Positions 1-64,000 of a DNA stretch of 64,000 bases are shown piece by piece (the stretch's first letter is position 1; each line of letters opens with the position of its first letter). Below the pieces are notes generated by a model that saw only the letters and a program-made list of their open reading frames with translations, ran no database searches and was not told where the DNA came from. The position numbers were made by a program, and so were the translations under genes. Source of the stretch: Methanospirillum hungatei (GTDB lineage Archaea; Halobacteriota; Methanomicrobia; Methanomicrobiales; Methanospirillaceae); the NCBI RefSeq assembly GCF_019263745.1, contig NZ_CP077107.1:2604001-2668000 (forward strand). The letters are read 5' to 3'.

Positions 1-673
1 CAATCAGATCTGGATCATCAGGAATGATCGGATACAGATCGGTCAATACCTGAAAGTCCCGAAGATATTCAGAGATCATAATAGTATTTGTATCTGCAAT
101 TTGTCCCGGAAGCGGATCTTTTTTCAGGGGAACAATCTCATCTCCGGTTGCGATAAGACCTATTTTCCACTTTTTAACCTTAACATTCCGAATCCCAAAA
201 TGTGAGAGTGTTGCGATATCATAGGGGATGAGTCGCTGATCTGATTGAATGACTACCTGTCCTTTTGTTACTTCAGCCCCTTTTTTAATAACCTGATGAT
301 GTAGTGTAACCGGGGTCAGGATATACCCACGATCCGGGCCGCTCATCCGGACAACATCTTCCGTGACCACAGCATCAAATCCTTCGGGCATGGGAAGACC
401 AACATTCACCCTGACATATTCAATTTCTCGTGGATCTTCAGGTGATGCCCCCTTTGTCTGTTTACTCCTGACTGCAATTCCATCGATCCCGGCAAGAGGT
501 ACGGGCGGTATTGTTCGTTGTGAAAGCACTGATTCAGCCAGGACATGCCCCTTGGCATCCTTTACGGGGATAATTTTCGTCTGGGATACATGGTGAAAAG
601 ATGATAATATGGTCTTTTGAGCTTCTTTCATGGAAATAAGCGAACCATAGTGGAAAGATAATGGTGGAATCAT
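1..673 (-). CDS. moeA: Molybdopterin molybdenumtransferase MoeA, N-terminal part (runs off the window)
   Basis: This is the N-terminal two thirds of a MoeA protein, which inserts molybdate or tungstate into adenylylated molybdopterin in the last step of cofactor synthesis. Reading the minus strand from the ATG at 673 gives an open frame beginning MIPPLSFHYGSLISMKEAQ. It holds the MoeA signature PLAGIDGIAVRS (usually PxxxxSxMDGYAxR), the GxPxPxGxDAVV motif (VGLPMPEGFDAVVTEDVV) and the start of the molybdopterin-binding domain (GLIATGDEIV, then GQIADTNT). The C-terminus lies beyond base 1. The frame stays open a little upstream of this ATG, so a longer start is possible. A methanogen needs this cofactor for formylmethanofuran dehydrogenase and formate dehydrogenase. 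The gene is divergent from the histidine kinase at 838. Confidence 0.9.
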   Translation of the reverse strand, partial: MIPPLSFHYGSLISMKEAQKTILSSFHHVSQTKIIPVKDAKGHVLAESVLSQRTIPPVPLAGIDGIAVRSKQTKGASPEDPREIEYVRVNVGLPMPEGFDAVVTEDVVRMSGPDRGYILTPVTLHHQVIKKGAEVTKGQVVIQSDQRLIPYDIATLSHFGIRNVKVKKWKIGLIATGDEIVPLKKDPLPGQIADTNTIMISEYLRDFQVLTDLYPIIPDDPDLI

Positions 674-837
674 TTCTGGAGGTTCTACTTTATCGGTTGA
701 CAAGCATAAAAAAGTAACTATTACTTTACCAAGTATCGGTCGTGAAAGGATCATTTATTATCTGTTTCATCCCTATGGTGAACAAAGATATCAAGGAACA
801 GATACATCAGAGACGTCAGAATCAATAGAGTGATTGT

Positions 838-3800
838 ATGCAGGAGAATGATACCATATTCAAACAATTGTATGAAAAATGCGAACTCGCGACGATTATT
901 TATAATGACCATGATCACATCCTTGACATAAATCCTGCTGCTCTTGCCTTGTTCAATATTGCATCAGTTACAAAATCCACTGAGCAGTTCATATCAGGTC
1001 TCCTGAATATACCAGATGATATAGTAAACCGGGTGAAATCAGGTGAGACCATTACCTATTCGAAAAAAATCGTCCTTGATGAATCTGATTCTCATGCCTT
1101 TTCTCAAAATATTACTAATCCGGTTCTTTTTGTTGACATATCCTGCATTCCATTTATCCAAACCGGCGGACAGATTTCAGCATATTATGTTCAGGTGACA
1201 GATCACACCGCCCGTCATCTGGCTCAGGAAGAACTGAGAAAAACCCATGAGCAATTTATTCTTGCAATAGATAGTTCCAGAATAGGAATTTGGGAATGGG
1301 ATATTCAAACTGGCGCGACCATTTTCAATGACCGATGGGCTGAAATCGTCGGATATACCCTTGAAGAACTGACCCCTACGACCATTCACACCTGGGAGAT
1401 GCTGACTCATCCTGATGACCTAACGGTTGCTCAGGAGGCAATTCAAAAGCATTTTTCAGGAAAAACTGACTACTATGAGACTGTTTTCAGAATGAAACAC
1501 AAAGATGGATCAATTGTTCATGTCCATGACCGGGGAAAAGTTACTGAATGGGATGCGAATGGTAATCCAATTAAAATGGCCGGGACTCATAGCGATATCA
1601 CTTATCAAAAGAATTTGTTATATGAGTTAAAAGAAAAAACCGAAGAACTCGAGCAGTTCTTTCATGTGACCGTTGAGATGCTCTGTATTGCGAACACCGA
1701 CGGATATTTCCTCCGGCTTAATCCTGCCTGGGAACATGTTCTTGGATGGAGCAAGGATGAACTGTTGGCTAAAAAATTTCTGGATTATGTTCATCCGGAG
1801 GATCTTGAATCCACGTATCAGGCGATATCCCAGTTAGCACAGCAAAATACCGTCATAAATTTTGTTAACCGGTATCAATGCAGGGATGGAACCTATCGCT
1901 GGATTGAATGGCGGTCAGCACCTGTAGGAAATCTGATTTATGGTGCTGCCCAGGATATTACTGACCGGAAAATTACCGAAACACGGTTGGTCAGAAAGAA
2001 AAATATTCTTGATGCCATAAGTTATGCAGCAATGAACCTCATGTCGTCTCTTCGTGATGACACTATTGAGAATGTGCTTTCAAAAATCGGGCAGGCTGTG
2101 GAGGTTTCACGGTCATATATTTTTACTCATTCATATGGACCGGATGGAGCATCCTTGATTCATTACCAATATGAATGGACCGATGAGGGAATCACTACCC
2201 AAAAGAATAATTCAGCTCTCCAGAATCTTGACTGGAGAAATCAGGGATATGAACGATGGGCTATGGCTCTCATGAACGGGGAAACCATCTCAGGAACGGT
2301 TATGGATTTTCCACCAGAAGAACAGCAGCTTCTCGTTGAACAGGAGATAAAATCCCTTGCTGTTGTTCCCATCTTCTCCCACGATGATTTCCATGGATTT
2401 ATCGGATTTGATGATTGTGTCCATGATCATGAATGGAGCCAGGTTGAACTTGAGACACTTGAAGCAGCTGCAGGACTTCTCGGAGCTTCTTTTGGGAGAA
2501 AAAAAGCAGATGAAGAGGTTGAGATCCGAGATAACAATCTCCAGACCTTTTTTAATACCATAGATGACTTTCTGTTTGTTTTAACCCCGGAAGGACTGAT
2601 AGCCCAGGTGAATGATACCGTTATCCGCCGTCTGAAATATACCCAGGAAGAATTGATTGGACAGTCGATTCTTATGGTTCATCCTTCATCCAGGCACCAT
2701 GATGCCAGGCACCTTATTGAGGAGATGTTAGCCGGAACATGTGACTTCTGCCCAATTCCTCTGATAACCAAGGATGGGATGTTAATTCCGGTTGAAACAC
2801 GGGTTGTCTCGGGAATCTGGAATGGTCATCCGGCTTTATTTGGCGTCTCAAAAGATATCTCTGAATTAACGCTGTCTGAAGAGAAGTTTTCAAAGGCCTT
2901 TGAGGCAAGTGGATCCCTGATGGCAATATCAACCGTTGAAGGGAGGTATATTGACGTAAATAAAACATTTCTGGATACTCTTGGATATACACGGGAGGAG
3001 ACGATTGGGAAGTTGTCATCGGATCTTGATATATTTGTTCGTTCTGATGAAAGAAGCAATATCTGGGATGAAATCAGAGAAATGGGAAGTATTCGAAACA
3101 AACATGTCATGATAAAAACCAAAACAAATATGCTTTTAACCGGAATATTAGCCGCAGATATCATTTATATCCAGGAAACAGAAGCACTTTTAACCGTTGT
3201 AAATGATGTTACTGAAATTATCAGGTTAAGTGATGCCCTGCTTCAGGCAAATAAAAAATTAAACCTCTTATCCTCAGTAACCCGGCATGATCTCCTCAAC
3301 CAGGTTCAGGCCCTCTTTTTTGTTGAAGAGTTTCTTGATAAGGAAATGGCCCAGGATTCTCCTGCACGTGAAAGGCTTGAATTGCTCAGAAAAGTGGTTG
3401 ATACCATACACCGGCAGATTCTCTTCACAAAGGACTACCAGGATCTGGGTATTGCTGCCCCAACATGGAGCCATGTTGAATCGGTTATCAAAAAGGAAAA
3501 AGAGAACAAAATCTTTTCAAATGTCCTGATTGAAGTCAGCACGGGAACACTGGAAATATTTACCGATCCGATGTTTTCAAAAGTATGTTATAATCTCTTG
3601 GAAAATGCTCTGAGACATGGTGGAACTGTCACAAAGATCACGATTTCATTTACAGAAACCGAATACGGCGGGTGTTTGGTGTTTGAAGATGATGGGTGTG
3701 GTGTTCCGGTTGCAGATAAGAAAAAGATATTCAATCGTGGATTTGGTAAAAATACCGGACTCGGGCTGTTTCTCACCGCAGAAATTTTATCAATTACCGG

Positions 3801-3888
3801 AATGACTATACAAGAGACTGGAGAAGAGGGCAAAGGGGCACGGTTTGAGATCTCGGTACCACAAAACGGATATCGGATGGATTCTTAA
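838..3888 (+). CDS. Soluble multi-PAS/GAF sensor histidine kinase
   Basis: A 1016-residue cytoplasmic sensor kinase with no signal peptide or membrane segment. Order of parts: a first PAS-like region (about 1-130), PAS_3-type domains near 145-260 (WEWDIQTGA) and 270-385 (FHVTVEMLCIANTDG), a GAF-like domain about 400-560 with SYIFTHSYGPDG, PAS domains near 567-680 and 684-800, and a kinase core. The core has the archaeal H-box SSVTRHDLLNQ near residue 815, then the ATPase boxes NLLENALRHG (N), DDGCGVP (G1) and NTGLGLFL (G2). All boxes look intact, so it should autophosphorylate. No receiver-domain gene lies next to it, so its output partner is unknown. The ligands of the PAS/GAF domains cannot be told from sequence. 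It stands alone, with about 165 bp of shared upstream region to moeA. Confidence 0.93.
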   Translation: MQENDTIFKQLYEKCELATIIYNDHDHILDINPAALALFNIASVTKSTEQFISGLLNIPDDIVNRVKSGETITYSKKIVLDESDSHAFSQNITNPVLFVDISCIPFIQTGGQISAYYVQVTDHTARHLAQEELRKTHEQFILAIDSSRIGIWEWDIQTGATIFNDRWAEIVGYTLEELTPTTIHTWEMLTHPDDLTVAQEAIQKHFSGKTDYYETVFRMKHKDGSIVHVHDRGKVTEWDANGNPIKMAGTHSDITYQKNLLYELKEKTEELEQFFHVTVEMLCIANTDGYFLRLNPAWEHVLGWSKDELLAKKFLDYVHPEDLESTYQAISQLAQQNTVINFVNRYQCRDGTYRWIEWRSAPVGNLIYGAAQDITDRKITETRLVRKKNILDAISYAAMNLMSSLRDDTIENVLSKIGQAVEVSRSYIFTHSYGPDGASLIHYQYEWTDEGITTQKNNSALQNLDWRNQGYERWAMALMNGETISGTVMDFPPEEQQLLVEQEIKSLAVVPIFSHDDFHGFIGFDDCVHDHEWSQVELETLEAAAGLLGASFGRKKADEEVEIRDNNLQTFFNTIDDFLFVLTPEGLIAQVNDTVIRRLKYTQEELIGQSILMVHPSSRHHDARHLIEEMLAGTCDFCPIPLITKDGMLIPVETRVVSGIWNGHPALFGVSKDISELTLSEEKFSKAFEASGSLMAISTVEGRYIDVNKTFLDTLGYTREETIGKLSSDLDIFVRSDERSNIWDEIREMGSIRNKHVMIKTKTNMLLTGILAADIIYIQETEALLTVVNDVTEIIRLSDALLQANKKLNLLSSVTRHDLLNQVQALFFVEEFLDKEMAQDSPARERLELLRKVVDTIHRQILFTKDYQDLGIAAPTWSHVESVIKKEKENKIFSNVLIEVSTGTLEIFTDPMFSKVCYNLLENALRHGGTVTKITISFTETEYGGCLVFEDDGCGVPVADKKKIFNRGFGKNTGLGLFLTAEILSITGMTIQETGEEGKGARFEISVPQNGYRMDS

Positions 3889-3964
3889 AAGAGGGCGATT
3901 TATTCTGACCTTTTTCAAAAAGAATCGTAATCCATGTGATTATAAGCAAAAAATGAAATGATAT

Positions 3965-4837
3965 TTATCTCACGATCTTTGTGATCGGTATCTCCAGAAT
4001 ATCCTCTGCTCCAGCTGCTTTCAGCTGAGGTATCAGGGTGTTTACCTTACTTTTCAACACCACTGTTTCCAGGCTGAAATAGTCGATACCATGGAGTTTT
4101 GCAACCGTCGGTTTCTTTAATGCCGGTAGGGCTGCAACGATGGTCTCAAGTGAAGCTGCAGGGACATTCATCGAGATAAGAACCTTGTTTCGTGCGTCTA
4201 TGACCCCCATGAGGAGCGTTACAATCTCTTCTATCTCCTTTCTCTTGACCGGATCTTCAAAACTGCTATGATTTGCGATAATAGTCGTATATGATTCCAT
4301 AATCTGCCCGATTATCTTCAGTCCATTCTTTCGAAGGGTTGTCCCTGTTTCGGTCAGATCCACCACAACATCCATAAGATCAGGAACCTTGGCTTCACTT
4401 GCACCATAGGACGGGAAGAGCCGGACGGGGATTTTGAGTTCTTCAAAAAATTCTTTTGTTAATTTCGGGTATTCGGTGGTAATCCGGCTGTCAGGGCGAA
4501 TTTCGCTGACCATGGAGATGGGCTCACTCTGGTGGACTGCCACGACAATTTTGACAATACCCGGCCCTGTTTTGCTGTAATTGAGCTTTGCTACCTCTTT
4601 TACCTGTGCTCCTGACTCATGAATCCAGTCCAGGCCAGAAATACCCATATCGAAGTATCCCATCTCAATATAGGTCGGTATCTCCTGGGGCCGTAATATC
4701 TTTACTTTTCCTATCCGTGCATCATTGATCTGGGGATTATAATCACGGTCAGTTCTCCTGACCTCAAGATCGGCTTCTTTAAAAAGTTGCAGGGTCTGTT
4801 CTTCAAGACTGCCTTTTGGGAGTGCAATGTTAATCAT
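3965..4837 (-). CDS. hisG: ATP phosphoribosyltransferase, long form (HisG)
   Basis: HisG condenses ATP with PRPP in the first, committed step of histidine biosynthesis. The 290-residue length matches the long, homohexameric form that carries a C-terminal ACT-like regulatory domain for histidine feedback and does not need HisZ. The N-terminal MINIALPKGSL and the PRPP-binding signature DVVVDLTETGTTLRKNGL (near residues 155-172) are typical. The last 75 residues (KPTVAKLHGIDYFSLETVV) match the HisG_C domain. The gene is divergent from the toxin-antitoxin pair at 5110, and hisI lies just past that pair, so the cassette may have been inserted into a his locus. Confident assignment. Confidence 0.96.
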   Translation of the reverse strand: MINIALPKGSLEEQTLQLFKEADLEVRRTDRDYNPQINDARIGKVKILRPQEIPTYIEMGYFDMGISGLDWIHESGAQVKEVAKLNYSKTGPGIVKIVVAVHQSEPISMVSEIRPDSRITTEYPKLTKEFFEELKIPVRLFPSYGASEAKVPDLMDVVVDLTETGTTLRKNGLKIIGQIMESYTTIIANHSSFEDPVKRKEIEEIVTLLMGVIDARNKVLISMNVPAASLETIVAALPALKKPTVAKLHGIDYFSLETVVLKSKVNTLIPQLKAAGAEDILEIPITKIVR

Positions 4838-5109
4838 AGAACAATAGAAGGAGAGGTATCAATTAAACCCTGACGGTTTGATTCTGCATTGTCTATTCTC
4901 TGAAGAAACAGCTGAGAGGCGATGAGAAATATTTTTGCATCGACAGTAAATTTGTCAATGCCATTTCGTTCTCTTCTCTCCGGATATCGGTCGGATATGA
5001 AAAATAATGAGATGTTATCCGGGAATGGTCGGTGATGATAGATCTTTAATCAATAGGCACTTATTATATCATTGAATGCATAATTATTCTACATTGAAGT
5101 GGTGTTTAT
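4838..5109. other. hisG upstream region with first copy of a 24-bp direct repeat
   Basis: I see no gene here. The region must carry the hisG promoter on the minus strand and the promoter of the toxin-antitoxin pair on the plus strand. Its right part holds the first copy of the 24-bp direct repeat at 5010-5033. Confidence 0.6.
5010..5033 (+). repeat. 24-bp direct repeat, left copy, flanking the toxin-antitoxin cassette
   Basis: The 24 bases starting AGATGTTATCC and ending GAATGGTCGGT recur without mismatch at 5808-5831 in the same orientation, 798 bp apart. The sequence beyond each end differs. The two copies bracket the ribbon-helix-helix/RelE-like pair and little else, as expected for attachment-site duplication or recombination around an acquired cassette. 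They could also be regulator binding sites upstream of the antitoxin gene and of hisI. Confidence 0.85.
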
Positions 5110-5346
5110 ATGAACATTAATATCGGGAGACCATATGAAGAGGCGATCCGGAGGATCATTGATAAGGGGTATGCGGGGAATCAGACCGAGGTAATTCGAC
5201 AGGCAATTCTGGCATATGAAAAGATGCTCGAGGAAGAAGAGATGATGCTTGTTCACAGGGGCGTCTCTATTGAGATGGAGGAGATATTGGCTGGCAGCAC
5301 CCCTCTCTCCTCTCTTGAGGATATGAAGAAGCTTCTGAAGAAGTGA
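5110..5346 (+). CDS. Ribbon-helix-helix antitoxin-like protein
   Basis: A 78-residue protein with an N-terminal ribbon-helix-helix DNA-binding fold: a short strand (MNINIGRPYEEAIRRII) followed by the turn KGYAGNQTEVIRQAI that is typical of CopG/ParD antitoxins. The acidic C-terminal half (EKMLEEEEMM, then SLEDMKKLLKK) would be the toxin-binding tail. The family represses its own operon and neutralises the toxin encoded immediately downstream. The stop codon overlaps the possible GTG start of the next gene, so the two are translationally coupled. A weak GGTG lies 8 bases before the ATG. Family assignment rests on motif pattern and gene context. Confidence 0.85.
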   Translation: MNINIGRPYEEAIRRIIDKGYAGNQTEVIRQAILAYEKMLEEEEMMLVHRGVSIEMEEILAGSTPLSSLEDMKKLLKK

Positions 5347-5351
5347 TCATA

Positions 5352-5612
5352 ATGGAGATTGTATTTGCAGCATCTGCATCCAGGGAGTTTGAACGACTCC
5401 CACGCGATCTCCAAATCCTCTTCCTATCACATTTTGAGAAGATCCAGTCTCTGCCACCCCGCCGTCACTTGAAATATGGCATCCCATTCCATGTAGAGAA
5501 GGTGACACGGCAGGCACGGATAATCTATGAGATCCGGGAAGAAACGCTGTATATCCTCCATTGCTTTGAAGATCATAAGGACTATGAGCATTGGTATAAT
5601 TCATACCGATGA
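5352..5612 (+). CDS. RelE/ParE-superfamily toxin
   Basis: An 86-residue basic protein of RelE/ParE type. It has FAASASREFERLPRDLQ at the N-terminus, a central LKYGIPFHVEKVTRQARIIYEI that matches the family's 'L(K)G..yR..vGdyRiiYei' strand pattern, and a C-terminal YILHCFEDHKDYEHW. RelE members cleave mRNA on the ribosome, and ParE members inhibit gyrase. The sequence alone does not decide between them. The ATG at 5352 is chosen; a GTG at 5343 overlapping the antitoxin stop is an alternative that adds three residues. It follows its antitoxin directly, and the pair is bracketed by 24-bp direct repeats. Confidence 0.85.
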   Translation: MEIVFAASASREFERLPRDLQILFLSHFEKIQSLPPRRHLKYGIPFHVEKVTRQARIIYEIREETLYILHCFEDHKDYEHWYNSYR

Positions 5613-5926
5613 TTGTTCTGAAAATTCGTCTATCGAAGAGGCAGGTGTTTTGTCATCTGATCAAACCCCCAAATATTGGAATGAGAACCGGAATGATTTG
5701 GTAAATTGATGTAATATATGGGGGCATTTAAGGTTTTTTCAATTGACGGCGTTTTGGTGAATCTCGGGAGACATAAGGACTTAAATAGGTATTTGTGAGA
5801 GTAAACCAGATGTTATCCGGGAATGGTCGGTTAAAGATACGTGGCCTTTTATGCCTTGTATTAAAAAATGAACAGATTTAAACCTCATCTCATCATACTG
5901 TACGAGTATACTTCATTTCTTTACAA
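5613..5926. other. Intergenic region between the toxin gene and hisI
   Basis: No credible gene is seen. A short open frame continuing in another frame past the toxin stop looks random. The second copy of the 24-bp repeat is at 5808-5831. The hisI promoter should lie between it and 5927. Confidence 0.55.
5808..5831 (+). repeat. 24-bp direct repeat, right copy
   Basis: Exact second copy of the repeat at 5010-5033, same orientation, about 100 bp before hisI. See the left copy for interpretation. Confidence 0.85.
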
Positions 5927-6316
5927 ATGGGAGATGGAAACGATAACATGATTACGATTAATTTTGACGAAAAGGGATTAGTACCGGTAATTGCCCAGGA
6001 CAATACGACAAAGGATGTACTGATGCTTGCATATGCCAACAAAGAGGCTATTGACCTGACTCAGTCAACCGGATTTGCCCATTATTACAGCAGGAGCAGA
6101 AAGAAACTCTGGAAGAAGGGAGAGGAATCAGGACACCTCCAGAAAGTTCATGAAATTCTGGTTGATTGTGATGAAGATGCAGTCATCTACCTGGTGGATC
6201 AGCTTACAGCAGCATGTCACACCGGATACCGGTCATGCTTTTACCGAAGGCTTGATGGGACCGTTTCCGGAGAACGGATGTTTGATCCTGATGAGGTTTA
6301 CAAGAAAAAAGAATAA
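5927..6316 (+). CDS. hisI: Phosphoribosyl-AMP cyclohydrolase (HisI)
   Basis: HisI opens the adenine ring of phosphoribosyl-AMP in the third step of histidine biosynthesis. The 129 residues match the stand-alone archaeal form with no fused HisE. Zinc- and magnesium-binding motifs are intact: [15 protein letters not shown], then [13 protein letters not shown] with the two remaining zinc cysteines. [10 protein letters not shown] and [18 protein letters not shown] are the substrate-binding signature. The ATG at 5948 ([10 protein letters not shown]) is an equally good start, since GGAGATGG lies just upstream of it; the first seven residues would then be leader. The ATPase gene downstream is convergent. 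Confidence 0.95.
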
Positions 6317-6377
6317 AACTTCAGAACGATTGGTGAATATAAGGGGTTATCAGCATCGCTCCTCTTTTTTTATGAAT

Positions 6378-7769
6378 TTATGGCCTGCTTCGGCGATACA
6401 TCTCATCCAATGAGGTAGTATTCCAGATATGGACCTTGTTAGATGCAATCCCGGATTCTTGGGTAAATGTTTTTGCAATGACCAGATAGTGCTTATCACG
6501 AAATTCAGGATGGTATGAAAGAAAAACGTTACTTTTTACCAGAAGATTTGCAAATACTTTTTCTGCATTCACCTTTTCCTGCCATTTCACCTCACAAAAT
6601 AGAACATCTGTATCACTGAAGGCGATAAGATCAATCTCATGCTCTTTCATCCACCACCGTGAGCAGGAATGGAACCTGAAGGGAAGCAGCCCGAATTCAT
6701 TAAACTTCCATAACAGATCCTCTATGCACCCCTCAAATTTTCTTCCGATATATGCCTGAAGAGTTGGTTTTACCTCCTGAACACAAAGGGATCTTCCATT
6801 ACCCATTTCAATTGATTTCACATAAGGATAGACGTATCTGAACCAGAATGCAAAATAATTGTCAGATAAGAGATATTGTCCTTTTTTACTCTTTAATGGT
6901 TCTCCTGCAGGAATCTCCCTGATTATGAGCTGGAGGTTCATGAGTACCTGGAGATATTTCGAGACGGTAGACCGTTCTAATCCTGTCATCTGGGATATTT
7001 TTGATGGCGTTGTATTTCCTTCTGCAATTGAACGAAGGATTGAGAAATAATATCGGGGTTCTGATACCTCTGACATGAGAATAAATTCTGTATCCCGGAA
7101 TAGTATCGAGTCTTCTGACAGAATTCTGGAGATAATATTCTCATAAATGTCTTTATTCTTTTCCGCTTTGAATATATATGCCGGGGTTCCCCCAAATACT
7201 GCATAATGCTTTACTGCTGTGTTAAAGTCTGGAAAATGCTCCAGAATATCCGTGAATCGTAATGGTTTTATGAGATATTGTCCGGTTCTTCTTCCAAACA
7301 GAGGACTTTCGTATCTCATGGTCATTTCTTCCATCATACTGATTGAGGAACCACATACTATCAGGAACAGGTGTGAATCCTTAAGCCATGTGTCCCAATG
7401 GTACTGAATTACTGACAATAGGGAAGGATCCTCATTCACCAGGTATGGGAACTCATCACATGCAATGATTACCCGTTTGTTTTTATATGACCTGATATAG
7501 GAGAAAATGGCATCCCAGTCCGGAAAAACCACAGATGAGAGATGCGTATCCCCAAAAAATGCGGTAAGTTCTGAGGAAAATTCTTTCAGTTGTAACCCTT
7601 TTGTCTCTTCTCGTGCGAGAATTCGAACACCGGTGTTTTTTATGATAAACTGGTCGATTAGTTCAGATTTGCCAACACGTCTTCGTCCATATACAATAAT
7701 GAACTCTGCATTATTGTCATCAAACCGTTGCTGAAGTGATGTGAGTTCAGCCTCACGGTTAAGAAACAT
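6378..7769 (-). CDS. Archaeal ATPase with winged helix and DUF234 nuclease-like domain
   Basis: A 463-residue member of the archaeal ATPase family (PF01637 plus DUF234). The N-terminal AAA domain has MFLNREAEL, Walker A YGRRRVGKSE and Walker B VIIACDEFPYLV. A winged-helix DNA-binding segment follows (SKISQMTGLERSTVSKYLQ). The C-terminal DUF234 part contains DLIAFSDTDVLFCEVKWQ, a PD-(D/E)xK-like D...ExK pattern. These genes are abundant and mobile in methanogens, and no cellular role is settled. The start at 7769 was chosen because MFLNREAEL is the conserved N-terminus. A frame open to 7850 would add 27 non-conserved residues that run through a perfect palindrome, which is more likely the control region. 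Confidence 0.88.
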   Translation of the reverse strand: MFLNREAELTSLQQRFDDNNAEFIIVYGRRRVGKSELIDQFIIKNTGVRILAREETKGLQLKEFSSELTAFFGDTHLSSVVFPDWDAIFSYIRSYKNKRVIIACDEFPYLVNEDPSLLSVIQYHWDTWLKDSHLFLIVCGSSISMMEEMTMRYESPLFGRRTGQYLIKPLRFTDILEHFPDFNTAVKHYAVFGGTPAYIFKAEKNKDIYENIISRILSEDSILFRDTEFILMSEVSEPRYYFSILRSIAEGNTTPSKISQMTGLERSTVSKYLQVLMNLQLIIREIPAGEPLKSKKGQYLLSDNYFAFWFRYVYPYVKSIEMGNGRSLCVQEVKPTLQAYIGRKFEGCIEDLLWKFNEFGLLPFRFHSCSRWWMKEHEIDLIAFSDTDVLFCEVKWQEKVNAEKVFANLLVKSNVFLSYHPEFRDKHYLVIAKTFTQESGIASNKVHIWNTTSLDEMYRRSRP

Positions 7770-7817
7770 ATCGTATACTACAGGCTCGAAGATAATAAAT
7801 ATGTTACTTAAAAGTAT

Positions 7818-7833
7818 GTTACTCCGGAGTAAC
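7818..7833. promoter_or_regulatory. Perfect 16-bp palindrome upstream of the DUF234-type ATPase gene
   Basis: GTTACTCCGGAGTAAC is exactly self-complementary. It lies 49 bases upstream of the ATPase start codon, and related half sites flank it (GTTACTT before, ACTTTGGAGT after). Position and symmetry suggest a dimeric operator, perhaps bound by the ATPase protein's own winged helix. No other regulator is nearby. Confidence 0.6.
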
Positions 7834-8138
7834 TTACTTTGGAGTATCATGTTTTAAGTAATGGTTTGTTGATGATATGTTTGATAAACGATCTTTAACC
7901 CGGCAAAAAACTTGAGGATAGCCAATAGTCTCAATATATTGCTGATATTTATGTTACGGTAACTATTCAGCCATACGAAAAAAACACCTATGAGGCGGAG
8001 CCTCATGTGATAATTTTTTGAAGTAAGATAGGTGAAATCAATGTAAAAAAAGTGTGTACCTAAATTTTTTAAAAAGGTATTCCTCCTCTTTCAAGCAGGA
8101 AAATTATATTTTCTAGGAAAATCAATAGGATTTTAATT

Positions 8139-8777
8139 ATGACAGCAGATTTTTCCAAAAAGAGGATTGACGAGTTGATCTCTGCTCTGCTTTACATGGA
8201 CCGTCTTGCTGTCAGGGAAATCCTCTCAAAATCCACAGAAAATGAGGACAAACTTCATGTTATTGATGCAATAATCGTTCCTGCTCTGGAAGAAATCGGA
8301 AGAAGATGGGAGGAAGGGACTCTTGCGATTTCTCAAGTATATATGGCAGGAATAATAATTGAAGAAGCAATTGGGGGATTGTTTCCTCATAATGATTTGC
8401 CGGGTGGAGCAAAAGGAAAAATTGCAACGGTGGTACTTGAAGATTATCACATGCTGGGAGAGCGAATCGTTTCAGTATTTCTTATTGGTGCCGGTTATTC
8501 ACCAATTCGATATGGCAGAAGAGATGTTGCTGAGCTCCTGTCTCTCATTAAAAAAGATGAAATAAAATACCTATTTATATCTACCCTGATGCTTCCGTCA
8601 GCGTTAAAAATTCGGGAAATATCACCCCAGATATCTTCTGAGGGGGTAAAAATTATCGTAGGGGGAGCACCATTCCGGTTTGATCCGGACCTTGGCAGAG
8701 AAGTGGGAGCAGACCGTGTATGTCTGACAGCATCAGACGCAATCACCGCCCTCAGGGAATTGGAGGGTATATCATGA
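8139..8777 (+). CDS. Corrinoid (methylcobalamin-type) protein, MtaC/MtbC-like
   Basis: A 212-residue corrinoid carrier of the methyltransferase type. Residues 1-90 form the helical cap (LHVIDAIIVPALEEIGRRWEEG is the family signature). Residues 93-210 form the Rossmann-like B12 domain with the lower-ligand motif D102-x-H104-x-x-G107 (EDYHMLGERI), then SxL (STL, 148-150) and GG at 175-176 (GGAPF). Such proteins shuttle a methyl group between a substrate methyltransferase and a second methyltransferase. All residues for base-off His-on cobalamin binding are present. Its stop overlaps the start of the next gene (ATGA), so the two are made together. No substrate-specific methyltransferase of the MtaB/MtmB/MtbB/MttB types is seen beside it, which leaves its methyl donor unknown. 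Confidence 0.92.
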   Translation: MTADFSKKRIDELISALLYMDRLAVREILSKSTENEDKLHVIDAIIVPALEEIGRRWEEGTLAISQVYMAGIIIEEAIGGLFPHNDLPGGAKGKIATVVLEDYHMLGERIVSVFLIGAGYSPIRYGRRDVAELLSLIKKDEIKYLFISTLMLPSALKIREISPQISSEGVKIIVGGAPFRFDPDLGREVGADRVCLTASDAITALRELEGIS

Positions 8778-9814
8778 CAATGACTTCATTAGAGAGAATT
8801 CTGACAACAATCAGTCATACAGAACCGGACAGGGTTCCTCTCATCCTCAACCCTACCATGCATCCGGCAAGGGATATGGGCATATCCCTGAAAAAATATT
8901 TTACATCTTCAGAATTGGTAGCTCAGGGGCTTATTTCAATCCATGAAAAATTCGGGACTGATGCATATATCGGATTTCATTATACTCCGGTTGAATACGA
9001 AGCATTTGGCGGAGATGTAATATTCAGGGATGACGGACCGCCAAATAGTGGTAGGCCGATAATTAGAGAGGGGAAAGATATCGATTCCCTGACCGCTCCG
9101 GTAGTCAAAGAGACAGATTGCCTCCAGATGGTTCTGGATATGATAAAGACCCTGAAAAAAGATTCTCCGGATGATGCTCCCATTTTTGGTGTCGCTATAT
9201 CCCCTCTTTCACTCCCTGTTATGCAGATGGGATTTGAAAATTATATTAAACTCATATACTCTGATGAAACCCGGTTTAACCAGCTCATTGAAGTAAATAA
9301 ACAATTTTTCCTGGACTGGGCAACCGCACAAATGGATGCCGGAGCTAATGGAATCATCTATTATGACCCGGTCTCATCTCCGACCATTATTCCCCCGGAA
9401 TTATACCGGAAAACAGGCCTTTTAATAGCAAAGGAACTGATTCCTAAAGTCCCCGGACCAGTAGTGACAGGGTTTGCTTCAGCCCGGACTCTTGCTATCC
9501 TGGATAACGTCATTTCCACGGGAACAGCAGGTGTAGCGGTCTGGGGCGGTGAAAATGAAAACCTTTCAGAGATTAAACAAAAATGTGCCGGGAAGGTGAC
9601 CGTTATTGGTAACCTCAATGGCATAGAGATGAGACACTGGAGTCGGGAAAAAGCATTTTCAGTTGTAAAAAAGGTAATTTCAGATGCAGCTCCAGGTGGA
9701 GGTTTCATCCTGAGTGATAATCACGGAGAAATTCCTTTGCAGGTTCCGGATGAAGTGCTCTATGCCATCCGTGATGCAACATATGAATACGGGAGGTATC
9801 CGATTTCTGTCTAG
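8774..9814 (+). CDS. Uroporphyrinogen-decarboxylase-fold methyltransferase-like protein with altered zinc site
   Basis: A 346-residue member of the URO-D/MtaA/CmuA family, which in methanogens moves methyl from a corrinoid protein to coenzyme M. It shows RVPLILNPTMHPARDMG, YEAFGGDVIF and the IIYYDPVSSPTIIPPE region. Where MtbA/MtaA have the zinc motif HxC (HICG), this protein reads VVTGFASAR. Where they have a third cysteine ligand near the C-terminus (GCEIP-like) it reads DNHGEIPLQVP. The catalytic zinc site therefore looks lost, which argues against ordinary thiol methylation. The ATG at 8774 overlaps the corrinoid gene's stop, and an upstream in-frame start at 8720 is rejected. The next gene, a sensor kinase, begins inside or just after this gene. 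It may act as a binding or sensory partner of the corrinoid protein. Confidence 0.85.
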   Translation: MTMTSLERILTTISHTEPDRVPLILNPTMHPARDMGISLKKYFTSSELVAQGLISIHEKFGTDAYIGFHYTPVEYEAFGGDVIFRDDGPPNSGRPIIREGKDIDSLTAPVVKETDCLQMVLDMIKTLKKDSPDDAPIFGVAISPLSLPVMQMGFENYIKLIYSDETRFNQLIEVNKQFFLDWATAQMDAGANGIIYYDPVSSPTIIPPELYRKTGLLIAKELIPKVPGPVVTGFASARTLAILDNVISTGTAGVAVWGGENENLSEIKQKCAGKVTVIGNLNGIEMRHWSREKAFSVVKKVISDAAPGGGFILSDNHGEIPLQVPDEVLYAIRDATYEYGRYPISV

Positions 9815-12035
9815 TAAAAAGGAGGGTGAACTCTGTCTCTTTTTCTGTGAGACATTACAAAAAGAGATCACATACATATATGGGAGCCTTTCTGTCCCGA
9901 AAGGAACAAAGCTGTTTTTTTATCCACATTTTTGTACTGCAGGAAAAAGTAAAATTGATTATTTAAAGACGTACTTCTCGGCATATGTAAATCCGGAAAA
10001 TAGCGGATTATTATTCGGCGATGTAGCAATTTCAAAAAGAGACATCCTTCCTTCAAATATCATCCATACCGGTCCGGATACCTGTCATGCCCTGGTTGCC
10101 CCTGTTGAACTCATACATGATTTTGCTAAAAAGGGGAGTTATTTTATCTTTCCCGGATGGCTTTTAAATTGGGAGGAATATGTAACCGGGATGGGATTTG
10201 ATCCATCTATCCCAACTACTTTTTTTTCTTCGAGTTTGAATGGAATTACCCTTTTAGATACTGGTGTTATCCCCATACCTGAAGATATTATCAGATCATT
10301 TGAGACCTTTGCCGGATTGCATTTAACGATTCTCAAAACAGGTACTTCATACCTGACAGCGATAATTGAAGCTGCAATCTGCAAATGGAGAATGAAACAA
10401 ATCAAGGATTCAAGTACCATAGAGGATCAATCTGTCCTCCAATCCTCTGCTACCCAGATGGCAGTAATGGCACTTATCAGTGAGATTGCATCGGTAAGTG
10501 AAGAACCGGAGGTAATATCCCGGATTTTTATCATGATTCAATCTCTTTTTGCACCTGAAAAAATTGAATATATTCCCTATTTTTCTACAGGGCCTGGAGA
10601 GATCAGTATTTTTCCTTCCGGGGAAAAGATTTCGGAATATAAATCGCTCTTAATCGGATTTGAAAGGGATTATTATCTCCTTGACAATAATGAGGGATTT
10701 GTGGTTTCTCTCCATCATAAAAAAACTACACTCGGTATTTTAGGTATATTTGGTGTTTCTGTTCCGGACAGGATACGGGAATATCTTAACCTCACTCTTT
10801 CCATGACCTCTTTCCTCGGTCTTGCCATAAATAACTCCCGGTTGTGGGGAGAGATTCAAAAAATCACAAGTGAATTAGAGGCAGCAAATGATAAACTGAG
10901 AGATAATAACGAAGAACTTCTATCCTTAACTCATGAGCTTCAAGGCTCAAATCACGAACTTATCAAGAGTCAGAAAGAACTCGCAGATAGTGAAGAGTTT
11001 ATCAAAACAATTGTAAACTCTGCTAATATCGGAATCATGGTGCTCGATAAAGATGCCCGGGTTTTATTTTATAATCCTGAAATGGAACGCATTTTCGGAC
11101 TAAAAGGTGAACCGATGAAAGGGAACGTGGTCTTTGAATTTTTCCCTTATTTAGATAAAAACGGACCATTTCCCTATTTTTTTGATGCCATATCCGGAGA
11201 AAAGATAGTAGCACCAGACCTTGAATTTCATCTTCCATCCAGAGATTATTGTACCTGGATTTCAAGTATTTTTGTACCGGTTTATGATAAAGAAAATTCC
11301 ATCATTGGGGTCACGAATTATGTTTTTGATATCACCGAGCGAAAAAAGTCAGAAAAAGAATTAATGAGGGCTTATGAAGCACTCAAAGTATCTCAGAACA
11401 AACTGGCAATCCTAAGTAGTGTGACCAGACATGATATCCTCAATAAAGTCATGGTCATCTATGGATATAGTGAGATACTCCTTGCTGCTACTTCAAATGA
11501 AATAGAAGAAAAAAGTCTGAAAAATATCCTTACCGCAGGAAATGATATCAAAAATCTGATCTCCTTTACTAAAGAATATCAGGAACTCGGTGTGCAGAAC
11601 CCTATCTGGATTCAGATCGGGGAAGTGATGAGCAGACCATCGATAAAGTCTGTGCTGAATGGTATTGAACTTTTATTGCTGGATATTCCTATAGAAATTT
11701 ATGTGGATCCCATGTTTGAGAAAGTAATGTATAATCTCATTGATAATTCACACAGGCATGGTCAGAACGTTTCAAAAATTACAATATCCGCCCGGCAATC
11801 AGGCGATGATTATCTAATAGAATATGTTGATAATGGTGTAGGGGTCCCAAATGAGGAAAAAATGGTAATATTTAAACAAGGCCATGGGAAGAATACCGGA
11901 ATGGGATTATTTTTAATCAGGGAAATACTGGATATTACGAAAATATTAATACGTGAATGTGGCCTTCCCGGGGAGGGAGTCAGGTTTGAAATGGTTGTTC
12001 CAAAAGATAGTTGGAGAAAAATATCTCAAGAATAA
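9783..12035 (+). CDS. Sensor histidine kinase with N-terminal DUF1638-like domain, PAS and kinase core
   Basis: About 751 residues, soluble. Residues roughly 10-200 resemble DUF1638: a C-x-TL-x-KE start (FFCETLQKEI), then YPHFCT, GLLFGDVA and the aromatic turn SYFIFPGWLLNW. DUF1638 proteins commonly neighbour corrinoid methyltransferases. A GAF-like region (about 220-360), a coiled coil (about 360-405) and a PAS domain near 410-520 (GIMVLDKDARVLFYNPE) follow. The kinase core has H-box SSVTRHDILNK, N-box NLIDNSHRHG, G1 DNGVGVP and G2 NTGMGLFL. The start is uncertain: the frame is open from 9714, and ATG 9783 overlaps the previous gene by 32 bases. A GGAGG at 9822 has no good in-frame codon after it. 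With the two genes upstream it appears to form one sensory operon. Confidence 0.88.
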   Translation: MNTGGIRFLSSKKEGELCLFFCETLQKEITYIYGSLSVPKGTKLFFYPHFCTAGKSKIDYLKTYFSAYVNPENSGLLFGDVAISKRDILPSNIIHTGPDTCHALVAPVELIHDFAKKGSYFIFPGWLLNWEEYVTGMGFDPSIPTTFFSSSLNGITLLDTGVIPIPEDIIRSFETFAGLHLTILKTGTSYLTAIIEAAICKWRMKQIKDSSTIEDQSVLQSSATQMAVMALISEIASVSEEPEVISRIFIMIQSLFAPEKIEYIPYFSTGPGEISIFPSGEKISEYKSLLIGFERDYYLLDNNEGFVVSLHHKKTTLGILGIFGVSVPDRIREYLNLTLSMTSFLGLAINNSRLWGEIQKITSELEAANDKLRDNNEELLSLTHELQGSNHELIKSQKELADSEEFIKTIVNSANIGIMVLDKDARVLFYNPEMERIFGLKGEPMKGNVVFEFFPYLDKNGPFPYFFDAISGEKIVAPDLEFHLPSRDYCTWISSIFVPVYDKENSIIGVTNYVFDITERKKSEKELMRAYEALKVSQNKLAILSSVTRHDILNKVMVIYGYSEILLAATSNEIEEKSLKNILTAGNDIKNLISFTKEYQELGVQNPIWIQIGEVMSRPSIKSVLNGIELLLLDIPIEIYVDPMFEKVMYNLIDNSHRHGQNVSKITISARQSGDDYLIEYVDNGVGVPNEEKMVIFKQGHGKNTGMGLFLIREILDITKILIRECGLPGEGVRFEMVVPKDSWRKISQE

Positions 12036-12194
12036 CAGGACTAACTTACGATAAAGTGTCACCTAAAGGGGTCTGAAAAGAGAGTTCTTCAAGATTCTGC
12101 GTTAATAAAAACTAATCACATTCACCCTGATAATGTGGGCTGTCTCTTCGTTGTAATAAGACAAAAATAATATCTTTCTCTTCCAATACTGGAT

Positions 12195-12635
12195 ATGAAC
12201 CGGACTATTCCCGGAACTCTGGGTCTTATTTTTGGAACCATAGCCATTCTGATTGGAATATTTGCATTCTTACCTATATCCTATTATCTGGCCGGGGGAT
12301 ATCTCCTCATCTGTCTCATTGCAGGATTGCTTATAGTCAGAGTCTTTTGTGCTTCCTGTCCCATTAAGAGAACATGTGTTCATATCATCCCCGGTTATCT
12401 GGCAACGTTCTGGAACCAGTCAACTGGACCATATTCTTCCAGGACCATTATTCTGACCGGGATTTTGTTTGCGATAATCATTCTCATACCCCAGATTGTT
12501 CTTATCACATCGCTGTATCTGTTTGTTATATTCTGGATATGTATCGTTACTGCTGCTATGAGCAGTTATCTTGTTCTATGTCCCGGATGTGGCAACCAGT
12601 ATTGTCCTTTCAGAAGAGAAATTCCTAAACAATAA
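12195..12635 (+). CDS. Small integral membrane protein with cysteine motifs
   Basis: A 146-residue protein not recognised as a named family. It has about four membrane segments arranged as two hairpins (near residues 8-27, 29-49, 82-104 and 105-125). Cytosolic-type cysteine motifs follow each hairpin: CASCPIKRTC after the second segment and CPGCGNQYC near the C-terminus. The paired CxxC...C clusters suggest a metal site or redox cysteines at one membrane face. It stands alone in a short gap after the kinase and could be co-transcribed with it, although 160 bases separate them. Function unknown. Confidence 0.75.
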   Translation: MNRTIPGTLGLIFGTIAILIGIFAFLPISYYLAGGYLLICLIAGLLIVRVFCASCPIKRTCVHIIPGYLATFWNQSTGPYSSRTIILTGILFAIIILIPQIVLITSLYLFVIFWICIVTAAMSSYLVLCPGCGNQYCPFRREIPKQ

Positions 12636-12737
12636 TGAATTCGGTTTTAATGTTTTTACCGGGATGAACAAGATGGTAAGGATCTTTATGTGAATATCGT
12701 GTCCCAAAAAGAGATTAAAATAATTAGTATGGAAAAT

Positions 12738-13568
12738 TTACACTGTTACTTTTTCACCAGTAAATGGTCCATCATTCGAACAACTATGCCAAATTCCTTT
12801 TGTTCCTGAAAAAGATGACCACCCTTCATGAAATACTACCATAAATTGTCCAAAGGTCGCCTGATTAGGATTCTTATCAAATACGGCATCATCCGGCCCC
12901 CACGATCCAGTCCAGACTGGTCCATTCAATGTTCCACCAATGACATATCCATTATCAAATGTCCCGTTTATATACGGGAGTTCATTTGCTTTATCAGAAA
13001 AAGACAGGTTGATATCTCCCATACTTGTTTTGTACGTTCCTTCAGGATTTCCCGAACTATATGCAGTACGGTTATAGGTTATTGGTTCATATTCCGCCGA
13101 ATAGGCCAGATTAAAATCATGAATTGTATCTCCTTTATCAAGAGAATTTTCCAAAATCACGTAATATGGGATATTTGCAGAACTATTAATGAGATATTTC
13201 GTTACTATGTTCAGAGGAACACCATTTGAAAAACTCAAACCCTTTACTTCATTTCCAAACTGGTACATATCCTGTCCGACACTCGAAATATCGGCAATCG
13301 GTCCGTTTTCATTAACTGGAGAGAATTCAATCCTGATCGGAAGAAGATCATCCTTCGGAGCCCAATATGGCTCTATTATTTCGGTTGATGTGAGAACTCC
13401 AATCCCCGCAGGAATATTCATAGTACCGGCACGGGAGATCAGATCATCAGTTGCATACGGGTTTGGTTTAATATTTTGATCAAAGGAGATTAAAGATTCC
13501 GCAAAAACTCCATGCATTGTTAATAAAACCAGACCAATAATAATTCCAATAGAGTACAACGTTTTCAT
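12738..13568 (-). CDS. Secreted protein of unknown function
   Basis: A 276-residue exported protein. The N-terminus MKTLYSIGIIIGLVLLTMHGVFA is a clear signal peptide, and the mature part is beta-rich, with several N-glycosylation sequons (INSS, NRTAYS, NLSFS). The C-terminal half (YINGTFDNGYVIGGTLNGPVW then GTKGIWHSCSNDG) resembles a lipocalin-like barrel pattern seen in methanogen surface proteins of unknown role, but I cannot name the family. A strong ribosome site (GGAGGATGTCAT) precedes the ATG. It lies downstream of the protease gene on the same strand, with 220 bases between them. Confidence 0.7.
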   Translation of the reverse strand: MKTLYSIGIIIGLVLLTMHGVFAESLISFDQNIKPNPYATDDLISRAGTMNIPAGIGVLTSTEIIEPYWAPKDDLLPIRIEFSPVNENGPIADISSVGQDMYQFGNEVKGLSFSNGVPLNIVTKYLINSSANIPYYVILENSLDKGDTIHDFNLAYSAEYEPITYNRTAYSSGNPEGTYKTSMGDINLSFSDKANELPYINGTFDNGYVIGGTLNGPVWTGSWGPDDAVFDKNPNQATFGQFMVVFHEGWSSFSGTKGIWHSCSNDGPFTGEKVTV

Positions 13569-13786
13569 ATGACATCCTCCAGAAGGAATGTAGGTATCTT
13601 AAGTGTATTACTTATAATGTTATCGAAAGAATGTTGAAAAGATTCTGATGCCTGATAAAGTGGAAATTATTCTTCTGTATCCCTCTATTAATCATAACTA
13701 AAAGAGGCCCGCAGTTCTCTTCTCGCATAATGAGAAATTTCAGAAATTGTAATGAAAAGTTAAGGTATTAAAATTTTCTCCGCCCC

Positions 13787-16087
13787 TTATCCAAATCCTG
13801 TCTGATAGGTTCCATTCTGTGAGCAATACAGCCAGTACCCGTGATAAGGTTGTATCGGTCTTTCATCACTCTGGTTTCCGGTTCCTCCCCGGATAATTGG
13901 CTCTTCGTACTGCTGGACAACAGCGTCATACCCGGTAGCATATGACCAGGTATTCATCAGACTATGAAATGTCTCTTTTGCTGAAATATCAGTCTCCATC
14001 CAGCCTCCGACCGATGACCATCCTGCCTGAATCTCTCTGGAAAATGGTTTTATCTGATCTGAAAGCCTGACCGGGACAGCCATGGTACTGGTTGAATAGA
14101 CCCAGTATCCCTGGAGTGGGACCACCGGATCATTCATTGAGAGCGTTTTGTATCCGGTAGAATTATTCACATACACGAGGACTGAATGTCCGGATGAGTT
14201 TACGCTGGCAAAAATCTGTGCCGTATCATATCCTTCTTTGAGTTGCCTGGGTACAGATACATGATTCCATCCTGGATATAGAGGGATGATATCATCTTTT
14301 TTCAGGGATTTCAGAGCTGCTGACAGGTTTACCCTCCCTCCGGTGATGGTTCTTTCCTGAAGTGACGGGAGCGGGTCAGTGGTATCCATGATCACCTGCT
14401 TTACCTCCTCTGCAGTGAGATCCGGTACTATTCCCTTGATGAGACCGGCCATACCAGAGACCATTGGAGCTGCCATCGATGTACCGCTCATGTACCCATA
14501 TTCAGGTTTTGTTACTTCTCCCCGATATCCGATCATGATATTCCTGATGGAGAAATCATTTTTTATTACTCCATTGAATGGTTGAAATGAAAATCTGACT
14601 TTGTATGAGGGATCAGAATACCATGAATTCCACGGAATGAATAGTTGTCTCCAGTCATCCTCTTCGAAATAAGCAGTATAATCCCATAATGTGGTCCAAT
14701 TCACAACGCCGTTGGAGTACTCAATCACCAGGCTCCCCCAAAAATCGCCTTTGATATCCCATACCAGATATGGGATTTTTCCTGTATCATCCGGTATAAG
14801 AACAGTTTTGTTCATCTCAATACTATAGGTATCATGAAAAAGATCCTCTGGGAGCACTCCCTGTAATGATACGGGCTCTCCTGGCATGGTACCGGGATTC
14901 CGGGTCCAGTTCCCGGTGAGCGTGAAATTTCCCTCTGAAAATGTGGGATCTTCAAAGAGTGGCGTATAGGAATATCTGGATGGGATGGTGCTATAAATAT
15001 CTGAACCCGGAGCTCCGACATGAACCGTCCGGTTCCCATAATTTGAGAAATCTGACAGATGGTCCTGGGCATCAGTAGCTACTACGGCTATGACATTACT
15101 GAGGTTGTAACATGCCGGATACTGCGGATATCTATTCAGATCCACTTCATTGTTCCCTGCTGAACACACAAAAAGAGCCGGTGACTGCCGGATGATATCT
15201 TCCATAACCCTGCTGTATTCTACTCCAAATGAACAACTGATAACCGAGGCATCATGCATCGTTGCATATGCCATGCCGAATGCCAAGTCAGATAATTTAC
15301 CGTTTCCAAAATAATTCAGGACTTTTATCGGCATGATGGTGGTATTCCAGGCAACACCTGTTCCTCCTTCTCCATTATTGCCGATCATACCAATAACTCC
15401 GGCACAATGAGTCCCATGACCATAATCATCCCACGGTTCAACCGGTTTATCTTCCAGAATATTTATTCCATGCAGAATGGTTCCGGATTCTGATGAACTC
15501 CAGAGGTTTTTGGCCAGGTCAGGATGACCGATGTCAACGCCGGTATCAAGAACAGCGATGATTGTTCCATGTGTTGCAGTGGTTTCATTCCATCCATGAA
15601 GGGCACTGATATCTGCACCAGACAGCCCTGGGCTGGTATTTTCCTTAAATGGCGTTCCAGTATTGGAAAGTCCCCATTGTCGCCAGAACTGCGGGTCATC
15701 AGGTGTTTTTAATGCCCTGACATAATAATCAGGTTCAGCATAAGCAACAGCAGGATTACCAGAATAATACCGGATTGCATCAGGAACTGAAATTGTGTCA
15801 GGAAGGGCGATCAGTGATAATCCTGAAATCCCCACGGTACCATAATCTCTGGTAACTTCTGCCCCAATTGCTGCATTGATATCAGACAGGGTTTGAATCG
15901 TTCCATCAGAATTTGATTTTGCCTGCACAAGGATACTTCCATTCACGTATGGAGGATCAGGCAGAAAATTCGGTATTCCTATTACATTTGTAGAATACCT
16001 GGTATCATCTGCCATACCGAATGAAAAGGAAAGACCTGCCAGGCAGACAAGGACCCAAAAAATTTGTTTTTTCAGTATTATTTTCAT
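13787..16087 (-). CDS. Secreted subtilisin-like serine protease (S8 family)
   Basis: A 766-residue exported protease. A signal peptide (residues 1-26, VLVCLAGLSFSFGMA) is followed by an inhibitor-like propeptide (about 45-105, VQAKSNSDGTIQ to AVAYAEPDYYVRA). The catalytic domain has all three motifs: Asp in IIAVLDTGVDIGHPDL, His in GHGTHCAGVIG and Ser in GTSMAAPMVSGMAG. A galactose-binding-like insertion (SEGNFTLTGNWTRNPG, KVRFSFQPF) lies between His and Ser, and the C-terminal 150 residues hold two YPGWNHVSVP / AGWSSVGGW-type repeats found in methanogen surface proteins. It probably acts outside the membrane in processing surface proteins. Substrate unknown; no neighbouring dedicated target is evident. 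Confidence 0.93.
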   Translation of the reverse strand: MKIILKKQIFWVLVCLAGLSFSFGMADDTRYSTNVIGIPNFLPDPPYVNGSILVQAKSNSDGTIQTLSDINAAIGAEVTRDYGTVGISGLSLIALPDTISVPDAIRYYSGNPAVAYAEPDYYVRALKTPDDPQFWRQWGLSNTGTPFKENTSPGLSGADISALHGWNETTATHGTIIAVLDTGVDIGHPDLAKNLWSSSESGTILHGINILEDKPVEPWDDYGHGTHCAGVIGMIGNNGEGGTGVAWNTTIMPIKVLNYFGNGKLSDLAFGMAYATMHDASVISCSFGVEYSRVMEDIIRQSPALFVCSAGNNEVDLNRYPQYPACYNLSNVIAVVATDAQDHLSDFSNYGNRTVHVGAPGSDIYSTIPSRYSYTPLFEDPTFSEGNFTLTGNWTRNPGTMPGEPVSLQGVLPEDLFHDTYSIEMNKTVLIPDDTGKIPYLVWDIKGDFWGSLVIEYSNGVVNWTTLWDYTAYFEEDDWRQLFIPWNSWYSDPSYKVRFSFQPFNGVIKNDFSIRNIMIGYRGEVTKPEYGYMSGTSMAAPMVSGMAGLIKGIVPDLTAEEVKQVIMDTTDPLPSLQERTITGGRVNLSAALKSLKKDDIIPLYPGWNHVSVPRQLKEGYDTAQIFASVNSSGHSVLVYVNNSTGYKTLSMNDPVVPLQGYWVYSTSTMAVPVRLSDQIKPFSREIQAGWSSVGGWMETDISAKETFHSLMNTWSYATGYDAVVQQYEEPIIRGGTGNQSDERPIQPYHGYWLYCSQNGTYQTGFG

Positions 16088-16331
16088 GAAATGGTTCTCT
16101 GTGAAAAATATGTTAATTTATTAATTCTTATGCTTTTTTATATCCTTATTCGTATTTTAGTTCGTGAGATGAAATGGTACTAGGAATGAGTCAGCTCCTG
16201 TTGACAATAAACCGAAGAGAACTTGGAGATGGCGACAGTGAGGATATCCCGGATTAATTCTTTTTCTGGCAGAATCATTCAGAATCACGAGGAGGAATTT
16301 TCTGTCATCAACTTGACCCGGTTATCAGATA
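16088..16331. other. Intergenic region upstream of the subtilisin gene
   Basis: Holds the promoter of the protease gene on the minus strand (AT-rich stretch 16110-16145). The right part runs into the decayed AAA-ATPase fragment. No intact gene is seen. Confidence 0.5.
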
Positions 16332-16463
16332 TGCTGACCGGTGCGGAAAAGATGAGGTGTTTCTCCTCATATTTGACCGTGAAAAAAAGAGAACTGGGAT
16401 GAGAAGATATTTTCTGATACGATTGAGTATCAGGGAAAGCAGATCACGGTATTTGGGATGTAA
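16332..16463 (+). pseudogene. Frameshifted C-terminal fragment of an AAA-ATPase/PD-(D/E)xK protein
   Basis: Two adjacent frames together read RYADRCGKDEVFLLIFDRE and then, after a frameshift in the A-run near 16382-16390, NWDEKIFSDTIEYQGKQI ending in TVFGM and a stop at 16461. This is the typical C-terminus of the widespread AAA-ATPase-like plus PD-(D/E)xK family (PF09820/PF08011). The bulk of the gene is missing, so this is a remnant of a transposed or deleted copy. Confidence 0.65.
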
Positions 16464-16500
16464 TATGAGACCTGTTCATCTCCTCCAGTATTGTACCTGA

Positions 16501-17058
16501 TTATATCTCACCTGATATTCTCTCTATCATAGTATGAATATCCAGCCAGAGAACCAGGCTATGTCCGTCTTTCCCGCCTTCTTTTCCTTTTCTCCTGATA
16601 ACACCCAGAATACTTCGGCCACGATGGGCTGTGTCATCAGCATCATGATCAATATCACCCGCTGCATAGGTGGTCACTGATGAAACATCATCGACGAGAA
16701 TGCCAACCGGTTTTTTTGAGATATCCTGGTCAAGAATAATGATCCTGGCTCGTTTTTTCCCATCTGAGCTGGTCTGTATATTCATCATCTGTTTCAGATC
16801 AACAATTGTGGTAATTATCCCGCGAAGATCCATAATCCCGGTGATGTATGCAGGTGCATTGGGAAGTGGAGTAATCTCGGTTGGGGTTATCACCTCACGG
16901 GTGTGAAAAAGATTGACGGCAAAGTTCTCATGGCCGAGGATGAACTCAACAAACTGATGTGTTCCGCCATCTCGTGTCCGGCCGGATGCAGTGGATTTGC
17001 GGGTATTCTCTATGACTACCGGTTCTTCTTCTTCATAATTCATCGTATAGGTTCCCAT
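16501..17058 (-). CDS. cheW: CheW chemotaxis coupling protein
   Basis: A 185-residue CheW, which links chemoreceptors to the CheA kinase at the membrane. The SH3-like domain starts with HQFVEFILGHENFAVNL, shows REVITPTEITPLPNAPAYITG with the receptor-contact motif IMDLRGIITTIVDLK, and ends KKPVGILVDDVSSV. The N-terminal 30 residues are charged and variable. The ATG at 17058 is used because GGAGG lies five bases upstream; a TTG at 17070 is in frame but weaker. It lies 29 bases downstream of the chemoreceptor gene on the same strand, so the two form a receptor-coupler unit. Confidence 0.93.
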   Translation of the reverse strand: MGTYTMNYEEEEPVVIENTRKSTASGRTRDGGTHQFVEFILGHENFAVNLFHTREVITPTEITPLPNAPAYITGIMDLRGIITTIVDLKQMMNIQTSSDGKKRARIIILDQDISKKPVGILVDDVSSVTTYAAGDIDHDADDTAHRGRSILGVIRRKGKEGGKDGHSLVLWLDIHTMIERISGEI

Positions 17059-17086
17059 CTTCTCCTCCAAAAATTGCCAGGTGGGA

Positions 17087-19195
17087 TCACCCGTTCAGAC
17101 GATCCATCGAACTGTTTATCCGTGTGGCAATAACCGAGAGGTCTGATATCACGGTTGATATCTGGTTTAAGGCTGCAGAGGCTTCTTCTGATGCCGCAGA
17201 TGATCCAATTGCCTCCTGGGCTGTCAGTTCAGACAGGTTCTTCACTTCAGAGATGCTTGCAGTGATCTCTTCAACCGCTGCTGCTCCTTCTTCTGAAAGG
17301 CTCGCCACCTCAACCATGTTCTGTGAGATATCCTCCACCTGGTCAGCAATGGTATGGAAGAACTGTATAGTATCGGTTATCGCGTCAGATCCCTTTGATA
17401 CTTCGGTTGTTGCCTGATCCATTGCTTTTGCTGCACGTTCAGATTGTTGTTGAAGCGATGCAATGATCTGACCGATATTTTCTGCCGAACCCTGTGATTC
17501 CTGGGCAAGGGTTTTGACTTCGTTCGCAACTACGGCAAAGCCCATTCCTGCATCTCCTGCACGTGCAGCCTCTATTGCGGCATTTAAGGCTAACAGATTT
17601 GTCTGGTCTGCAATATCTCCAATTATATCTACTATCTTTCCGATCTCGTTCATCTGGGAGCGTATCTCAACAATTATGGATCCGACATCATTGACCGAAT
17701 CATTAATTGCCGTGATTCCCTTTTCTGCTACTCCTGCCTGGGTAACTCCATTTGTTGAGAGGGTATTTGCTTCCTGGGAGAGTTTACTCACTGCATCCAC
17801 TTTTGTTGCAATAGTTGCGACGGATGATGAGAGATCCTCCATGGCATTGAGCACCTGTTCGACGGATCTGACACTGCTTTCTGCATTGGTACTTACAAGG
17901 CCAGAACTCTGGGCGAGGGTAGCTGCTCCGGCGGTGACTTCCTCTACACTTGCCGCTGCTTCTTCGGCTGATGCGGTGAGGGCACCTACCTGATCAGACA
18001 CTTCCCTTATAACCAGTGATAGTTCTCTACCAACGGTGTTAAGACCTTCTTTGAGAGCAATAAGATCTCCTCTCACCTCAACAGATTCGTCAAACCGGGA
18101 TCCGAATTTTGCATGGGCAAAGAGATCTGCTACCCGGAGTGCTTCATTGAGTGGGGTCGTGATAGCCTCAAGCATGTTATTGATACCTTCGATAATCTCC
18201 CGGTATGATCCAACAAACTGTTCTGGTTTCCCTCTGGTCTTTAGGTTTCCTTCCTGTGCATCTGCAATAAGACCATTCACTTCTCCGACGACTGATTCAA
18301 TGGTGGTAATCATGGTGTTCACTGCAGGAGCAATCTCATCCTGATCATCTGCTGCAGGAATGAGCTGGATATTCTTCTCCCCCTTTGCGACCTTTTGAAG
18401 CGTTCCGATGAGATTTTTCTGCAGTATTTCAACATAATTGTCCATGGTTGATGCCATGACTCCAAGTTCGTCCTTCTGATCAAGAGAGAGCCGTATGCTC
18501 AGATGCCCTTTTGTGAGTTCATTGAGCATCTCAACAACCCGGTTTAATGGACCGGTAATACTCCTGGTGAGGATTACAGCAAATCCTATAAGGATGGCTG
18601 CAACGATGAGCGAGATGAGGATCATGGCGGTAAATGCATTGGCAGCTTGTGTATCACTATTCTTTTTCGCTGTTTCTGCAAGTTCGATGATGAATTTCTG
18701 ATATTCCTCAATGGTGGCGGTCACGGTATCAAGTCGTGTCAGAGTTTCCTTATCACGATAATCTCGTGCTTCATCCATCTTCCCTTCATTAACCAGTTTT
18801 ACAAGACCTTGTACAGCTGTCGTATAATCATTCCACTCATTCTCAATCTTAACAACGGTCTCTTTCCCCACATCAGTTCGGACCATTATTCGTTTCAAGG
18901 ATTCCTGAATGTCTTTATCCTGTTCAGCCATCGTTTTTTCCCAGTTTGCCCGGTACTCAGCATTCCTGGCAGCCAAGTGGTTAACAACCGAACGACTGTA
19001 CAAGATCATATTCGCTCTCAGATCATCGATGTACACAATATTCTGCAGATTATAATCGTACATATCATTCAGTGTGTCTGTTGTCTGCATCTGGCTGGAA
19101 ATCCCAATATATCCGACAATACACAGACCTGCAACGGCTATAATGGTAAATATAATTAATTTTTTAGCCATTGACAAATTATTTAAAAATTTCAT
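17087..19195 (-). CDS. Methyl-accepting chemotaxis protein
   Basis: A 702-residue chemoreceptor. A membrane helix near residues 8-28 is followed by a four-helix-bundle ligand domain (about 30-180), a second membrane helix near 185-207 ([20 protein letters not shown]), HAMP and HAMP-like segments (about 208-380), and the cytoplasmic signalling bundle. The hairpin tip ([20 protein letters not shown]) is conserved and is read by CheA and CheW. The ATG at 19195 follows GAGGAGGAAAAAT. The upstream in-frame codon at 19225 lacks a good site. Encoded with cheW just downstream. The ligand cannot be told from sequence; no CheA or archaellum gene is in this window. Confidence 0.95.
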
Positions 19196-19625
19196 ATTTT
19201 TCCTCCTCTCCAGGGTATTCAACATCTATTCATAGAGGGTAGGAACGAAGTGTCAAAATATTCCGAATAGAAGACACGTTCCTGCCACCATCCTGAATGG
19301 GTCATTAATCTGGTGGTATATGTGAACATTTGATGAGTTTCTATTTATGCATATCTTCACTGACGTCCCGTAAGATATAATATATAATAAAAAAATAATC
19401 GGTAATTCCTGGGAGGATTCCGTGAAGCTATTTAATTAGTCTCCATGAAATGTGCAATGTTCTATAACCTGACAAAGATCCGTGAGAGTAACACCGGAAA
19501 TGATTTCCTTTTAACTTGCCATGCGATAAAGGAGCTTTATTTTTAGATAATTAAACAAATTTGCGATGAATGAACGAATGCATGATGAAAAAGAGTGGAA
19601 AATAAACGGAAGGGTTCATCACCTC
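19196..19625. other. Intergenic region upstream of the chemoreceptor
   Basis: About 400 bases between two minus-strand genes, AT-rich. It should contain the chemoreceptor promoter. I see no gene, repeat or RNA structure that I can support. Confidence 0.5.
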
Positions 19626-19961
19626 TCATTCGGAGATCTCGATGATCTGAGAATCAACACTGTTTTTCTGCACCGAGGCAATACCCTTTTTACATGACAT
19701 TTCTGAAGCATATGACTGGCTTTGCCCAATGACCTCTCCATTTGCCGCTTTTAATGTAAATCTGAATTTCCCGTTCTTATCCTGATTGACTGCAAACCTG
19801 GAATCATTCCCGGCATTCTTTCTCACCGACTCAATTCCTTTTGTGCAGCCTGATTTTGATTTGTACCCCTCTCCGGTAAGGATAACCTGGTTGTTCCCTG
19901 CTTTCAATCTGAAACGAAATTCCCCTGCTTTATCCTTGTAAACCTCAAATTTCCCTGTCAT
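19626..19961 (-). CDS. YegP-type tandem DUF1508 protein
   Basis: A 111-residue protein of two DUF1508 repeats: GKFEVYKDKAGEFRFRLKA to KGIESVRKNA (residues 3-51) and SRFAVNQDKNGKFRFTLKA to KGIASVQKNS (54-102). Both repeats show the family's K.G..RF.LKA.NG and Y.s...c..GI.SV pattern, each with one cysteine (SGCTKGI, MSCKKGI). Members are found in bacteria and archaea; their role is not settled. The next gene downstream on the strand is remote, while the 76-residue gene lies 22 bases upstream on the same strand, so the two probably form a small operon. Confidence 0.9.
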   Translation of the reverse strand: MTGKFEVYKDKAGEFRFRLKAGNNQVILTGEGYKSKSGCTKGIESVRKNAGNDSRFAVNQDKNGKFRFTLKAANGEVIGQSQSYASEMSCKKGIASVQKNSVDSQIIEISE

Positions 19962-19983
19962 ATTATCATCCAGAGTTATCAGG

Positions 19984-20214
19984 TTATTTCACGTACTGCT
20001 GAAGAGCTTGTTTCAAATCATCAGGAATTCCAAGATTTCCAAGTATTGGCATAAGGAGTTGACCTGCAACCTTTTTCCCATCCGGACTGCTGATAAACTG
20101 TTGAAGCATTGCCATTCCTTCCGGAGACGAGATAAACTTCATAATCTGTTCCTTTCCTTCAGGGGATGAAAGCATTCCTCCCAGAGCGCCGCCAATATTA
20201 TCAAGAAGCCCCAT
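19984..20214 (-). CDS. 76-residue protein with three 13-residue repeats
   Basis: A small protein not assigned to a family. After a glycine-rich start (MGLLDNIGGALGGM) it has three tandem 13-residue units: LSSPEGKEQIMKF, ISSPEGMAMLQQF and ISSPDGKKVAGQL. Each starts with a (L/I)SSP(E/D)G helix cap. The tail PILGNLGIPDDLKQALQQYVK is a further helix. No signal peptide or membrane segment is seen. GAGGGAACAAAA precedes the ATG. The glycine/DUF937-like flavour recalls the protein at 21064. Confidence 0.7.
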   Translation of the reverse strand: MGLLDNIGGALGGMLSSPEGKEQIMKFISSPEGMAMLQQFISSPDGKKVAGQLLMPILGNLGIPDDLKQALQQYVK

Positions 20215-20563
20215 TTTTGTTCCCTCATATGGTTACTCATCCTCATGAACGATAATCATTTCTCTCCTGGAAATTATATCCCCTCTTAATTTTTGAGGAT
20301 TTTTCGATTTAATGAAACTGGTGAATCAGCTCTTAAATGACTACCAAACCATTTTTTAGAGGTATACCAATGATCTCCAAAAACATATCCTGTTTCTAAA
20401 ATCCTCGTCCGAGAAATTGAATGTGTAAAAAAAGCCTCGAAATTGAGGATATTTCCAAGCGTGGTCTATGATACCAGTTACTATCCAATGAGGGTTGTCT
20501 GACAAGTTTTCACAGTTGTATGATATCCCAACAGATATATGATGGAACAGGGAATGGTATACT
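20215..20563. other. Intergenic region between divergent small genes
   Basis: About 350 bases separating the minus-strand 76-residue gene from the plus-strand membrane gene. Both promoters should lie here. I see nothing else that can be supported. Confidence 0.5.
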
Positions 20564-20896
20564 ATGGACCTGACAGTAACTGCAGTTTTGATGTTTATTA
20601 TTGCCCTGATAGTGTCAGCGGTGATTATTTACATCATAACGAAAATTTTCGGCGAGACGGAAGACATAAAAACTGCATTTATCGCAGCAATTGTTGGTAC
20701 TGTTATCTATACCCTGATTTACTATCTCATCGGTCAGGGTTTAATCGCTGCCTTTATTGCAGGTATTGTATGGCTTATTGCATTACAAAAGTTGTACACA
20801 ATTGGGTGGGTTAAATCCCTTATAATTGCAGTTGTAATCTGGATTGTAACCTCTATTGTGGGATGGTTCCTCCCACACCTGACTGGTCCTCTGTAA
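20564..20896 (+). CDS. Small hydrophobic membrane protein
   Basis: A 110-residue protein made almost wholly of four membrane segments (about 3-25, 33-54, 58-78 and 84-105). The only notable polar stretch is TKIFGETEDIKT after the first helix. No family is recognised. The open frame is well supported by its hydrophobic periodicity, and the overlapping frame at 20539 is a shadow. It lies between small DUF-type genes, and no operon partner is evident. Confidence 0.7.
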   Translation: MDLTVTAVLMFIIALIVSAVIIYIITKIFGETEDIKTAFIAAIVGTVIYTLIYYLIGQGLIAAFIAGIVWLIALQKLYTIGWVKSLIIAVVIWIVTSIVGWFLPHLTGPL

Positions 20897-21063
20897 TCCC
20901 CTTCTCCCCTTCTCTTTATCCTTTTTTTGTGTCCGGTATCTTTAACGGATCTTAAGCACTTCTGAAGTAACCAGATTCTGATACCTTTATTCATAGCTGG
21001 TCAGGTCAGTATAAGAATGAATTATTGGGCTCATCAGTATTCTGTCTGGTAAAAAACGGAGAT

Positions 21064-21648
21064 ATGAAGATGGATTCTATTGTTTCGGAACTGATGAAAG
21101 AGGTAGCATCGGGTGATAATCTCGCTTCAATCAGCCAGTCTGTAGGAGGAGATCCGAGTGCTGTTCAATCTGCCTTAGGAATGGCAATGCCCCTGATCCT
21201 TGGTTCCATGTCAAATAACGCATCAAAGTCAGGTGGTATGGATGCTATGATGGGTATGGTCTCCCAGATGAGTGGTGCAAATCCGATGGATAATTTAAGT
21301 GGATTTTTAAGCGGTTCCCAGCCTTCTGGAAGCGCAGGACTTGTTTCCAGCCTGCTTGGAAGTCAGCTTGGCCCGATACAGGATGCAATAGCGAAAAAGA
21401 CTGGACTCCCTCCTGCAATTGTTGGAAAAATTCTTCAGATTGCCGTTCCTATCGTCCTTGGAAAGGTAGGTTCTATGGTTTCAGGAGGAGGTATGGATAA
21501 GAACGGGCTTTCAAACCTCCTTGGTGAGCAATCGAAGATGGCCATGCAATCATCACCGGATGTCGCCGATATAGCCCAATTACTCCTTGCCTCCCAGGGG
21601 GGAAGCGGGGGTATCATGGGTTCATTGAAAAAGATCTTCAAAGGGTAA
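21064..21648 (+). CDS. DUF937-family protein
   Basis: A 194-residue glycine-, serine- and methionine-rich protein of the DUF937 type. It shows SVGGDPSAVQSALGMAMPLILGSM near the N-terminus, a low-complexity middle (SGGMDAMMGMVSQMSG) and a second copy of the motif, KKTGLPPAIVGKILQIAVPIV, near residue 125. Members are of unknown role and have no signal peptide. The ATG at 21064 follows CGGAGAT; a start at 21025 is upstream and less likely. The two amphipathic LGxAxPxIL-type repeats suggest self-association. Confidence 0.82.
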   Translation: MKMDSIVSELMKEVASGDNLASISQSVGGDPSAVQSALGMAMPLILGSMSNNASKSGGMDAMMGMVSQMSGANPMDNLSGFLSGSQPSGSAGLVSSLLGSQLGPIQDAIAKKTGLPPAIVGKILQIAVPIVLGKVGSMVSGGGMDKNGLSNLLGEQSKMAMQSSPDVADIAQLLLASQGGSGGIMGSLKKIFKG

Positions 21649-21789
21649 AACCTTTGATATCCTTATTCAGGATGATACATACCAGGAAGATGCCATGAGT
21701 CTAATCAACCGGATAAATTATCTGGTGATATCTGCCAGACTCTGAACACTTCCAGTTCCATACATATCCACGTTCAGCCCTGCACTGGT

Positions 21790-22485
21790 TTATGAGCACT
21801 TATTTCTGGCTATTTCCAAGTCTATGGTTGCGTTTGGCATTGTAGGCCAGGGAAGTGAGTACTCAGCATTTTCAGCAAGAGATCTTTCAAAGTAAGCTAT
21901 TGCAGCAGAGCAATTCCCGTTATTCATCTCTACAATTCCAGCGATATGAAGAATGGCAGCATTATCCGGCATGAATAAGAATGCCTGATCGATGTTCTCT
22001 GTTGCCGCAGTGTTGTTCCCAAGGAAAGAAAATGCAAGTGCTTTCGTTGCATATGCCGTACCGTAATCTGATTTCAAGGATAGAGCATTCTGTGCATCAG
22101 ATAACGCTGCTGAATAATTACCCAGGGAAAGATGAGTCATCGCTCTGTTTTCATATCGCACCGGATTTGGTTGGATCTCAATCGCTCTCGAATCTGCAAT
22201 AAGTGCATTCTGACTATCTCCCAGTTTTCGAAGAGCATATCCTTTCATTGTGTACAATACCGGATCCTCAAGACCCTTTTCTAATCCACTTTGAGAAATT
22301 GACAATAATTTATTCCAATCTTGTTCATCTATTGCTAAAAAACCTTCTTTTTCGATTTCTGTTACGTTAGTAACATTTAATCCCTCTATTCCGGGCAATG
22401 AAAAATCTACCCCAGTACAGGGAGTTATTATTCCAATAACTGTAATAACCATCAGAACCGGTGCGATACGTCTCATATCTGTCAT
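21790..22485 (-). CDS. Exported TPR-repeat protein
   Basis: A 231-residue protein with an N-terminal membrane segment/signal peptide (APVLMVITVIGIITPCTG, possible lipobox-like cysteine) and about five tetratricopeptide repeats from residue 45 to 215. Recognisable units are PVLYTMKGYALRKLGDSQNA, RAMTHLSLGNYSAALSDAQ, AKALAFSFLGNNTAATENID and AGIVEMNNGNCSAAIAYFE. TPR arrays hold protein partners, so this is likely an outer-face scaffold. The start may be ATG 22485 or 22476. A decayed sensor gene lies upstream. Confidence 0.87.
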   Translation of the reverse strand: MTDMRRIAPVLMVITVIGIITPCTGVDFSLPGIEGLNVTNVTEIEKEGFLAIDEQDWNKLLSISQSGLEKGLEDPVLYTMKGYALRKLGDSQNALIADSRAIEIQPNPVRYENRAMTHLSLGNYSAALSDAQNALSLKSDYGTAYATKALAFSFLGNNTAATENIDQAFLFMPDNAAILHIAGIVEMNNGNCSAAIAYFERSLAENAEYSLPWPTMPNATIDLEIARNKCS

Positions 22486-22554
22486 TTATGTTGTCACCAA
22501 TTGGTAGTTGCCGAATAATTCCAAAAAATCCAGAAAAATGAAATTTTTCTGAAT

Positions 22555-22930
22555 TTACTGATATATTCCTGAACCAACGACATATAATTTTTCATCGCTT
22601 CCGGTTACTTTCTCAGCATACACTGATTTGTAATATATTCCTCCTGTTTCTGGTCTTGTGGAGATATAATCCACCCTGACTGTTCCGTTCGTAATGGCCT
22701 CAGAAATCATCTGCTCCCTGAATGGAGTTCCGGCACCATCGGTCTAATCTATCAGGTTCTTTCAATTTAGGCCTGGTTGTCAGCTTGTGCTACTAATTCA
22801 CCGGTTTCAGAAAAAAAATACGTACAAAACAGAATTCTCTGAACTCATATACGAGGCCTTTCCCGCGTTAATCTCTTTAGTACAGTGAATGTTATGGGGG
22901 ATTGTGTTGCCGTCGTAAATAAGCAGAACT
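22555..22930 (-). pseudogene. Decayed Cache-type sensor domain
   Basis: The minus strand reads, with several stops and a T-run frameshift, ILLIYDGNTIPHN, then VLYVFFSETGELVAQADNQA in shifted frames, then GTPFREQMISEAITNG with VDYISTRPETGGIYYKSVY and KLYVVGSGIYQ before a stop at 22555. This is the succession of a single Cache sensor domain found in methanogen exported and sensor proteins. There are several in-frame stops and no start codon, so the gene is dead. The reading is by eye. Confidence 0.55.
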
Positions 22931-23054
22931 GAAAGAGAAAAATAAGTGATGATCTCTATTCAGGAATATGATTTGTCTGTGAATCAGGTAAAAAAGATTA
23001 ATTTTTATCGATTCGTCTTTCTGTAACATTTTTGAAGATTATGGTAAAATGTTA
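22931..23054. other. Short gap after the Cache remnant
   Basis: AT-rich spacer between the decayed Cache gene and the XRE regulator gene. Nothing is supported here. Confidence 0.4.
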
Positions 23055-23279
23055 TTATGTATCCTCTGATGCAGGCCCGTCTTTCTCTTCTTCATACGAA
23101 AAAACATCTTCAAGTCCCACATCAAAGACTCGCGCAATGCGAAATCCAACCTTCATAGAGGGGCAGTACTTGTCTTTTTCAATGGAAATTATCGTGTTTC
23201 TAGTGACACCTATTCGTTTTGCCAGTTCTTCCTGAGTCATATTATGCTCAGCCCTCAGTACTTTGATCCGGTTTTTCAT
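23055..23279 (-). CDS. XRE-family HTH regulator
   Basis: A 74-residue DNA-binding protein of the compact Cro/C1 type often paired with DUF2178 membrane proteins. The helix-turn-helix is complete: MTQEELAKRIGVTRNTIISIEK, and then the family's conserved KYCPSMKVGFRIARVFDVGLEDVF. A short acidic tail (YEEEKDGPASEDT) ends it. The ATG at 23279 was chosen over the TTG at 23288. It is the last gene of a four-gene minus-strand operon, 15 bases after the DUF2178 gene. It probably represses that operon when the membrane protein is not signalling; this coupling is inference. Confidence 0.92.
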   Translation of the reverse strand: MKNRIKVLRAEHNMTQEELAKRIGVTRNTIISIEKDKYCPSMKVGFRIARVFDVGLEDVFSYEEEKDGPASEDT

Positions 23280-23294
23280 ATGAATCAAGGTCTT

Positions 23295-23873
23295 TTAGTA
23301 TTTACGGGTGTAATAGAGGTTAAACACTCCGAAAATAATCAACAAAGATATGACTCCAAAAGCGAGTGTCAATCCCACAAGTCCTTTTCGTTCATTATCC
23401 TGAAAACTCTCCCGTCTAAACTGGGAATATTCCATGGCTTCAAACTCGTTCATTCTGTCAACATCAGGGATAGTCGTTGTACGAATAACCGGATCTGGAC
23501 TCCCTATAAAACCCGGTTGATACACAGTGATTTCCATGGATCGTACCCCTTTGTCATCGGTTTTGTACGTTCCGGTGATTGTTGGAGAAAGGGGCTCGCT
23601 AATCACATATGAATACAAGATGACTGCTGCTATTATCCCTAGGATTATCCCGATTTCCAGAGTTCGAAGCGCTGCACGTGAATGAATTTCCTGGGTCCGG
23701 TCATCTATTAGTATTTCATCAACATGCTGTCTACTGGCTAAAATGACTATAATTCCCAAGGGAATTGCAAAAATCGGGATCAAAAGAGAACCAACTGCTA
23801 CCGCCCATCCAATCAGTGATGCAACCAGGCAGCCTGTCAGGATGGAAAGAATAAGAAAAACCAGATATTTCAT
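23295..23873 (-). CDS. DUF2178-like membrane protein with an extra loop
   Basis: A 192-residue integral membrane protein. Helix pair 5-45, then the signature DDRTQEIHSRAALRTLEIGI (usually DERxxxIxxKAAxxTLxI), helix near 72-90 and a last helix near 168-188 ending YYTRKY match the DUF2178 family. Members are usually about 130 residues. Here an extra loop of about 70 residues (roughly 92-162, containing TGTYKTDDKGVRSMEITVY) is inserted between the third and fourth helices, on the side expected to face outward. The ATG overlaps the stop of the upstream surface-protein gene by four bases. The XRE gene follows at once. Confidence 0.8.
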   Translation of the reverse strand: MKYLVFLILSILTGCLVASLIGWAVAVGSLLIPIFAIPLGIIVILASRQHVDEILIDDRTQEIHSRAALRTLEIGIILGIIAAVILYSYVISEPLSPTITGTYKTDDKGVRSMEITVYQPGFIGSPDPVIRTTTIPDVDRMNEFEAMEYSQFRRESFQDNERKGLVGLTLAFGVISLLIIFGVFNLYYTRKY

Positions 23874-25120
23874 AAAGAACCTCCATTGAGGATAAAAGAT
23901 TGTGAACTGGAAGCGGTTGGTGGTATGAGTTCCATGGATCCATTAACCAGGCCAGTATTGCTGACAGTTATTTCATACTCTCCAGGAGTAAGGAGGTGCG
24001 TTTGTATCTCAAACGCCCAGAGGTTAATTCCCTCAGATCCATTTTCAATCTGCACACATCCGGAAAGTCCTGAAATGCTCCCCTGTTGAGAACTATCCCG
24101 TGGGTTGATTGTGAAGTTATAGTCCTGTAACCCTTTTGGGGGGATTATCTCGATGAGTAATACCTCTCCTGAAGGGAGGTTTGAGGTTCCGGAAATGTAA
24201 TAGGTTTCACTGGTATTCATCTCCGGAAGTGCATCAATGGTGATGTATGGGTTTTGAAGTATTTCAGAGATATCTTCTTTTTCGACGGGGAGAATCAAAT
24301 CTTCTTGGCTTTCTGTGAGATTCAATTCCATCCGGGCTGATATCGTTTTCTTTCCTATTCTCTGTCCTTTTTCATGTAGACTGGCAGTAACCGTGATCTC
24401 ATAGCGTCCTGAACCCATTTCTGGCTGGGGAGTAACTGACCACCGGTTTATTCCATTAATTCCCGTTTGTATTGTGCAATTTCCCTCGAATACATGTTCT
24501 TTTGTTGTTCCGGGTATTTTCTGAATAACCCATTGCATAACAACCCCCGGTTCAAGATTTGTAATACCGGTGATAAGAGGAACCTCCGATCGTTTTGATA
24601 TCTGATTGATCCTGATAAACGGGAGTTTTTCCTGTGTTTTCTTCCGGATACAATCCCCGATACAGGTTTCGTTTCCTATGGTAAAGGGAATGGATCCTAT
24701 CGGCCCACTCTCCACTCTGTTAGTAAAATTATCAGTATAATGAGCAGTTGTAAACATGACCGTATATGATCCCGGTTCCAATGAAGAAATATTGAGAGTT
24801 CCATTCCATACATTCCACTCTGCTAATTTTCCCATTATTTGGGCATTTCCTCTGACATATGGTTCACAGTTCTCTCTATCAGATAAACACGAACCAGTTG
24901 GGAATACATCGGTATAGATTATGGTATTTATGGGGAGGTTGGTTTTTCCAGTCAAGATCAGGATATTATCCTCACCTACATTCAGATCTGTTATTGGGTC
25001 AACAGTAATTACGGGTATGAAAAAAAGGAGTGGCGATTTGATAATGAAAATGCTAAAAAAGAGTGCAATGAGAATAATCCCGGATATAACTCCTGCATAG
25101 GTACTATATCTCTTCTTCAT
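23870..25120 (-). CDS. Membrane-anchored DUF3821-type surface protein with three repeats
   Basis: A 416-residue protein with an uncleaved-looking membrane anchor at residues 10-36, followed by an outer part made of about three repeats of the methanogen DUF3821 pattern. These are ITVDPITDL..GKTNLPIN (about 38-62), FIRINQISK..GITNLEPG (about 170-195) and ITIDALPEM..GTSNLPSG (about 292-320), each with a following PGxYxxTV strand. Sequons such as NGTLNISS and CNTT-like sites suggest glycosylation. Pattern 'tGxTNLpxG' is what I use for the family call. It lies 29 bases downstream of the second DUF3821-type gene and overlaps the DUF2178 gene. Confidence 0.78.
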   Translation of the reverse strand: MKKRYSTYAGVISGIILIALFFSIFIIKSPLLFFIPVITVDPITDLNVGEDNILILTGKTNLPINTIIYTDVFPTGSCLSDRENCEPYVRGNAQIMGKLAEWNVWNGTLNISSLEPGSYTVMFTTAHYTDNFTNRVESGPIGSIPFTIGNETCIGDCIRKKTQEKLPFIRINQISKRSEVPLITGITNLEPGVVMQWVIQKIPGTTKEHVFEGNCTIQTGINGINRWSVTPQPEMGSGRYEITVTASLHEKGQRIGKKTISARMELNLTESQEDLILPVEKEDISEILQNPYITIDALPEMNTSETYYISGTSNLPSGEVLLIEIIPPKGLQDYNFTINPRDSSQQGSISGLSGCVQIENGSEGINLWAFEIQTHLLTPGEYEITVSNTGLVNGSMELIPPTASSSQSFILNGGSL

Positions 25121-25149
25121 AATATCATAGTTCTCCCTTTGATAAGCGT

Positions 25150-25947
25150 TTATTTCAGAGTGAAAATGTCGTAGTCAGTAACGGTTCCGAATACCATATC
25201 TGGACTAAATATATCCCCTTTTACCGTCGCGACTGATACATTATACTCGTCAGGATTGAGTTCATAGGTATTCAGGGCGAGTGATACCCGGTTAGTATCA
25301 GATCCCCTTGTCACCTGGGAATTAGCCATTATCCCGGAGAGATTTGGATTATTTGTGATCTCAACGTCGGAATCAAGGATGGTTGGCCTGATTTCCCATA
25401 TGATGTCAGTTCCAACAGAGAGATTTGTCTTTCCCGTGATGAGAAACAGATCGCCAGTTTTTTTATCCGGTATAGAATCAAGAGCAATAAAGGCGTGTTC
25501 CTGGCCTCTGGCAGGTACCGATATTTCAGATCCAAGGAACGTTCCGTTTAATATAAACGTCGTATTTCCCTGTGCATTCCCATATAAATAACCAGTTTTG
25601 TTCAGATTATATCCTTTTATCTCTGTCGCATTGACAATATATGTTCCTGGTTTGATTCCCCAGGTATCGACAGGGACAAACCACCAGTTAATATTGTTAC
25701 TCCCTTTGACAACGACTGTGCCAGAGTTATATTCCGCCTCTTCCACCCTGACAGAGAGTTTTGTTCCCTCCGGAAGATTTGTTTCACCGGACAGAATGAC
25801 CAAATCGCCAATTGTTTTCGTGCCCAACGGATCAACAGAGAGATATGCTTTTTCTGCCAGAACAGCGTTTGCGAAACTGATGGAGATCAGGGTTACCATC
25901 ACCAGTATGAGTACAAGGACTCTGGATCGAATATTGCAGATGATCAT
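25150..25947 (-). CDS. Secreted DUF3821-type protein
   Basis: A 265-residue exported protein with a signal peptide (residues 8-31, VLVLILVMVTLISISFANAVLA). The mature part has two copies of the DUF3821 unit: YLSVDPLGTKTIGDLVILSG then ETNLPEGTKLSV, and IALDSIPDKKTGDLFLITG then KTNLSVGTDIIWEI. Each is followed by a long strand-rich segment ending PGTYIV or PDEYNVSV. It is the first gene of the operon that continues with a second DUF3821-type protein, a DUF2178 membrane protein and an XRE regulator. Its role is probably surface or adhesion-related; no more can be said. Confidence 0.8.
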   Translation of the reverse strand: MIICNIRSRVLVLILVMVTLISISFANAVLAEKAYLSVDPLGTKTIGDLVILSGETNLPEGTKLSVRVEEAEYNSGTVVVKGSNNINWWFVPVDTWGIKPGTYIVNATEIKGYNLNKTGYLYGNAQGNTTFILNGTFLGSEISVPARGQEHAFIALDSIPDKKTGDLFLITGKTNLSVGTDIIWEIRPTILDSDVEITNNPNLSGIMANSQVTRGSDTNRVSLALNTYELNPDEYNVSVATVKGDIFSPDMVFGTVTDYDIFTLK

Positions 25948-26268
25948 AGGACCACATGATCAAATAGTTGTGCATAATGTAAAAACTTTTTGGCATTGTG
26001 TGTTTTTCTGAGATCGTAAATCATGAAACACAACTCTGCCATCTTGGTCCGAAAGTCTAAAAACGCCGATTTGTCAGTATTTCAGTGAAATCATAAGTAA
26101 TGTGAGCAGGAAATATTTATAGCGCTTGTATCGGAATAAGAATGAAGCGAAAGATATTTGAAAACCGTTTTTCTGGGAAATGCACTCATCGAAATCACCC
26201 ATTACTCAAATTCTGTTTCATCTGGTACTGGAGTAATTTTAATGAAAAAATAATTATGTTGGTGATAA
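25948..26268. other. Intergenic region with a possible leaderless 45-codon frame
   Basis: The region contains the promoter of the DUF3821 operon. On the plus strand, a TATA-like AAATATTTATAG at 26111-26122 lies 20 bases before an ATG at 26142. That ATG opens a 45-codon frame (MKRKIFENRFSGKCTHRN...) ending at 26279 inside the dfx gene's tail. No ribosome site or homology is seen, so I do not call it a gene. Confidence 0.35.
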
Positions 26269-26643
26269 TTACGTATTAACCCAGAAACCATGTTTGTTAC
26301 AGAATATTCTAGCTTTTACTACCTTATCTAAAGGAACTGAAAATTCTGCTTCCGGGGAGTCTCCTGGTTTAAGCATGGAGATCTGTTGGAAGTTCTCACC
26401 GATTATCTCAATCTGCACGATATAATGATCCTCAGCCATCGGATGGGGAACTGATCCTACTTTGACTATTACACCCGTAGAAGTCTTCTCAAGAACCGGA
26501 ACATGTTTTTCTTTCCCTTCCAACTCTCCACTTTTTTCCTGGACAAATGACATCGGTTGGTTACAACAGACAAGGGTGCCCTTTCCGTCAACTACTATCT
26601 GAACAATTTTTCCACAAACACCGCATTGATAGACTTCCTGCAT
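26269..26643 (-). CDS. dfx: Desulfoferrodoxin (two-iron superoxide reductase)
   Basis: Desulfoferrodoxin reduces superoxide to peroxide in the cytoplasm of anaerobes. The N-terminal desulforedoxin iron site has CGVC and CC (YQCGVCGK, LVCCNQPM), and the catalytic site has its histidines and cysteine: EKHVPVLE, HPMAEDHYI and CNKHGFW at the C-terminus. Both centres are complete. Length is 124 residues from ATG 26643; a GTG at 26652 is in frame but lacks a good site. It is monocistronic, as oxygen-stress genes of methanogens commonly are. Confidence 0.95.
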   Translation of the reverse strand: MQEVYQCGVCGKIVQIVVDGKGTLVCCNQPMSFVQEKSGELEGKEKHVPVLEKTSTGVIVKVGSVPHPMAEDHYIVQIEIIGENFQQISMLKPGDSPEAEFSVPLDKVVKARIFCNKHGFWVNT

Positions 26644-26652
26644 GTTTCTCAC

Positions 26653-27179
26653 TCATTGTTAATAAGGCACCTGTGTTTAATAATTCTTTCTTTACCATAG
26701 AGTCTTCTCTATCATCCAGATATGTGCATGGGGGATCACGTAGAACAATAGTAATTGCTATCCCACATCCTCTGGATACCTGCCGAGAAGATATTGATAG
26801 CCTCATATATTATTCCTGATCAGGATGGCTGAGATGTATACTCTCTCGACATGTGCTTTTAATGTTCCGGAGGATCAGTCTATTATTTTGATCACATAGG
26901 TTTCCTCACTATCTCTGAACTTGATTCTTACTGTCATTACCTTGCTGAGGGGTGATCCGTGAAGCATATCCATATACCCGGTTTCATGTGTATCTTATCT
27001 CACCAGTTCATCCAATCATTGTCCGTTAAAATTGGTTCTTTAGTGAAAATGGCTGTAAATCTTGAATTAATGGTTTGATCTGTTTTCAATCCTGAATTTA
27101 TCGCCATAGGTTGCTAAAAATTGAATTTAAATGGCGATTTCGCTAAAAAGCCTTCACAAAACAGTTATCTATGTTTAGC
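26653..27179. other. Intergenic region with a short decayed coding fragment
   Basis: About 530 bases. On the minus strand, 26875-26997 reads THETGYMDMLHGSPLSKV then MTVRIKFRDSEETYVIKIID and a stop. The composition is protein-like, but a stop lies directly upstream, so it looks like the tail of a lost gene that I cannot name. The rest is AT-rich and holds the dfx promoter and that of the betaine transporter. Confidence 0.4.
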
Positions 27180-27201
27180 CCCCATCAATATTCTGATGGG
27201 G
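27180..27201. promoter_or_regulatory. Inverted repeat before the betaine transporter operon
   Basis: CCCCATCA and TGATGGGG form perfect 8-bp arms around a 6-base loop (ATATTC). The element ends 19 bases before the ATG at 27221. It could be an operator for salt control or a hairpin in the leader of the transcript. Confidence 0.55.
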
Positions 27202-27220
27202 ATAGATATGAATAGGGGGG

Positions 27221-28438
27221 ATGATTATTCCATCTCTGATAAATAATCTGGGTCCTATTATCGAAGTTAGAAATCTGACCAAGATTTTTGGACCAAGACC
27301 CCTGAAAACTCTGTCTCATCTCCAAAGAGGATGTTCGGTCAAAGAAATTCGTGAAAAGACCGGTCACATCGTTGCATTACAAAATATTTCTTTTTCAGTT
27401 CAAAAAGGGGAGATATTTGTTCTGATGGGCCTTTCAGGTTGTGGAAAATCAACACTTCTCCGATGCCTGAACCGGCTTATTGAACCGACAACCGGGGAGG
27501 TTTTTCTTGATGGAGATGATATTGTTTCCGCTTCAGCAGACCAGATGAAATCAATCCGAAGAAAACGGATGAGCATGGTTTTTCAAAGCTTTGCTCTTCT
27601 TCCCCATAGAAATATTCTGGAAAACATTGCATTTGGTCTCGAAATTCAGGGTATGCCATATGAGGAACGGGTCCAGGAAGCAAAGAAATCCCTGGATCTT
27701 GTAGGTTTATCCGGATATGAGTATTCCTATCCGGATCAGCTCTCTGGAGGAATGCAGCAGCGGGTAGGGCTTGCCCGGGCTCTTGCAAGTTCACCAGATA
27801 TTTTACTCATGGATGAAGCGTTTTCCGCCCTTGATCCCATTATTCGACGTGATATGCAAAATGAACTGCTTGACATACAGGATCGTCTTGAAAAGACCAT
27901 CATTTTTGTCTCGCATGATCTTGATGAAGCATTGAAACTGGGATCCAGGATTGCCCTGATGAAAGCAGGCGAAATCATCCAGATCGGTACACCTGAAGAG
28001 ATCCTCACGAAACCCAAAAACGAATTTGTTGAACGGTTTGTTGAGGATGTGGATCTCTCACGGGTTCTTACGGCAAAGGATGTCATGAAAGCCCCGGATC
28101 CCATGATTCATGTTACTTCAGGCCCTCATGTGGCATTACGAATGATGCAGGAAGCCGGGATTTCCACATTATTTGTTGTCGGAAAAAACCGGGAACTCAA
28201 AGGTATTATCACGGCAGATGATGCATTACAGGCAGGAAAAGAAGGCTTGCCTCTTTTGGACATTGTTATCCCTGATGTTGTGTCCATCCATCACGATACC
28301 CCGGTTTCAGAGATCATCCCGGTGATTGCAGAAAGCCGGTTTCCTTTGGCCGTGATTAATGAAGAGAAGAAATTAAAAGGTGTCATCGTCAGGGGATCAG
28401 TTCTTGCTGCTCTTGGCAGGTCAGGAGGAACTGAATGA
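27221..28438 (+). CDS. proV: Glycine betaine ABC transporter, ATPase subunit
   Basis: The ATPase of a ProU/OpuA-type importer that takes up glycine betaine under salt stress. The 405 residues have the betaine-type N-terminus ([15 protein letters not shown], with the long insert before Walker A), Walker [13 protein letters not shown], signature [15 protein letters not shown], Walker [14 protein letters not shown] and switch His in [11 protein letters not shown]. Two CBS domains follow (about 285-400: [30 protein letters not shown]), which in OpuA sense ionic strength. The operon is proV-proW-proX with a four-base overlap to the permease. A run of six G just before the ATG may serve as ribosome site, although its spacing is poor. 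Confidence 0.95.
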
Positions 28439-29334
28439 CGGTTTCTCCATTTCCCAGATTACCCCTTGGAACAGCGATTGAGGATCTGGTTACCTGGATC
28501 AGTACGAATCTTGGCTGGCTTTTGGATGGGATAACTGATATCCTCACTGAACTGACAAATACAATTCAGAGCTTTCTGAGTAGTATCCCACCGCCGGTTC
28601 TGATCCTTATTATTGCCATCATCTCCTTTGCGTTAAAATTCAGGGGAAGATCTCAGAAGAAATCGAATTACAAACGGTTTCTAGAATCAATTGACCTTCC
28701 CGTTCTTTGTGTGGCTGGTCTTTTGCTCATCTGGGATCTTGATTTATGGGATTCTTCAATGGAAACCCTCGCTCTTGTTATCGTTTCAACGATTGTATCC
28801 CTGGTGATAGGAATTCCTATTGGCATCATTGCGTCTCATTCAGATCGGTTTAACCAGATAATCCGTATTTTTTTGGATTTTATGCAAACAATGCCCTCTT
28901 TTGTGTATCTCATTCCTGCGGTCATATTCTTTGGTCTTGGGAATGTTCCTGGTGTCATTGCTACAGTTGTTTTTGCTATGCCACCGACGATCAGGCTGAC
29001 AAATTTGGGAATCAGACAGATACCAAAGGAATTGATAGAGGTGTCAGATGCGTTTGGTGCAACCATGGCACAAAAACTCATAAAAGTTGAATTGCCTGTT
29101 GCACTGCCGACAATCATGGCCGGTGTAAACCAGTGTATAATGCTTGCCCTTTCAATGACCGTCATCGCCTCCATGATTGGTGCAGGGGGGCTTGGGTACC
29201 AGGTGTTGTACGGAATTCAGCGTGTGGATATTGGATCCGGGTTTGAAGCCGGTCTTGCGATTGTAATTATTGCAATCATTCTTGACCGACTGAGTCAGAA
29301 TCTGATTCCGGTACGGGAATCACGACGATCATAG
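28435..29334 (+). CDS. proW: Glycine betaine ABC transporter, permease subunit
   Basis: The 299-residue permease of the betaine importer, with about six to seven membrane helices. The ABC permease EAA loop is clear: LTNLGIRQIPKELIEVSDAFGAT followed by KVELPVALPTIMAG. The helix TLALVIVSTIVSLVIGIPIGI and QTMPSFVYLIPAVIFFGLGNVPG are typical of ProW. The long N-terminal extension before the first permease helix (about 1-85) contains an extra helix (PPPVLILIIAIISFALKF). Start overlaps the proV stop. Twelve bases after its stop a ribosome site begins for proX. Confidence 0.94.
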   Translation: MTVSPFPRLPLGTAIEDLVTWISTNLGWLLDGITDILTELTNTIQSFLSSIPPPVLILIIAIISFALKFRGRSQKKSNYKRFLESIDLPVLCVAGLLLIWDLDLWDSSMETLALVIVSTIVSLVIGIPIGIIASHSDRFNQIIRIFLDFMQTMPSFVYLIPAVIFFGLGNVPGVIATVVFAMPPTIRLTNLGIRQIPKELIEVSDAFGATMAQKLIKVELPVALPTIMAGVNQCIMLALSMTVIASMIGAGGLGYQVLYGIQRVDIGSGFEAGLAIVIIAIILDRLSQNLIPVRESRRS

Positions 29335-29352
29335 AGAATTTTGGAGTATGAA

Positions 29353-30240
29353 ATGAAATTGACAAAAGTATTTCCAATCGTATTTTTAGGAGTAGTACTA
29401 ACCGGGTGTATCCTGCTTTGTGGGTGCACCGGAGAACAGTCAGCACAGGTGCAGAAGGGTAAGATCATCGGGATTGAACCCGGTGCAGGTATTATGCAGA
29501 AGACTGAAGATGCCATTCAGGACTATGGGCTTGATTACACGCTTGTCTCCAGTAGTAGTGCGGGAATGGCATCAGAGCTTACGAAGGCCATCAATTCAGG
29601 AAAATGGATTGTTGTAACCGGTTGGACTCCTCACTGGAAATTTGCACGGTTTAACCTGAAATATCTTGACGATCCCAAGGGGATTTACGGCGGAGAAGAG
29701 TATATCGGTGCTCTTGCACGAAAAGGATTTGAAACCGACAATCCTGGTGCGTATGGTATTCTTTCCCGGTTTTCATGGACATCAGATGAGATGGCATCTG
29801 TCATGCTGGCAATAGAGGATGGAAAATCACCAGAAAGTGCAGCTGACGAGTATATTGCAGCCCATCCGGATCAGGTCTCTTCGTGGATTGGTTCTGTAAA
29901 AGGCAACGGAGAACTTGTGACCGTCGGATATGTTCTGTGGGATTCAGAGATTGCTAGTACGAATGTGCTCAAGAAGGTGCTTGAACAGGCAGGGTATACC
30001 GTGAAACTGGTCGCCGTTGATGCTGGTCCTCTGTATCAGGCTGTTTCGACAGGAGATGTGGATTGTACCATTTCAGCATGGCTTCCAACGACCCAGTCGA
30101 CCTATATGGAAAAGTACAGGGATAACCTTGTTGAGGTCAGAAAGGTTCTCACCGGAGCAAAAGTCGGGCTTGTCGTGCCTGATTATGTGACCATCAGTTC
30201 AATTGATGAACTGAACAGTGTGAAGGATAAATTCCAGTAA
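29353..30240 (+). CDS. proX: Glycine betaine-binding lipoprotein
   Basis: A 295-residue substrate-binding protein of the OpuAC type. The N-terminus ends in a lipobox (VVLTGCILLCGCTG), so it is membrane-tethered outside the cell. The ligand cage segment GWTPHWKFARFNLKYLDDPKG matches the betaine-binding motif, with tryptophans W85/W88-like, and a second half shows LWDSEIASTNVLKKVLEQAGY and VDCTISAWLPTTQ, as in two-lobed OpuAC. The ATG at 29353 is preceded by GGAG at six bases; an in-frame TTG lies upstream. Last gene of the betaine operon. Confidence 0.95.
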   Translation: MKLTKVFPIVFLGVVLTGCILLCGCTGEQSAQVQKGKIIGIEPGAGIMQKTEDAIQDYGLDYTLVSSSSAGMASELTKAINSGKWIVVTGWTPHWKFARFNLKYLDDPKGIYGGEEYIGALARKGFETDNPGAYGILSRFSWTSDEMASVMLAIEDGKSPESAADEYIAAHPDQVSSWIGSVKGNGELVTVGYVLWDSEIASTNVLKKVLEQAGYTVKLVAVDAGPLYQAVSTGDVDCTISAWLPTTQSTYMEKYRDNLVEVRKVLTGAKVGLVVPDYVTISSIDELNSVKDKFQ

Positions 30241-30572
30241 TCTCTTGGATATTCTTTTTTTCAACGGAGAATAGGTGGCCTTTGGACAAGGCTGATAGTT
30301 TCCATTGAAATCCTCTTTTTCACCCCGAGAACGGATCATCGATCTTCACCTTCCCGCTCTCTGTTGTCTGGATGGTACATACAATGTTCAGGGGAGATCT
30401 CACCAAGAAACTTGTATATCTTTGATACGAATATCTATAAGAAAAAATTCATCGGATGAGTTATGGGAGAAATTATTGAAGAGATAGAAGATAAAAGCCT
30501 TTTTTGATTCACATATATTCCTTTATCATCTCACTGGAAATTACCCCTTTGCTTCAGTGTTATAAGGGAGGA
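30241..30572. other. Intergenic region with a decayed copy of the downstream membrane gene
   Basis: About 330 bases. Positions 30305-30405 are a degraded copy of the tail of the 61-residue gene at 30573. On the minus strand it reads NIVCTIQTTESGKVKIDDPFSG, against NVVCTIRKTENGEVRIDDSFRKG in the intact gene. The rest has no features that I can support. Confidence 0.55.
30305..30405 (-). pseudogene. Degraded partial copy of the 61-residue membrane protein gene
   Basis: About 100 bases similar to 30592-30690 (most bases match by eye), including VCTI and KIDD coding segments, with a stop replacing the final residues. It lacks the N-terminal part and a start. It implies a past tandem duplication of the secreted-protein cluster. 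Confidence 0.6.
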
Positions 30573-30758
30573 TTAAAAAAGGGATTTCCCTTTTCGGAAC
30601 GAATCATCGATCCTCACCTCCCCGTTCTCTGTTTTCCGGATGGTGCACACAACGTTCCGGGCAGATCTCACCATATGCATGTACATACCTGCAACCGCCC
30701 CGGCGTTCAAAAATGCGATTCCAAGGGATATACCTGCAGCAATCGTCTCCGTGTTCAT
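30573..30758 (-). CDS. Small membrane protein of a secreted-protein cluster
   Basis: A 61-residue protein with one membrane helix (ISLGIAFLNAGAVAGMYMHM, residues 8-28) and a basic cytosolic-looking tail (VCTIRKTENGEVRIDD). The ATG overlaps the stop of the 185-residue gene by ATGA, and GGAGGAGAGA precedes it, so it is co-translated. No family is recognised. A decayed duplicate of its tail lies just downstream at 30305. Confidence 0.7.
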   Translation of the reverse strand: MNTETIAAGISLGIAFLNAGAVAGMYMHMVRSARNVVCTIRKTENGEVRIDDSFRKGKSLF

Positions 30759-31309
30759 TTCTCTCCTCCGAATATGATACGTTCGGTCATATTCAGCCTG
30801 CCTGCTGCATCACTGGCATGAAACGTCTCATTAGTCTGATCCTGTGACGATGCACGAGCGAGAATCATCCCGGTTCCGTTGACCATCGTTGTTCCTGATG
30901 TCCTGGTGGATTTCAAATCCCGGGATGAGGCATAAACTCCGGTCATCATAAGTCCGGTATACGTGATCTCATCCTGTGTATTTGTCCGGTTTTCAGAAAT
31001 CTCAAACAAACACCCGGTATGTGCCGGTGTCTGATTCACTGCTTGTCCAGAGTATTCATCAATTCCCATCGGACCTGTTGAATCAGCAACAGTGACGGTC
31101 TTCACACTTCCGTCTTTTACCTGTAGATCTCTCATGAGCGATGCAATACTGGTAGTAAAGAAGTGTGCTGCATAGGTCTGTCCCTGTCCGATTACGGAAG
31201 AAGAGACCCAGGATGCCCCATCACACATGATGGATGATGATATCGAATCTGCACCTACGAATCCAGCGATGAGCAGCAGAATACATCCGATTACACATCC
31301 CCGGTTCAT
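30755..31309 (-). CDS. Secreted protein of unknown function
   Basis: A 184-residue exported protein with a signal peptide (CVIGCILLLIAGFVGA, residues 4-20) and a mature part rich in Ser, Thr and sequons (NRTN, NGTG, NETF, NMTE). It begins SISSSIMCDGASWVSSSVIG. Two cysteines remain (CDGA, TGCLF). The start at 31309 was chosen over 31366 because the shorter form begins with a clean signal peptide. It lies between the 167-residue gene upstream and the small membrane gene downstream, all co-directional. Not recognised as a named family. Confidence 0.7.
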   Translation of the reverse strand: MNRGCVIGCILLLIAGFVGADSISSSIMCDGASWVSSSVIGQGQTYAAHFFTTSIASLMRDLQVKDGSVKTVTVADSTGPMGIDEYSGQAVNQTPAHTGCLFEISENRTNTQDEITYTGLMMTGVYASSRDLKSTRTSGTTMVNGTGMILARASSQDQTNETFHASDAAGRLNMTERIIFGGEK

Positions 31310-31335
31310 CTCATCACCAAAAAATGATGGGGGGA

Positions 31336-31839
31336 TTATGCCAGATCCGGCACAGTATCTGCCCATGTTTCGATAGTAGTCAGGATGCTGTCTGCCTCAA
31401 AACTGGATACCGTGATCTTCTCCCGTTTGAAGGCTACATTATAGAGTTCTCCGGACGCAGCGTGGCATTTGAGGGTGACACTGAACCCGTCATCAGAACT
31501 GTCATGGGAAGCGGTTCCTCCAATAGCTGTTTCCAGGGCTTCATTTGCAAGAATATTTGCAATGGTCGTATCAAATGCTCCGGATGTGGGTGCCCGGATA
31601 CTGATCCGTCCTACCTGTTTTCCGTCATTGTTTTCGTATATAACGGTCCCGGTATAGTTTTCTGCACTCTTCTGAACTGCCGGAAGGTTTTCTCCTCCGG
31701 AGATATATGACGTACATCCCCAGGGATTATCGACGAGAATGTTCCCGACGATAGTGTTCATTGCAGCTTTGCTAGCGAACGGAGTGGCAAGAATCCGTTC
31801 TGCGGATTTTACGGTTGATTTTGCGACAAAATCTGCCAT
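31336..31839 (-). CDS. Protein of unknown function, first gene of the secreted-protein cluster
   Basis: A 167-residue protein without signal peptide or membrane helix. It starts MADFVAKSTVKSAERILATPF and includes CTSYISGGENLPAVQKSAE, ISIRAPTSGAFDTTIANIL and LTTIETWADTVPDLA. It is well-formed and coding-like in composition, but I recognise no family. The ribosome site AGGAGAAAAA precedes the ATG. It lies 26 bases upstream of the signal-peptide gene, so the three genes form an operon. I considered a sheath-related role because of the organism but have no sequence evidence. Confidence 0.72.
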   Translation of the reverse strand: MADFVAKSTVKSAERILATPFASKAAMNTIVGNILVDNPWGCTSYISGGENLPAVQKSAENYTGTVIYENNDGKQVGRISIRAPTSGAFDTTIANILANEALETAIGGTASHDSSDDGFSVTLKCHAASGELYNVAFKREKITVSSFEADSILTTIETWADTVPDLA

Positions 31840-32439
31840 TTTTTTCTCCTGTCACGGGTGTGACCATACAAGGTCGATGGCAGGATACAGGAGGTTATAA
31901 AGATCGGGTGAAATATGGGATTAATTGTGGTTAAATCAGAATTTGTCAGGTTTGTTGAACGATGGGATGAAAAAATCAGAGATTTATGAATCTGCCATAT
32001 CAGAGTTGGGGGAAGGTACCGCTGTAATTATTTATATCGATACGTATGAATCTCGAATTTTCACCCGATAATCCTGATATTGGCAGCAAAATAGAAACAA
32101 CAGTTCATCCCAGTTCATGTCATCACCAAAAAATGATAGGGAGGTAATAACAGGAGTGAAACGTAGAGATGATCACTGTTCTTTATGTGGGATATATTCC
32201 AAAGCAACAATTATGGCTGTTTTTTCGTATATGTCAAAGATGATCAGTTATTAACCGTTTATTTGAAAACTATCCAGTACGAAATAAAATTGTAGATGGA
32301 TTTCATATCGCCTGTCCAACAGGTTCATGGGACATGAATTACAATGATGATAGATTAGTACATGTATATAAACAAGATGCTACCTAATTTGATATAGGAA
32401 TACGAAATCTGGTTCTCGTATTCGAGGAGGGTTACTGAA
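31840..32439. other. Intergenic region with fragments of lost genes
   Basis: About 600 bases. At 32105-32146 a stretch resembles 31303-31336, around the start of the secreted-protein gene (GTTCAT.TCATCACCAAAAAATGAT), so another copy of that junction has decayed here. Further on, 32244-32387 is open on the plus strand and reads PVRNKIVDGFHIACPTGSWD with MNYNDDRLVHVYKQDAT and a stop, preceded by a stop, which suggests the tail of a broken gene. No intact gene is supported. Confidence 0.45.
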
Positions 32440-32643
32440 ATGAGTGGAATATCATTGGTACAGATACATCATAAAGGATTGAATGTCCTCGTGGAAAAAC
32501 TAATGAATTTCGATACATCAAGATTTATCCAGATTTATGACCTGGGATCTGGTGAGTACACGAATGATAAACATACCTCGCTCTCTGATGATCCCGATGA
32601 AATATTCTCTTCTATTACAAAGCAAAGAAAAGAATCAGAATGA
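32440..32643 (+). CDS. Small protein heading the PHP-ATPase operon
   Basis: A 67-residue soluble protein (VQIHHKGLNVLVEKLMNFD, then an acidic YTNDKHTSLSDDPDEIF tail), not recognised as a family. GGAGGG lies nine bases before the ATG. Its stop overlaps the ATG of the large PHP-ATPase gene (ATGA), so the two are translationally coupled. It may be an adaptor or an antitoxin-like partner of the next two proteins; this is inference from coupling and size. Confidence 0.7.
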   Translation: MSGISLVQIHHKGLNVLVEKLMNFDTSRFIQIYDLGSGEYTNDKHTSLSDDPDEIFSSITKQRKESE

Positions 32644-35390
32644 TGCTATCATCACAGTCATACCCGGGAGCCAAATGGTGGAGATGTGATCTTCATATTC
32701 ATACCAGTGCATCACGAGATACTCTAGAATTACAAGATATTCCACTGGATACCTGGTTATTGAATGTGATGAGTACTGGTGTCGATGTCATTGCAATCAC
32801 CGATCACAATTCAGGCTCAAGCATTGATCCAATCAAAGCAGTATACCAGAACCTAGCGACAATCCAACCGAGAGGATTCAAAAAAATATGCATCTTCCCT
32901 GGTGTAGAGATATCCACCCTTGAAAATGTTCATATTTTAGCACTATTTGATCCCTTAAAAGGGACTGCCGAGGTTGAAGATCTCTTAGTACGATTAGACA
33001 TCCCCCGTGGAAAATGGGGAGAAACGGAAGGTGTCTTTTCAAAGTACCAATCATCAGATGTAATTAAAATCATAAACCAGTCAGGTGCATTAGCAATACC
33101 TGCCCATGCGAATAAGGAAAAAGGGATATTTCAATTATCCGGCAATCAACTTCGCTCTCTTGCTTATAACGAACAGATCATTGCCATCGAACATGAAGGA
33201 TCAAAATCAGAATGGCCTGATCTGATTAAGGAACAAAAACCCAAATGGATACAGATTCTGGGCTCTGATTGTCATCAGGTTCCGGGGTCAATTCCTCACA
33301 AATTCACATGGATAAAAATGAGGTCCCCAACTCTTGAAGGCCTTAAACTTGCTTGTATTGATGGAAATAATTCTGTAAAAATAATGAGGGATATTACGGA
33401 CGATCTCACTTTATCCTCCCATCCATGGATTCGTTCCGTTACCATAACAGATACAGAATATATCGATTCCGATAGTCCATTTCTCCTATGTAATCCCGGA
33501 CTCAATACGATTATCGGAGGAAGAGGAACAGGGAAGTCGTCAACAATAGAATTTATCCGATTGTGTACGGGAAGAACTAAAGAAATACCTGATACATTAA
33601 CTGAAGATTTGAAAAAATATTTCATCCAAAAAACACATGACCCTTCAGGTCTTCTTCATGAAAAATCAAAATTAATGCTGGAATATCAGAAGGACGATGC
33701 TCTGTATCGGATTCGGTGGAGGATTGACAATGATGAATATTCAATATACCGGGTGATGGAAGATGGAAGTGAAGAACTAAGTTCTGGAGAGATTAAAAAT
33801 CGTTTTCCCCTTTCAATATACAGCCAGAAACAGATTTATGAAATGGTCAGGGATCCATCTTCGATCCTACATATGATTGATCAGGATCCTGATACTGGTT
33901 TTTCAGATTGGGAACAGAAATTCCAGATCTTAACTTCACGTTATAAATCGTTGCAAGCAAAGATCCGGGAGATTACTGCATCATTACCTGATAAAGAACG
34001 TATTCGCGGAGAACTGGAAGATATTTCCAGCAAAATTTCACGGTTTGAAGAATCAGGGCATGCTGATATCCTGAAAAAATATCAACAGACCCGGGGAAAA
34101 GAACGGGCTATAGAAATATGGGAAGAGAGTTGGATGTCTGCATCCTATTCAATTATTTCCCTAATAGAACAGATAGGGGCTAATGATCCTGATATATCGG
34201 TGATGGATAAAGATGATCCGGATGATCAAAAATGTGCCCGGGATCTTGAAGAACGAACGAAAACGGTCAATACTACAATTCGTGAATTACATAATATTGC
34301 AAAAAGATTGGAGTCACAATGGGCAGATTGGAAAAAGATCCGGGAAGAATCAGAATGGAGTAAGAAAAATGCTGAAATTCATGCACAATATTCCTCATTG
34401 ATGAGAATACTTGCAGAAGGAGGAATTTCTGATATTCAGCAATATGGTCAGTTACTTCAAACCAGAGAAACACTTGAGGAACAGATCAGAAACTACAACT
34501 CTCTTATTTTTTCTTTGGAAGATTATTCCAATCAGGAAAAACAACTCCTCAAAGAAATCACAAATCATCGACTGGAACTGACAAGAAAACGGAAGGAGTT
34601 TATCCGTAAGAACCTGGCCGGAAATAAACAGATTAGAATGGTATTACTTCCCTTTGGCGATCACATATCAGCCGAAAGAAAGATCCGTTCGATCCTTGGG
34701 CTGGATAAAAACATATATGCAAAATATATTCATGATTTTGATAACAAAACAGGGATTATTGACAGATTATACACCGATTATGACTGGACCGGACAACACG
34801 TTAATCCTGATGATTTCTTAAACAAATTACATTTAGAAAAGGAATATATCTACGATCTTTGTGATGGAAAGGGTCCATCAGATACAGAACGTCGGTTTAT
34901 TGAGAAGATGATCCGGTGTCCTCAAGATCAGCGGGATGAACTTGCTTTTTTTTATCCTGAAGATTCTCTCTCTATTGGATATTATGCAGAATCAGAAGGA
35001 ATATTCAAAGATATTATGCAAGGGTCTCCTGGTCAGAAAAACGCGGTAATATTATCTTTTATTCTTTCCTATGGAACCCAGCCCCTAATCCTCGACCAAC
35101 CAGAAGATGATCTGGACAACCACCTGATTTATGACATGATCGTTAGACATCTTCGAAATATGAAAGAAAAAAGGCAGATCATAATCGTCACTCATAATGC
35201 GAATATTGTGGTGAATGGAAATGCAGATCTGGTTATTCCGCTGATCGCTGAAGGCGGAGAGACAATTATTAGTCATCAGGGCACTCTTCAGGATGAACCA
35301 GTCCGAGATGAAATCTGTCGGGTAATGGAAGGAGGGAGGACAGCATTTGAAATGAGATATAAACGGATCCTCAGGGAGTTCTCATGTTAG
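32640..35390 (+). CDS. PHP-domain SMC/RecF-type ATPase (TrlF-like)
   Basis: A 916-residue two-part protein. The N-terminal PHP phosphoesterase (about 10-260) has the metal motifs CDLHIHTSASRD, ITDHNSG and GSDCH. An ABC/SMC-type ATPase follows, with Walker A IIGGRGTGKSSTIEF near 293, a long coiled coil (about 430-650), signature-like and Walker B PLILDQPEDDLDN near 816, and the His switch VTHNANIVV. This is the architecture annotated as TrlF-family AAA-like ATPase. Such PHP-SMC proteins recur in defence islands, where the PHP part is thought to act as a nuclease or phosphatase under ATPase control; that role is inference. It overlaps both neighbours by 4-7 bases, so the three genes form one unit. 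Confidence 0.9.
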   Translation: MMLSSQSYPGAKWWRCDLHIHTSASRDTLELQDIPLDTWLLNVMSTGVDVIAITDHNSGSSIDPIKAVYQNLATIQPRGFKKICIFPGVEISTLENVHILALFDPLKGTAEVEDLLVRLDIPRGKWGETEGVFSKYQSSDVIKIINQSGALAIPAHANKEKGIFQLSGNQLRSLAYNEQIIAIEHEGSKSEWPDLIKEQKPKWIQILGSDCHQVPGSIPHKFTWIKMRSPTLEGLKLACIDGNNSVKIMRDITDDLTLSSHPWIRSVTITDTEYIDSDSPFLLCNPGLNTIIGGRGTGKSSTIEFIRLCTGRTKEIPDTLTEDLKKYFIQKTHDPSGLLHEKSKLMLEYQKDDALYRIRWRIDNDEYSIYRVMEDGSEELSSGEIKNRFPLSIYSQKQIYEMVRDPSSILHMIDQDPDTGFSDWEQKFQILTSRYKSLQAKIREITASLPDKERIRGELEDISSKISRFEESGHADILKKYQQTRGKERAIEIWEESWMSASYSIISLIEQIGANDPDISVMDKDDPDDQKCARDLEERTKTVNTTIRELHNIAKRLESQWADWKKIREESEWSKKNAEIHAQYSSLMRILAEGGISDIQQYGQLLQTRETLEEQIRNYNSLIFSLEDYSNQEKQLLKEITNHRLELTRKRKEFIRKNLAGNKQIRMVLLPFGDHISAERKIRSILGLDKNIYAKYIHDFDNKTGIIDRLYTDYDWTGQHVNPDDFLNKLHLEKEYIYDLCDGKGPSDTERRFIEKMIRCPQDQRDELAFFYPEDSLSIGYYAESEGIFKDIMQGSPGQKNAVILSFILSYGTQPLILDQPEDDLDNHLIYDMIVRHLRNMKEKRQIIIVTHNANIVVNGNADLVIPLIAEGGETIISHQGTLQDEPVRDEICRVMEGGRTAFEMRYKRILREFSC

Positions 35391-36622
35391 ATAGTTCATA
35401 TGAATTACTAGAAAAGATTAAACTGGGTGAAGATAACTCTATCGAATTCAAAAGGATAGAATTCAGTGGGGATAGAGTAAAAAGTCCGTCAAGAAATGAT
35501 CTCGCAGATGAAATTGCAGCTCTTGCTAATACAAATGAAGCAATCTTACTTTTAGGCATTGATGATAAAACTCGTGATATCATAGGGGTTCCATTAGATA
35601 GAATTGATCTTGTTGAAACTTATATCCGGGATATCTGTATGGATAGCATAAAACCACCAGTAATTATCCGTGCATACCGGCTTTTTCTCCCTGATCATCT
35701 GGGTGTTCAGAAAATTATCCTAAAGGTAGAGATCCCAAAAAGTCTTTTTGTTCACCAGAGCCCCGGAGGATATTTTATGAGGCTGGGAAGTTCTAAGCGA
35801 CAAATGCCTCCGGAGTATCTGGCAAGATTATTTCAACAACGAAGTCAGGCACGAATCATCTGGTTTGATGAACAGATTGCTCCTGAAACATCTTTTTCTG
35901 ACTTGGATCCCCGGTATACTGAACGATTTATTACAAAAACTGAAGATTCTCAACTGATTCAATTAGAAAAGAGGGGGCTCCTTAAACGGGATGATTCTGA
36001 TATTCTACGGGCAACAGTTGCAGGGATTCTTCTCTGTTCACTTCATCCGGAAAATCACCTTCCTGGTGCATTTATAGAAGCCGTCCATTACAAAGGATTA
36101 GTTCAGGACTCACATTATCAGATTGATGCACGATCCATCACCGGCCCACTTGATCAACAGATTGATGATGCTGTCTCCTTTGTGATGAAAAACCAACAGG
36201 TGACCGCCAGAAAAACCCCCGACCGTGTTGAAAAGTATCAATTCAGCAATCGGGCAGTTTTTGAAGCGATTGTCAATGCAGTAGCGCATCGGGATTATTC
36301 GATATATGGATCCAAAATACGCCTTTTTCTCTTTGATGATCGCCTGGAGATTTTCTCACCTGGCTCTCTTCCAAACACAATGAGTTTAGAAACCATTGAA
36401 CTGAGACAATCCACGAGAAATGAACTCGTAACTTCACTTCTGGCTGAATGCCCAGTTTCATATTCGGAACGGATTGGTGGACGAAAACACTATATGGAAA
36501 AACGTGGAGATGGAGTTCCTATAATTATCAGAGAAAGCATGGAATTGTCCGGAAAAAGACCTGAGTATAAACTACTTGATCATAGCGAACTTTTTCTTAC
36601 GATATTTGCCGCTGATGTATAA
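35384..36622 (+). CDS. AlbA_2/Schlafen-like ATP-binding protein
   Basis: A 412-residue COG2865-type protein. The N-terminal AlbA_2 (Schlafen-like) domain (about 10-125) starts SIEFKRIEF and has DEIAALANTNEAILLLGIDD. A central linker leads to an ATP-binding C-terminal region near 270-340 with FEAIVNAVAHRDYSIYGSKI and RLEIFSPGSLPN, the pattern of HATPase_c_4. AlbA_2 domains bind or cut nucleic acid in several defence systems. It starts seven bases inside the PHP-ATPase gene. The last gene of that operon; the polyferredoxin downstream may overlap its end but is separate in function. Confidence 0.88.
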   Translation: MLDSSYELLEKIKLGEDNSIEFKRIEFSGDRVKSPSRNDLADEIAALANTNEAILLLGIDDKTRDIIGVPLDRIDLVETYIRDICMDSIKPPVIIRAYRLFLPDHLGVQKIILKVEIPKSLFVHQSPGGYFMRLGSSKRQMPPEYLARLFQQRSQARIIWFDEQIAPETSFSDLDPRYTERFITKTEDSQLIQLEKRGLLKRDDSDILRATVAGILLCSLHPENHLPGAFIEAVHYKGLVQDSHYQIDARSITGPLDQQIDDAVSFVMKNQQVTARKTPDRVEKYQFSNRAVFEAIVNAVAHRDYSIYGSKIRLFLFDDRLEIFSPGSLPNTMSLETIELRQSTRNELVTSLLAECPVSYSERIGGRKHYMEKRGDGVPIIIRESMELSGKRPEYKLLDHSELFLTIFAADV

Positions 36623-36647
36623 TTTTAATCATACATCACATCCAATA

Positions 36648-37436
36648 ATGCCGATGAATACCATATCTACAGATACTATGGCGAAAGAGAACAAAAACAA
36701 AACCTCATCACCGAGGCAGAAGATCCGGCTGATCCTTCTGATCCTGTCGTTTCTCCTGATTCCTGTTACGATATTCTATATCTCCCCCATAATCCTGATG
36801 ATGGGTGCTGCAGAAGGAATAGTCACCGGTAGCCTGATCCTCTATATTCTGTTATTCTTCATTGCACTCTTCGCAGGACGGATTTGGTGCGGTTGGCTCT
36901 GCCCGATGGGTGCCTGGCAGGAATTCTGGTCTCCGGTTATCAAAAGGCCAGTGACTGCCGGGTGGCGTGACCTGGTCAAATATGGGTTCACCGTGTTGTT
37001 GCTATTCGCAATTGTTTCATCCTTCATCGCTGCCGGTAGTATTAAAGGGATTGATATCTTTTACGGGACCATCGGGGGAATTTCCATCTCATCTCTTGAT
37101 GTTCTGCAGGTCGTCATGATGATCTTCATCACTATCCTGGTGGTTGCGTTCATAACCGGCAAGCGGGGTTTCTGTCATGTCGTCTGCCCGATCGCCGGGA
37201 TCATGATAGCCGGGCGTTTCCTCGCAAATCGTGTTGGATGGTCTGCCCTCAGGTTATCAGTGCAGAATGATGCATGTACGAGCTGCAGAACTTGCCAGAA
37301 AGAATGTCCGATGGGCCTTTCGGTCCCGGAGATGGTCCGGAATAATCAGATGGAGAATCCTGATTGTATTCTTTGTGCCCGGTGTGCTGATACCTGCCCT
37401 GAAGGGGTTATCGGATACTCGATCAGACGGAAATAG
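36648..37436 (+). CDS. NapH-like membrane polyferredoxin
   Basis: A 262-residue integral membrane iron-sulfur protein. Four membrane helices (about 25-45, 50-75, 95-120, 140-165) carry the two NapH/CcoG-type motifs RIWCGWLCPMGAWQE and FCHVVCPIAGI. The C-terminal ferredoxin domain binds two 4Fe-4S clusters (CTSCRTCQKECPMG and CILCARCADTCPEG). Such proteins pass electrons across the membrane from a quinol or ferredoxin; the partner here is unknown. The frame is open from 36576, but the ATG at 36648 lies after the upstream gene's stop (36622). No strong ribosome site is seen. Confidence 0.88.
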   Translation: MPMNTISTDTMAKENKNKTSSPRQKIRLILLILSFLLIPVTIFYISPIILMMGAAEGIVTGSLILYILLFFIALFAGRIWCGWLCPMGAWQEFWSPVIKRPVTAGWRDLVKYGFTVLLLFAIVSSFIAAGSIKGIDIFYGTIGGISISSLDVLQVVMMIFITILVVAFITGKRGFCHVVCPIAGIMIAGRFLANRVGWSALRLSVQNDACTSCRTCQKECPMGLSVPEMVRNNQMENPDCILCARCADTCPEGVIGYSIRRK

Positions 37437-37583
37437 AAAAATCCAACGGCATGATGATATTTTCCTGTTTTGTCAGGATCTTATTCAATCCCCGTTCAAC
37501 AGAAAAAGACGGGAGAAAAGAGATTGGGCATGATACATGAGGTAACAGCATTACCGTGTATCAGTTACTTCTCCCCTCTGACC

Positions 37584-38147
37584 TTAACCACATTCTCCTA
37601 AACACGCTTTCATATCATCAGCTTTCAGACATGCAATTTCCTGAGCCAGACAGTTATTATTTTCAAGTGCTGTCCCGATGATTTCAAAATAAATGCCCGT
37701 ATTTTCAAACGTGTCGACCTCAATTGTATCAAGTTCCTTTTTTTCACGAGCAAAGGATTTTAGAGCCTCTCCTTCGTAAAAACCGAGGGGATTTACGCGA
37801 AGTGTGAGAACCTTGTTTTCATAAGGCAACGACAGATTAGAAATACTTATGAGTGATACTGATTCACCGCCAGTACCGGAAAAGACAACCGCTGCATGTA
37901 CCGGACCGGTGATAGACTGTACGAGTGTATCAGGAATCAAAAGATTTTTCTTTCCATCTGAAAAATGGGCATACGGAATGATATCCTTCACAATAATATC
38001 CGTTATCCCTTCTGATCCATGAATGATGGAACTTTCACCGCCCTGAACGTATATTACATATCGGGGAGATTCATCAGCAATAGAGACTCCTGCCAGTGAA
38101 ACCAGGATGAATAAACAAATGAATCCAGATAATAGGTAACGATTCAT
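37584..38147 (-). CDS. Secreted protein of unknown function
   Basis: A 187-residue exported protein with a signal peptide (LLSGFICLFILVSLAGVSIA, residues 5-24). The mature part is strand-rich (YVIYVQGGESSIIHGSEG, DIIPYAHFSDGKKNLLIPD) and ends in a cysteine-containing tail (CLAQEIACLKADDMKACLGEC) with four cysteines. I recognise no family. It is convergent with the polyferredoxin and stands alone. Confidence 0.7.
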   Translation of the reverse strand: MNRYLLSGFICLFILVSLAGVSIADESPRYVIYVQGGESSIIHGSEGITDIIVKDIIPYAHFSDGKKNLLIPDTLVQSITGPVHAAVVFSGTGGESVSLISISNLSLPYENKVLTLRVNPLGFYEGEALKSFAREKKELDTIEVDTFENTGIYFEIIGTALENNNCLAQEIACLKADDMKACLGECG

Positions 38148-38397
38148 ACTTCTTCTCGCTCTGTATGCGATATGTTTGTTTCGATATGAATTTATGGTTA
38201 CCGAGGATAATGCATCGATGCAGATAAGGCTCTATGCCCGTGGGCTTGCTGCTATTGGAGAGCAGGTGTGTTCTGGATCGATTGCGTTTATTTTCAAATT
38301 TTAAAAATTACCAGAATATCGATTCAGGATCGTTTCCGAATCATGATCATTGTGAGTGCCATCTAAAACGAAATTTCCGAGATAATGAGGAGAAGAA
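38148..38397. other. Intergenic region upstream of the secreted-protein gene
   Basis: About 250 bases holding the promoter of the secreted-protein gene. Nothing else can be supported. Confidence 0.4.
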
Positions 38398-38601
38398 ATG
38401 AGTAAACCGATGAAAGAGAACGATGAATTATTTGTACGGGACGTGAAATCAGCATATGATGAGGAGTTGCAGGTAAAAGAGAAGGAGGATATCGAAAGCC
38501 TGTAGCGGCTTTTACCTCAGCTCTTCCAGATTCAGACCGATGATCAACTGAACTACGGTATCTACCGGATTATGAAAATTTCAGCAATAGTTATCCGATA
38601 A
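38398..38601 (+). pseudogene. Amber-interrupted short frame, N-terminus of a lost gene
   Basis: From the ATG at 38398 (GAGGAGAAGAA upstream) the frame reads NDELFVRDVKSAYDEELQVK and EKEDIESL, then a TAG at 38503, and then continues in frame RLLPQLFQIQTDDQLNYGIYR to a TAA at 38599. The pattern after the TAG (DQLNYGIYRIM) is one I associate with N-termini of restriction-modification enzymes, but this is not certain. The gene after it is missing. A premature stop in a decayed gene is the simplest reading; there is no sign of pyrrolysine genes here. Confidence 0.45.
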
Positions 38602-38734
38602 TTTCTTTATCCGAACAACTTCATACACAATTGAAACTGAAACAAGCCGTAACATTCCCCATTTGTATGGTTTACCAATATTTTCTCTGGGATCACTCTC
38701 TCCTGTCATATTTATACAGAAACTTTCGCTCAAT
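38602..38734. other. Gap before the CARF regulator gene
   Basis: Short AT-rich spacer. No features seen. Confidence 0.4.
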
Positions 38735-39412
38735 TTACACTACGTTGTCTTTTGGGGGATTGTATCGCATAATCATGATCTCACCAGATGGAGAGATTGA
38801 TGCAAATTTGTTCTTACCCCGTGATTCAACCGTTATCCATTGAAGACCTGAAAGTCTTGAACATTGGCGCGAGATTGTGCTTTCAGAAATTTGCAATCGG
38901 GAAGCGATATCTGCAAAAGAAGTGGGTCCATTTTTTTTGATGTCATGTAATAGATAATACTCTTTTTCATCAGGAGAGTTTGCAATGTAAGGAAGAGAGA
39001 TGATCTGTAGGTCTCGCCCGATATCTGAAAAAGAAGTTACCAGATCAATTTTATCAGAAACTGTGATGGAGGCTGTTGTTAGAGCAATGAGAATCTCTCT
39101 TGGTCCACCGGAAAGATTTACATATAATTTATCATTGTTTCCTGGTTTTCCTGCAGATTCACTGAGAGAACGAATGAAAACAAATACCATGCTCATGAAA
39201 TCGCGGTGATCTACTTTTAAAATGTCAATAGTTATTCCATCACCAATTTTCCTAGTTAACTCTTGGATTTCTTCAATAGCCCGAAATGATCTATCATCGT
39301 CATCGATTGGTCTAATGAGAATTATGGAATCGTTCGATTCAATACCAAATCTCACTAATAGGGAAAGGAGGTGAGTGGTATCAAATCCAATGGGAGATAT
39401 GTATGTTTTCAT
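38735..39412 (-). CDS. csa3: Csa3-like CARF-HTH transcription regulator
   Basis: A 225-residue two-domain regulator. The N-terminal CARF Rossmann domain (about 1-135) begins MKTYISPIGFDTTHLLSLLV and has the ligand loop LYVNLSGGPREI; CARF domains sense cyclic oligoadenylates. The C-terminal winged helix (about 150-225) has SFADIASRLQISESTISRQC. Csa3 proteins in archaea control cas genes and spacer acquisition. It is divergent from cas6 over a shared 104-base region, as expected for a locus regulator. The start at 39412 is used; the frame to 39478 extends through the promoter. Type I-D does not itself make cyclic oligoadenylates by Cas10d, so the ligand source is open. Confidence 0.9.
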   Translation of the reverse strand: MKTYISPIGFDTTHLLSLLVRFGIESNDSIILIRPIDDDDRSFRAIEEIQELTRKIGDGITIDILKVDHRDFMSMVFVFIRSLSESAGKPGNNDKLYVNLSGGPREILIALTTASITVSDKIDLVTSFSDIGRDLQIISLPYIANSPDEKEYYLLHDIKKNGPTSFADIASRLQISESTISRQCSRLSGLQWITVESRGKNKFASISPSGEIMIMRYNPPKDNVV

Positions 39413-39516
39413 ATTGTCAAAACACTTGCACTTTTTTACATTTGATGCATTTATATGAAATGATTCTCGTCTACACAATAAGTAACATTTATGGTAGGTT
39501 AATTCAATTAGAAATT
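39413..39516. promoter_or_regulatory. Divergent csa3/cas promoter region
   Basis: The 104 bases between the two start codons must hold both promoters. A TATA-like TTTATATG lies at 39450-39457, on the way to cas6. An AT-rich segment sits near csa3. The Csa3-like protein is the likely regulator. Confidence 0.5.
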
Positions 39517-40374
39517 ATGCATCTGATCCATCTTACAGTTTCTCCAAAAACTTCATTTCAGATTCCACTTAGTGATGGATATCAGTTATATTCAGCCCTT
39601 CTTTCCCTAATCAAGGAAAAGTATCCGGATACAAGTTTAAAAATTCATAATTCGCCTCTCCCCTCCTTATCAACAACGGGATTGATAGGCAGATTTGAAA
39701 AGTCGTCACAAAAGGGCCACAAATCCGTAAAAATTGGTGAAGAATATTCCTGGAGGATTGGAATTACTGATCCTCATGATGAAGAACTTTTTAATCACAT
39801 TATCACTCCTTTTTTATTAGACAGAAAAGAAATTTCTCTTTTTGAAGGTAATTTATGCATTTCTTCGATGGAAACACAATACCAGTCATTTCAGGATATC
39901 ATTCAGAAAGTGGGGGGATATCGCAGGCCTGCTATTCAGATGGACTTTATGACTCCGACCTGCATTCAATATAGAAACAGCCGGGTAACTGAGATGTTCC
40001 CAAATCGGATTGCAGTATTTTTTTCAATACTCTCCAAATACAATCAAGTCTGTCCGGAAAATTTACGTCTTGCACTCAATCGAGATGATTTTGGGAGATA
40101 TTTACTTGAATCTCCTAACCCACAAACATACCGAACACATTCGGTTTTAACCAATACGATATTTGATTCAAAAAAACAGCATCCTCGTCCGATTTTTAAA
40201 CAAGGGTTTACCGGAATATGTAGATATATTTTCACCGGGGATTCTCCCATTTCCATCATTAATGCCTCTCTCATTCTTGCCCATTTTGCAGAATATTGTG
40301 GTGTTGGATCAAGTGTGTCACGTGGATGTGGCCAGGTATCCGTTTCTTTTTTGGAGGATAATTATGCAAACTAA
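39517..40374 (+). CDS. cas6: Cas6 CRISPR RNA endonuclease
   Basis: Cas6 cuts the long repeat-spacer RNA to make crRNAs. The 285 residues start MHLIHLTVSPKTSFQIPLSDGYQLYSALLS and end in the RNA-binding G-loop GVGSSVSRGCGQVSV, the family signature. The ATG at 39517 gives the canonical length, and a longer frame from 39403 would run through the divergent promoter. The next gene begins 10 bases inside it. The repeats downstream end in ATTGAAAC, the usual Cas6 5' handle. Confidence 0.93.
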   Translation: MHLIHLTVSPKTSFQIPLSDGYQLYSALLSLIKEKYPDTSLKIHNSPLPSLSTTGLIGRFEKSSQKGHKSVKIGEEYSWRIGITDPHDEELFNHIITPFLLDRKEISLFEGNLCISSMETQYQSFQDIIQKVGGYRRPAIQMDFMTPTCIQYRNSRVTEMFPNRIAVFFSILSKYNQVCPENLRLALNRDDFGRYLLESPNPQTYRTHSVLTNTIFDSKKQHPRPIFKQGFTGICRYIFTGDSPISIINASLILAHFAEYCGVGSSVSRGCGQVSVSFLEDNYAN

Positions 40375-43300
40375 AAACATTACATCAGTATTTACTCATG
40401 AAATGCTGTTTGGAGATGGAATAGGCGACCATGATGAGAAACATGAGGATTTTGATGATCTCCTGTATGATTATTTCAAGATAATTGATCATCCTCTTAG
40501 AACGTCAAAATATGCTTACATGCCTGCAAAAAGTGTTGAATTCGGAAAAACCGATCAACCAATGATTAATCACATCCGGAACGGAATTCAGGCACTTATT
40601 GAACTAAATAAAACACTTATTCATAGTGGTTCTTCATCTTATCTTCCAGCTTCCCAACTACGTGAAGTTATAGCTCTCTTCTCAATTCACGATTTTCATA
40701 AGATTATTGGGAAAGAGTGGAGGGAACAGTTTGATCTGACTGAGGACGAGGTGATGAGTTTTGCCCGTGCTATTCAGGCAGACAAATTTGCCCCAACTCT
40801 AAAACCAAGTGATTTTCACTCAATCGCAATTGCGACACATTCAACACAGGGATTTCATGGTGACCTATCACCTATCTTTCTTAAGTATAAAAACTGGCTT
40901 TTACTTGCTGACATTTTTGCAAGTCTAGAAAAACCAGCGGTCACAGAGGGAATGAAAAAGCATATTGGCTTTATCGACAAAAGAAAAACTTTCTATTATC
41001 ACATTTTTTCGGAATCAATCGGTTTGGTGTCCAACCTTGTTCATGCAGCCGTTTCAGAATGGGCAAGGCAATATGATCTCCTTCCATTGTTATTTTTTGA
41101 GAAAGGGGTTATTTATCTGGGGGACGTAAATGCTGGCTTTACTCTTAACGATGTAGGACAAATTGAAGAGATATATCAAGAATTAATCAAAAAGATTCAT
41201 TCATCGCATGAATCACTGTCAAGACCTGAAAAATTGCAGAAATATATTCAGGTACAGGGTTCGAAAGGACTCTTTTCCGTTGAAGAATCATTCTTCTTTT
41301 ATTCGGGCATTCATACGGTCTCAAAAGCATTTCTTGCTGCAGCGGTCATGGTAGATGAAAAGAATAAGTCCGGAAGCATTGAAATTGATACATCGGCACC
41401 TTACCTTACACTCAATAAATCTGATATTGAGATGCAGTTTCCCCCTGCTCGTGAGATTCTAATACCTGCTCACTCTATTCAGGATATTGCTGTTAATGGA
41501 AATAAAATCCCAGTTTCTGATGTCAGAATCACATGCAACAACGAAGAGAGAAAAGCAAAGAAATTTACTCTCATTCCTGAATCAGTTTTTATTAATGGAA
41601 CAGCAGTACCCGGAAAAATAACTATTACTGGTATCGGACTTATGCCAAGCATGGTGGGATACCGTTGTCATATTCTTGATGATTTTAGTGTTGATATCGG
41701 TTGGGATGAATCAATTATTCCTCTTGCACGAGCGATATCCGGAATTCGAAAAGATGTGATTGCTGAACTTATAAAATCCGGTTCTCTGCCGTCTGATGAT
41801 CCTCTTATTGAGACATGCAGGATGTTTCAAACAAATGACGATCTCACTCTAAAAATGGTTTCGTATGCAGGAGAATATAAGGGCCAGGATCATCATTCTG
41901 TAGGAGGATTTTGGAATTATTCATATGCCATTGCCCGTGATATTCTTGACCGAGAAATCAATGGAGTGTTATTCTCACAAATAGCTTCGATACAAGAGAA
42001 GATTTCTTATCTGAATACCCTGGTTGATGAGTATCTTTCTACTGTTTCGTCAGAGAACCTTGAGAAATTTGAGTCATCCATTCTGTACCCTTATAAGGAA
42101 AAATTTCTGGTATGGCTCAGTGAAAACCTGAATATTCATGGATCTATGCTCTATGGTTCGTTTGAAAATAAAACGAATAAATTTAAAGCCTATTGTGAAG
42201 GGACTGGTATCTGCAGGCTGACCAATGATACACCTTATGATAAAGAACGAAAGACGACCTCAATGGATGTTAGTATGCTTAAATACAGTTTCTCGAACCG
42301 GGTTCCCATCGGTTCAAGTGAACCAAGTCTGTATGTATCAGTTCCTGTTCAGATTGAGCTTGGTCTTCGGTCTATCGGTCATGGTATAAGGAAAGGCTCT
42401 GATAAAATTTACTTCAGATTAATTCCTGATTACCATTTTAGTAATACTACAGCAGATATTTTCAGTCAGTTTGCGAATTATTTTGATGGGGATTCCGGAA
42501 CAAGGATTCTGGATTTAGCCCATGAATTTATTGGAGATGACTTTCCTTCCGAGGATTCAATGGTCAGTCTGTTAATTGCTGAATCCGGAAGGAAAAATCT
42601 GTGCCAATTTGCAGGTCTTGGTTTTTCTTACCAGAATTCTACGTTTGATTTTGTTTTTAACAAAAAAAGGAATGGAGATGGAGAATACTGGTTTTTTGGA
42701 TCTTATCTTGCATTAATTCTGGCATCTGTTACCGGATGCAGGGTTGTTGCGGGAGAAAACCCAATATGTATGACGAGTGGCGATGAGTTCTCAGAATTTG
42801 TTGTATTGGAGGCTCCACATGTAGCAGTTAAAAGAATTTTTTCAGACAGGATCAAATTATCGGATTTAAAAAAGACTCTCATAACAGCATCTTTGATCAT
42901 TTCTATGGGATATGAGATTCGGATGGATGATACAGCTTTTGTCAGGTTTTTGCAGACATTTCGGAATCACCCATTCCCTGGTAGTACATTATTAAAGCAG
43001 ATCAGGCGGGTATACGAACAGGATAAAAAGAAAGGTGGTATGGGTGGTTTTGTTAATGCTGCCAGAGGCTGGCGTAAAGTGGATGGAGAAATTGTTAAAT
43101 CAGAGTATCCGGGCTTCATTGATCAGGCAATAAAACTGGACAAGTATGGAGAGAATTCAATGGCAGTAGCATCAATTCATGAACTAGCCCAACTTGGGCT
43201 AAATGTTGCGGTTCCAAGTAAATATGAGCCATATAAAGTGGAAAAACTGTTTCGGGAATCAGTAAAAGCAATCCTAGGGAAAAAAGGTTCTCAATACCCT

Positions 43301-43543
43301 CGTGAGGATTATGTAGATGCAGTAAGTGGCAGGCTTTTCAAAATGATAAAAAGGGCTGGAAAAGAACAGTTTTCCAGTATTCCAGGACTAGATGACTTTA
43401 GTCTGGTTGTCACTTTTGCAGAGTATTTCGTAGATCTTATCTTCTATCAGATTGCTTCAGGTGATCCGGGAAAACTGAAACGTGCTGCAAATGATCTTGC
43501 TGACGGCTTTTATTCGGCAACACTTCAAATGAGAGAAGAGTAA
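40364..43543 (+). CDS. cas10d: Cas10d/Csc3 large subunit of the type I-D complex
   Basis: A 1059-residue Cas10d. An N-terminal HD nuclease domain (about 60-260) has SIHDFHKIIGKEW with the HD pair near residue 110, and later HSIAIATHST. The rest is the degenerate Cas10 palm/large-subunit region, ending in a C-terminal part with GGMGGFVNAARGWRKVDGE and PSKYEPYKVEK typical of Csc3. In type I-D the HD nuclease is carried here rather than by Cas3. The ATG at 40364 has GGAGG at eight bases and overlaps cas6 by 11 bases. A longer frame from 40163 lies inside cas6 and is a shadow. Confidence 0.94.
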   Translation: MQTKNITSVFTHEMLFGDGIGDHDEKHEDFDDLLYDYFKIIDHPLRTSKYAYMPAKSVEFGKTDQPMINHIRNGIQALIELNKTLIHSGSSSYLPASQLREVIALFSIHDFHKIIGKEWREQFDLTEDEVMSFARAIQADKFAPTLKPSDFHSIAIATHSTQGFHGDLSPIFLKYKNWLLLADIFASLEKPAVTEGMKKHIGFIDKRKTFYYHIFSESIGLVSNLVHAAVSEWARQYDLLPLLFFEKGVIYLGDVNAGFTLNDVGQIEEIYQELIKKIHSSHESLSRPEKLQKYIQVQGSKGLFSVEESFFFYSGIHTVSKAFLAAAVMVDEKNKSGSIEIDTSAPYLTLNKSDIEMQFPPAREILIPAHSIQDIAVNGNKIPVSDVRITCNNEERKAKKFTLIPESVFINGTAVPGKITITGIGLMPSMVGYRCHILDDFSVDIGWDESIIPLARAISGIRKDVIAELIKSGSLPSDDPLIETCRMFQTNDDLTLKMVSYAGEYKGQDHHSVGGFWNYSYAIARDILDREINGVLFSQIASIQEKISYLNTLVDEYLSTVSSENLEKFESSILYPYKEKFLVWLSENLNIHGSMLYGSFENKTNKFKAYCEGTGICRLTNDTPYDKERKTTSMDVSMLKYSFSNRVPIGSSEPSLYVSVPVQIELGLRSIGHGIRKGSDKIYFRLIPDYHFSNTTADIFSQFANYFDGDSGTRILDLAHEFIGDDFPSEDSMVSLLIAESGRKNLCQFAGLGFSYQNSTFDFVFNKKRNGDGEYWFFGSYLALILASVTGCRVVAGENPICMTSGDEFSEFVVLEAPHVAVKRIFSDRIKLSDLKKTLITASLIISMGYEIRMDDTAFVRFLQTFRNHPFPGSTLLKQIRRVYEQDKKKGGMGGFVNAARGWRKVDGEIVKSEYPGFIDQAIKLDKYGENSMAVASIHELAQLGLNVAVPSKYEPYKVEKLFRESVKAILGKKGSQYPREDYVDAVSGRLFKMIKRAGKEQFSSIPGLDDFSLVVTFAEYFVDLIFYQIASGDPGKLKRAANDLADGFYSATLQMREE

Positions 43544-43608
43544 TTTGAATCGAGAAAGGAAACAACAGAATCAGAATCACTTGTGATATCAGAACAGGAG
43601 AATTAATC

Positions 43609-44616
43609 ATGGCAGATAAATCAATTCAGTCATTTTGTGATAGCATTAAACCATATACATTAGAAAAACCGGAGCGGAAACCGAAACAGAACTATATCAG
43701 CATCCTCATCCTTCGCGAACTGCAAAGTGCCGCACGATTTACTACCGATGGAACTGAAGCTAACTCATCTATCATTCGGATAGGTGAAGAAGAAGTTACG
43801 GTGGGAAAACTCTTTGGAAGAAAACAGGTAGCAAGTGACAGAAGAATAGCAAAGGCACTACAAAGAGATCTGATCGCTGAAAAGATGAATACATTCTATA
43901 AGAAAGGCGATTGGAGTGGATGCTCAATGGAAGTAACGAAGATGTGCCAGAAGTGCCCTGAATGTGCATTATTTGGTAGTGCTGCATCAGAAGGGGAGAT
44001 GAGTGTAACTTCACGTGTCATGTATGATGAAGCGTATACAATTCGGTCGATAAATTCAGTAGTTGAAGAATTTTTCCAGAATGCTCCGGGAGATGACTAT
44101 GCCAAAAAGCCGACATCCGGAATTCGTGAACCTGATTTTTTCAAAGAAGGGACATTATTTCCTTGTGTAGTAACATTACGGGATGTTACATGTGAAGAGG
44201 TCTTATTTTTTTTGAATATCACTGATAGAAATACCCGGTATGGTGCTACAGGAACCAGATTTGGGAAGACGAGAAACCATATTCTTGGAATTTTTGCCTC
44301 TAACCGTGAAGGTCCTTCAAGTCTGGAAATTTCCAGGGGGGTTGCTCTCAGGCTTGCCGGAGGAGATGAAACGAAACTGCCAGATTCAGGGGAACTCAAG
44401 AATATTCTGGGACAAGATAGTCTGCCTCTTCAGGATGTAAAAAAATATGCTCTGGATACATATCAGCAATTGGATAAAACTCATCGAATTGCCGGAATTC
44501 ATTTGAAAGAATCTGAAGTGTCTGCTCTCCTTGAAACAATGAAAGAAGATACTATTATAAAAGAAACATTACTTGCCCAGATTGATAAAATATCTGAGTT
44601 CCTGGCGGTACAATAA
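43609..44616 (+). CDS. csc2: Csc2, Cas7-type backbone subunit of type I-D
   Basis: A 335-residue Cas7-family protein that forms the crRNA-binding backbone of the type I-D Cascade. Motifs include NYISILILRELQSAARFTTDG, CQKCPECALFGSA (a zinc-like cysteine cluster typical of Csc2), VTSRVMYDEAYTIRS and the glycine stretch YGATGTRFGKTRNHILGIFA. Sixty-five bases separate it from cas10d, and csc1 follows after 17 bases. GGAGAATTAATC precedes the ATG. Confidence 0.94.
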   Translation: MADKSIQSFCDSIKPYTLEKPERKPKQNYISILILRELQSAARFTTDGTEANSSIIRIGEEEVTVGKLFGRKQVASDRRIAKALQRDLIAEKMNTFYKKGDWSGCSMEVTKMCQKCPECALFGSAASEGEMSVTSRVMYDEAYTIRSINSVVEEFFQNAPGDDYAKKPTSGIREPDFFKEGTLFPCVVTLRDVTCEEVLFFLNITDRNTRYGATGTRFGKTRNHILGIFASNREGPSSLEISRGVALRLAGGDETKLPDSGELKNILGQDSLPLQDVKKYALDTYQQLDKTHRIAGIHLKESEVSALLETMKEDTIIKETLLAQIDKISEFLAVQ

Positions 44617-44633
44617 AGAGATTGGAGTGGCGT

Positions 44634-45368
44634 ATGAAAAATCAATCTTCAGTCAGAGCGTTTGAAGGCGTTCTTGAGATGATGAGCGAACTCTTCTTCG
44701 CCTCTCTTGAACCAGGGAACAATTATACAACCAAGCCATTGATACTGAATACAGCCCTCTATTACGCCCTCGGGTATTGCTCAGGCAAATATGTTAATGT
44801 TCCGGTAAAAAAGGGTTCTGCAAAACAGAATCCAACCTATGTTGAAGATACGTCATCATTGTATTCCGATTTATATGTCACTCCGGCAAAACCTGTGAAT
44901 AAAATCAGGTTTGCTAGTGAGATCACAAACGCTAGAAGTGATGAGTATATTCAATATAACAAGTATGAAAAACAGATGAACTCTCCAACTGGAAAATACG
45001 GGGTTCGAAAACAGATCCTGTCAGGAGGGAAGTTTGTATTCTTTGTTCTCTCATTTGATGGAAGTGAACCGGATCTGCCTGCTTATATTCGACTGGGCAA
45101 GAAACGGAGTAAGGCCTCTGTTACCTGGTCTGAATATCCTGTTGCTGTAAAAAACGGGTCATTTTTTATGAATCATCCGGTGCTGGTCGATGATCTGACT
45201 CATATACCCTCCCGTGATATCTCGTTTAAGCGTATGCAACCGTTTGATGTCATAGAACGGGGAGGTTTTGAAGGTGAGTATTTCCAGATACAAAAAGGTG
45301 GGAAAGGGAATAAGGATGATGTTCAATTACCTGCATCCATCAGGTTTTTACAAAGGATTCGCTCATGA
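44634..45368 (+). CDS. csc1: Csc1, Cas5-type subunit of type I-D
   Basis: The Cas5-group protein that caps the 5' handle of crRNA in type I-D. It is 244 residues, with GVLEMMSELFFASLEPGNNY at the N-terminus, NTALYYALGYCSGKY, and the tail QLPASIRFLQRIRS. Csc1 proteins have this size and N-terminal pattern. The ATG at 44634 is preceded by GGAGTGG; an in-frame TTG at 44622 is upstream. It overlaps the cas3 start by four bases. Confidence 0.9.
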   Translation: MKNQSSVRAFEGVLEMMSELFFASLEPGNNYTTKPLILNTALYYALGYCSGKYVNVPVKKGSAKQNPTYVEDTSSLYSDLYVTPAKPVNKIRFASEITNARSDEYIQYNKYEKQMNSPTGKYGVRKQILSGGKFVFFVLSFDGSEPDLPAYIRLGKKRSKASVTWSEYPVAVKNGSFFMNHPVLVDDLTHIPSRDISFKRMQPFDVIERGGFEGEYFQIQKGGKGNKDDVQLPASIRFLQRIRS

Positions 45369-47443
45369 TAATTGAAGGATTATCTATTCCCCGGTATGAT
45401 GCAAAACCACTTCGGAAATCGTTTCTTCCCTACGGTCATCAGGTTACAACACGAGCGGTGATAAGGGAGAAGGATCAGTTCTTTCTCTTTATTACCGCTC
45501 CAACTGGTGCAGGAAAGACAGAATCATGGGTTATTCCGGCACTCACCGAAGATGATGCTGGTGTAGTATTTGCCTTGTATCCGACTAACGCTCTTGCTTT
45601 GGATCAGTACCAGACGATTTCATCATTAAGGGATAAACTGGCTCCTCAACGTCAGGTTGAATTTCTTGATGCTGATCGTTTGGCAATGCTTCGAGATGAG
45701 TTTCCGGTCAGAGTATCAAAAGGTGAGGTGTTAACTCACATTCTCCAAAAAATGTCTGGCCAGGGTGGGGGGATAATTGTAACGAACCCGGATATTTTTG
45801 TTCTTGCTCTAAAGAATGTGTTTATTGATCCGTATGTTGAAAGTGCAGTCAGAACCAGTGTTAAAACGGTTGTATTTGACGAATTTCATCTCTATGATCT
45901 GAAACAGACTGATTTTCTGCTCTTCCTGTTTGATGATCTCATCTCTTCAGATCTCTGTTCTATTCGTAAGTTCATCTTTCTCTCTGCAACTCCCTCACGA
46001 GGGATGATTGATAAGATTCAGAACGTGATTGGCGGTGAACTTGTCATTGCAGATGAATTCTGCAATGAAAAAGAAGTAGATCAAAGACTTATTCTTCCTC
46101 AGGTTGAGATGTTTTTTGTCAAGGCACGGAAGTTTTCATCTGGGGAGGTTTTTATCTCTCGTTTTTCCGAATTCGAACCTTTACTGGCAGGTGTTCGTAC
46201 TGCAATAATCTTTGACAGTGCTATAGAGGTTGCTGTTGTAAGTGAGTTTTTACGTGTCAATACTCACTATCGTGTCTGTGAACAGAGTGGATTTCGAAAG
46301 GATTCAATGGATGAACCGTTTGACGTTCTTGTAGGCAATAAAGCGGTAGAAGTAGGGATAGATTTCAGAGGAAGTTATTCAATTCAGCAACTAATATTCT
46401 CTGCTTTTTCTGTAAGTGAATTTCTACAGCGTTTTGGGAGACTTAGAAATCCTGATCCAGAGATATTGTATCGTGCTGTGTGTTTTGCACCGGAATCGGT
46501 CTGTTCTTATTTTTCAAAATTCCTTCAAATCTCACGGAATCAGCTTAAGGAGGGATTGGAACGAACGATGCGGGATTCCAGAGTATATTCGAGTTTCCGA
46601 TGGAGATGGGGATTTTTAGAGGCATGGGATTATACTTGTCATCGGGCATGTGGTCAATCAGCTACCAAAATCATTCAATCCCGAGAGGAGAAGACGTTCC
46701 TTTCGAAAACTGGTGGGATGTCAACTGATAAGCGTGAAAAATATCTGGTCGAGTCTGCAAACCGAATTCTTCGGCATTATTTTTCTGATATCGGGATTGA
46801 AGAGGGCTTAGTATCTCTGTTTCGTACACCTTTGGACAAAGCGAAATCACAGGTTCTTGATGTAATGGCAGAACTTGCTCCACTTCGAGGAAATAGTTTT
46901 TCTGTAGTTATTTTCTACGAACCTTCTCAAAAAATTCGGGCATATGATCTCTTCTTTTTACTTCGGTGGACTGATATTGCATTTTTCAAACGTGACGAGT
47001 TTGCAAAAAAAGTACCTGAAGAGTATCGGGATCAAATAAAAAATCATCAGACTGGAACCCTTGGGTATGCTTATGTTCGTGGTATGCGTTCTAGACCTCG
47101 TTCAGTACGACTTGAAGGAAGGATTATTGATCAAGTACGCCTTCCTGAAGAAAAACGGTTTCCCTGTAGAGAAAGGGGTCTGTTTCCGGTTGTAAAGGAT
47201 GATGAAAATGGTTCTATTCTCGGTCTTTCTCTGATTGAGAAAGAACTCATGAAAAGAGGTATTTTCTGCCGGTATCTTGATCTCTCTGCCTACCAGTCAA
47301 GAAAATATTATGAGTTGGGTGATTACGCCTTTTTACTACCATATAAAGATGGAAGCCTGGCTATTGGACAGGATGCATTCATCGCCGATTGTGCGGTTGC
47401 TGAAAGCCTCTCCTTTGAGAAAACCCTTCCTTCTCTCTTGTAA
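45365..47443 (+). CDS. cas3: Cas3' helicase of type I-D (no HD domain)
   Basis: A 692-residue SF2 helicase that unwinds target DNA after the Cascade complex binds it. Motifs in order: Q-like LPYGHQVTTRAV, Walker A ITAPTGAGKTESWVIPAL, motif II VVFDEFHLYD (DEFH), motif III FLSATPS, and motif VI QRFGRLRNPD. There is no N-terminal HD domain: the protein begins directly with the helicase, in keeping with type I-D, where Cas10d has the HD. Four-base overlap with csc1. A C-terminal region (about 480-690) has the extra domain usual in Cas3'. Confidence 0.94.
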   Translation: MIIEGLSIPRYDAKPLRKSFLPYGHQVTTRAVIREKDQFFLFITAPTGAGKTESWVIPALTEDDAGVVFALYPTNALALDQYQTISSLRDKLAPQRQVEFLDADRLAMLRDEFPVRVSKGEVLTHILQKMSGQGGGIIVTNPDIFVLALKNVFIDPYVESAVRTSVKTVVFDEFHLYDLKQTDFLLFLFDDLISSDLCSIRKFIFLSATPSRGMIDKIQNVIGGELVIADEFCNEKEVDQRLILPQVEMFFVKARKFSSGEVFISRFSEFEPLLAGVRTAIIFDSAIEVAVVSEFLRVNTHYRVCEQSGFRKDSMDEPFDVLVGNKAVEVGIDFRGSYSIQQLIFSAFSVSEFLQRFGRLRNPDPEILYRAVCFAPESVCSYFSKFLQISRNQLKEGLERTMRDSRVYSSFRWRWGFLEAWDYTCHRACGQSATKIIQSREEKTFLSKTGGMSTDKREKYLVESANRILRHYFSDIGIEEGLVSLFRTPLDKAKSQVLDVMAELAPLRGNSFSVVIFYEPSQKIRAYDLFFLLRWTDIAFFKRDEFAKKVPEEYRDQIKNHQTGTLGYAYVRGMRSRPRSVRLEGRIIDQVRLPEEKRFPCRERGLFPVVKDDENGSILGLSLIEKELMKRGIFCRYLDLSAYQSRKYYELGDYAFLLPYKDGSLAIGQDAFIADCAVAESLSFEKTLPSLL

Positions 47444-47537
47444 TTTTTTGAAAACCCATTAGGAATTGTTCAGATCTTCATCCCGGCATTTATTAGCCAG
47501 GATATTTTCGAAAACGCTTCGGCGAATGGTGATTGAC

Positions 47538-48302
47538 ATGAGAAAATTAATGCATTATATTTGGGTTTTCATTCTCATTGTTGCAGTAGCACTGTGTGGA
47601 TGTACTGATGTGCCGACTGGAAGTAAATATGAGGGTAAATCATTACAGGAGATTCGTTCTGTTGCAATCACTCCTGGATATGATTCAGTCTTTAAAGGTA
47701 TTGAACAATATCAGGGAAAAGTCGTTCATATTACTGGTCAGGTGGTTCAGGCACAATCTGATGACAGCCGGTATATTCTTCGTGTCGCTACAATTCCCAC
47801 TGTATTTGGGATGTATACTGATGGAGTATATTGGGTAAATTATGATGGTTCGCAGGGCCGGGTCAGAGATCCTGATCTGGTCGATTTGTATGGGGAAGTG
47901 ATTGGACTTCGTACCTATGAAACAGTTCTGGGTAGTTCTATGACGATTCCTGAGCTTCGATCATTGCATCTTTCCTCAAGAGCCAAACCAACTCCGACTC
48001 CAACACTAAATCCAGATGATTATCTGGTTTTAAAACTTGAATCCCTTGAGGATGAAGGTGATTATGTGAAACATAATGTTGCACGAGGCACTGTTCAAAA
48101 CACTGCAACCACTACTCTCGCCTATGGTTCGGTTCAGGTAACTTTTTATTCAAGTGAGAATGGCCCGGTTATCGCAACTTCTTCAGATTATGTCTCAAAT
48201 CTTGGCCCGGGCGAGGTTTTTGAATATAAAGTGGTGAATTACAAGGATGCTGATCGGGTATCTTTTGCACGGTCGAAGATTACAAATGCGAGATTTGAGT
48301 GA
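47538..48302 (+). CDS. Lipoprotein inserted within the cas operon
   Basis: A 254-residue exported lipoprotein with a lipobox (IVAVALCGCTDVP, Cys near residue 19). The first half (about 30-140, GKVVHITGQVVQAQSDDSRYILRVATIP, VDLYGEVIGLRTYETVLGSSMTIP) looks like an OB-fold domain, and a PTPTPTLNP linker leads to a strand-rich FxLYD-like second half (VARGTVQNTATTTLAYGSVQVTFY). It is not a known Cas protein. It lies between cas3 (94 bases away) and cas4 (16 bases), on the same strand. The ATG at 47538 is used; a longer frame from 47466 has no good site. Confidence 0.85.
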   Translation: MRKLMHYIWVFILIVAVALCGCTDVPTGSKYEGKSLQEIRSVAITPGYDSVFKGIEQYQGKVVHITGQVVQAQSDDSRYILRVATIPTVFGMYTDGVYWVNYDGSQGRVRDPDLVDLYGEVIGLRTYETVLGSSMTIPELRSLHLSSRAKPTPTPTLNPDDYLVLKLESLEDEGDYVKHNVARGTVQNTATTTLAYGSVQVTFYSSENGPVIATSSDYVSNLGPGEVFEYKVVNYKDADRVSFARSKITNARFE

Positions 48303-48318
48303 TCAGGTGGGAGATCAC

Positions 48319-48903
48319 ATGACATTGAAATCCAGGTGGATTGACGACATGATCAATGTGTCTGACATCAACCAATTTTTATATTGCCCAAGGAGGCTTT
48401 TTTACCTACAATTTTACCAGACGCAGGGTATCAATGAATTTCTTGTTGACGGGAGGAAAAATCATTCAAAACACGGACGAAGGGGTGGATATATCTTTGA
48501 ATTGTATGTTCATTCTGATCGGTTTGGATTACATGGAAAAATTGATCTTATTGATTGTTCAGACGGTATGAAGCCAGTTGAACGGAAAAGAGGAGATCGG
48601 TTTTTTGAGAATGATGTAATCCAATTATGTGCATATGGGTTGCTTTTAGAAGAATATCTTGAAAAGCCAGTAGGTGTTGGGATAATTTATTTATTTGGGA
48701 CTAATCGCAGACATGAAATCCCTCTGAGTGATTCTTTAAAGGACAAAACTATCCAAATAATTGAAGATATACGGTCAATGAAACCAGAAGTGATTCCTGG
48801 GTTTGCAAATAATCCTAATAAATGCACTAAATGTAGTGTAAAACTCTACTGTTTACCGTATGAATCTCACATTCTGGAGGGAGGGGAAAATGAATCAGGA
48901 TAA
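48319..48903 (+). CDS. cas4: Cas4 exonuclease
   Basis: Cas4 trims prespacers and helps choose PAM-bearing DNA during adaptation. The 194-residue RecB-fold protein has the iron-sulfur cysteines in FLYCPRRLFYLQFYQ (one) and at the C-terminus CTKCSVKLYCLPYE (three). The nuclease core LHGKIDLIDCSDGMKPVERKRG has D...ExK. The ATG at 48319 follows GGTGGGAGATCAC; another at 48349 (MINVSDINQFLY) is a possible shorter start. Overlaps cas1 by 14 bases. Confidence 0.93.
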   Translation: MTLKSRWIDDMINVSDINQFLYCPRRLFYLQFYQTQGINEFLVDGRKNHSKHGRRGGYIFELYVHSDRFGLHGKIDLIDCSDGMKPVERKRGDRFFENDVIQLCAYGLLLEEYLEKPVGVGIIYLFGTNRRHEIPLSDSLKDKTIQIIEDIRSMKPEVIPGFANNPNKCTKCSVKLYCLPYESHILEGGENESG

Positions 48904-49933
48904 TGAGATCCCAATGGTTAACACTTCTGAACCGGTCCGAGATCCAAAACCTCCTGAAGGGTTGTTGGAAGATGATACTATCTATATCACGACTCCATAC
49001 GGAAAAGTATCTCTGGATGGAGGGAGAATTCGTGTTAAGGATTCTGATGGGAAGGATATTGCTTCATTTCCGTTAGAAAAAGTTTGTACAATAAATATCT
49101 TTGGTTCTGCAAGTGTATCCACTCCTCTTCTTAAGCATTGTTCTGACAAGGAAGTGACGATTAACTATTTTACTGTCTTTGGTAAGTATTTTGGGTCTTT
49201 CGTACCTGCTAGGAATACAATATCTCTCGTCAGAAGGCACCAGGCAAAAATTACTTCGGAAGAATCACTCGTAATCTGTCGTGAGATTATTCATGCAAAA
49301 TTACAAAACTCCTGTGTTTTTCTTTCAAGAAAGAAGGTTGAAGTTCCATATTTACTGAAAGAATTGCGAGATAAATCAATACATGCAGTTTCGGTTGACT
49401 CTCTTCGCGGTGTGGAGGGTGAAGCAGCGAGTTTGTATTTTCAATTATTTTCATCCAGCCTTCCAGAAGAATGGAGGTCAGATAAAAGGACTAGAAGGCC
49501 ACCAAAGGATGAACTGAATGCCCTTCTTTCTCTCACGTATACTATGGTCACATCGGAGGTAATTAGTGCCCTTCGTCAGTTCAACCTTGATCCTTTCATT
49601 GGTATCATGCATGTTGACCGACATGGAAAACCGGCTTTAGCTCTTGATCTAATTGAAGAGTTCAGACCGGTTTTTTGTGATGCATTTGTTGCTCGGCTCA
49701 TAAATAAGCGAATGATTACGAAAGATGAATTTACCCAGGAATCACACCTGAATGACGTGTCTTTTAAAAAGTATCTGGGATTCTATCATGAATTTATGGA
49801 GGAGACCTTAAAGCATCCTCGTTTTAAGTATCCCGTTTCCAGAAAAAAGATAATTCAAATCCAAGCGATCCTGCTACGGAAAGCAATATGTGGAGAGCTG
49901 AATGGGTATTACCCGTTTCTCTATACAAGGTGA
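48890..49933 (+). CDS. cas1: Cas1 integrase
   Basis: The integrase that inserts new spacers. Length 347. The beta domain begins IYITTPYGKVSLDGGRIRVK. Metal-binding residues are present: Glu in VEGEAASLYFQLF, His in GIMHVDRHGKPALALDL and Asp/Glu in LIEEFRPVFCDAFV. A 30-residue N-terminal extension precedes the usual start, so a later start is possible. It follows GAGGGAGGGGAAA and overlaps cas4, and cas2 comes five bases after its stop. Confidence 0.96.
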   Translation: MNQDNEIPMVNTSEPVRDPKPPEGLLEDDTIYITTPYGKVSLDGGRIRVKDSDGKDIASFPLEKVCTINIFGSASVSTPLLKHCSDKEVTINYFTVFGKYFGSFVPARNTISLVRRHQAKITSEESLVICREIIHAKLQNSCVFLSRKKVEVPYLLKELRDKSIHAVSVDSLRGVEGEAASLYFQLFSSSLPEEWRSDKRTRRPPKDELNALLSLTYTMVTSEVISALRQFNLDPFIGIMHVDRHGKPALALDLIEEFRPVFCDAFVARLINKRMITKDEFTQESHLNDVSFKKYLGFYHEFMEETLKHPRFKYPVSRKKIIQIQAILLRKAICGELNGYYPFLYTR

Positions 49934-49938
49934 TTTGC

Positions 49939-50208
49939 ATGGTTCGGCTGGTGATTACCTATGACATTAGGAAGGATAAGATTAGAAACAAGTTGTTTCG
50001 TCTTTTAGAAAGGTATGGTGCATGGAAACAGTATAGTGTGTTTGAACTGGAGATTACTCCGGTACACAGGATTGAACTTTTTCATAGTATTACTGATCTC
50101 ATTGAGGATTCTGACCGGGTTAGAATATATGAGTTATGTGAACGGTGCCAGGGAAAGATTACTGAGTTTGGAGAGGTTTCTCCAGATAAGATGCACGTAG
50201 TAATTTAA
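49939..50208 (+). CDS. cas2: Cas2 adaptation protein
   Basis: The 89-residue ferredoxin-fold partner of Cas1. It starts MVRLVITYDIRKDKIRNKLFRLLERYG, where D9 in YDI is the metal residue, and continues VFELEIT and DRVRIYELCERC. The ATG at 49939 gives the canonical N-terminus; the longer frame from 49888 is inside cas1. The CRISPR leader begins right after it. Confidence 0.96.
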   Translation: MVRLVITYDIRKDKIRNKLFRLLERYGAWKQYSVFELEITPVHRIELFHSITDLIEDSDRVRIYELCERCQGKITEFGEVSPDKMHVVI

Positions 50209-50333
50209 TGTGGGTTATTTGTTGCGTTCATCGCTAGATATAAGGTAATGGGATGACAATGATCCATGATCGACACCTCTTTTTTCTGGAGCGATAGTCT
50301 GTTATATGATTAATACAGACGATTATTGTGGCG
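50209..50333 (+). promoter_or_regulatory. CRISPR leader with promoter-like TATA box
   Basis: The 125 bases between cas2 and the first repeat are AT-rich and carry TTATATGAT at 50302-50310, about 24 bases before the first repeat. That spacing fits an archaeal TATA box, so transcription of the array may start close to the first repeat. The decayed repeat at the far end supports this being the leader side. Confidence 0.65.
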
Positions 50334-52038
50334 GTTACAGTGAATAAGAAAACCCGATAGGGATTGAAACTCATTCAATGCGAAGTGTTGAGACTGCAGT
50401 CAGGACGTTACAGTGAATAAGAAAACCCGATAGGGATTGAAACTAAACAGACCTGGGAGAGAAAACCATAACTTTTCTCGTTACAGTGAATAAGAAAACC
50501 CGATAGGGATTGAAACTGTTCCCGGAGCCGGGATAAAGAAGGTTTATCCTGGTGTTACAGTGAATAAGAAAACCCGATAGGGATTGAAACAGCATATACC
50601 GGAGTGGCGTTCCCTGCATATTCAAGTTACAGTGAATAAGAAAACCCGATAGGGATTGAAACAGTGTTTGCATCTGGTTTTCAGACGTGATATCAACGGG
50701 TTACAGTGAATAAGAAAACCCGATAGGGATTGAAACCTGTAGAACTTTTGCAACAGCGACCTGTGTTGGTTTCGTTACAGTGAATAAGAAAACCCGATAG
50801 GGATTGAAACCAACCATTGACGGGCTCAACGAGATCAACACGGATGGTTACAGTGAATAAGAAAACCCGATAGGGATTGAAACCCCCGCTATTCGCAAGT
50901 AAGGTAACGCCTGTTGTCCGTTACAGTGAATAAGAAAACCCGATAGGGATTGAAACAAATTGTGCAGATCTACTCTCTGAAAGATGTGGAGTTACAGTGA
51001 ATAAGAAAACCCGATAGGGATTGAAACTCTCATTACGTGGATGGGCTTTCTGAAGAAGGGGAAGTTACAGTGAATAAGAAAACCCGATAGGGATTGAAAC
51101 ACGTTTGCCTACCCGGATCCGTACCTGGTCGGAGAAGTTACAGTGAATAAGAAAACCCGATAGGGATTGAAACTCACAACCCCTATTTTATTGTTGATGA
51201 CATCCCGGTTACAGTGAATAAGAAAACCCGATAGGGATTGAAACGTGACTTTTGCAAGCCCTCCGAAGAGCTCAAAGAAGTTACAGTGAATAAGAAAACC
51301 CGATAGGGATTGAAACGGGGTTTTTCCCCTGCCAGATTGTACCAATCCAGAGGTTACAGTGAATAAGAAAACCCGATAGGGATTGAAACTGATCTAAAAA
51401 ACCGGATACGATACGCATGTGATTCGTTACAGTGAATAAGAAAACCCGATAGGGATTGAAACCAAAACAGTCTTCTGCATCCAATACTATCAAAGTTACA
51501 GTGAATAAGAAAACCCGATAGGGATTGAAACTGTATACCGCCGTTGATCTCCCCTCGAGAGTTAACGTTACAGTGAATAAGAAAACCCGATAGGGATTGA
51601 AACCATGTCAACGTCAACACAAATAGGCGGTTTCAGTGAGTTACAGTGAATAAGAAAACCCGATAGGGATTGAAACAATTGTTTGTGTGGTGCAAGAGGG
51701 CCTGTAATGGAGTTACAGTGAATAAGAAAACCCGATAGGGATTGAAACTCTTTTGTCTGGTATTGAAACTCCCCCGGCGCAGTGTTACAGTGAATAAGAA
51801 AACCCGATAGGGATTGAAACCAAAACGGATTGCAAAAGCGAGAGATGAACCGGTTGATACAGTGAATAAGAAAACCCGATAGGGATTGAAACTTCAGCAG
51901 TTCTCCCCATCTGTTTCATCAATTCGAGATACAGTGAATAAGAAAACCCGATAGGGATTGAAACGCGACATCTGTTAACATCCCAGAAGCAGAAGTGATG
52001 AGATACAGTGAATAAGAAAACCCAATAGGGAATAAGGC
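50334..52038 (+). CRISPR. Type I-D CRISPR array, 24 repeats of 37 bp and 23 spacers
   Basis: A 37-base repeat beginning GTTACAGTGAATAAG and ending GGGATTGAAAC recurs from 50334. Repeat starts: 50334, 50407, 50480, 50554, 50626, 50700, 50774, 50847, 50920, 50991, 51064, 51137, 51208, 51280, 51353, 51426, 51495, 51567, 51640, 51712, 51784, 51856, 51928 and 52002. Spacers are 32-37 bases. The first 21 repeats are identical. The repeats at 51856, 51928 and 52002 share a GATACAG start instead of GTTACAG, and the last is degenerate at its 3' end, as expected for the leader-distal end. The ATTGAAAC ending is the usual crRNA 5' handle. A CCC-GATA-GGG turn gives a weak hairpin. Confidence 0.98.
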
Positions 52039-52721
52039 TTAAATAACGGACATCAGATCAATAAAGAGGGGATTGGGTAGCGAATTTAGATAAAATTCCA
52101 GAATCCCACCGATTTTGTTATGAATCGACGGGAATTCAGGAACAACCAAAACACAAATTGCCGGTATGCAGGGAAAATCTCCCGGTTTTGAATAGAATGA
52201 GATTACGCGACAAGAATTTGATAATATTCTGCAAATTTTGGATAATCTGCCTTCAGGCACCCAAAATAATTAAGGAAACTTCAGACATTCACCGGATTTT
52301 TCCCGATATCTCCAAAGGTGATGTTCAGAGAGAGTGGATATGTGAGTTCTTCTCCTGAAAACAACAACCCTTGATCCCGTTTTCTCTAAAACCGCTGAAG
52401 TTTATTCATTCATACCTAAATCCTTCGAAGAAGTATTCAGCCATTTCAGACCAAAAAGAATCGGGATAGCCTGAATATAACTGATGAGACCAGAGTTTGT
52501 ATCAAATATGTCCCCCAAACGAATATCTGTCAAACCAGTCCCGGATGATATCTGCATGGTCTTCTACCATAAAAGCCCCTCGAATACCATGTTTCAGATT
52601 TTCCTGATTAGAATGCTGCTTTTATAGGTGATAGTTTATTTATGGGTGGTTCGTGGATTCTTCGGATACAATGAGGTACATTTTCGAGGAATTGTCATTG
52701 AAAACGTATGAAAACCATGGA
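52039..52721. other. Region after the CRISPR array without intact genes
   Basis: About 680 bases. On the plus strand, two short open stretches have protein-like composition: 52158-52358 ends RIFPDISKGDVQREWICEFFS, and a second near 52339-52489 reads KTAEVYSFIPKSFEEVFSHF before a stop. Neither has a convincing start or known family, so both may be tails of lost genes. No repeat or RNA gene is seen. Confidence 0.4.
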
Positions 52722-53135
52722 TCATGGCTCACACGTAAGGCACCGGGAGCGATGAACACACATTAAGCCTCCACATGTTTTGCAGGTATACGTTTCGACC
52801 TGATGGGTAAGGAAAACATCCATGCCTTTTTCTTTTATCTCGTTTAGGTTTTCGATCATACTCATCCCATATTTCATCCGATACCGCTTATCCAGTTGTT
52901 TAAGCCGTTTACAAGGCATATTTTCACATTCATAACAGAAATGAGATGAATTATTCATGATAGTCGGACAATTGCGTATTATACATACCTGACAAGAATG
53001 TGGTTTGTTCGGGTCTTCCTCCATGCACCCGGGACATCTCTTCTTTTGGCGTTGAAAAGCGAGGCATAAAGCACAATTCATGCCACATGGAGCGATAAGT
53101 CTGGCGGTTTGCTGCAGAGGGATGGATGGAGTCAT
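52722..53135 (-). CDS. Cysteine-rich DUF3795-like protein
   Basis: A 137-residue zinc- or iron-sulfur-binding protein. The N-terminal APCGMNCALCLAFQRQKKRCPGC is the DUF3795 signature, with further cysteines in SCQVCIIRNCPT, CYECENMPCKRLKQLDKRY and a C-terminal CKTCGGLMCVHRSRCLTCEP. More than 15 cysteines in all. The role of the family is unknown. The ATG at 53135 is preferred to 53174 because it keeps the usual spacing to the first motif. A decayed copy of its C-terminal part lies at 63862-63960. Confidence 0.85.
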   Translation of the reverse strand: MTPSIPLQQTARLIAPCGMNCALCLAFQRQKKRCPGCMEEDPNKPHSCQVCIIRNCPTIMNNSSHFCYECENMPCKRLKQLDKRYRMKYGMSMIENLNEIKEKGMDVFLTHQVETYTCKTCGGLMCVHRSRCLTCEP

Positions 53136-53218
53136 ATTTCTCTCATTGAATATGTTCCGTGAATAAAAATACAATTGTATAGGTAATTATTGACAGATGT
53201 AAATTTTCTAGAAAATAG

Positions 53219-53434
53219 AGATTCTATTCGGATATTGACATCTCATCATCCGAGATCGGACGTATCATCTTAGTAACGGTTATTTCAACTCCGGTTTTTC
53301 AGCATTTTTTCTCAAGAAAAATAGACTCTTTCCGGCATTACCATCTGATAGGAGCCGGAGTCTTAATAATTGTGATATCACTTCTCATGGTTCCATTAAC
53401 CAGCGGAATAGGATATAAGTGTCTTGCAGATTGA
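53219..53434 (+). pseudogene. C-terminal fragment of a membrane transporter (MFS-like)
   Basis: An open frame without a start reads SEIGRIILVTVISTPVFQHF, then FSRKIDSFRHYHLIGAGVLI with IVISLLMVPLTSGIG before the stop at 53432. Two hydrophobic helices and a short tail suggest the C-terminus of an efflux transporter, but family is not certain. A stop at 53216 lies just before it. The TetR gene next to it may once have controlled it. Confidence 0.5.
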
Positions 53435-53439
53435 GATTT

Positions 53440-54084
53440 TTATGTTTTTTTCTCATTGGTTTTCTTATCTGATTTCTTTTTCATGTCTGATATTTCATCA
53501 TCCAGAGGATTAAACAGAAGACGAATTCCATCAAGCCAGAGTTCTTTCATCTCATCCTGACACATCCAGACCAGTTCAAAATTCTGCAGCCCGGAATAAA
53601 GAGCCACCATAAGAAGCGCCACTTTATGGGAGTCCATCTGATTACGTTTTGGGTTCTGTTTTTGTTCTTTTTTAACAGCATCCTCGAAGGTAGTAATCAG
53701 GCTGGCATAATAGTCACGTGTCGAACGCCGAAGTTCCAGATTCCGTACAGCCATTGCAAACATTTCAAAAAATACCGCTCTTTGCCGGTGATCAGTAAGA
53801 GAAAATTTATTAAATATTTGCAAGAACATCTCGTCAATCGGACGATTATAAAAAGAATCAAAATTGATACGTTCAAATTCACTTTGAAATTTTTTCATAA
53901 CGGCCGTTATCAATTCATCCTTTGTTTTGAAATACCAGTAAACTGCCCCTTTGGTAACCCCGATCTTTTCTGCTACGTAGTCAAAAGTTAATTGATCGCA
54001 TCCCCGTTCTGCTATCACTTCCATCGCAGCATCAATAATTCGTCTTTTTGCTTCTTCTTTATATTCAGGGACTACTTTAGGCAT
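53440..54084 (-). CDS. TetR-family regulator
   Basis: A 214-residue repressor. The HTH domain (1-60) reads MPKVVPEYKEEAKRRIIDAA, LTFDYVAEKIGVTKGAVYWYFKTKDEL. The C-terminal ligand domain is variable and ends in a lysine-rich tail (MKKKSDKKTNEKKT). The start at 54084 gives the family N-terminus. A 20-bp palindrome at 54159-54178 lies 75 bases upstream. The divergent methyltransferase gene at 54407 is the likely target. It is similar at its N-terminus to the regulator at 60898. Confidence 0.92.
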   Translation of the reverse strand: MPKVVPEYKEEAKRRIIDAAMEVIAERGCDQLTFDYVAEKIGVTKGAVYWYFKTKDELITAVMKKFQSEFERINFDSFYNRPIDEMFLQIFNKFSLTDHRQRAVFFEMFAMAVRNLELRRSTRDYYASLITTFEDAVKKEQKQNPKRNQMDSHKVALLMVALYSGLQNFELVWMCQDEMKELWLDGIRLLFNPLDDEISDMKKKSDKKTNEKKT

Positions 54085-54158
54085 TCTTTCTATAAGATAT
54101 GCACCTGACAGAGTGAAAAAACTATAGGGAAGAATAAGATCCATACCGATGGCATTAA

Positions 54159-54178
54159 TACATACCAAATAGTATGTA
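54159..54178. promoter_or_regulatory. TetR operator-like palindrome
   Basis: TACATAC-CAAATA-GTATGTA: perfect 7-bp arms and a 6-base spacer, between the TetR gene and the divergent methyltransferase. The arm and spacer sizes match those at 60817-60836, before the related regulator. Confidence 0.65.
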
Positions 54179-54406
54179 AAATATATACAGATAATGTTAC
54201 TATTCAGGATGTAATATTTCTGTACATATTTACTGTAAAAATGAGAAGTGTGAAATGATGACGATAATCAAAGAATCCTTCTCAACTGGAAGAGAAACTG
54301 CCTCAGAAAGGTATGTAGATAATCATCATTTACCCATGAACCAGAGGAAATGTCTCCCCGATAGTAACAAAGACCTGGAATTTCTTGAAAAAAGAGTGAT
54401 ATTCAC

Positions 54407-55285
54407 ATGATAAAAAAAAGCCCTAGCAAAATGGCAGAAGGAATTGCCATGCATCGCGTTGCTGAATCAATGCTACCGGAAAATGAGCGGATATTTTATG
54501 ATCCCTATGCTATCCATTTCGTTAATCCAGAGATATTAAAGTATGCAGCTGAACATCCAAAGGAAGCTGAAAAAAAACTTGAAGAAATGGAACAGATGTT
54601 TCCCGGTCTTGGAAATTCCATTCGTGCCAGGGTGAGGTATTTTGATGATCTTGTAGAAAACTGTGCTGTCTCTGGATGTACTCAATTTGTCTTTCTTGGA
54701 GCGGGTTATGACACACGTGCATTGAGAATCAAAGAACTTCAATCAGAGATCACCATATTCGAAGTTGATCATCAGGAAACTCAATGTTATAAAAAGGAAA
54801 AAATAATCGAATTTTACGGTAAATTACCTGAAAATGTGAGATATGTCCCTGTTGATCTTGAGACACAAAAACTTAAGGATAGTTTGTTCTCTTCCGGATA
54901 TTGCGATTATAAAAAGACCCTCTTTGTCCTTGAGGGGCTTTCCATGTACCTGCCTCCGGAAATAATCTATGATATCTTTTCATTTATCTCTTCCAGCACC
55001 AGGACAGGGAGCAAAATGATCTTCGATTATTACCCTGAGTCGGTAATTAATGGAACAAATCCTGATGAAATCGCGAAAAATATTACATCATTTACCCGTA
55101 TGATGGGTGAACCTCTCAAATTCGGGATTCCCGACAATCAGGAGATAGATTTTCTCTGTCAATGGAAATTTGCGAATCCAAGAATCATCACCAGTGAAGA
55201 GTACAAAAAAATATACTTCAACGGGAAATGCGGGGACCGGAATGTCTGTAACCTTCTCTCTTTCGTCGAGGTGACAATTCATTGA
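54407..55285 (+). CDS. Leucine carboxymethyltransferase-family SAM methyltransferase
   Basis: A 292-residue class I methyltransferase of the LCM/PPM1 family. It has the N-terminal MAEGIAMHRVAESMLPENER and FYDPYAIHFV, the SAM-binding motif FVFLGAGYDTRALRI and the acidic motif FEVDHQETQ, then VPVDLETQKL and FVLEGLSMYLP. Substrates in archaea are mostly unknown. The gene is divergent from a TetR regulator whose operator lies between them. Its stop overlaps the start of a small cysteine-rich protein (TTGA), so those two are coupled. Confidence 0.9.
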   Translation: MIKKSPSKMAEGIAMHRVAESMLPENERIFYDPYAIHFVNPEILKYAAEHPKEAEKKLEEMEQMFPGLGNSIRARVRYFDDLVENCAVSGCTQFVFLGAGYDTRALRIKELQSEITIFEVDHQETQCYKKEKIIEFYGKLPENVRYVPVDLETQKLKDSLFSSGYCDYKKTLFVLEGLSMYLPPEIIYDIFSFISSSTRTGSKMIFDYYPESVINGTNPDEIAKNITSFTRMMGEPLKFGIPDNQEIDFLCQWKFANPRIITSEEYKKIYFNGKCGDRNVCNLLSFVEVTIH

Positions 55286-55491
55286 ATTATAATTCTTTTA
55301 TCAATCCGGATTATATTGCAGGAAGACCTACAGGGACATGTTGTTTTGTCTGTAAAAAAAGGGAGAATTGTCCATTTGAGAATGTGGGGAAAAAGTGTAC
55401 CCGGAATCATGAGTTCTGTAAGGGTTGTGACTGGTGGGATGAAAGAGGCTGTATTATGTTCCAGTTTGATAAAAAATTCCTCCGGATGTGA
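55282..55491 (+). CDS. Small cysteine-rich protein
   Basis: A 69-residue protein starting at a TTG that overlaps the methyltransferase stop. It has nine cysteines in the pattern CCFVCKKRENC, CTRNHEFCKGC and RGC, as in metal-binding ferredoxin- or zinc-ribbon-like proteins. The family is not recognised. Weak point: non-ATG start. Translational coupling to the methyltransferase supports it being real. Confidence 0.6.
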   Translation: MNYNSFINPDYIAGRPTGTCCFVCKKRENCPFENVGKKCTRNHEFCKGCDWWDERGCIMFQFDKKFLRM

Positions 55492-55756
55492 TCTATCGAA
55501 TAATAGATAACTTTCTGGGTATTTAAAAATTGTTATGATGTAATTATAAGTGCATTTAGAGTCCAGGATTAAGAATAACCTGTGTTTCACTTCGATTATT
55601 CTATAATCTTTGGCAGTTCACCATAATCTATCCAGAAGACCATCTTGATACATAATAAAGCCCCTTATGACCCGTGCAAAGGAATATAAGATATTGACTC
55701 AAAGTATTTTTGTGACTTTCAGTCAGCATATGACCAGAAGTCACATACGATGAACT
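55492..55756. other. Gap with a TetR operator
   Basis: About 265 bases between the small cysteine-rich gene and the second TetR gene. It holds the operator-like palindrome at 55711-55745 and no other gene. Confidence 0.5.
55711..55745. promoter_or_regulatory. Nested palindromic operator upstream of the second TetR gene
   Basis: The outer arms TGTGACTT (55711-55718) and AAGTCACA (55738-55745) are perfectly inverted. Inner arms GTCA (55722-55725) and TGAC (55731-55734) share the same centre at 55728. It ends 11 bases before the TetR ATG, so binding would block translation or transcription start; autorepression is likely. Confidence 0.7.
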
Positions 55757-56401
55757 ATGGCAACTGCTGACCGAAGACAACGAGAAAGAGAGCAACGCCG
55801 TGTAGAAATCATTGATGTAGCAGAGAAACTCTTCTACGAAAAAGGTTTTGACAATGTTAGTATGGATGAGATCGCAGAAGCGGTTGAAATTTCAAAAGGT
55901 TCTCTCTACTTACTTTTCAAAAACAAAGATTCCCTATATTTTGAGATAGTCTCTCGGGTACACAGAGAGTATCATCGACAGTTAATGGAAAAAATCGATG
56001 CAACTGCAACGGGTGGAGACCAGATAAGGACGATGATTAAATTCCTGGTCGAATTTACGAAAAACCACCGTGATTATAATACCATGTCCTGCACATATGG
56101 TCCGGTTATTTACTCACGGCTGGATGAGGCATATGATCAGATTTTGGCTCAAAATGCTGTAGAATTTAACAGATGGCAACATAATGCAATTAGAAAAGGG
56201 ATGGATGATGGATCCATCAGAAAAGATTTGGATCCAATACTATTAGGGATCTACATCTCGCTCATCAGCATTTCTGTGGTGTCACCTCATCCAATTTGGG
56301 AAAAAGGATTTCAAATGGCAGGAATTGGATATGAACAACTGGTTGATAATTTTCTTACATTCATTGAGCCTTCAATCAATCACTGTGGGAAAAATAGCTA
56401 A
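55757..56401 (+). CDS. TetR-family regulator
   Basis: A 214-residue repressor with a typical HTH (EIIDVAEKLFYEKGFDNVSM, then DEIAEAVEISKGSLYLLFKN) and a ligand domain ending at residue 214. It lacks the V(P)EYxxEAK start of the other two regulators. It sits just behind a nested palindrome and 228 bases upstream of the acyltransferase gene on the same strand, so that gene may be its target. The ligand is not known. Confidence 0.92.
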   Translation: MATADRRQREREQRRVEIIDVAEKLFYEKGFDNVSMDEIAEAVEISKGSLYLLFKNKDSLYFEIVSRVHREYHRQLMEKIDATATGGDQIRTMIKFLVEFTKNHRDYNTMSCTYGPVIYSRLDEAYDQILAQNAVEFNRWQHNAIRKGMDDGSIRKDLDPILLGIYISLISISVVSPHPIWEKGFQMAGIGYEQLVDNFLTFIEPSINHCGKNS

Positions 56402-56628
56402 TATCACTTTAACCTGACATGGACATGTAAGCAGCCTTTTCGGATTTGAACTAATTCCTGAATTCAAAATTACTGTAGAATGAGCGAATGCTATCAAAAA
56501 ATTATGAAACGGATGAATAATATGGCCAATTATAAGTACCAAAACAATCCAGTGACGTCATTTACCGGATTTTTAATCCATATTGTAAAGAGAACAAATC
56601 AAACCATCAAACCAGAAAGAGGTTATTT

Positions 56629-58071
56629 ATGAATACTTGTTCAAATCCGGATAATATCCCAGGCTGTATACGTAAAATGACCGGTTGTGAACGGGTATTT
56701 TTTATGAGTCCTGCATGTACCGTCATGATGGCGGCCCGGATCCGGGGAAAAATCGACATAGATAAATTTAATCAGGCACTCTCAACGGTGACACGGATTC
56801 ATCCACTTCTTGATGCAAAAGTTATTTTCGACAAGCAGCACGAAGCCTGGTTTTCTTCAGATTCTGTACCTGGAATTTCGCTCAGAATAATTCCCCGGAT
56901 ATCAAAGGATCAGTGGGTTGATGAACTGAAGAATGAAGCACGAATTCCCTTTGATATCGGGAAAGGACCGTTGATAAAGTACGTGCTGCTCCAATCAGAA
57001 GAAGAATCCGACTTTCTTGTATTCTGTAACCACAGTATTTGTGATGGGATGGCTCTTGCCGGCCTGATAAAAGAGATATTGTGTAGATATGGAAAACCTG
57101 AAGGAAAAATCCAGGTAATAGTACCTCCTGTCTCCCAGGATCTTCTGAAACCAAGACGGAACCTCAAAGGGATGATTACCAATCTTTTTGCATTTCATGC
57201 GAACCGGAAGTGGAGGAAAAATCCATATCATTTCGGTCCTGAAGAATATTCAACTCTATACGAAGAATACTGGAAAAACCGCAGCCCAGGTATTGTAATG
57301 ATGGAATTTGACAAGGATGAATCTGTCAGGCTGCTGGAAAAATGCAGGGAACACCAGGTAACAGTCGGATCAGCAGTATCATCAGCCTTTTTGGGAGCAT
57401 ACCAGGAGATAATCGGTGAATTTTCTTCCCGGCAACAGGCGATCATGGTGCCATTTGATATAAGAAGACGATCCGAACCACCCATTGGTGATGTTTTCTG
57501 CTTTTGCGTTGGATCTCTCCGATTACCTTTTTCCTACCAAATAAAAAAAACATTCTGGGAAAACACCGTTATATTAAACAAAGCAATTCATCTGCTTCTT
57601 AAAAATCCAGACCCGTCAGGACTCGATATGCCTCCATTTGATCATTCTCTCCTTGATGCAATGGCCGCATTTGCTCCATTTTCTGACCTGGCCCCAAAAG
57701 CTTACTCCCAAACCGAAATATTTCGAAGGTTCATACAGGATTCAGGAAATATCGCAATGACATTAAACAGGAATTTTCAGAATATGATTCCGGGATTCAT
57801 ACCATCAAACCTCGGAAAAATAGAAATTCCAGAATCTAACGATGAACTCAACCTTGAACGTCTGGTATTTCTTCCTTCAGCCAGCGAGATTAATCCACTT
57901 GTGATGGGTGGAATCGGGACTGATGATCGGATGACGTTTACTCTTACGTATGTCGATCCACCGGCAAAAACAGGGATTTCTCCTGAACCAGAAATGATCC
58001 GAATCCGGAACCGTGCGCTAGAGTTCCTGGGATTTCCTGAAAAAGTAAATGAAAAAGTGATAGGAAGGTAA
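56629..58071 (+). CDS. Condensation-domain acyltransferase-like protein
   Basis: A 480-residue protein of the CoA-dependent acyltransferase/condensation superfamily. The catalytic motif HxxxDG is intact (FLVFCNHSICDGMALAG, near residue 140). The N-terminal half starts with MTGCERVFFMSPACTVMMAA and the pattern VTRIHPLLDAKV. The C-terminal half has VPFDIRRRSEPP and SNLGKIEIP, near DFGWG-like structural motif positions. Such proteins make esters, lipids or peptides; substrate unknown. Preceded by GAAAGAGG, the gene follows a TetR gene on the same strand, and a small gene starts four bases after its stop. Confidence 0.85.
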   Translation: MNTCSNPDNIPGCIRKMTGCERVFFMSPACTVMMAARIRGKIDIDKFNQALSTVTRIHPLLDAKVIFDKQHEAWFSSDSVPGISLRIIPRISKDQWVDELKNEARIPFDIGKGPLIKYVLLQSEEESDFLVFCNHSICDGMALAGLIKEILCRYGKPEGKIQVIVPPVSQDLLKPRRNLKGMITNLFAFHANRKWRKNPYHFGPEEYSTLYEEYWKNRSPGIVMMEFDKDESVRLLEKCREHQVTVGSAVSSAFLGAYQEIIGEFSSRQQAIMVPFDIRRRSEPPIGDVFCFCVGSLRLPFSYQIKKTFWENTVILNKAIHLLLKNPDPSGLDMPPFDHSLLDAMAAFAPFSDLAPKAYSQTEIFRRFIQDSGNIAMTLNRNFQNMIPGFIPSNLGKIEIPESNDELNLERLVFLPSASEINPLVMGGIGTDDRMTFTLTYVDPPAKTGISPEPEMIRIRNRALEFLGFPEKVNEKVIGR

Positions 58072-58074
58072 ATT

Positions 58075-58350
58075 ATGCCAAAAGTAACTGTAAACGATCT
58101 TGACATTTATTATAAAATACCGGATATGTTGTTGGTACCAGATCCTTATCATGTGACCCACAAATACCACCCATTCATGAGACCAGAACCCTTACCCCCA
58201 TCAGACATTGATCGGATTAGTCTTATTCCTCTCATTGGTGCTGCAAATGCAGCCCTGGCTCTGTTTGACAGGCTTTTCCGGAGCAAAAAAACCCGGATCT
58301 CCTCCTCACCCCGCTTATCATGCAGGAAGCCATCATATCATCCCGGATAG
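58075..58350 (+). CDS. Hypothetical protein, start like an alpha/beta hydrolase
   Basis: A 91-residue protein beginning MPKVTVNDLDIYYKIPDMLL, as alpha/beta hydrolases do, but then losing that family's sequence (PDPYHVTHKYHPFMRPEPLP, a hydrophobic stretch SLIPLIGAANAALAL, and a basic tail). It could be a real small gene in tandem with the acyltransferase or a truncated, recombined remnant of a hydrolase. It is the next gene after the acyltransferase, only three bases on. I cannot assign it a function. Confidence 0.5.
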   Translation: MPKVTVNDLDIYYKIPDMLLVPDPYHVTHKYHPFMRPEPLPPSDIDRISLIPLIGAANAALALFDRLFRSKKTRISSSPRLSCRKPSYHPG

Positions 58351-58375
58351 ATGAATTTACAAATACCTAATATTC

Positions 58376-59095
58376 TCACCAAATCCCCGGAATAAGGCGA
58401 TACTTCACTTCCTGAATATACATAGAGTATCCATTCAGTTCTGATACCAGTACATCATCCTCCTTCCTGGTTCTCACAACAAAAAGTGCTGCGGTGACTA
58501 CTCCGGGGAATAATGCCCATAAAGATCCTAGCATCAGGGGCTGGGCAAGAACAATAAGAATAAAGCCCATATAGCCGGGATGTCTTATAAACCGGTACGG
58601 ACCGGACATGATGGCATAATGACCCTTCTCCTCCTGGATTCGAACAACGGTTGAAAAAAACCGGTTCGACAACATGGCCCATGAAAATATCAGGTATCCG
58701 GATAAAAAGAAACATAACGCCACAATCTGTATAGAGAATACCATTTCTCCGGTCCAGTTAAACCTCATATCCAGTCCTGCAACAAATAGCGTTAAAAAAC
58801 CCATTACATTCATCACTGTTACCAGATAAGAATCCCATTTCATTACTCCGGGTTTTTTCACCATCCGCTCAGTAATCAGATCAGGGCTGCAAAAAAGTGT
58901 TACAAGCGTTGTAGCCAGGAATAACGTACCAAGGATAACCCATGCCATCGGCCAGAACAGCGTACCGGATGAACCAAAAAGTACCCCTCCCATGATGACA
59001 ACCGGAATAAGGCCAAAGACAATCCCCTTAATACGGATATTCCACTCATTCTCATCCTCCTTTGCCTGGAAATTCGGATTCTCCCCATGATTCAT
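58376..59095 (-). CDS. Isoprenylcysteine/phospholipid methyltransferase-like membrane protein
   Basis: A 239-residue integral membrane protein of the ICMT/PEMT superfamily. About five membrane helices lie between residues 22 and 205, and the SAM-binding signature GPYRFIRHPGYMGFILIVL is near residue 165, with VVRTRKEDDVLVSELNGYSMY behind it. It probably methylates a small or lipid-linked substrate at the membrane; which one is unknown. The ATG overlaps the stop of the amidohydrolase gene (four bases), so the two form an operon. A gene for a prenyl or isoprenoid substrate is not seen nearby. Confidence 0.82.
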   Translation of the reverse strand: MNHGENPNFQAKEDENEWNIRIKGIVFGLIPVVIMGGVLFGSSGTLFWPMAWVILGTLFLATTLVTLFCSPDLITERMVKKPGVMKWDSYLVTVMNVMGFLTLFVAGLDMRFNWTGEMVFSIQIVALCFFLSGYLIFSWAMLSNRFFSTVVRIQEEKGHYAIMSGPYRFIRHPGYMGFILIVLAQPLMLGSLWALFPGVVTAALFVVRTRKEDDVLVSELNGYSMYIQEVKYRLIPGIW

Positions 59096-60693
59096 ACATT
59101 AACCTCATTTTGGTGCTTGAATACCAACCTGCCATCTTTGTAGGTCTCATCAACCACCGGGGGATTTTCGGGATCAAGTGCCCCTTTGAGGATTACGAGA
59201 TCAGCAACCAGTCCTTTTTTAAGCATTCCTCGTTCGTGTTCCTGCCCTCCGGCATACGCACTTCCGGCAGTATAAAACCACAGCCACCGCTGAAAGGGAA
59301 GAACTTGATCCGGAAATACGGTGTTTCCATCACCATTACTCATCGTAGATCCCATCACAGCACCCTTCAACGGATCCCGTGCATCCATGAATCCACCGGG
59401 ATCATCACTTGATGCGGCAACACACACTCCTGATTTAAAAAGATCGGCATATGGCAGCCACTTCGCATTTTCCACCGGTGCACGGGAGAAATTTGCAGCT
59501 CGCATAAGGAATTGAGGCTGAATAGAGACACATCCACCCATTACTGCAAGACGGCGGATCTGTGAATCTGAAATTAACGTCACATGCTCAAGACGAGGTC
59601 TTATTTCAAATTCCGGAGGGGCATATTTCTTTGCTTCTTCAAAAGCATCAAGAACCGCATCAGTGGTAGCATTTCCAAAAGAATGGACACAAACACGAAA
59701 TCCCTTTCTGGTTGCATCATATAATATCCCGCGAAAATCATCTCGGAAGGAACCGCTTTTCATCGTTTGTCCCCGGATAACCATATCATATGCAACAGTT
59801 TCCGGTGTTGCTCCATCAGCAAAGATCTTGACCGGACCTATGCGGAGATGTTCATCACCACTTCCGGTTTTCGGACCTTCGAGCCACATACCAGGATCAT
59901 TATCGAGAATTGTCGCTCCATGAGGCATCATGAGCACTGATACCGGCAAGTTTTCCCGATTATACAGAAAACGATACGCCTCTGCAGCTTTTAATGTGAC
60001 ACCGGGATCATGAATTGCAGTAATTCCAAATGAGAGAAGTTCTAAAGCCCGGGCCCTGATAAGTTCAGCATGCTCCCCGATTTCAGTGTTCATGGTCAGA
60101 TTGAATACAGAACTCTGAGCGTTCTCTATCAGAACTCCGGTTGGTTTTCCATCACGATCCCGAATAATAGTTCCACACCGGGGATTTGGTGTAGCGGAGT
60201 CAATACCAGCCATCTCCAGTCCCAGACTGTTTGTTACACTCATATGAAATGTAGCCTGGATAAGAAGGACAGGACGAACAAAACCAGTTTCATCAAGATC
60301 AAACCGGTTTAGATCTATTCCCCCTGATTTTCCATCAAACCATCCAAACCCGACTATCCATCCATTTCCTGGATTCATTTGAGCATGTTTTTTCAATGCA
60401 CCAAGAATCTCCTCTTTTGTCATAAGACCGAAGAGATTTACCCAGTTCGGAAAGAAACAGGCAAATGAGGATAGATGATTGTGTGAATCTATAAAACCGG
60501 GTAAAAGAGTCCGCCCGTCCAAATTGACAATATCAACATCAGGATATTGATTACAGATCTCCGCATCACCGATGTCAATAATTCTGTTCCCCCTGATAAC
60601 AACCGTTTCTGCATTATTATTTTGAGGATCCATCGTCAGTATCTGTCCGCCTGTAAAGGCAATCAGTCGTTTGTTCTTTGTATCGGATGTCAT
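59092..60693 (-). CDS. YtcJ-like metal-dependent amidohydrolase
   Basis: A 533-residue amidohydrolase. The composite domain starts GGQILTMDPQ and TVVIRGNRIIDIG. The HxH metal motif is in LPGFIDSHNHLSSF. The lysine-type region KIFADGATPETVAYDM, histidines CVHSFGNATTD and RLEHVTLI, and the catalytic Asp in ASSDDPGGF complete the active site. YtcJ-like enzymes hydrolyse amide or related bonds; substrates are mostly unknown. It is transcribed from a promoter that faces the divergent TetR gene at 60898. The membrane methyltransferase is its operon partner. Confidence 0.9.
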   Translation of the reverse strand: MTSDTKNKRLIAFTGGQILTMDPQNNNAETVVIRGNRIIDIGDAEICNQYPDVDIVNLDGRTLLPGFIDSHNHLSSFACFFPNWVNLFGLMTKEEILGALKKHAQMNPGNGWIVGFGWFDGKSGGIDLNRFDLDETGFVRPVLLIQATFHMSVTNSLGLEMAGIDSATPNPRCGTIIRDRDGKPTGVLIENAQSSVFNLTMNTEIGEHAELIRARALELLSFGITAIHDPGVTLKAAEAYRFLYNRENLPVSVLMMPHGATILDNDPGMWLEGPKTGSGDEHLRIGPVKIFADGATPETVAYDMVIRGQTMKSGSFRDDFRGILYDATRKGFRVCVHSFGNATTDAVLDAFEEAKKYAPPEFEIRPRLEHVTLISDSQIRRLAVMGGCVSIQPQFLMRAANFSRAPVENAKWLPYADLFKSGVCVAASSDDPGGFMDARDPLKGAVMGSTMSNGDGNTVFPDQVLPFQRWLWFYTAGSAYAGGQEHERGMLKKGLVADLVILKGALDPENPPVVDETYKDGRLVFKHQNEVNV

Positions 60694-60816
60694 ATTAGCC
60701 CTTTTTTTAATTAGACCTACTATCCGGATTATGAAATTACAATCTGGCAGATTTCTCCATTCTGCCGATCTTTATTCGAATAGTCTATTATTCACTATCT
60801 TACTAATTATTAAAAT

Positions 60817-60836
60817 AAGTTACCCTTTAGTAACTT
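60817..60836. promoter_or_regulatory. TetR operator-like palindrome
   Basis: AAGTTAC-CCTTTA-GTAACTT: perfect 7-bp arms with a 6-base spacer, in the divergent region between the amidohydrolase and TetR genes. Same geometry as at 54159-54178. Confidence 0.65.
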
Positions 60837-60897
60837 CTGTATTTTACAGGTAATCGAGATATACTTAAGACGCATATATTATTAGGAGGTTGATTTT

Positions 60898-61557
60898 ACG
60901 TCAAAAATGGTCCCGGAGTACCGGAAGGAAGCAAAAAATAGAATCGTGAACGCAGGTCTGGAGGTAATGTACCAAAAAGGATATTGCAGAACTACCATGG
61001 ACGATATCGCAAAACACCTGAACGTCACCAAACCTGCCTTATACCGCTATTTCAAAAATAAAAATGAGTTGATTCTTGAGAGTGCAAAAATCCTTCAGGG
61101 AGAATACCGCCGGATTCAGTCACCACAGAAATCTAATAAATGCCCCATCGCCACATGGATAACTGTTTTCGATCAGATGATGTCATCTGAAAGCAATGAA
61201 CATGCATTACTCCTGGAACTCATTGGGATGACCAAATATGAACCTGAAATCGGAAATTATTCCATAGAACGAATGAAAATAGGAATCGAAGAATCCACAA
61301 AAACCATCGCAGAACAACAAAAAAAGGGATACATTACATCTACAACCGATCCACGAACTCTCGCTATCGCTCTTTTATCAATCTTTAACGGAATGCGAAT
61401 GATGATTATCCTGGGAGTGGAACATGATGAACTTCGTATCCGGTGGATTGAAATTATCAGAGCACTATTCCTGGAATCAGGGAGGGATAAATTCTCTGAA
61501 AAATGTCCCCTGGACTGTCCGGGATATGATATCTGCACTGGATTTACTGAATTTTAA
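60898..61557 (+). CDS. TetR-family regulator with an unusual start
   Basis: A TetR repressor, 219 residues if it starts at the ACG at 60898 or 216 from the ATG at 60907. HTH: MDDIAKHLNVTKPALYRYFKNKNEL. The C-terminal end has a cysteine-rich CPLDCPGYDIC tail. The related regulator at 54084 begins MPKVVPEY. Here the aligned residues are (ACG)SKMVPEY, so the ACG lies exactly where the paralogue has its ATG. GGAGG lies eight bases before the ACG, good spacing, but about 17 bases before the ATG. Either ACG is used or the ATG has been mutated. It probably controls the amidohydrolase operon through the palindrome at 60817. Confidence 0.88.
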   Translation, partial: TSKMVPEYRKEAKNRIVNAGLEVMYQKGYCRTTMDDIAKHLNVTKPALYRYFKNKNELILESAKILQGEYRRIQSPQKSNKCPIATWITVFDQMMSSESNEHALLLELIGMTKYEPEIGNYSIERMKIGIEESTKTIAEQQKKGYITSTTDPRTLAIALLSIFNGMRMMIILGVEHDELRIRWIEIIRALFLESGRDKFSEKCPLDCPGYDICTGFTEF

Positions 61558-61817
61558 TCAATTCGAGAAGGATCTGCCGACGAAGCCACCATCCACCAAA
61601 ACCGTTCTTTCACAGGTTAGCCCACTCACAGAGCCGGTCCAGTTCTTTTCCGGTCATGTATTTCGGGTATCGGGTATCCGGATGGGGGTTGCATGAAATC
61701 GGGTAGTAAGATGAGATTATTGGGCACAATGGGGGGATGTTAGGGAGATGGGAGAGGGAGGGTCAGTTTTGGGATTACAGGCAAGTGGCCTGGGGAGACT
61801 GGTATTAACAAATCAGA

Positions 61818-62003
61818 TTATTCTTTTTTATCCACCCTGGCAAGTATGTATTTTAATACAACGATCAATGGAAGAATTTCTTCAGTAATTGTTTTCCATA
61901 TCAACAATTGATTTATACCCCAATACTGGTGATATGATATTGTTCCATTAATTTGAGCTTTAAGGATTTTTATGTAGAGAATAGCACTCTGGTTGGACTT
62001 TCG
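61818..62003 (-). pseudogene. Open frame without start, membrane-protein tail
   Basis: The minus strand is open for 61 codons and reads SNQSAILYIKILKAQI, then YHQYWGINQLLIWKTITEEI and LPLIVVLKYILARVDKKE and a stop. There is no ATG, and a stop lies just upstream, so it looks like the tail of a larger membrane protein. Family unknown. Confidence 0.4.
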
Positions 62004-62151
62004 TCATTATATCACCTGACTGAATTTTTGCATCATGAATCAAATTTAATGTAATGATTTAGTTAAATGAATTTTTTTTGGAGTATTGAAGGATTTCGGT
62101 ATTTCAATGGCTTTTATTATTCAGTTCATGTATCCCGCCATGGCTTATGGA

Positions 62152-62256
62152 TCAATACTTCTGTTTTTCCGGAATTACGCCCCTGCCCCCTCCTTTCGGA
62201 TCTGCCATGTCTCCGGAATACCGGGGGATGATATGGATATACAGGATATCCTTTGA
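62152..62256 (-). pseudogene. C-terminal fragment of a HIT-family protein (second copy)
   Basis: The minus strand reads IHIIPRYSGDMADPKGG and GRGVIPEKQKY with a stop, nearly the same as the tail at 62848. Only about 35 codons are left. It is a duplicated, decayed end of a HIT hydrolase gene. Confidence 0.7.
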
Positions 62257-62394
62257 TATCAAAAAATATTTGCTCTTCATAAAAATGAAAATAAAGAGAA
62301 ATAATTTATGCTCAGATTAAAAAGATATAATTAATAGAGAATTGGGTACCCATTACAGGTTTATTATAATCGTCTCACCTTTAGGAGGTATATC

Positions 62395-62607
62395 ATGGAT
62401 ACATTTACTGCAATAATTCATCAGGAAGGGGAATTCTTTGTTGCATTATGCCCGGAAACTGGTACTGTAAGCCAGGGAAAGAGTATAGAAGAGGCTATTA
62501 CAAATCTCAAAGAAGCAACGGAACTTTATCTTGAAGAATTTCCTGCTCCTCATCATTCACGGAGTTTAATAACAACTTTTGAGGTAGCATCGATTGCCGC
62601 CCAATAA
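62395..62607 (+). CDS. hicB: HicB-like antitoxin
   Basis: A 70-residue HicB antitoxin of the UPF0150 type: DTFTAIIHQEGEFFVALCPE then TGTVSQGKSIEEAITNLKEATELYLEEF, the full RNase H-like fold of the family. HicB neutralises the HicA mRNA interferase. GGAGGTATATC precedes the ATG. hicA follows with a 14-base overlap. Since the toxin here is broken, the antitoxin may be a relic. Confidence 0.93.
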   Translation: MDTFTAIIHQEGEFFVALCPETGTVSQGKSIEEAITNLKEATELYLEEFPAPHHSRSLITTFEVASIAAQ

Positions 62608-62824
62608 ACCAATTTCGGGTGCATCAGCTATCAAAATACTATGTAAACATTTTGGATTTGTAATTTCAGGAAGGAAAGGGAGTCATGTACGACTTTCCAA
62701 AAATACCCCGGAGGGATAAGTTGGAACCGTGATTCCGATGCATGAGGAACTGGCCCCAGGTACTATTCGGCATGCCCTGAAATTAGCAGGTATCTCATTT
62801 GAAGAGTTTGAAGAATTCCTATAA
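62594..62824 (+). pseudogene. hicA: HicA-type toxin gene with an internal stop
   Basis: From a TTG at 62594 the frame reads LPPNKPISGASAIKILCKHF, GFVISGRKGSHVRLSKNTPEG, then TAA at 62717-62719, then GTVIPMHEELAPGTIRHALK and LAGISFEEFEEFL with a stop at 62822. The sequence on both sides of the TAA is the normal HicA fold (GRKGSH is the catalytic segment, HEELAPGTIR its C-terminal half), so one codon (probably AAA lysine) became TAA. The TTG start overlaps hicB's end. Confidence 0.82.
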
Positions 62825-62847
62825 TTCGGGTTTAATTTAATTTCTCT

Positions 62848-63084
62848 TCAATACTTCTGCTTCTCCGGAATTACCCCTCTGACTCCTCCCTCTGGATCTA
62901 CCATGTCTCCGGAATACCGGGGGATGATATGGATATGCAGGTGTATTACCGTCTTTCTTGCCGGTATACCGTCGTTTATCCCGATATTATACCCGTCCGG
63001 AGAATGCAACATCGTTCCAGTTCCCGGTACTGTAATCCCGTGTTCTGGTGAGAGATGAACCAAACAGAATATATTCTCTATTCA
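62848..63084 (-). pseudogene. HIT-family hydrolase, C-terminal half only
   Basis: The frame encodes PDGYNIGINDGIPARKTVIHL with the histidine triad HLHIHIIPRYSGD and the tail GGVRGVIPEKQKY, typical of HIT nucleotide hydrolases. The frame is open upstream only to a stop near 63085; the N-terminal half of the family is missing, and no ATG is present. So it is a truncated gene, although the histidine triad is complete. A second decayed copy of the tail is at 62152. Confidence 0.8.
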
Positions 63085-63226
63085 ATCTCCTTTTACTTAT
63101 CAGGAGCTAAAACTATGCCTGGTGTGACGGATCATGTTATTTTTGTGGGAGTACTCCTCTGGATATAAAGAATCCATAATTTCGGTTCTATTGAAAAGTT
63201 GATGAAGTCAGAAGGAAGATGAAATA
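63085..63226. other. Short gap
   Basis: Spacer between the HIT fragment and the next fragment. Nothing is seen. Confidence 0.4.
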
Positions 63227-63398
63227 ATGGGTGAAGCAGTGGAGATCCCGGACCCCGTGATGCATCTGATTGAACATTTAAAAAATAGGCCTGATGAGAA
63301 ACCTATCGAAGTGATCACGAGGTTCTATAATTCATGGTATTACTGTATATGAACCGTATGCTCAAGTATGGGATAGTGAACACCGGAGGAGAGTATGA
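63227..63398 (+). pseudogene. Truncated toxin gene before the YgiT-type antitoxin
   Basis: Two frames overlap here. A 41-codon frame from ATG 63227 reads MGEAVEIPDPVMHLIEHLKN then RPDEKPIEVITRF and stops at 63352. In a second frame from 63330, IHGITVYEPYAQVWDSEHRR with a stop at 63396 matches the C-terminal ITVYEPDxxxWxxxxRRR motif of DUF4258 toxins, the usual partners of YgiT-type antitoxins. Its stop overlaps the antitoxin ATG (ATGA), so only the toxin's tail is left. Confidence 0.6.
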
Positions 63399-63634
63399 AA
63401 TGTGCAATTTGTAAACGTGGAATTTGTGAACCAGGCACTATTACTGTCACATTAGAACGAGGACCTACAACCGTGGTAATCAGACAGGTCCCAGCCATGG
63501 TTTGTAACACCTGTGGCGAAGAATATCTGAATGAAGAGATTACTGATACCGTCTTGTCGATTGCTGAACATGATGTCGAGTCTGGTGTTCAGGTTGATAT
63601 CAGGGAGTACCGGGCTGCCTGTGCTTCCATATAA
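63395..63634 (+). CDS. YgiT/MqsA-type zinc-finger antitoxin
   Basis: A 79-residue protein with two CxxC pairs: CAICKRGIC and MVCNTCGEEYLNEEIT, the zinc-binding module of YgiT/MqsA antitoxin N-terminal domains. The linker TVTLERGPTTVVIRQVPAMV between them is the family's. There is no HTH domain, as in the short YgiT-type proteins that partner DUF4258 toxins. Start ATG is preceded by GGAGGAGAGT. The toxin partner upstream is truncated. Confidence 0.9.
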   Translation: MKCAICKRGICEPGTITVTLERGPTTVVIRQVPAMVCNTCGEEYLNEEITDTVLSIAEHDVESGVQVDIREYRAACASI

Positions 63635-63861
63635 TTCAGAATTTTTGAGTTTAAGATGGACATGATCTCACGATCCCACATAACGTCGCTCTACAAAACC
63701 CCATTATATAACCCGACTTGGAGTTATGTTATCTCTATCTTATTGTATTCTGGAGCAGATATCATCCTAATATTGTCTGATCCTTCCTTAATAATGAAAT
63801 TGAATCCAATATTTTCAGGGAAAGATGTTTATTAATCTGAAATATTATGAAAACCAGGGTT
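63635..63861. other. Gap before the DUF3795 remnant
   Basis: About 230 AT-rich bases. No gene seen. Confidence 0.4.
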
Positions 63862-63960
63862 CATGGCTCAAACGTAAGGCAATGGGAGCGATGAACGCAA
63901 ATAAGATATCAACATGTTATGCAGGCATACGTTTCAACCTGATGCGTAAGGAAAACATAA
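63862..63960 (-). pseudogene. Decayed copy of the DUF3795 gene's C-terminal part
   Basis: The minus strand reads YVFLTHQVETYACITC, a stop, then YLICVHRSHCLTFEP and stop, against FLTHQVETYTCKTC then GGLMCVHRSRCLTCEP in the intact gene at 52722. Several cysteines are lost and a stop interrupts the frame. The fragment lies at the window edge, so more could follow outside. Confidence 0.7.
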
Positions 63961-64000
63961 TTGAAAAAATTTTAGCCATTATTGATACTTCATTATTTAA

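Follow-up and report, generated by a model that had tools for sequence, protein, structure and literature searches.

Analysis of a 64,000-nucleotide stretch of the Methanospirillum hungatei genome (the window) revealed a three-gene cassette, A-B-C, at positions 8139-12035 of the forward strand, which encodes a corrinoid protein, a URO-D/MtaA-fold protein and a histidine kinase. Taken as a whole, the mechanism that we consider probable is that A, B and C form a three-protein corrinoid-based input of a two-component system. A signalling cassette of three genes had been proposed in an earlier note on this DNA, and that proposal stands on the gene unit, its domain content, a Trp cap in A and a lost zinc site in B. 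The features of the cassette are as follows:

8139..8777, + strand: gene A, free-standing corrinoid-binding protein of 212 aa with a helical cap and a Rossmann B12 domain (PF02607 2.8e-10, PF02310 2.3e-9)
8307..8309, + strand: codon of Trp57 of A, the cap residue (Phe/Tyr in methyl carriers), Trp in 34/34 cassette proteins
8442..8459, + strand: DYHMLG (DxHxxG) corrinoid motif of A; D102, H104 and G107 invariant in 21 Methanomicrobiales proteins
8774..9814, + strand: gene B, URO-D/MtaA-fold protein of 346 aa without the MtaA zinc site (PF01208 3.6e-48; AF2 pLDDT 92)
9713..9736, + strand: SDNHGEIP segment of B at the site of the third zinc ligand (Cys) of MtaA, by comparison with MtaA; H317, G318, E319, I320 and P321 invariant in 21 proteins
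9783..12035, + strand: gene C, soluble histidine kinase, DUF1638-GAF-PAS-DHp-HATPase (domain search, alignment, AF2 model)
9831..10370, + strand: divergent DUF1638 domain of C, model residues 17-196 (Pfam 1.8e-4; AF2 pLDDT about 90)
10437..10832, + strand: GAF-fold domain of C, missed by Pfam (AF2 residues about 219-350; VIA Z 17.4 to the PDE5A GAF domain)
11016..11345, + strand: PAS domain of C (PF08448 6.2e-12)
11430..11432, + strand: codon of the H-box His (SSVTRHDILN); T548, R549, H550 and D551 invariant or nearly so
11718..12005, + strand: HATPase_c domain of C (PF02518 5.2e-11)

Genomic comparison found that the three genes are a conserved unit. Searches with the kinase N-terminus led to 22 Methanomicrobiales loci, of which 21 had the order A-B-C; searches with B added 14 loci (10 from Methanosarcinaceae-like genomes and 4 from another family of the order), all with this order. 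With 35 of 36 loci keeping the order, a chance neighbourhood was ruled out. The last 4 bp of A (ATGA, 8774-8777) are also the first of B, and an overlap of exactly this length occurred in 28/32 loci, while B and C overlapped or were separated by no more than 9 bp in every locus. Pairwise distances were correlated among the cassette proteins (r 0.83 for A-B, 0.92 for A-C and 0.80 for B-C). Judged by dN/dS values of 0.06-0.27 in all three genes (where computable), A, B and C are all under purifying selection. One locus, L040, carries a decayed cassette, in which A is absent, B is short and the kinase is split.

The cassette was found in at least five methanogen families. It was also present in Methanosarcinaceae-like genomes carrying MttB and MtaB, and the link to hydrogenotrophic methanogens drawn at the outset did not hold. 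In the genome of M. hungatei itself, the sole PF02607 protein, the sole DUF1638 match and the sole full-length URO-D match were the cassette genes. A search of genome contigs with the whole kinase yielded one relative only (L024, Methanospirillum stamsii).

The reading frame of C is open from a GTG at 9714 to 12035, and the ATG at 9783 is the likelier start. Both hallmarks of a two-component kinase, the H-box His and the HATPase_c domain, are present. The N-terminus of C matched DUF1638 (PF07796) with an E value of 1.8e-4 and 21.9 bits, below the Pfam gathering score of 27 bits; the orthologous kinase L158 scored 39.0 bits (E=1e-9), and profile-profile comparison of the C N-terminus with hhalign gave E=3.9e-6 at a probability of 87%. 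These two results indicate that the DUF1638 assignment, suggested by a resemblance in the earlier note, is right for C, though the domain is divergent. Compared with DUF1638 proteins, C thus has a homologous domain, in a divergent version fused to GAF and histidine-kinase domains, within which Cys and His positions are conserved. A fold search with the C model returned PDB matches that were filled by the GAF domain. The number of PAS copies varied from 0 to 3 among C orthologs, and the kinase core varied by family (SSITRHDILN versus RILRHDIANN), while the sensor and its partners were kept. In the cassettes of G242 and G305 the kinase had no detectable DUF1638 domain. A response regulator (REC+MetOD2) lies directly upstream of the cassette in L035, with an ortholog upstream in L037; none was seen beside the genes in the window.

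We know of no biochemical function assigned to DUF1638. The domain had been described as occurring near corrinoid methyltransferases, which proved correct in particular cases only. In a relative (L114), a DUF1638 gene ends an MtaC-MtaB-RamA run, that is, a methanol operon, and in Phaeobacter a DUF1638 protein is encoded beside parts of a B12-dependent methionine synthase and is needed for B12-dependent methionine synthesis (PMC5764234). However, none of 30 stand-alone DUF1638 loci in Methanosarcinaceae-like genomes had a corrinoid protein, URO-D, RamA, MtrH or MtaB gene within 1.5 kb, and the association is therefore not general.

Profile comparison matched A to MttC, MtmC, MtaC and MetH chains, the best class being the methyltransferase corrinoid proteins (MttC 2.9e-24), and the DxHxxG motif of methyl carriers of the MtaC/MtbC/MtoC type was retained, including in cassettes outside the Methanomicrobiales. 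As A is overall closest to methyltransferase corrinoid proteins, the sequence points to a sensory role chiefly through the Trp cap. The Phe/Tyr of the carriers was absent from all 34 cassette A proteins, while the cap residue was F or Y in 22 of 23 non-Trp corrinoid proteins. Among the proteins at hand, 39/50 with Trp but only 1/23 without it were encoded next to a kinase (Fisher p 1.4e-9), a statistic that sequence relatedness inflates and that truncated flanks also influence.

Of the three proteins, B shows the highest conservation (mean identity 0.56), with dozens of invariant residues; an upstream start at 8720 given by the ORF program was not conserved. Its AF2 model superposed on MtaA (4ay7) with a VIA Z of 39.1 and an rmsd of 2.1 over 330 residues, revealing a TIM-barrel URO-D fold. 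In this fold and in having a corrinoid protein partner, B resembles the MtaA/CmuA methylcobamide:CoM methyltransferases. It differs from them in the zinc ligands HxC...C, which were missing in 34/34 cassette B proteins, and its score against NCBIfam TIGR01463 (95.8 bits) was far under the cut-off of 235.4; a catalytic MtaA was rejected on these two grounds. The ligands were kept in the kinase-free URO-D proteins L119, L166, L168a, L168b and L169a-d, while of the kinase-linked ones L165 was without them and L167 had HIA. The O-demethylases OdmB and VdmB have a zinc motif E-X14-E-X20-H, here taken as a lead only, and it was found in 0/21 B proteins. No pattern of pyrrolysine use was seen in B: an internal TAG interrupts the gene of G305 (L160), and the TAG of G313 closes an otherwise complete frame.

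Queries for MtrH, RamA, MtaB and MtoB-like genes found none in the flanks of the 36 loci, and MttB and MtaB were absent from 25 Methanomicrobiales cassette genomes. None of the three outcomes that the earlier note had named as speaking against it, namely an unrelated kinase N-terminus, an unconserved order or an adjoining methyltransferase in relatives, appeared. The accompanying statement that no substrate methyltransferase lies alongside is correct for the classical enzymes searched, but it is weaker than it sounds, since the URO-D superfamily itself includes substrate methyltransferases (MtvB, OdmB, VdmB, MtoB, CdmB and CmuA; PMC13222342). B could accordingly be a zinc-free, CdmB-like substrate methyltransferase that methylates A in catabolism or assimilation, with C regulating only the expression of the system. 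Zinc-ligand loss is compatible with catalysis, as shown by CdmB, a zinc-free URO-D methyltransferase (PMC13222342), and the strong conservation of B and the DxHxxG motif of A would both fit. The cassette also resembles the Mto/Odm/Cdm systems in combining a URO-D-superfamily protein and a corrinoid protein in one operon. Those systems, however, also include an acceptor methyltransferase, MtrH-like or other, and depend on an activase; the cassette has neither of these close by. RamA-type proteins were not found in the cassette genomes G208, G047, G050 and G120 (all about 99% complete) and are common in cassette-free genomes, so RamA was rejected as an obligate partner. In the same order, genuine MtrH-RamA-corrinoid-URO-D clusters contain another URO-D protein, of 418 aa, and an F-capped corrinoid protein, and the cassette B proteins form one clade (support 97/95) apart from these Mto-like proteins in hand. 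We regard this alternative as unlikely.

Two other explanations keep a sensory role and assign another signal. A could read corrinoid supply or cobalt redox state, with C distinguishing apo from holo A or Co(II) from Co(I) and B acting as a chaperone or cap, free of methyl chemistry. A proposed role of DUF1638 in cobalamin reactivation (PMC5764234, PMC12478193), the Cys and His of the DUF1638 domain, which would fit redox sensing, and the lost zinc site all favour it; yet so highly conserved a barrel in B points to a specific ligand or substrate more than to mere capping, and the recurrent neighbour families listed included none for corrinoid biosynthesis or uptake. We consider this explanation quite improbable. 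Alternatively, A could be a light or adenosylcobalamin sensor related to the B12 domain of CarH photoreceptors, B and C relaying a light-triggered change. Like CarH, A has a MetH-like B12 domain, in presumed sensory use, with Trp at the cap position (that of CarH Wx9EH, in 34/34), and sister-type corrinoid-kinase pairs of the same order have the full Wx9EH and ExHxxG (motif definition in PMC8156234). CarH, however, is a DNA-binding repressor, whereas A is free-standing, shares its operon with a URO-D protein and a kinase, and has W-x9-xY, with (V/E/I/N)Y for EH in 34/34, and DxHxxG in place of ExHxxG; membership of CarH is thus rejected by the published definition (PMC8156234). A methyltransferase barrel and a DUF1638 domain would have no evident role in photolysis. 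Methanogen habitats are mostly dark, and we rate this explanation the most doubtful of the alternatives.

The zinc-site loss in 34/34 B and the Trp cap in 34/34 A speak for sensing, and in the three-protein corrinoid-based input A would bind corrinoid via the DxHxxG histidine and would be a B12 protein for sensing rather than a methyl carrier for metabolism. The barrel of B, without a thiol-activating zinc site, would dock on the cobalt face of A and set or guard its upper ligand or redox state. Kinase C would use its DUF1638 domain to recognise one state of A, alone or in complex with B, and this would be relayed via the GAF domain and signalling helices to autophosphorylation of the His and on to an orphan response regulator. 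The physical contacts among A, B and C, the corrinoid loading and the control of the kinase are what we infer from the cassette. As to the signal, our guess would rank a methyl donor or the methylation/redox state of cobalt first, then cofactor supply, then light. More tentatively, a complete corrinoid methyl-transfer pair may have been recruited as a two-component input, in which Trp-capped A and zinc-less B detect a methyl donor or the cobalt state and DUF1638 reads that state and drives the kinase; this could well be so, although we put it at somewhat under an even chance.

For most archaeal histidine kinases the input has yet to be identified (PMC6944256). Two other sensor kinases of methanogens, MsmS and RdmS of Methanosarcina acetivorans, are tied to methyl-sulfide methyltransferase genes (PMC6944256, PMC11784639); unlike C, they are without an H-box and sense through heme or thiols inside the kinase itself, with no separate corrinoid and URO-D partner and no DUF1638 domain described. 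The retention of A, B and C as one operon suggests that methyl-transfer machinery has been turned into a signalling input in methanogens. To our knowledge, the sensing of methyl compounds or corrinoid state by methanogens is a largely open subject, and we know of no described case of corrinoid chemistry feeding a histidine kinase in such a manner. The conserved three-gene unit offers a defined, purifiable set of partners, and the kinase read-out a handle on DUF1638 that would show what this domain recognises. Zinc-site loss and the Trp cap are simple sequence marks by which genome annotation may be able to tell sensory corrinoid and URO-D proteins from catalytic ones.

The host genome is a single contig of 3.39 Mb, in which three genes make up the proposed corrinoid-based signalling cassette:

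8139-8777, gene A, a corrinoid protein with two domains as in methyltransferase corrinoid proteins
8774-9814, gene B, a full URO-D protein
from GTG 9714 (the start in the ORF list, inside B), gene C, a soluble kinase

Genes A and B overlap in ATGA. For C, ATG 9783 is a more likely start than GTG 9714, and its DUF1638 domain starts near 9831. A strong Shine-Dalgarno-like sequence, AAGGAGGGTGA, lies just 5′ of this domain at 9819-9829 (also given as 9819-9831); no ATG, GTG or TTG was found in frame shortly 3′ of it.

Genomic comparison showed that the three genes, which the earlier note placed in one operon, are a conserved unit. Of 232 Methanomicrobiales genomes in 40 genera, 22 in 6 genera matched the kinase N-terminus, each match falling within a long kinase frame, and A and B lay directly upstream of the kinase in 21 of the 22, the sole exception being a decayed locus (L040). 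The closest named relative in the comparison, Methanospirillum stamsii (L024), has 76% identity over the kinase. A profile search with B found 14 additional loci (E 1e-142 to 1e-169; the next-best URO-Ds reached only 1e-45), in every one of which B is preceded by A and followed by a kinase. Two of these loci, L159 and L160, encode a kinase in which no DUF1638 domain is detectable, and in L156 the DUF1638 part has a frame of its own, apart from the kinase. Genes A and B share exactly 4 bp in 28 of 32 loci; the B-C gap in the same comparison was 9 bp at most. All three genes are under purifying selection (dN/dS 0.06-0.27 where computable); mean identity is highest for B (0.56), lower for A (0.47) and lowest for the sensory part of C (0.28). 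The B ortholog of genome G305 (L160:8664-9700) is broken by an in-frame TAG, and the frame is intact in the near relative L159.

The relation of the kinase N-terminus to DUF1638, also suggested earlier, is firm. The window kinase itself scored 21.9 bits against PF07796, below the cut-off of 27, but the orthologous kinase at L158 scored 39.0 bits (E=1e-9); aligning a profile of 19 kinase N-termini with one of 12 stand-alone DUF1638 proteins gave a probability of 87% (E=3.9e-6), and joint alignment revealed common Cys, Glu and Trp columns. A GAF fold missed by Pfam follows directly in C (AF2 pLDDT 89, VIA Z 17.4). After the GAF, C-type kinases carry zero to three PAS domains, then the H-box and HATPase_c. 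The kinase core motif is RILRHDIANN in family f8, which we infer to be Methanosarcinaceae, versus SSITRHDILN in Methanomicrobiales. Both groups keep A, B and the sensory part; the conserved association is therefore with the sensory half.

The flanks retrieved for 36 cassette loci contained no MtrH, RamA, MtaB or MtoB-like gene, in agreement with the earlier remark that no substrate methyltransferase accompanies the genes; the survey listed the most frequent neighbour families, and a rare methyltransferase of another kind could escape it. None of the 25 Methanomicrobiales cassette genomes tested has a member of the MttB or MtaB family; the three Methanosarcinaceae-like genomes tested have both. 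A search of four near-complete cassette genomes for RamA-type activases found none. Same-strand neighbours were rich in PAS proteins (13/52), kinases (6) and REC proteins (5); in L035, A is preceded at a distance of 12 bp by a REC+MetOD2 regulator, an ortholog of which also lies upstream in L037. Genuine MtrH-RamA-corrinoid-URO-D clusters do occur in Methanomicrobiales and differ in appearance from the cassette. Mto/Odm-like clusters (L111, L112, L113, L117, L120) have a URO-D of about 418 aa and a corrinoid protein, most with RamA-like and MtrH-like proteins, and L113 has several corrinoid/URO-D pairs in tandem; these clusters possibly allow methoxy or other methyl compounds to be used.

The best match of the B model was MtaA (Z 39.1, rmsd 2.1 over 330 residues). 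Despite this fold match, B is not MtaA: the zinc ligands HxC..C are missing from all 34 cassette B proteins, and all three are kept in URO-Ds of the same data set without an adjacent kinase (L119 MtaA, L166 with an MtrH-like gene alongside, L168 and L169). Zinc loss is no proof against catalysis by B, since CdmB, a URO-D methyltransferase described as a substrate-guiding scaffold, has no zinc (PMC13222342). The B proteins form one clade in the URO-D tree (support 97/95). Two other kinase-linked URO-Ds were seen. One comes from another family of the phylum (L165:6758-9766), where it stands between a corrinoid protein and a GAF histidine kinase; in this trio the zinc ligands are lost, the corrinoid protein is Trp-capped and the kinase has no detectable DUF1638; this URO-D falls beside the B clade on a long branch, its placement unsure. 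The other, with one Cys replaced (HIA for HIC), stands in a run of corrinoid protein, URO-D, RamA and a 1225-aa PAS/GAF kinase (L167:7959-14898).

Methyl carriers have Phe or Tyr in the cap motif (for example GKRFEEGRYFVSDLMM and MGRLYDEG); the corresponding residue is Trp in all 34 cassette A proteins (GxxWexGxxALSQxYM). A same-strand kinase was located within 1.4 kb of 39 of 50 Trp-cap corrinoid proteins versus 1 of 23 others (Fisher p 1.4e-9, inflated by relatedness), and several Trp-cap cases without a kinase are loci with just 1.5 kb of flank. A looks sensory. It is not a CarH homologue as defined by Wx9EH plus ExHx2G (PMC8156234): the W is shared, but A has Y for the H of Wx9EH, and DxHxxG for ExHx2G. 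Full CarH-type Wx9EH and ExHxxG motifs were found in a second corrinoid-kinase pair type in Methanomicrobiales (L110:7734-9567, L115:5515-7309, L122:7303-9115, L124:7249-9074), where a 215-222 aa corrinoid protein adjoins a HisKA/HATPase kinase and a recurrent protein of about 156-160 aa, with no Pfam match, comes next; these pairs are putative methanogen B12 (photo)sensor kinases. Longer corrinoid proteins (355-402 aa) with Wx9EH were seen at L123:6559-7635, L087, L088, L093, L101, L104, L107 and L118; the N-terminus of the L123 protein matches the phycobilisome (globin-fold) family (E=1.2e-5), and REC-PAS kinases flank its gene.

In the proposed mechanism, A would hold the corrinoid, B would dock on A, and the DUF1638 domain of C would read the state. 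Our first guess for the signal is a methyl donor or the cobalt state, given that B is the best conserved of the three. A state-reading role fits DUF1638 since in Phaeobacter B12-dependent methionine synthesis needs a DUF1638 protein, which co-occurs with a RamA-like protein and has no assigned biochemical function (PMC5764234), and since an MtaC-MtaB-RamA-DUF1638 run occurs in a genome from the same family as the window (L114:7118-11713). This run suggests methanol use and puts a stand-alone DUF1638, as the last gene, in a methanol operon.

The nearest functional parallels are MsmS and RdmS, which differ in having no H-box and in sensing by heme or thiols within the kinase (PMC6944256, PMC11784639). 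No published description of the cassette was found in the open-access literature searched. The cassette is real and conserved, apparently undescribed so far, and most likely a signalling unit with corrinoid-based input.
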